Below are positions 1 through 10,407 of a stretch of 10,407 bases of DNA, in pieces. Numbering within the stretch: the first letter of the stretch is position 1; every line of letters begins with the position of its first letter. The position numbers were made by a program, and so were the translations under genes. The notes beneath the pieces are model-generated. The model worked only from the letters and a program-made list of their open reading frames with translations. It did no database searches and was not told where the DNA came from. The stretch comes from JBFLYE01 sp040756715 [NCBI: bacterium] (lineage in GTDB: Bacteria; UBA9089; UBA9088): NCBI GenBank assembly GCA_040756715.1, contig JBFLYE010000188.1, forward strand, positions 1 through 10,407, written 5' to 3'.

Positions 1-19
1 AAATACAAAAGTAAAAATT

Positions 20-29
20 AAGGTAAGGA
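20..29 (+). promoter_or_regulatory. Ribosome-binding site of adk
   Basis: AAGGTAAGGA ends nine bases before the ATG at 39. It supports that ATG as the translated start even though the conserved adenylate kinase body begins only about 25 codons later. The stretch from here to the ATG resembles the block before rpmJ around 1722-1745. Confidence 0.6.
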
Positions 30-38
30 TTTAATAAA

Positions 39-740
39 ATGCAGAAGAGAGAATTAAAAAATCCCGAATCCCGAGATACGAAGTATCGCAAAGCCATTTC
101 GAATTCCGAAATCCGAATTATTTTATTTGGTCCGCCGGGTGCGGGAAAGGGAACAGTGGCAAAGAGGCTGGTTGAAAGGTTTAAAATACCCCAGATTTCA
201 ACAGGCGATATGTTAAGGGATGCTGTATCCCATAAGACAGAAATGGGCCTTGCGGCAGAGGACTATATAAAAAAAGGGGAGCTTGTTCCAGATGATATAA
301 TTATTGGGATAATAAACGAGAGGATAAAAAACAAAGATTGCGAGCAGGGTTTTATTCTTGATGGATTTCCCAGGACAATAAACCAGGCAAAAACATTAGA
401 AAAAGCTGGAATAAAAATAGATAGGGTTATTAAATTGGATGTAGATTCTGAAACAATTATTAAAAGGAATACAGGAAGGAGGATATGTAAGGATTGTGGT
501 GCAATATATCATATAAAAAATCATCCTCCCAAGAAAGAGGGAATATGTGACAAGTGCCAAGGTGCCCTTTACCAGAGGGAGGATGATTGCGAGGAATATG
601 TAAGGCATAGAATAGATGTCTATCTTAAACAGACAATACCCCTTGTGGATTTCTATGAAAAAATGGGTATTTTGGCCTCTATAAATGGATGTGGAGACGA
701 AAACGAGGTTTTTGATAGGCTATTAAATGTGTTAAAATGA
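39..740 (+). CDS. adk: Adenylate kinase with zinc-type lid and unusual N-terminal extension
   Basis: Cytosolic enzyme converting ATP + AMP to 2 ADP. The P-loop GPPGAGKGT is at residues 31-39, the AMP-binding TGDMLR at 55-60, and the DGFPRT motif at 108-113. The lid carries C150, C153, C170 and C173, the four-cysteine metal-binding form, followed by QREDD. Bacterial Adk normally starts as M-R-I-I-L-F-G-P-P-G; here R-I-I-L-F-G begins at residue 26 and the first 25 residues have no family counterpart. Most of them (about residues 8-25) are encoded by a heptad repeat at 60-115. ATG 39 has a good ribosome-binding site, and no ATG, GTG or TTG lies nearer the conserved core. The stop overlaps map in an ATGA. 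The order adk-map-infA-rpmJ is the usual end of the spc operon; secY would be expected upstream but is outside the window. Confidence 0.97.
   Translation: MQKRELKNPESRDTKYRKAISNSEIRIILFGPPGAGKGTVAKRLVERFKIPQISTGDMLRDAVSHKTEMGLAAEDYIKKGELVPDDIIIGIINERIKNKDCEQGFILDGFPRTINQAKTLEKAGIKIDRVIKLDVDSETIIKRNTGRRICKDCGAIYHIKNHPPKKEGICDKCQGALYQREDDCEEYVRHRIDVYLKQTIPLVDFYEKMGILASINGCGDENEVFDRLLNVLK
60..115 (+). repeat. Heptad-phased repeat inside the 5' end of adk
   Basis: Exactly 56 bases divide into eight 7-mers. The first two are AATCCCG twice; the last three are CATTTCG, AATTCCG and AAATCCG, neighbours matching at 5-6 of 7 positions. The middle is degenerate but holds a perfect hairpin, GATAC (75-79) with GTATC (83-87). 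A second hairpin pairs ATTTCG (96-101) with CGAAAT (107-112). The array lies wholly inside the adk reading frame, between the start codon and the P-loop strand. Confidence 0.75.
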
Positions 741-1474
741 TAATACTTAAATCCAAAGAAGAGATAGAGAGGATAAAAATAGCAGGAGAAATAATCAAAA
801 ATACATTTTTGAAGCTTTCCGGGATGATAAAACCAGGGATTACCACGCTTTATTTAAATAATATAGCTCATAATTTGATAATAAAGGAGGGTGGAAGGCC
901 TGCATTCCTTGGTTATCGTGGATTCCCTTGCTCTATATGCACATCCATAAATGAGGAGGTAATCCACGGCATACCTAGCAAAAGAATCCTCAAAAATGGT
1001 GATTTATTAAAGGTAGATATTGGTGTATTTTATAAAGGGTATTGTGCAGATGCGGCAAGGACATATGCTATTGGCGATATATCCCCTTTATGTTTTAAGC
1101 TAAAAGATGTGGCATGTGAGGCATTTAAAAGGGCGATTTCTAATTGCAAAAATGGAGGTTCTACAAGGGATATATCTTATTCAATCCAAAATTATGTTGA
1201 AGGCTTTGGTTTTTCTGTTGTTCGGGATTTTGGAGGACATGGGATTGGAAAAGAGCTACACGAAGAGCCAGAGATTTTAAATTATGTATCCAAAGATAAT
1301 ATTCGCCTTAAAGAGGGAATGGTATTTTGCATAGAGCCAATGGTAAATGAGGGAAAGAGCGAGGTTTTTATACATTCCAATAAATGGACAGTGATCACAA
1401 AGGATAGAAAGCTATCAAGCCATTTTGAGGAGACGGTTGCCATTACAAACAATGGCGCCCTTATATTAACATGA
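737..1474 (+). CDS. map: Type I methionine aminopeptidase
   Basis: Removes the initiator methionine from nascent proteins in the cytosol. At 245 residues it has the length of the short type Ia enzyme without an N-terminal extension. The pita-bread metal ligands are in place: D94 (VDIGVF), D105 (CADAART), H168 (GGHGIG), E200 (FCIEPM) and E231 (HFEETVA). H77 in EEVIHGIP matches the substrate-contacting histidine. The start overlaps the adk stop as ATGA, and the stop overlaps infA in the same way, so translation is probably coupled across all three. No separate ribosome-binding site is evident. Confidence 0.97.
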
Positions 1475-1686
1475 AAAAAGAGGAGAAGGTAATTGTAAAG
1501 GGAAAGGTTTTGGAGGTTCTTCCCAATGCAATGTTTAAGGTCAAGGTCTCTGAAAAGCATATTGTTTTAGCGCATGTCTCTGGAAAAATGAGGATGCATT
1601 ATATAAAAATTCTTCCCGGTGATGAGGTTAATGTTGAAATCTCTCCCTATGACCTTACAAGGGGGAGGGTGATATATCGGGAATAA
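1471..1686 (+). CDS. infA: Translation initiation factor IF-1
   Basis: S1/OB-fold factor that binds the A site of the 30S subunit during initiation. The 71 residues match the family's usual length. Diagnostic segments are [15 protein letters not shown] near residue 10, [19 protein letters not shown] near 35-53, and [13 protein letters not shown] at the end. The ATG overlaps the map stop by four bases and has no good ribosome-binding site, so it likely depends on coupling to map. The following gap holds a heptad repeat and then rpmJ. Confidence 0.97.
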
Positions 1687-1719
1687 AAAATGCAAAATGC
1701 AAAACTTAAAACGCAAAAC
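1685..1719 (+). repeat. GCAAAAT-type heptad repeat between infA and rpmJ
   Basis: Five contiguous 7-mers share an AAAA core: AAAAAAT, GCAAAAT, GCAAAAC, then TTAAAAC and GCAAAAC. One further GCAAAAT lies at 1743-1749, after a 23-base spacer containing an initiation-like block. AT-rich composition weakens the case for the poorer copies, but the GCAAAA copies keep strict 7-base spacing. Confidence 0.6.
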
Positions 1720-1740
1720 TGTGGTAAAGATTTTATAAAA

Positions 1741-1752
1741 ATGCAAAATTGA
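1741..1752 (+). other. Possible three-codon upstream ORF (M-Q-N-stop) before rpmJ
   Basis: ATG CAA AAT TGA follows TGTGGTAAAGATTTTATAAAA, which resembles the adk and rpmJ initiation regions. Its stop overlaps the first bases of the rpmJ ribosome-binding site GAGGTGG. Whether it is translated cannot be told from sequence; it may be a by-product of a duplicated leader block. Confidence 0.25.
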
Positions 1753-1757
1753 GGTGG
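1751..1757 (+). promoter_or_regulatory. Ribosome-binding site of rpmJ
   Basis: GAGGTGG lies ten bases before the ATG at 1768 and fixes the start of this very short gene. Confidence 0.75.
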
Positions 1758-1767
1758 AAATTTAATA

Positions 1768-1881
1768 ATGAAAGTGGGAAGTTCGGTAAAGAAGATTTGC
1801 GAAAAGTGCAAGATTATAAAGAGAAAGGGAAGGGTAAGGGTGATTTGCCCAAATCCCAAGCATAAACAAAGACAGGGTTAA
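1768..1881 (+). CDS. rpmJ: 50S ribosomal protein L36 (bL36)
   Basis: A 37-residue zinc-ribbon protein of the large ribosomal subunit. The sequence starts [15 protein letters not shown] and ends [11 protein letters not shown], the classic bL36 signature. It keeps the full metal-binding set C11, C14, C27 and H32, so it is the zinc-bound (C+) form. Its length equals the usual 37-38 residues. It is too short for many gene callers. Its place after infA is the standard bacterial arrangement, but rpsM, rpsK, rpsD and rpoA do not follow. The stop TAA shares its last base with the ATG of the DUF3307 gene. Confidence 0.96.
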
Positions 1882-2216
1882 TGGCTGACCTAATATTGCG
1901 GGCGTTCCTTGCTCACATTGTCTCTGATGTTTTGCTTCAACCTGATATTCTTTCAAAAAAGAAGAGAAACGCAGGGAAATGGCTTATTGCCCATGGAATT
2001 ATTACCCTTATAGCCTTACTTTTCTTTGGTTGGGCTGTATCCCCTTATTTAAAATGGGCTTTGTTTTCCATTCTTACCTCCATTTCCCATTATTTTGTTG
2101 ATTTCTTTAGGATTAAAAGGGGTAAAAAGGGGATACTTATAAGCATATTAGACCAGACATTACATTTTGGCTTCATAGGTTTATTTCTCTTTCTCTTCTT
2201 TAAGTTACTACCTTAA
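1881..2216 (+). CDS. Small DUF3307-like integral membrane protein
   Basis: A 111-residue hydrophobic protein with about three predicted membrane segments (roughly residues 33-50, 55-72 and 94-110). It carries the pattern I associate with DUF3307: an N-terminal H-x3-D-x3-QPD run (H12, D16, Q20-D22), a histidine at 38, SHYFVDFFR at 69-77, and DQ-x2-H at 91-95. The conserved polar and histidine residues near the membrane faces suggest a catalytic or metal role, but the family's function is unknown to me. The start overlaps the rpmJ stop (TAATG), so it is probably translated with the ribosomal-protein genes. No partner gene in the window explains it. Confidence 0.8.
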   Translation: MADLILRAFLAHIVSDVLLQPDILSKKKRNAGKWLIAHGIITLIALLFFGWAVSPYLKWALFSILTSISHYFVDFFRIKRGKKGILISILDQTLHFGFIGLFLFLFFKLLP

Positions 2217-2248
2217 TGAATTTTTTAAGTTTTAAAAGCTTTATTTGC

Positions 2249-2277
2249 TTGACTTTTTAGGCATATTTTTGTAGAAT
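2249..2277 (+). promoter_or_regulatory. Sigma70-type promoter of the BON-pilBTC unit
   Basis: TTGACT (2249-2254) and TAGAAT (2272-2277) are 17 bases apart, close to the housekeeping consensus. The expected start point, about 2284, is almost at the ATG at 2286, so the first transcript would be leaderless or begin at a later codon. A second TATAAT at 2282-2287 has no matching -35 at standard spacing. Confidence 0.65.
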
Positions 2278-2285
2278 GTTATATA

Positions 2286-2564
2286 ATGATAGAGGATTGG
2301 CAAATAAATGTGGAAGTAAGAGCAGCTCTTGTAAAAAGATTTGTGGATACAAAAACCGTCAATGTCTCAACAAGTAATGGTTGTGTTCTTATAAAGGGTG
2401 AACTAGGTTTTGTTGGACAAAATGTGGAAGAGGAGCATATCCCTTCTATCCTTTCAAAGATTGAAGAGGATATAAAATATATAAAAGGGGTAAAAGACCT
2501 TAAGATAAATTTTAAAGACTGGATAAAAGTAAATCAAAGATGGATAAACCTCAAGGAACTTTAA
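2286..2564 (+). CDS. Small BON-domain-like protein
   Basis: A 92-residue protein without signal peptide or membrane segment, so probably cytoplasmic. Residues 11-40 (VRAALVKRF, then VNVSTSNGCVLIKGEL) and 68-79 (GVKDLKINFKDW) have the strand-turn-strand rhythm of the BON fold: an NG turn, a VxLxGEL strand, and a GV-x-x-L second half. BON domains usually bind membranes or ligands, but this copy is divergent and the assignment is moderate. Its last 25 bases overlap pilB in another frame, tying its translation to the pilus motor and suggesting a pilus-related role by context only. ATG 2286 would be leaderless from the promoter just upstream. GTG 2310 (residue 9), preceded by AGAGGA, is an alternative start that keeps the whole domain. 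Confidence 0.6.
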   Translation: MIEDWQINVEVRAALVKRFVDTKTVNVSTSNGCVLIKGELGFVGQNVEEEHIPSILSKIEEDIKYIKGVKDLKINFKDWIKVNQRWINLKEL

Positions 2565-4246
2565 AGGGAAAGCATTTAATTGGAAATATGCTTGTTGAGG
2601 CAAGGCTTCTTACAAAAGAGGGGCTTGAAAGGGCAATATTAGAACAAAAAAAGACAGCTGAACAATTTTCAAGGGTATTGATAAGATTAGGCTTGATAGA
2701 GGAAGAAGCCCTGGTTGCATTTTTGGGAAGCAAGTTTAATATCCCTTATATTGACCTTTCAAAAGCACCTATCGATATCCTTGCTGTTTCCCTTATCCGC
2801 TATGAAACAGCAAAGAAATACCTTCTTTTTCCATTTGCCAAGGAGGATTCTGTTTTAAAGATTGCGATGGTTGATCCCTTAAATGCCACTGTAATAAATG
2901 AGGTTGTTGTAGAGACAGGCTATCAGATAAAACCACATATTGCCTCAGACACAGGGATAAGAAATGCGATTAAGGAGTATTATGAAGCAGGGTTATTAGA
3001 TGAAAAGAAGCAAGATACAAAAAAGAAGATTGAGGTCAAGGTTGTCTCTGATGAGATGAATATAGATAAAATTATGCGTCAAGGCTCTGAGGCACCTTTA
3101 ATAAACCTGGTTAACCATCTATTAACCGAGGCGGTTAAAGCAAAGGCATCTGATATCCATATCGAACCATATGAGCATTCTTTAAGGATAAGATATAGAA
3201 TAGACGGTATTCTCTATGAGGTTGCCTCTCCACCAAAAGAGCTTCTTCATCCCCTTATCTCAAGGGTAAAGATTATGTCAGAAATGGATATTTCAGAAAG
3301 AAGGCTTCCTCAGGATGGAAGGGCAAAGCTTAGGATTGAAGGAAGGGAGGTAGATTTCAGGGTTTCAACCATTCCCACAAACTTTGGCGAGAAATCCGTG
3401 ATAAGAATCTTGGATTCATCTGCTTTATGCGTTGACCTTACTTCCCTTGGTTTTGAACCAGATGCCCTGAGTATATTTGAAAAGAACATAAATGTTCCCC
3501 ATGGAATGATTCTGGTTACAGGTCCAACCGGAAGTGGGAAGACAACAACCCTTTACTCTGCCTTAAGAAGCATAAATACACCCGATAAGAATATTGTTAC
3601 AATAGAGGACCCCGTTGAATTTGTCCTTGCTGGCGTTAATCAGGTTCAGGCAAAGCCCGATATTGGATTTGATTTTGCATCAGGTTTAAGGTCATTTATG
3701 AGGCAGGACCCCGATATTATTCTGGTTGGTGAAATAAGAGACAGGGAGACAGCAGAGGTTGCCATAAATGCTGCCTTAACCGGTCATCTGGTTTTTTCAA
3801 CCCTTCATACAAATGACGCAGCGGGTGCGGTAACACGGCTTGTTAATATGGGGGTTGAGCCATTTTTAATAGCTTCAACAGTAGTTATGGTGGTTGCCCA
3901 GAGGCTGGTTAGAAAGCTTTGTGATTGTAAGGTTGCTTATGAAGTTCCGGGAGAAAGCCTAAGAAGTATGGGAATAGATGTCTGGGAAAATGTGGTTACA
4001 TTATACAAGCCTAATGGATGCGAAAAATGCGTGAATATTGGTTATAAAGGAAGGTCTGGTGTATATGAGATCCTTGTGGCAAATGAGCAGATTAAGGAAC
4101 TAATTCTCCATAGAGAATCATCCCATGTTATCTATAAAGCTGCGGTTGATAGCGGGATGATCACATTAAGGGAAGCAGCGGTAAGAAAGGTTCTCTCTGG
4201 AGCTACATCCATTGATGAGATGATGAGGATAACCTCGGAAGCGTAA
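2540..4246 (+). CDS. pilB: Type IV pilus extension ATPase PilB (GspE family)
   Basis: Cytoplasmic hexameric motor ATPase that powers pilus assembly, or secretion if this were a type II system. Residues 10-150 are an MshEN/GspE N-terminal domain (GNMLVEARLLT; IPYIDL). The ATPase core holds Walker A GPTGSGKT at 328-335, the Asp box EDPVE at 356-360, Walker B ILVGEIRD at 394-401, and the His box TLHTND near 421-426. The cysteine pair C494/C497 (GCEKC) is normal, but its partner is C461-D-C463, a CxC where CxxC is usual. The 568-residue length is normal. The gene starts inside the BON-like gene and is followed by pilT and pilC; the pilT neighbour favours a type IV pilus over type II secretion. 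Confidence 0.93.
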   Translation: MDKPQGTLKGKHLIGNMLVEARLLTKEGLERAILEQKKTAEQFSRVLIRLGLIEEEALVAFLGSKFNIPYIDLSKAPIDILAVSLIRYETAKKYLLFPFAKEDSVLKIAMVDPLNATVINEVVVETGYQIKPHIASDTGIRNAIKEYYEAGLLDEKKQDTKKKIEVKVVSDEMNIDKIMRQGSEAPLINLVNHLLTEAVKAKASDIHIEPYEHSLRIRYRIDGILYEVASPPKELLHPLISRVKIMSEMDISERRLPQDGRAKLRIEGREVDFRVSTIPTNFGEKSVIRILDSSALCVDLTSLGFEPDALSIFEKNINVPHGMILVTGPTGSGKTTTLYSALRSINTPDKNIVTIEDPVEFVLAGVNQVQAKPDIGFDFASGLRSFMRQDPDIILVGEIRDRETAEVAINAALTGHLVFSTLHTNDAAGAVTRLVNMGVEPFLIASTVVMVVAQRLVRKLCDCKVAYEVPGESLRSMGIDVWENVVTLYKPNGCEKCVNIGYKGRSGVYEILVANEQIKELILHRESSHVIYKAAVDSGMITLREAAVRKVLSGATSIDEMMRITSEA

Positions 4247-4259
4247 TGATTTTTAAATG

Positions 4260-4276
4260 TTGAATTTAGAATTCAA
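4260..4276 (+). repeat. Small inverted repeat and heptad-like words between pilB and pilT
   Basis: TTGAATT (4260-4266), a TAG loop and AATTCAA (4270-4276) form a perfect 7-bp stem. Read from 4262 the stretch also divides into GAATTTA, GAATTCA and AAATTTC. Both stem and heptads are AT-rich and could be chance, but they fit the pattern of the other gaps. No T-run follows, so it does not look like a terminator. Confidence 0.4.
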
Positions 4277-4291
4277 AATTTCTTAAGTAAG

Positions 4292-5395
4292 ATGCTTACA
4301 ATGGAGTTTTTGGTGCATGAGATGGTTGAAAAGGGAGCCTCTGACATCCATCTTGTGATTGGCACACCACCACAACTCAGGATTGATGGTATAATGATGC
4401 CGATTGAGGGAATGGAGCGTCTTATGCCAGATGCCTGCCAGCAGCTTATCTACTCTGTCCTTACCGATGAGCAAAAAAGGAGGTTTGAGGAAGAGAATGA
4501 ACTTGATATATCCTTTGGTGTCAAAGATGTGGGAAGGATAAGGATGAATGTCTTTAGACAAAGGGGAACAATCGGAGCAGCCTTAAGGGGAATTCCTAAC
4601 GAAATTCCAAACTTTGATCAGCTTGGCCTTCCTTCTGTGGTAAAAAAGATTGCCGAAATTCCCGTTGGCCTTGTCCTTGTTACCGGTCCAACCGGAACAG
4701 GAAAGTCAACCACCTTGGCCTCAATGATTGATTATCTAAACACAAACAAAAAAGCACATATCATTACGGTTGAAGACCCAATTGAATTTCTCCATAGACA
4801 TAAAAATTGTATTGTTGTTCAAAGAGAGGTGGGAGCTGATACAAAGTCATTTGCCGCTGCTCTAAAGCATATGTTAAGGCAAGACCCTGATATAATTCTT
4901 GTAGGTGAGATGAGAGACTTAGAAACAATCTCTGCTGCACTAACCATAGCAGAAACAGGCCACCTTGTCTTTGCAACCCTCCATACACCCGATGCCATTC
5001 AATCGGTAAATAGAATTATTGATGTCTATCCTGCCCATCAACAACAACAGATAAGGGCACAGCTTTCTTTTGTTCTAAAGGCAACCATATCACAAGCCCT
5101 TATTCCCCATGCCAGTGGAAAGGGTAGGGTTGTTTGCTGTGAGATTCTTATTTCAACCCCGGCGATTGCAAATTTAATTAGGGATGGAAAGATTCATCAA
5201 GCATATACCATTATGCAGGCAGGAAAGCAATTTGGTATGCAGACAATGAATTCAGGCTTGACCGATTTATATAGAAGGGGAATGATTACTTATGAAAATG
5301 CAATGATTCATTCTCAAGACCCAGAAGGTCTTAAGAAGATGCTCACAGGAGGAGCAACACAAGCACAGACAATGCTTAAGGCAGGAGGATACTAA
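4292..5395 (+). CDS. pilT: Type IV pilus retraction ATPase PilT
   Basis: Hexameric cytoplasmic ATPase that depolymerises the pilus and drives twitching. The start region has the PilT hallmark GASDIHL (residues 15-21) with the PPQLRIDG strand. Walker A GPTGTGKS is at 132-139, the Asp box EDPIE at 161-165, Walker B ILVGEMRD at 202-209, and the His box TLHTPDA at 229-235. A C-terminal AIANLIRDGK (291-300) corresponds to the PilT-specific AIRNLIREGK, with Ala replacing the conserved Arg. The length of 367 residues is ordinary. ATG 4292 is used; the ATG three codons later is equally possible, and neither has a strong ribosome-binding site. Confidence 0.94.
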   Translation: MLTMEFLVHEMVEKGASDIHLVIGTPPQLRIDGIMMPIEGMERLMPDACQQLIYSVLTDEQKRRFEEENELDISFGVKDVGRIRMNVFRQRGTIGAALRGIPNEIPNFDQLGLPSVVKKIAEIPVGLVLVTGPTGTGKSTTLASMIDYLNTNKKAHIITVEDPIEFLHRHKNCIVVQREVGADTKSFAAALKHMLRQDPDIILVGEMRDLETISAALTIAETGHLVFATLHTPDAIQSVNRIIDVYPAHQQQQIRAQLSFVLKATISQALIPHASGKGRVVCCEILISTPAIANLIRDGKIHQAYTIMQAGKQFGMQTMNSGLTDLYRRGMITYENAMIHSQDPEGLKKMLTGGATQAQTMLKAGGY

Positions 5396-5398
5396 AGT

Positions 5399-5470
5399 GC
5401 ACCAGAACACCAGTCACCAGTCATAGCGGTATATTTTTTACTGGTGTCCTGGTGCTTTAGTGCTCTGGTG
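5399..5470 (+). repeat. CACCAG / CTGGTG inverted array filling the pilT-pilC gap
   Basis: Three CACCAG words begin at 5400, 5408 and 5415, and three complementary CTGGTG words begin at 5441, 5449 and 5465. The arms 5399-5414 and 5440-5455 pair over 16 positions with one mismatch, giving a strong hairpin with a 25-base loop. Spacing between words is 7 or 8 bases, or 16. No T-run follows, so intrinsic termination is unlikely; it could act as an mRNA processing or attenuation element. Confidence 0.85.
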
Positions 5471-5471
5471 A
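5467..5471 (+). promoter_or_regulatory. Ribosome-binding site of pilC, formed by the repeat
   Basis: GGTGA lies nine bases before the pilC ATG and matches the GGTGA part of the AAGGAGGTGATC complement of the 16S rRNA 3' end. It is part of the last CTGGTG word of the inverted array, so the repeat seems to provide the initiation site. Pairing with an upstream CACCAG word could hide it. Confidence 0.5.
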
Positions 5472-5480
5472 CTATTTATT

Positions 5481-6704
5481 ATGGCGGTATTTAATTATAA
5501 GGCAAAGGATGCAAGGGGCGCTCCTGTCTCGGGAAAGATAGAGGCGGCTAATCTAAAAGAGGCATTAGCCAAGCTTAGAGGCCAAGGCTTAAGGGTTTTA
5601 TCAACCGAGCAACAAAAAGGGGGTCTTGCTATTGAAGGTCTACTTGGTAAGATAAATATCTTAGCCAGGCCTGGTCTGGGAGATAAAGTTATCTTTTCTC
5701 GCCAGCTTTCAACCCTTATAAATGCAGGTATCCCGGTTGTTCAATGTTTAAATATCCTTATTGAACAGGTAAAAAAGAAATCCTTCCAGAAGATATTAAC
5801 AGATGTCCGAAGGGATATTGAGGGTGGTGAATTTATTTCATCTGCTTTGGCAAAGCATCCATCCTGCTTTGATCGACTCTATGTAAGTATGGTCAAATCA
5901 GGTGAGATAGGTGGTGTTTTGGATGAGGTTTTGGAAAGAATTGCCGCATACCTTGAGAACATTGCCGAGCTAAGGAGAAAGGTTATCGGTGCAATGGTAT
6001 ATCCTGCAATGATACTCTTGGTTGCCATTGCTGTTGTCGCATTCCTTCTTGTATTTGTTATCCCAAAATTTAAGGAGGTATTTGAGGTATTTGGGGAAAA
6101 GCTTCCCAAGCCAACCCAGATATTGATAAAAATCTCTGACTTTCTTGTTCATTGGGTATGGCTTGTTTTCCTTATAATATTTGTTATTGTGGTTATATTT
6201 AATATAGCGATTAACCGATCAGCTAAAATAAGGCTACAATGGCATCGTATTATCCTTAAAATTCCTTTATTCGGTGACTTGTTTAGAAAGATAGCCATCG
6301 CCAGATTTACGCGCACTTTGGGAACTCTGGTAAGATCCGGTGTTCCAATCCTTGAGGCATTGGATATTGTTGCCCAAACATCTGGAAATAGGGTGGTTGA
6401 GCTTGCTATCCTTGATGCAAGGAATGCTATCAAGGAGGGAGAGAGAATTTCAGATCCCTTAAAGAGATCCGGCGTATTTCCTCCTATGGTGATTCAGATG
6501 ATCTCAGTAGGAGAGGAAACCGGTGCTTTGGATGCAATGCTATTTAAGGCAGCAGATTACTATGATCGGGAGGTTGATGCTACAGTGGCTGCTTTATCCT
6601 CTATTCTTGAACCAATGATGATTGTTATCCTTGGAGTAGTTGTTGGATTTATTGTTGTTTGTATGTATCTTCCCATATTTAGCCTTCCTGGGATGATAAA
6701 ATGA
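5481..6704 (+). CDS. pilC: Type IV pilus inner-membrane platform protein PilC (GspF family)
   Basis: Polytopic platform protein on which the PilB and PilT motors act during pilus extension and retraction. The 407-residue length is normal. The start MAVFNYKAKDARG is typical of the family. There are two T2SSF domains, about residues 68-195 (FSRQLSTLINAGIPV) and 270-400 (ARFTRTLGTLVRSGVPILEAL). Membrane segments lie near 171-195, 221-243 and 377-398. The motifs SGEIGGVLDEVL (140-151) and VGEETGALDAML (343-354) mark the paired repeats. It follows pilT after the inverted array. No pilin, prepilin peptidase or pilMNOPQ gene occurs in the window, so the rest of the machine must be elsewhere. Confidence 0.94.
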   Translation: MAVFNYKAKDARGAPVSGKIEAANLKEALAKLRGQGLRVLSTEQQKGGLAIEGLLGKINILARPGLGDKVIFSRQLSTLINAGIPVVQCLNILIEQVKKKSFQKILTDVRRDIEGGEFISSALAKHPSCFDRLYVSMVKSGEIGGVLDEVLERIAAYLENIAELRRKVIGAMVYPAMILLVAIAVVAFLLVFVIPKFKEVFEVFGEKLPKPTQILIKISDFLVHWVWLVFLIIFVIVVIFNIAINRSAKIRLQWHRIILKIPLFGDLFRKIAIARFTRTLGTLVRSGVPILEALDIVAQTSGNRVVELAILDARNAIKEGERISDPLKRSGVFPPMVIQMISVGEETGALDAMLFKAADYYDREVDATVAALSSILEPMMIVILGVVVGFIVVCMYLPIFSLPGMIK

Positions 6705-6773
6705 ATAATTGCAAATTGTAAATTGTAAATTGAGAAAGGTATAAAAATTTAAAATCTAAAATTTACAATTTCA
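6704..6773 (+). repeat. Ten-heptad array between pilC and the oxidoreductase
   Basis: The gap divides into ten 7-mers from the last base of the pilC stop to two bases before the next ATG. Two blocks are clear: GCAAATT followed by two GTAAATT (6711-6731), and AATTTAA, AATCTAA, AATTTAC, AATTTCA (6746-6773), with neighbours matching at 5-7 of 7. The blocks are near-complements: AAATTGTAAATT (6720-6731, also 6713-6724) pairs perfectly with AATTTACAATTT (6760-6771). The hairpin loop contains GAGAAAGG. Confidence 0.75.
6732..6739 (+). promoter_or_regulatory. Displaced Shine-Dalgarno-like site before the oxidoreductase
   Basis: GAGAAAGG is the only purine-rich site near the ATG at 6775 but lies 35 bases away, far beyond working distance. 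Four heptads (28 bases, 6746-6773) sit between; without them the spacing would be 7. In the predicted hairpin the site is in the loop and the stem would partly shorten the effective distance. Function is inference. Confidence 0.35.
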
Positions 6774-6774
6774 A

Positions 6775-8580
6775 ATGGAGATTGCACCCTGTGTAGATAA
6801 GTGTCCAATTAATCTTCCCATCCCAGATTATATCAGGCTAACCTGTGAGGGGAGGTTTGATGAGGCATATTCTTTAATCGTCCGAGAGACACCAATCCCC
6901 TCAATACTTGGAAGGATATGCTTTCATCCCTGTGAGGATGTCTGCCGAAGGGGTGAGGTTGATGAAGCCATAAGCATATGCAATATCAAGAGGTTTTTGG
7001 GAGATACCATCTCATCCCTTCCAAAGCAAAAGGTATTTCAAAAAGAGAGGATAGCAGTTATAGGGGGTGGTCCATCTGGCCTCTCTTGTGCCTGGCATCT
7101 TCTTCAGCTAGGATACAGGGTTGATGTATTTGAAGAAAAGGAGTCTGCGGGAGGAATGCCATATATCACCATTCCTTCCTGGAGGCTTCCCTTGGATATT
7201 TTAAAAAGGGAGATGATAAATCTTGTAGATGCTGGTCTTTCTATAAAGACAAACAAGAGGTTGGGAGATGATTTTTCATTAGATGACCTAAAAAAAGAAT
7301 ACGATGCTGTTGTGATTGCCTGTGGTCTTCCCTTAAACAGGGAGATAAAAGCAATTAAAGGTGATGATGTAATCTTGGCTTTGGAATTTCTTGAGGCAAT
7401 AAAATTTAAAAGGGAGGTTTCTCTTAAAAAGAGGGTTTTGGTTATCGGTGGAGGCAATGTTGCCATTGATTGTGCTAGGGCATCTTTAAGAATGAAAAGG
7501 GATGTCTCTCTTGTTTGTCTTGAGGATTACGAGAATATGCCTTGTTTTAAAGGGGAAAAGATAAAAGCAGAAGAGGAAGGGGTAAAAATCTTTCCTGAAC
7601 TTGGGCCAAAAGAATTGATAAGAGAGAATGGAAAGATAAAGCAATTGATAGCTATGAAGGTTTTAAAGCTATTTGATGAAAATAAAAGATTTTCCCCTCA
7701 ATTTAATGAAGATGAGATAAAAACCTTTAATGTAGACACAATAATTATGGCGATTGGTCAGATGGCAGATTGGACGGCTTTAAAAAGGGGAGGCATTACC
7801 CAGGATATGTTGAAAGAAGATGGCTTGAATGGCTTATTTGCCTGCGGAGACATTGTTTTAGGACCAACGAATGTAGCTAGTGCGATTGCTTCTGGAAAGA
7901 GGGTTGCGATGAATGTTCATTTAAAAGTCAGGAGTCAGGAGTCAAGAGTCAGGACTCAGGAGGTATATGATTTAATTTCATCGATTTCTTCTCCTGTAAT
8001 TCCCTTTATTGCCAAAAGAGAAAGGGTAAAACCCGAATGTTTAGGGATTGAGGAAAGGTGTGCTTCATTTAATGAAATAGAGAAAACATATACATTGGAT
8101 GATGTTTTTCTTGAGTCGTCACGCTGCCTTTATTGTGGAAAAGGGCCAGAGCAGAAAAAGGAGACCTGCCCTTTATGCCTTACCTGCATAAGAATCTGCC
8201 CACTTAAGGGGATAAAAAGGGAAGAAAAAAGGGCTTTTCTCTCCTCTCAAGATTGCCAATCCTGCGGCATATGTGCAGGGTTATGTCCAGACAATGCAAT
8301 AAGAGAGGATGGGATTCTCCTAAAAGATAAATACCCAAAGGAGGTAACCATAGCCTGTTTTGATTACCCATTATCTGATGCAATAAGGGTTCGCTGTCTT
8401 TTAAGTGTTGGAATTCCCTTTTTCCTTTCCTTGATGGAAAAGGGCGTAGAAAAATTTTTTATAAAACCCTGTAGGGAAGGCTGTTTTGTCCCAAGTGCAA
8501 AACCCTACATTTCTAAAATGATAAGCAGGCTTGAGAAAATTTTGAAAGAGATAGGGCTTACAGGGGTTATAAATTTTTAA
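6775..8580 (+). CDS. GltD-like FAD/NAD(P) iron-sulfur oxidoreductase with two 4Fe-4S clusters and MvhD-like tail
   Basis: Probable cytosolic electron-transfer flavoprotein. An N-terminal cysteine region (C6, C10, C49, C53, C57; RICFHPCEDVCRRGEVDE) matches the Fe-S domain of glutamate synthase small subunits. The FAD site is IGGGPSG (96-102), the pyridine-nucleotide site IGGGNVA (224-230), and the second FAD motif ACGDI (356-360). A heptad-encoded linker at about 384-396 follows. Then comes a ferredoxin domain with C465, C468, C471, C475 and C494, C497, C500, C504. The tail (C528, C541, C566, C570) resembles MvhD, the subunit linking hydrogenase to heterodisulfide reductase. GltD proteins are near 470 residues, so this 601-residue form is not plain GltD. 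No GltB, hydrogenase or Hdr gene adjoins it, so the partner and substrate are unknown. ATG 6775 is the only usable start: an in-frame TAA lies at 6757. Confidence 0.85.
   Translation: MEIAPCVDKCPINLPIPDYIRLTCEGRFDEAYSLIVRETPIPSILGRICFHPCEDVCRRGEVDEAISICNIKRFLGDTISSLPKQKVFQKERIAVIGGGPSGLSCAWHLLQLGYRVDVFEEKESAGGMPYITIPSWRLPLDILKREMINLVDAGLSIKTNKRLGDDFSLDDLKKEYDAVVIACGLPLNREIKAIKGDDVILALEFLEAIKFKREVSLKKRVLVIGGGNVAIDCARASLRMKRDVSLVCLEDYENMPCFKGEKIKAEEEGVKIFPELGPKELIRENGKIKQLIAMKVLKLFDENKRFSPQFNEDEIKTFNVDTIIMAIGQMADWTALKRGGITQDMLKEDGLNGLFACGDIVLGPTNVASAIASGKRVAMNVHLKVRSQESRVRTQEVYDLISSISSPVIPFIAKRERVKPECLGIEERCASFNEIEKTYTLDDVFLESSRCLYCGKGPEQKKETCPLCLTCIRICPLKGIKREEKRAFLSSQDCQSCGICAGLCPDNAIREDGILLKDKYPKEVTIACFDYPLSDAIRVRCLLSVGIPFFLSLMEKGVEKFFIKPCREGCFVPSAKPYISKMISRLEKILKEIGLTGVINF
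7926..7960 (+). repeat. AGTCAGG heptad repeat inside the oxidoreductase gene
   Basis: Five perfect-register 7-mers: AGTCAGG at 7926, 7933 and 7947, AGTCAAG at 7940, and ACTCAGG at 7954. At least six of seven bases match the word in every copy. It encodes a charged, Ser/Arg/Gln-rich stretch (about residues 384-396) between the flavin domain and the C-terminal ferredoxin part, without breaking the frame. Confidence 0.92.
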
Positions 8581-8606
8581 GTTATAAAGTTTTAAAGTTT
8601 ATTAAA
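8566..8606 (+). repeat. GTTATAAA-type repeat spanning the oxidoreductase stop codon
   Basis: GTTATAAA occurs at 8566-8573 and 8581-8588, followed by GTTTTAAA (8589-8596) and GTTTATTAAA. The period is 7-8 bases. The first copy encodes the last residues of the oxidoreductase (V-I-N-F), so the array crosses the stop. AT-richness lowers certainty. Confidence 0.5.
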
Positions 8607-8612
8607 TTTTCC

Positions 8613-8642
8613 TTGACAGCAAGATAAGGGAAATTATATAAT
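8613..8642 (+). promoter_or_regulatory. Strong sigma70-type promoter of tuf
   Basis: TTGACA (8613-8618) and TATAAT (8637-8642) are both perfect consensus hexamers with an 18-base spacer. A TATATA at 8635-8640 gives a 16-base alternative. The start point would be near 8649, leaving a leader of about 20 bases with an ideal ribosome-binding site. Confidence 0.85.
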
Positions 8643-8656
8643 TTTTTAAAATTTTT

Positions 8657-8662
8657 GGAGGT
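8657..8662 (+). promoter_or_regulatory. Ribosome-binding site of tuf
   Basis: GGAGGT ends eight bases before the ATG at 8671. It is the strongest initiation site in the window, as expected for an abundant protein. Confidence 0.9.
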
Positions 8663-8670
8663 AAAGTAAT

Positions 8671-9870
8671 ATGGCAAGACAGAAGTTTGAAAGGACAAAG
8701 CCACATATTAATGTGGGAACCATTGGTCATATTGACCACGGTAAGACAACCCTTACCTCAGCAATAACCAAGGTATTGGAAAAGAAAGGGTTGGCAGAAT
8801 ACAGGTCATTTGATAGTATTGACAATGCACCTGAGGAAAAGGAGAGGGGGATAACCATTGCAATTGCCCATGTAGAGTATCAGACAGTCAATCGGCATTA
8901 TGCCCATATCGATTGCCCAGGCCATGCTGACTACATCAAGAATATGATAACCGGTGCAGCCCAGATGGATGGTGCGATCCTTGTGGTAGCTGCCTCTGAG
9001 GGCCCTATGCCCCAGACAAGGGAGCATATCCTTTTGGCAAGGCAGGTTGGCGTTCCTTATATTGTTGTCTTTCTTAATAAGGTTGATATGGTAGCAGACC
9101 CAGAGCTCATTGAGCTGGTTGAGGTTGAATTAAGGGAGTTGCTCTCTGAATACAAATTCCCAGGTGATGAAATTCCCATAATTAGAGGAAGTGCCCTAAA
9201 GGCAGGGGAATGTGGCTGTGGAAAAGAGGATTGCCCAAATTGTGAGTGTATTATAAAGCTTATGGAGGCGGTAGACTCATATATTCCTATGCCAAAAAGG
9301 GAGATCGACAAGCCATTCCAGATGGCGGTTGAGGATGTCTTTTCCATAACCGGAAGGGGAACAGTTGCCACGGGAAGGATTGAGCGGGGAAAAATCCATG
9401 TAGGAGACAGTGTTGAGATTGTCGGCATTCAAGAAACAAGAAAGAGTGTGGTTACCGGGATTGAGATGTTTAGAAAAACCCTTGATGAGGGAGAGGCAGG
9501 CGATAATGTTGGGCTTCTTTTAAGGGGAATAGAAAAAAACCAAGTTGAAAGGGGTCAGGTCATTGTTGCACCTGGCTCAATAACACCCCATACAAGATTC
9601 AAGTCAGAGGTCTATGTCCTAAAGAAGGAAGAGGGTGGAAGGCACACCCCATTCTTTACTGGCTATAGACCACAATTCTACTTTAGAACCACCGATGTAA
9701 CCGGCTCCATCAAGCTTCCCGAGGGTGTTGAGATGGTAATGCCAGGGGATAATGTGAACCTTGAAGGCGAACTAATCACACCCATTGCCATGGAGCAGGG
9801 CCTAAGATTTGCCATCCGTGAAGGAGGCCACACCGTAGGGGCAGGGGTTGTAACGGAGATATTGGAATAA
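8671..9870 (+). CDS. tuf: Elongation factor Tu with cysteine-rich insert
   Basis: GTPase that delivers aminoacyl-tRNA to the ribosome. G1 is GHIDHGKT (19-26), with RGIT (59-62), DCPGH (81-85), NKVD (136-139) and GSALK (173-177). Domains 2 and 3 are complete ([28 protein letters not shown]; ending AGVVTEILE), for 399 residues. Between G5 and the helix leading to SYIP is a short segment with five cysteines, C181, C183, C188, C191 and C193, absent from the E. coli protein; the spacing could hold a metal. The gene has its own strong promoter and is not beside fusA or rpsJ, so it is detached from the str operon or is a second copy. Codon use looks like that of its neighbours, and I see no sign of recent transfer. 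Confidence 0.97.
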
Positions 9871-9892
9871 GCCAAAGATAAATTTTAAAACC

Positions 9893-9898
9893 GGGAGG
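9893..9898 (+). promoter_or_regulatory. Ribosome-binding site of the secreted Ig-like gene
   Basis: GGGAGG lies ten bases before the ATG at 9909, and AAGGT (9900-9904) four bases before it. Either supports that start. No promoter is visible in the 38-base gap after tuf, so read-through from tuf is likely. Confidence 0.65.
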
Positions 9899-9908
9899 CA
9901 AGGTAAAG

Positions 9909-10407
9909 ATGAAGAGAAAAATTATTGGGATAATCTTAGGGATAACTATGTCTTTCCTGGTTTATGCAGGGATAGAGACAAGAATAAGGGTAAAGGATAA
10001 GGAGGGTTATATCGGAGAAAAGATAACCCTGGATGGCTGGTTGGAATACAAGGATGGAAGTAGGTGGAAGAAGCTTAAGGATAAGACAGTTAAACTTGAG
10101 GTTGATAATGCCTATGTGGGAAGTGATGTATCCGATGACTCATGGGGAGCAAACTGGGATTATAAGGATTATGTAATCAATGTCCCTGTGGGAGAACATA
10201 CGATAAAGGGAAGGTTTGAAGGCGATGGGACATACAATGCATCAGAGGGAACGGGAAAATTAAAGGTAAATAAGAAGGATAGTGTAATCAATGACTTTGA
10301 GGTTAAGGAAAAGGGAAAAGAGGTAGCCTCCCTGGGAACCTCTACCCTATTAGGAACATCAACCATATTGGCTTATCTTACTATCCTTCCGGGAACACAG
10401 ATAACCA
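9909..10407 (+). CDS. Secreted Ig-like domain protein, 3' end beyond the window
   Basis: The open frame runs to the window edge without a stop; 166 codons are visible. Residues 1-20 (MKRKIIGIILGITMSFLVYA) are a signal peptide with a likely cut after the Ala. Then comes one beta-rich domain of bacterial Ig-like type: YIGEKITLDGWLEY near 33-46, a TVKLEVDN strand, and GEHTIKGRFEGDGTYNASEG near 98-117, the pattern in which a sequence promises a 'property of growing from a filled gap'. After a charged linker a new hydrophobic stretch (LGTSTILAYLTILPG) begins near 148, possibly a membrane segment or another domain. The protein is exported to the periplasm or surface. Its function is not recognisable and its place after tuf is probably incidental. 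Confidence 0.75.
   Translation, partial: MKRKIIGIILGITMSFLVYAGIETRIRVKDKEGYIGEKITLDGWLEYKDGSRWKKLKDKTVKLEVDNAYVGSDVSDDSWGANWDYKDYVINVPVGEHTIKGRFEGDGTYNASEGTGKLKVNKKDSVINDFEVKEKGKEVASLGTSTLLGTSTILAYLTILPGTQIT

Follow-up and report, generated by a model that had tools for sequence, protein, structure and literature searches.

Short tandem arrays with 7-bp units share sites and differ in word between two related bacterial species

Repeat arrays within and between the genes of the window

The window, the whole stretch of 10,407 nucleotides that was analysed, contains adk, infA and rpmJ, two T2SSE genes, a T2SSF gene, an oxidoreductase gene and tuf, and sequence with a period of 7 or 8 lies among them on the forward strand. 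The initial annotation had described seven such arrays, five of them as clear, and had placed them in intergenic gaps. Each was compared with 300 dinucleotide shuffles of the whole window and 500 shuffles of the region itself. Three (1685-1719, 6704-6773 and 7926-7960) exceed the shuffled windows, 60-115 stands out locally only, 5399-5470 and 8566-8606 have period 8, and 4260-4282 is weak; the placement in gaps is correct in part, as 60-115 and 7926-7961, both among the five clear arrays, lie within genes (adk and the oxidoreductase gene, respectively).

A weak copy of the core of a dispersed element (GGTAAGGATTTAATAAAA, 1-58) lies upstream of adk and includes its start codon at position 39, with window positions 1-39 matching element positions 16-54 at 82%; in the congener (G001) the same core likewise precedes adk. 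AATCCCG and AATTCCG units follow in frame within the adk ORF (60-118), with a GATACGAAGTATC mini-palindrome among them at 75-87. By reading, the congener, whose adk begins ATG AGA ATA ATT, lacks a 24-codon stretch behind the start codon, and these units make up most of that stretch. The 26 lag-7 matches out of 49 at 60-115 were reached by none of 500 local shuffles but by 58 of 300 shuffled windows. The gap between infA and rpmJ holds an AAAATGC/AAAACGC array followed by the core (1685-1748), the left part of the dispersed element; its 21 of 28 lag-7 matches (1685-1719) were equalled in one of 300 shuffled windows, and the orthologous gap in the congener carries ATTGTAA words.

Between the two T2SSE genes there is weak AT-rich period 7 (4247-4291), where 4260-4282 has a local p of 0.006, yet 283 of 300 shuffled windows reach the same level. 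This gap contains AAAATGC-type units in the congener (fold z −0.9 in the window and −2.1 in G001) and is almost empty in the family relative UBA9088 (G002). The gap before the T2SSF gene (5396-5474) has units of 7-8 bp; 5399-5470 shows no significant excess at lag 7 (local p 0.116), its level at lag 8 is reached by 0 of 500 local shuffles and 80 of 300 windows, and a hairpin with CACCAG and CTGGTG arms is the better description (fold z −4.3). In the congener this gap contains an AAAANNN hairpin (fold z −5.5), and UBA9088 has no array there. After the T2SSF gene, an AATTGTA ... TACAATTT hairpin with heptamer arms (6700-6774) shows 42 of 63 lag-7 matches at 6704-6773, equalled by none of 300 shuffled windows, and folds with a z of −2.3, its G001 ortholog with −4.0. 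Hairpins are retained with new words in both of these gaps.

Five AGTCAGG units (7926-7961) lie in frame in the 601-residue oxidoreductase (ORF 6775-8580), at residues 384-395, between the matches to Pyr_redox_2 (92-374) and Fer4 (465-509). None of 300 shuffled windows equalled the 25 of 28 lag-7 matches at 7926-7960, and the coding region 7920-7965 folds better than shuffles (z −4.35). At the same linker the congener has 8-bp units, GTCAGAGG, with a lag-8 score of just 7. The AT-rich stretch at 8566-8606 has period 8 rather than 7 (4 of 300 shuffled windows reach its level) and spans the oxidoreductase stop codon before tuf, 8566-8580 being the end of the ORF.

Periodicity, words and a dispersed hairpin element

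We sampled 41 contigs of the window's genome (G000), the window's own included, amounting to 278,361 of 1,552,737 bases; four were picked for matching either the window itself or the word of an array, and only 36 others (228,610 bp) form the unselected sample. The first batch of G001 contigs was picked by the same kind of match and the second by contig number, and arrays containing N were excluded. The 36 unselected contigs contain 20, 34 and 7 segments at lags 7, 14 and 21, respectively, against 0-0.3 in shuffles, and 0-2 segments at the control lags 5, 6, 9-13 and 15. In G000 the 7-bp period is a genuine signal found genome-wide; the initial annotation would have been contradicted by a lack of genome-wide excess at lag 7 or by arrays confined to the window, and the excess at lags 7, 14 and 21 in the sampled contigs excludes both. 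In UBA9088, no lag-7 or lag-14 segment occurs in the 38,566 bp sampled.

The combination of a common period with changing words, seen in the window at the outset, holds across both genomes, with 23 distinct words in 59 arrays of G000 and 52 in 125 arrays of G001. AAAATTC accounts for 29 of the 59, largely as one dispersed element, and no single word dominates the arrays. Arrays prefer intergenic DNA: 37 of 59 in G000 and 65 of 125 in G001 do not touch ORFs of at least 450 bp, and DNA outside ORFs of at least 70 codons makes up just 6,865 of 76,536 bases in 16 unselected contigs. They are not purely intergenic as first proposed, since 17 (G000) and 48 (G001) lie wholly within ORFs of at least 450 bp. 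Word preference differs between lineages. Over 19 genomes, RRRAGTC in three copies is commoner forward than reversed in 8, commoner reversed in 7 and tied in 4, and a universal word grammar was therefore rejected in favour of lineage-specific preference; forward places number 27 in G000, 55 in G001 and 7 in G002 with no reversed ones, and the reversed form prevails in G005 (129 versus 1) and G013 (53 versus 0). Of 386 genomes, 12 contain three copies of AGGAGTC, 6 of them among the 19 of the phylum sample and 6 among the 367 others, and none contains the reversed form.

By reading, the common words AAAATTC, AAAATGC, AAAAGTC, AAAACTC and AAGACAG contain no GGG run, which is present in the minor words AAGTGGG and AGTCGGG. 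It is very unlikely that the arrays are functional sites, kept for a protein, an RNA structure or a G-quadruplex, with words that track the binding partner: many words lack G runs, each genome has many words, arrays run in frame through enzymes, and neither the adk nor the infA-rpmJ gap folds clearly better than shuffles in either species, although hairpins persist under new words in two gaps, the coding region 7920-7965 folds well, and heptamers of Xanthomonas and Nostoc form G-quadruplexes in vitro and favour four units (PMC4692102, in the part available). Inverted pairing was seen for 27 of 59 arrays in G000 (permuted mean 17.8) and 31 of 125 in G001 (permuted mean 20.4; reversed-word control 26) when all words were counted, whereas GC-rich words gave 2 of 15 and 4 of 47 (permuted means 1.4 and 3.3). 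A general inverted pairing of arms is unsupported for GC-rich words, although single gaps fold well.

High-copy, dispersed short inverted repeats were found for the AAAANNN words only. The stretch 1681-1749 has at least 23 matches at 77-90% in G001 (best 40 of 226 candidates scored), and a 96-bp query of AAAATGC, core and AGTTTTG has at least 50 in G001 (best 40 of 117 scored), at least 21 in G000 (best 40 of 42 scored) and 2, at one place, in G002. The initial suggestion of one generating process rather than copies of one element fits the shared period and varied words but fails for these arrays, which are copies of a single element. The core GGTAAGGATTT, which follows arrays, was rejected as a general component of the elements, being YfhO coding sequence in some genes and, at adk, the region before the start codon. 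REP/REPIN are short hairpins dispersed in gaps and moved by Y1 transposases; the AAAANNN arrays resemble them as short dispersed gap hairpins, but no Y1 (TnpA-REP) transposase was found in the four genomes G000-G003 with a search that detects it in 5 of 14 known genomes, and this enzyme was rejected as the mover. Rewriting by a reverse transcriptase or diversity-generating retroelement was likewise rejected, with no RVT_1 match in G000 and one each in G001 and G002. That the arrays in general are arms of a transposing non-autonomous element, with the heptamer period as its property, would account for the many matches of the 96-bp query, the good folding of two window gaps and the flanks that have homology elsewhere in the sample (39 of 65 strict arrays in G001 and 5 of 22 in G000, paralogous genes included). 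Against it, 43 of the 87 strict arrays have no such flank homology and GC-rich words are unpaired in inverted arms, and with the transposase result we regard this explanation as improbable.

Length, reading frame and shared sites

For 32 of the 43 independent arrays, those whose flanks have no homologue elsewhere in the sample, length minus period falls at 24-30; outside the genus this applies to 16 of 54, a set biased to longer arrays by loci fetched for three copies of AGGAGTC. This value is near constant for periods 7 and 8, and in all 87 strict arrays the exact direct-repeat overlap never exceeds 30 nt. The distribution peaks at 24-30, whereas microsatellite slippage would give numbers that fall with length and copy-number changes in whole units. 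Outside the genus arrays reach 395 bp, and therefore the length limit is not general.

Coding arrays keep the frame in 35 of 41 cases with open coding sequence on both sides (of the 87, 6 near contig ends, 37 non-coding on a side and 3 with differing strands were left out), and in 15 of 18 with an exact overlap of 24-30 nt, the three exceptions looking by reading like gene starts or junctions. Six coding sites differ between G000 and G001 by 9, 12, 12, 15, 21 and 72 nt, the last in adk and one of the 12-nt differences in the oxidoreductase; two more differences, of 18 and 39 nt, were omitted because they lacked an open frame over 120 bp on both sides. These are multiples of 3 and only once of 7, and single-unit slippage is therefore not the direct step; the initial expectation of changes in multiples of 7 failed at all but one of the other four sites (9, 12, 15 and 21 nt). 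Five YfhO-like loops in G001, one of them confirmed as YfhO by Pfam, have an equal 13 residues between GWKA(Y/F) and EV, with the words AAAAGTC, AAAACT-type (two near-identical copies), CACCAGAG (8 bp) and AGGAGTC, and a paralog that lacks an array is shorter by 9 residues.

A narrow length could also arise in assembly, if perfect arrays longer than the k-mer collapsed to a fixed size. Both genomes are fragmentary drafts, the near-constant length minus period for 7 and 8 is what such a collapse predicts, and in G000 arrays lie within 60 bp of contig ends in 10 of 81 cases and of N runs in 3 of 18. However, nine of these ten ends belong to one dispersed AATTCAA family, G001 has an array near 3 of 54 contig ends and 0 of 5 N runs, exact repeats reach 167 bp (G000) and 773 bp (G001) at least 300 bp from contig ends, and collapse would keep the frame in about one third of genes, not in 15 of 18. 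An artefact, which would affect the length claim alone, is extremely unlikely.

Orthologous sites of G000 and G001 were then compared as distinct sites (two L148 arrays lie in one gap, and three sites were found in both directions), with an array taken as present at a score of 9 or more. As controls, 400 random positions were drawn per direction; the sampled contigs contained an ortholog for 96 and 49 of these. The orthologous site bears an array in 5 of 7 cases starting from G000 and in 6 of 10 starting from G001, and the random positions gave 3 of 96 and 0 of 49; of 13 distinct matched sites, 7 have an array in each species, compared with 3 of 145 at random (Fisher p = 4e-7). The word differs at 6 of these 7, sometimes by one base altered in each unit, which supports the initial reading of changing words under a shared period. 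At L190/L243, (GAGAAGA)x5 stands opposite (AAGACAG)x4.6, units perfect in both species and the word distance 1, and at L191/L235 ACTTTTG (7 bp) opposite CTGACCCC (8 bp). No half-rewritten intermediate was seen. At the other 6 sites no array in the other species scores 9; three are weak (6-7) and two score 0, though their gap contains period-7 sequence, and L226:2847 has none. Gaps are few, and arrays in them may therefore partly coincide by chance.

Mrazek and colleagues in 2007 reportedly described slippage with a 7-nt preference. Such slippage is already a published idea (PMC4679880 and PMC4692102, in the parts available) and may repeatedly create arrays at the few places that tolerate insertion, so that sharing would reflect tolerance and not inheritance. 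Independent birth is consistent with the unrelated words at L162/L231 (distance 5 of 7) and L148/L242 (4 of 7), with the six sites lacking a clear array in the other species, and with UBA9088, in its near-empty 4247-4291 gap, the missing array at 5396-5474 and the missing segments. Against this, L190/L243, L205/L232 and L204/L171 have identical or one-step words, site sharing far exceeds that of random sites, and slippage predicts falling lengths and steps of 7, where the observed lengths are peaked and the steps in genes are multiples of 3. We consider independent birth rather unlikely.

A proposed origin and the relation to known heptameric repeats

We favour, with a confidence slightly above even, a model in which array sites are long-lived and all units at a site change word together, probably because slipped-strand template switching operates within a limit on length, with a subset of dispersed hairpins. 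The arrays, whose unit is usually 7 bp and occasionally 8 or 9 and whose total length is typically 32-38 bp, would form a single class in intergenic gaps, in protein loops, linkers and N-termini, and at gene ends. The site would often be inherited and the word not, and inheritance is likely in preference to re-insertion at each site. During replication or repair, the growing strand would step back by one unit and copy the previous word over the next, whereby a mutation would spread through the array; template switching of this kind is the likely step. The units of one array would be rewritten together, and related species would come to carry a different word, sometimes of different unit length, at the same place. 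A limit on exact direct-repeat overlap, the likely cause of the narrow length, would hold arrays at about five units, and within genes only frame-keeping changes would survive. The AAAANNN subset forms the arms of the dispersed hairpin element.

Cyanobacterial STRR comprise several tandem heptamer words per genome and by description are like the arrays here. The sampled contigs carry 7-bp units above chance genome-wide, as heptameric tandem repeats (STRR, long SSR) do, and the arrays belong with the known heptameric repeats of Xanthomonas, Nostoc and Geobacter, as a variant; the choice of heptameric repeats as the nearest parallel was sound. The available part of PMC4692102, which also mentions Calothrix together with Nostoc heptamers, describes GGGAATC and GGGGA(C/T)T repeats of Xanthomonas and Nostoc that are dispersed, prefer four units and form inverted pairs (70 and 75 cases). 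In two Xanthomonas species they lie mostly between the same genes, with extensive variation in length and sequence; the repeats are mostly non-coding, with 11% and 7% intragenic in Xanthomonas (same source). Both systems have dispersed tandem heptamers in a small preferred copy number (four there, about five here); unlike those G-rich families, as far as described, the arrays here have dozens of words, many without G runs, lie to about one third in frame within longer ORFs, and include 8-bp units of equal overlap length. Geobacter metallireducens has 49 elements of four GGACCGG-type units, within and between genes, and 15 sites of five MTYCTGA units whose alignment switches strands; these, unlike the arrays here, are fixed-consensus families of putative regulatory role, and word turnover at shared sites is not described in the available part of the paper (PMC2700814). 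The TAACTGA repeats of marine Beggiatoaceae, according to the part of PMC4679880 at hand, have a single word, related heptamers being rarely or never repeated, and differ from ours in that positions within ORFs are exceptional.

For the dominance of heptamers among long bacterial tandem repeats, two causes have been proposed: polymerase slippage set by a 7-nt footprint and, where words are G-rich, the formation of G-quadruplexes (PMC4692102 and PMC4679880, available parts). The preferred array size applies equally to words without G runs and to units of 7 and 8 bp, and words change at shared sites, which argues against G-quadruplex selection as a general cause of copy number and for sequence-blind rewriting with a length limit. 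A more specific proposal, which we put forward tentatively and regard as unlikely, is a length-metered overwriting of about 27 nt plus one unit by a single word of 7-9 nt, at near-constant length, in frame and repeatedly at the same sites. It would yield linkers where the purine strand is sense, hydrophobic N-termini and membrane segments where the pyrimidine strand is sense, and gene fusions of the FdhD-NadA type, so that one mutational process would supply ready-made protein parts; signal-peptide function was judged by eye. Short arrays here also serve as material from which conserved enzymes gain linkers, hydrophobic N-termini and a gene fusion.

Periodicity of arrays in the window and across genomes

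The draft genome of JBFLYE01 sp040756715 (G000) comprises 1,552,737 bases in 218 contigs, the window being contig C188. Pfam matches in the window gave adk, Peptidase_M24, infA, DUF3307, BON-domain, two T2SSE, T2SSF, oxidoreductase and tuf genes, and from these matches the T2SSE pair appears pilB-/pilT-like and T2SSF pilC-like; we take the sequence at 1768 to be rpmJ. The closest genome among those compared was the congener G001, and the closest named genome was bacterium UBA9088 (L036; genome G061), from the same family, which was treated as one with the family relative G002 since both give the same match places.

The initial annotation had placed five clear and two weaker arrays, with a period of 7 or sometimes 8, in intergenic gaps. 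Against 300 dinucleotide-shuffled windows, the arrays at 6704-6773 and 7926-7960 were never matched and that at 1685-1719 was matched once, whereas 60-115 was significant locally but not window-wide (58/300). The period is 8 rather than 7 in 5399-5470 (80/300) and in 8566-8606 (4/300), and 4260-4282 is weak (283/300). Not all of the clear arrays are intergenic, two of the five lying inside reading frames: by Pfam and ORF reading, 7926-7961 lies inside the oxidoreductase between two domains, and 60-115 lies inside adk, in a stretch of 24 codons after the start codon that is absent from G001. Element matching identified 1685-1748 as the left part of a dispersed AAAANNN element.

The proposed genome-wide excess at lag 7 was borne out in 36 unselected G000 contigs (228,610 bases), with 20, 34 and 7 segments of self-match at lags 7, 14 and 21, 6, 5 and 3 at lags 8, 16 and 19, and 0 to 2 at lags 5, 6, 9-13 and 15; shuffled controls gave 0 to 0.3. 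Four G002 contigs (38,566 bases) contained no lag-7 or lag-14 segments, versus 9.1 expected at G000 density. Whole-genome counts of three consecutive RRRAGTC units were 27 in G000, 55 in G001 and 7 in G002, with none of the reversed word in any of the three; arrays are therefore present in G002, but rarer. In other members of the phylum arrays are patchy, often with different words. In G005 and G013, runs of three reversed units greatly outnumber the forward ones, the opposite of G000 and G001. At L214:4488-4882 in G005, a genome from the same phylum, 9-bp units (GGACAGAGT) form an array of 395 bp in coding sequence.

Dispersed elements and arrays without copied flanks

The arrays fall into two populations. 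One is a dispersed element, in which AAAANNN heptamers are followed by a core near GTGGTAAAGATTTAATAAAA and inverted heptamers, with at least 50 matches in G001, at least 21 in G000 and two, both in one place, in G002. The other lacks copied flanks; no flank copies were found in the sample for 43 of 87 strict arrays, and such arrays have many GC-richer words and lie mostly within genes. Inverted arms accompanied 27/59 arrays in G000 and 31/125 in G001 over all words, compared to permuted means of 17.8 and 20.4 and reversed-word controls of 16 and 26, with no excess for GC-rich words in the permutation test on the same samples.

Gap 5396-5474 folds better than its shuffles, as a CACCAG/CTGGTG hairpin in the window (z −4.3) and an AAAANNN hairpin in G001 (z −5.5), and so does the gap 3' of the T2SSF gene (−2.3 and −4.0, respectively). 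Folding was not clearly better than shuffles for the adk gap (−0.6 and 0.0 in the window, 0.3 in G001) or the infA-rpmJ gap (0.0 in the window, −1.1 in G001). In UBA9088, the gap corresponding to 5396-5474 has no array and that corresponding to 4247-4291 is almost empty.

A further dispersed element, armed by AATTCAA/TTGAATT and about 90 bp or more (L188:12811-12897), occurs in many near-identical copies in G000 and at 9/81 of its contig ends, contigs often stopping in it. Short GAA-loop palindromes (GATACGAAGTATC, GTTTAGCGAAGCTAAAC) recur close to arrays (window 75-87, L184 near 911, several array flanks); ATACGAAGTAT occurs four times in the G000 sample and three in that of G001, with no reversed copies, and TTTAGCGAAGCTAAA zero and four times, respectively. 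One reverse transcriptase gene was found in each of G001 (C102:5714-6460) and G002 (C109), and none in G000.

Arrays within genes

The reading frame is kept by 35 of 41 arrays with coding sequence on both flanks on one strand. For the subset whose exact overlap is 24-30 nt the figure is 15/18, and the remaining three (L147, L240:11216, L244:16135) look, by reading, like gene starts or junctions. Four array sites open in frame in both species differ in length by 9, 12, 15 and 21 nt, and G000 and G001 differ by 72 nt in adk and 12 nt in the oxidoreductase; simple one-unit slippage does not match these length steps. Eight of ten scanned array-bearing proteins matched a Pfam family, including triosephosphate isomerase, LpxB, YfhO, a TMEM260-like protein and tryptophan synthase alpha, where the array precedes the domain; those of L190 and L182 had no Pfam match. 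In G001 (L230:18243-19925) an array (residues 246-257; SRVKSQESRVK) links FdhD (29-249) to NadA (265-557) in one frame. In G000 both domains are spanned by a single open match (C119:22332-24014; 1,683 bases), close in length to the G001 gene, and the single match across both in G006 has two stops. In G001, five YfhO-like loops share one length and use four words between them, one of which is 8 bp, and a paralog lacking the array is 9 residues shorter.

The coding strand is the purine-rich one in 45/59 arrays, which translate to polar linkers such as KSQKSKVKSQKS. Among the 14 pyrimidine-strand arrays, 8 start in the first 30 residues, versus 5/45 for purine-strand ones, and these 8 translate to hydrophobic N-termini, for example MQNSKFLSYLLLLSSLFSLLSSPAYC in L190. 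The 8-bp word AAAGGCAC and its relatives occur in different genes (L175, L245, L192, L146), giving on the pyrimidine strand a hydrophobic N-terminus such as LCAFVPLCLCAF.

Shared sites, array length and a possible mechanism

Array sites are often shared between the two species, mostly with different words. Query arrays scored at least 12 (36 in G000, 87 in G001) and counterparts at least 9, and an orthologous site was available in the other species' sample for 7 and 10 queries, respectively. A counterpart was present at 5/7 and 6/10 of these, compared to 3/96 and 0/49 random control positions; counting distinct sites once, 7/13 have arrays in both species, against 3/145 random positions. Counterparts were weak (score 6-7) for window 7926, L226:358 and L235:13982, scored 0 for window 6707 and L166:5926, though gap alignments there show period-7 sequence, and were absent for L226:2847. 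The word differs at six of the seven shared sites: one base is changed in all units at two (GAGAAGA vs AAGACAG; TTTTGAG vs AGTTTTA), words are 3 to 5 bases apart at three gaps, and the unit itself differs at one (7-bp ACTTTTG vs 8-bp CTGACCCC). The L204/L171 pair, with 9-bp units, retains its consensus word.

Heptameric repeats have been described in Xanthomonas and Nostoc, with four units preferred (PMC4692102), Geobacter (PMC2700814) and Beggiatoaceae (PMC4679880); between two Xanthomonas species most lie between the same genes, with extensive variation in length and sequence (PMC4692102). In searches of the openly accessible literature, no report of many words per genome together with in-frame arrays and shared sites was found.

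Length minus period falls at 24-30 in 32 of 43 independent arrays, with medians of 27 for 7-bp (n=30) and 28 for 8-bp units (n=9) and values of 14, 22, 27 and 30 for the four 9-bp arrays; the longest exact overlap among the 87 strict arrays is 30. Outside the genus, in a set that favours long arrays, 16/54 fall in this band and 20 exceed 37. Assembly is an unlikely source of the length peak, given that the arrays preserve reading frames and that exact repeats of greater length are resolved within contigs.

The data call for a word-blind process that makes the units of an array alike, works with periods of 7, 8 or 9 bp and halts close to a set overlap length. These properties would fit slipped-strand template switching in which units are lost and regrown. 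In E. coli, the minimal homology for RecA recombination is about 23-27 bp; as the overlap limit lies near this value, our guess is that RecA recombination could trim longer arrays.
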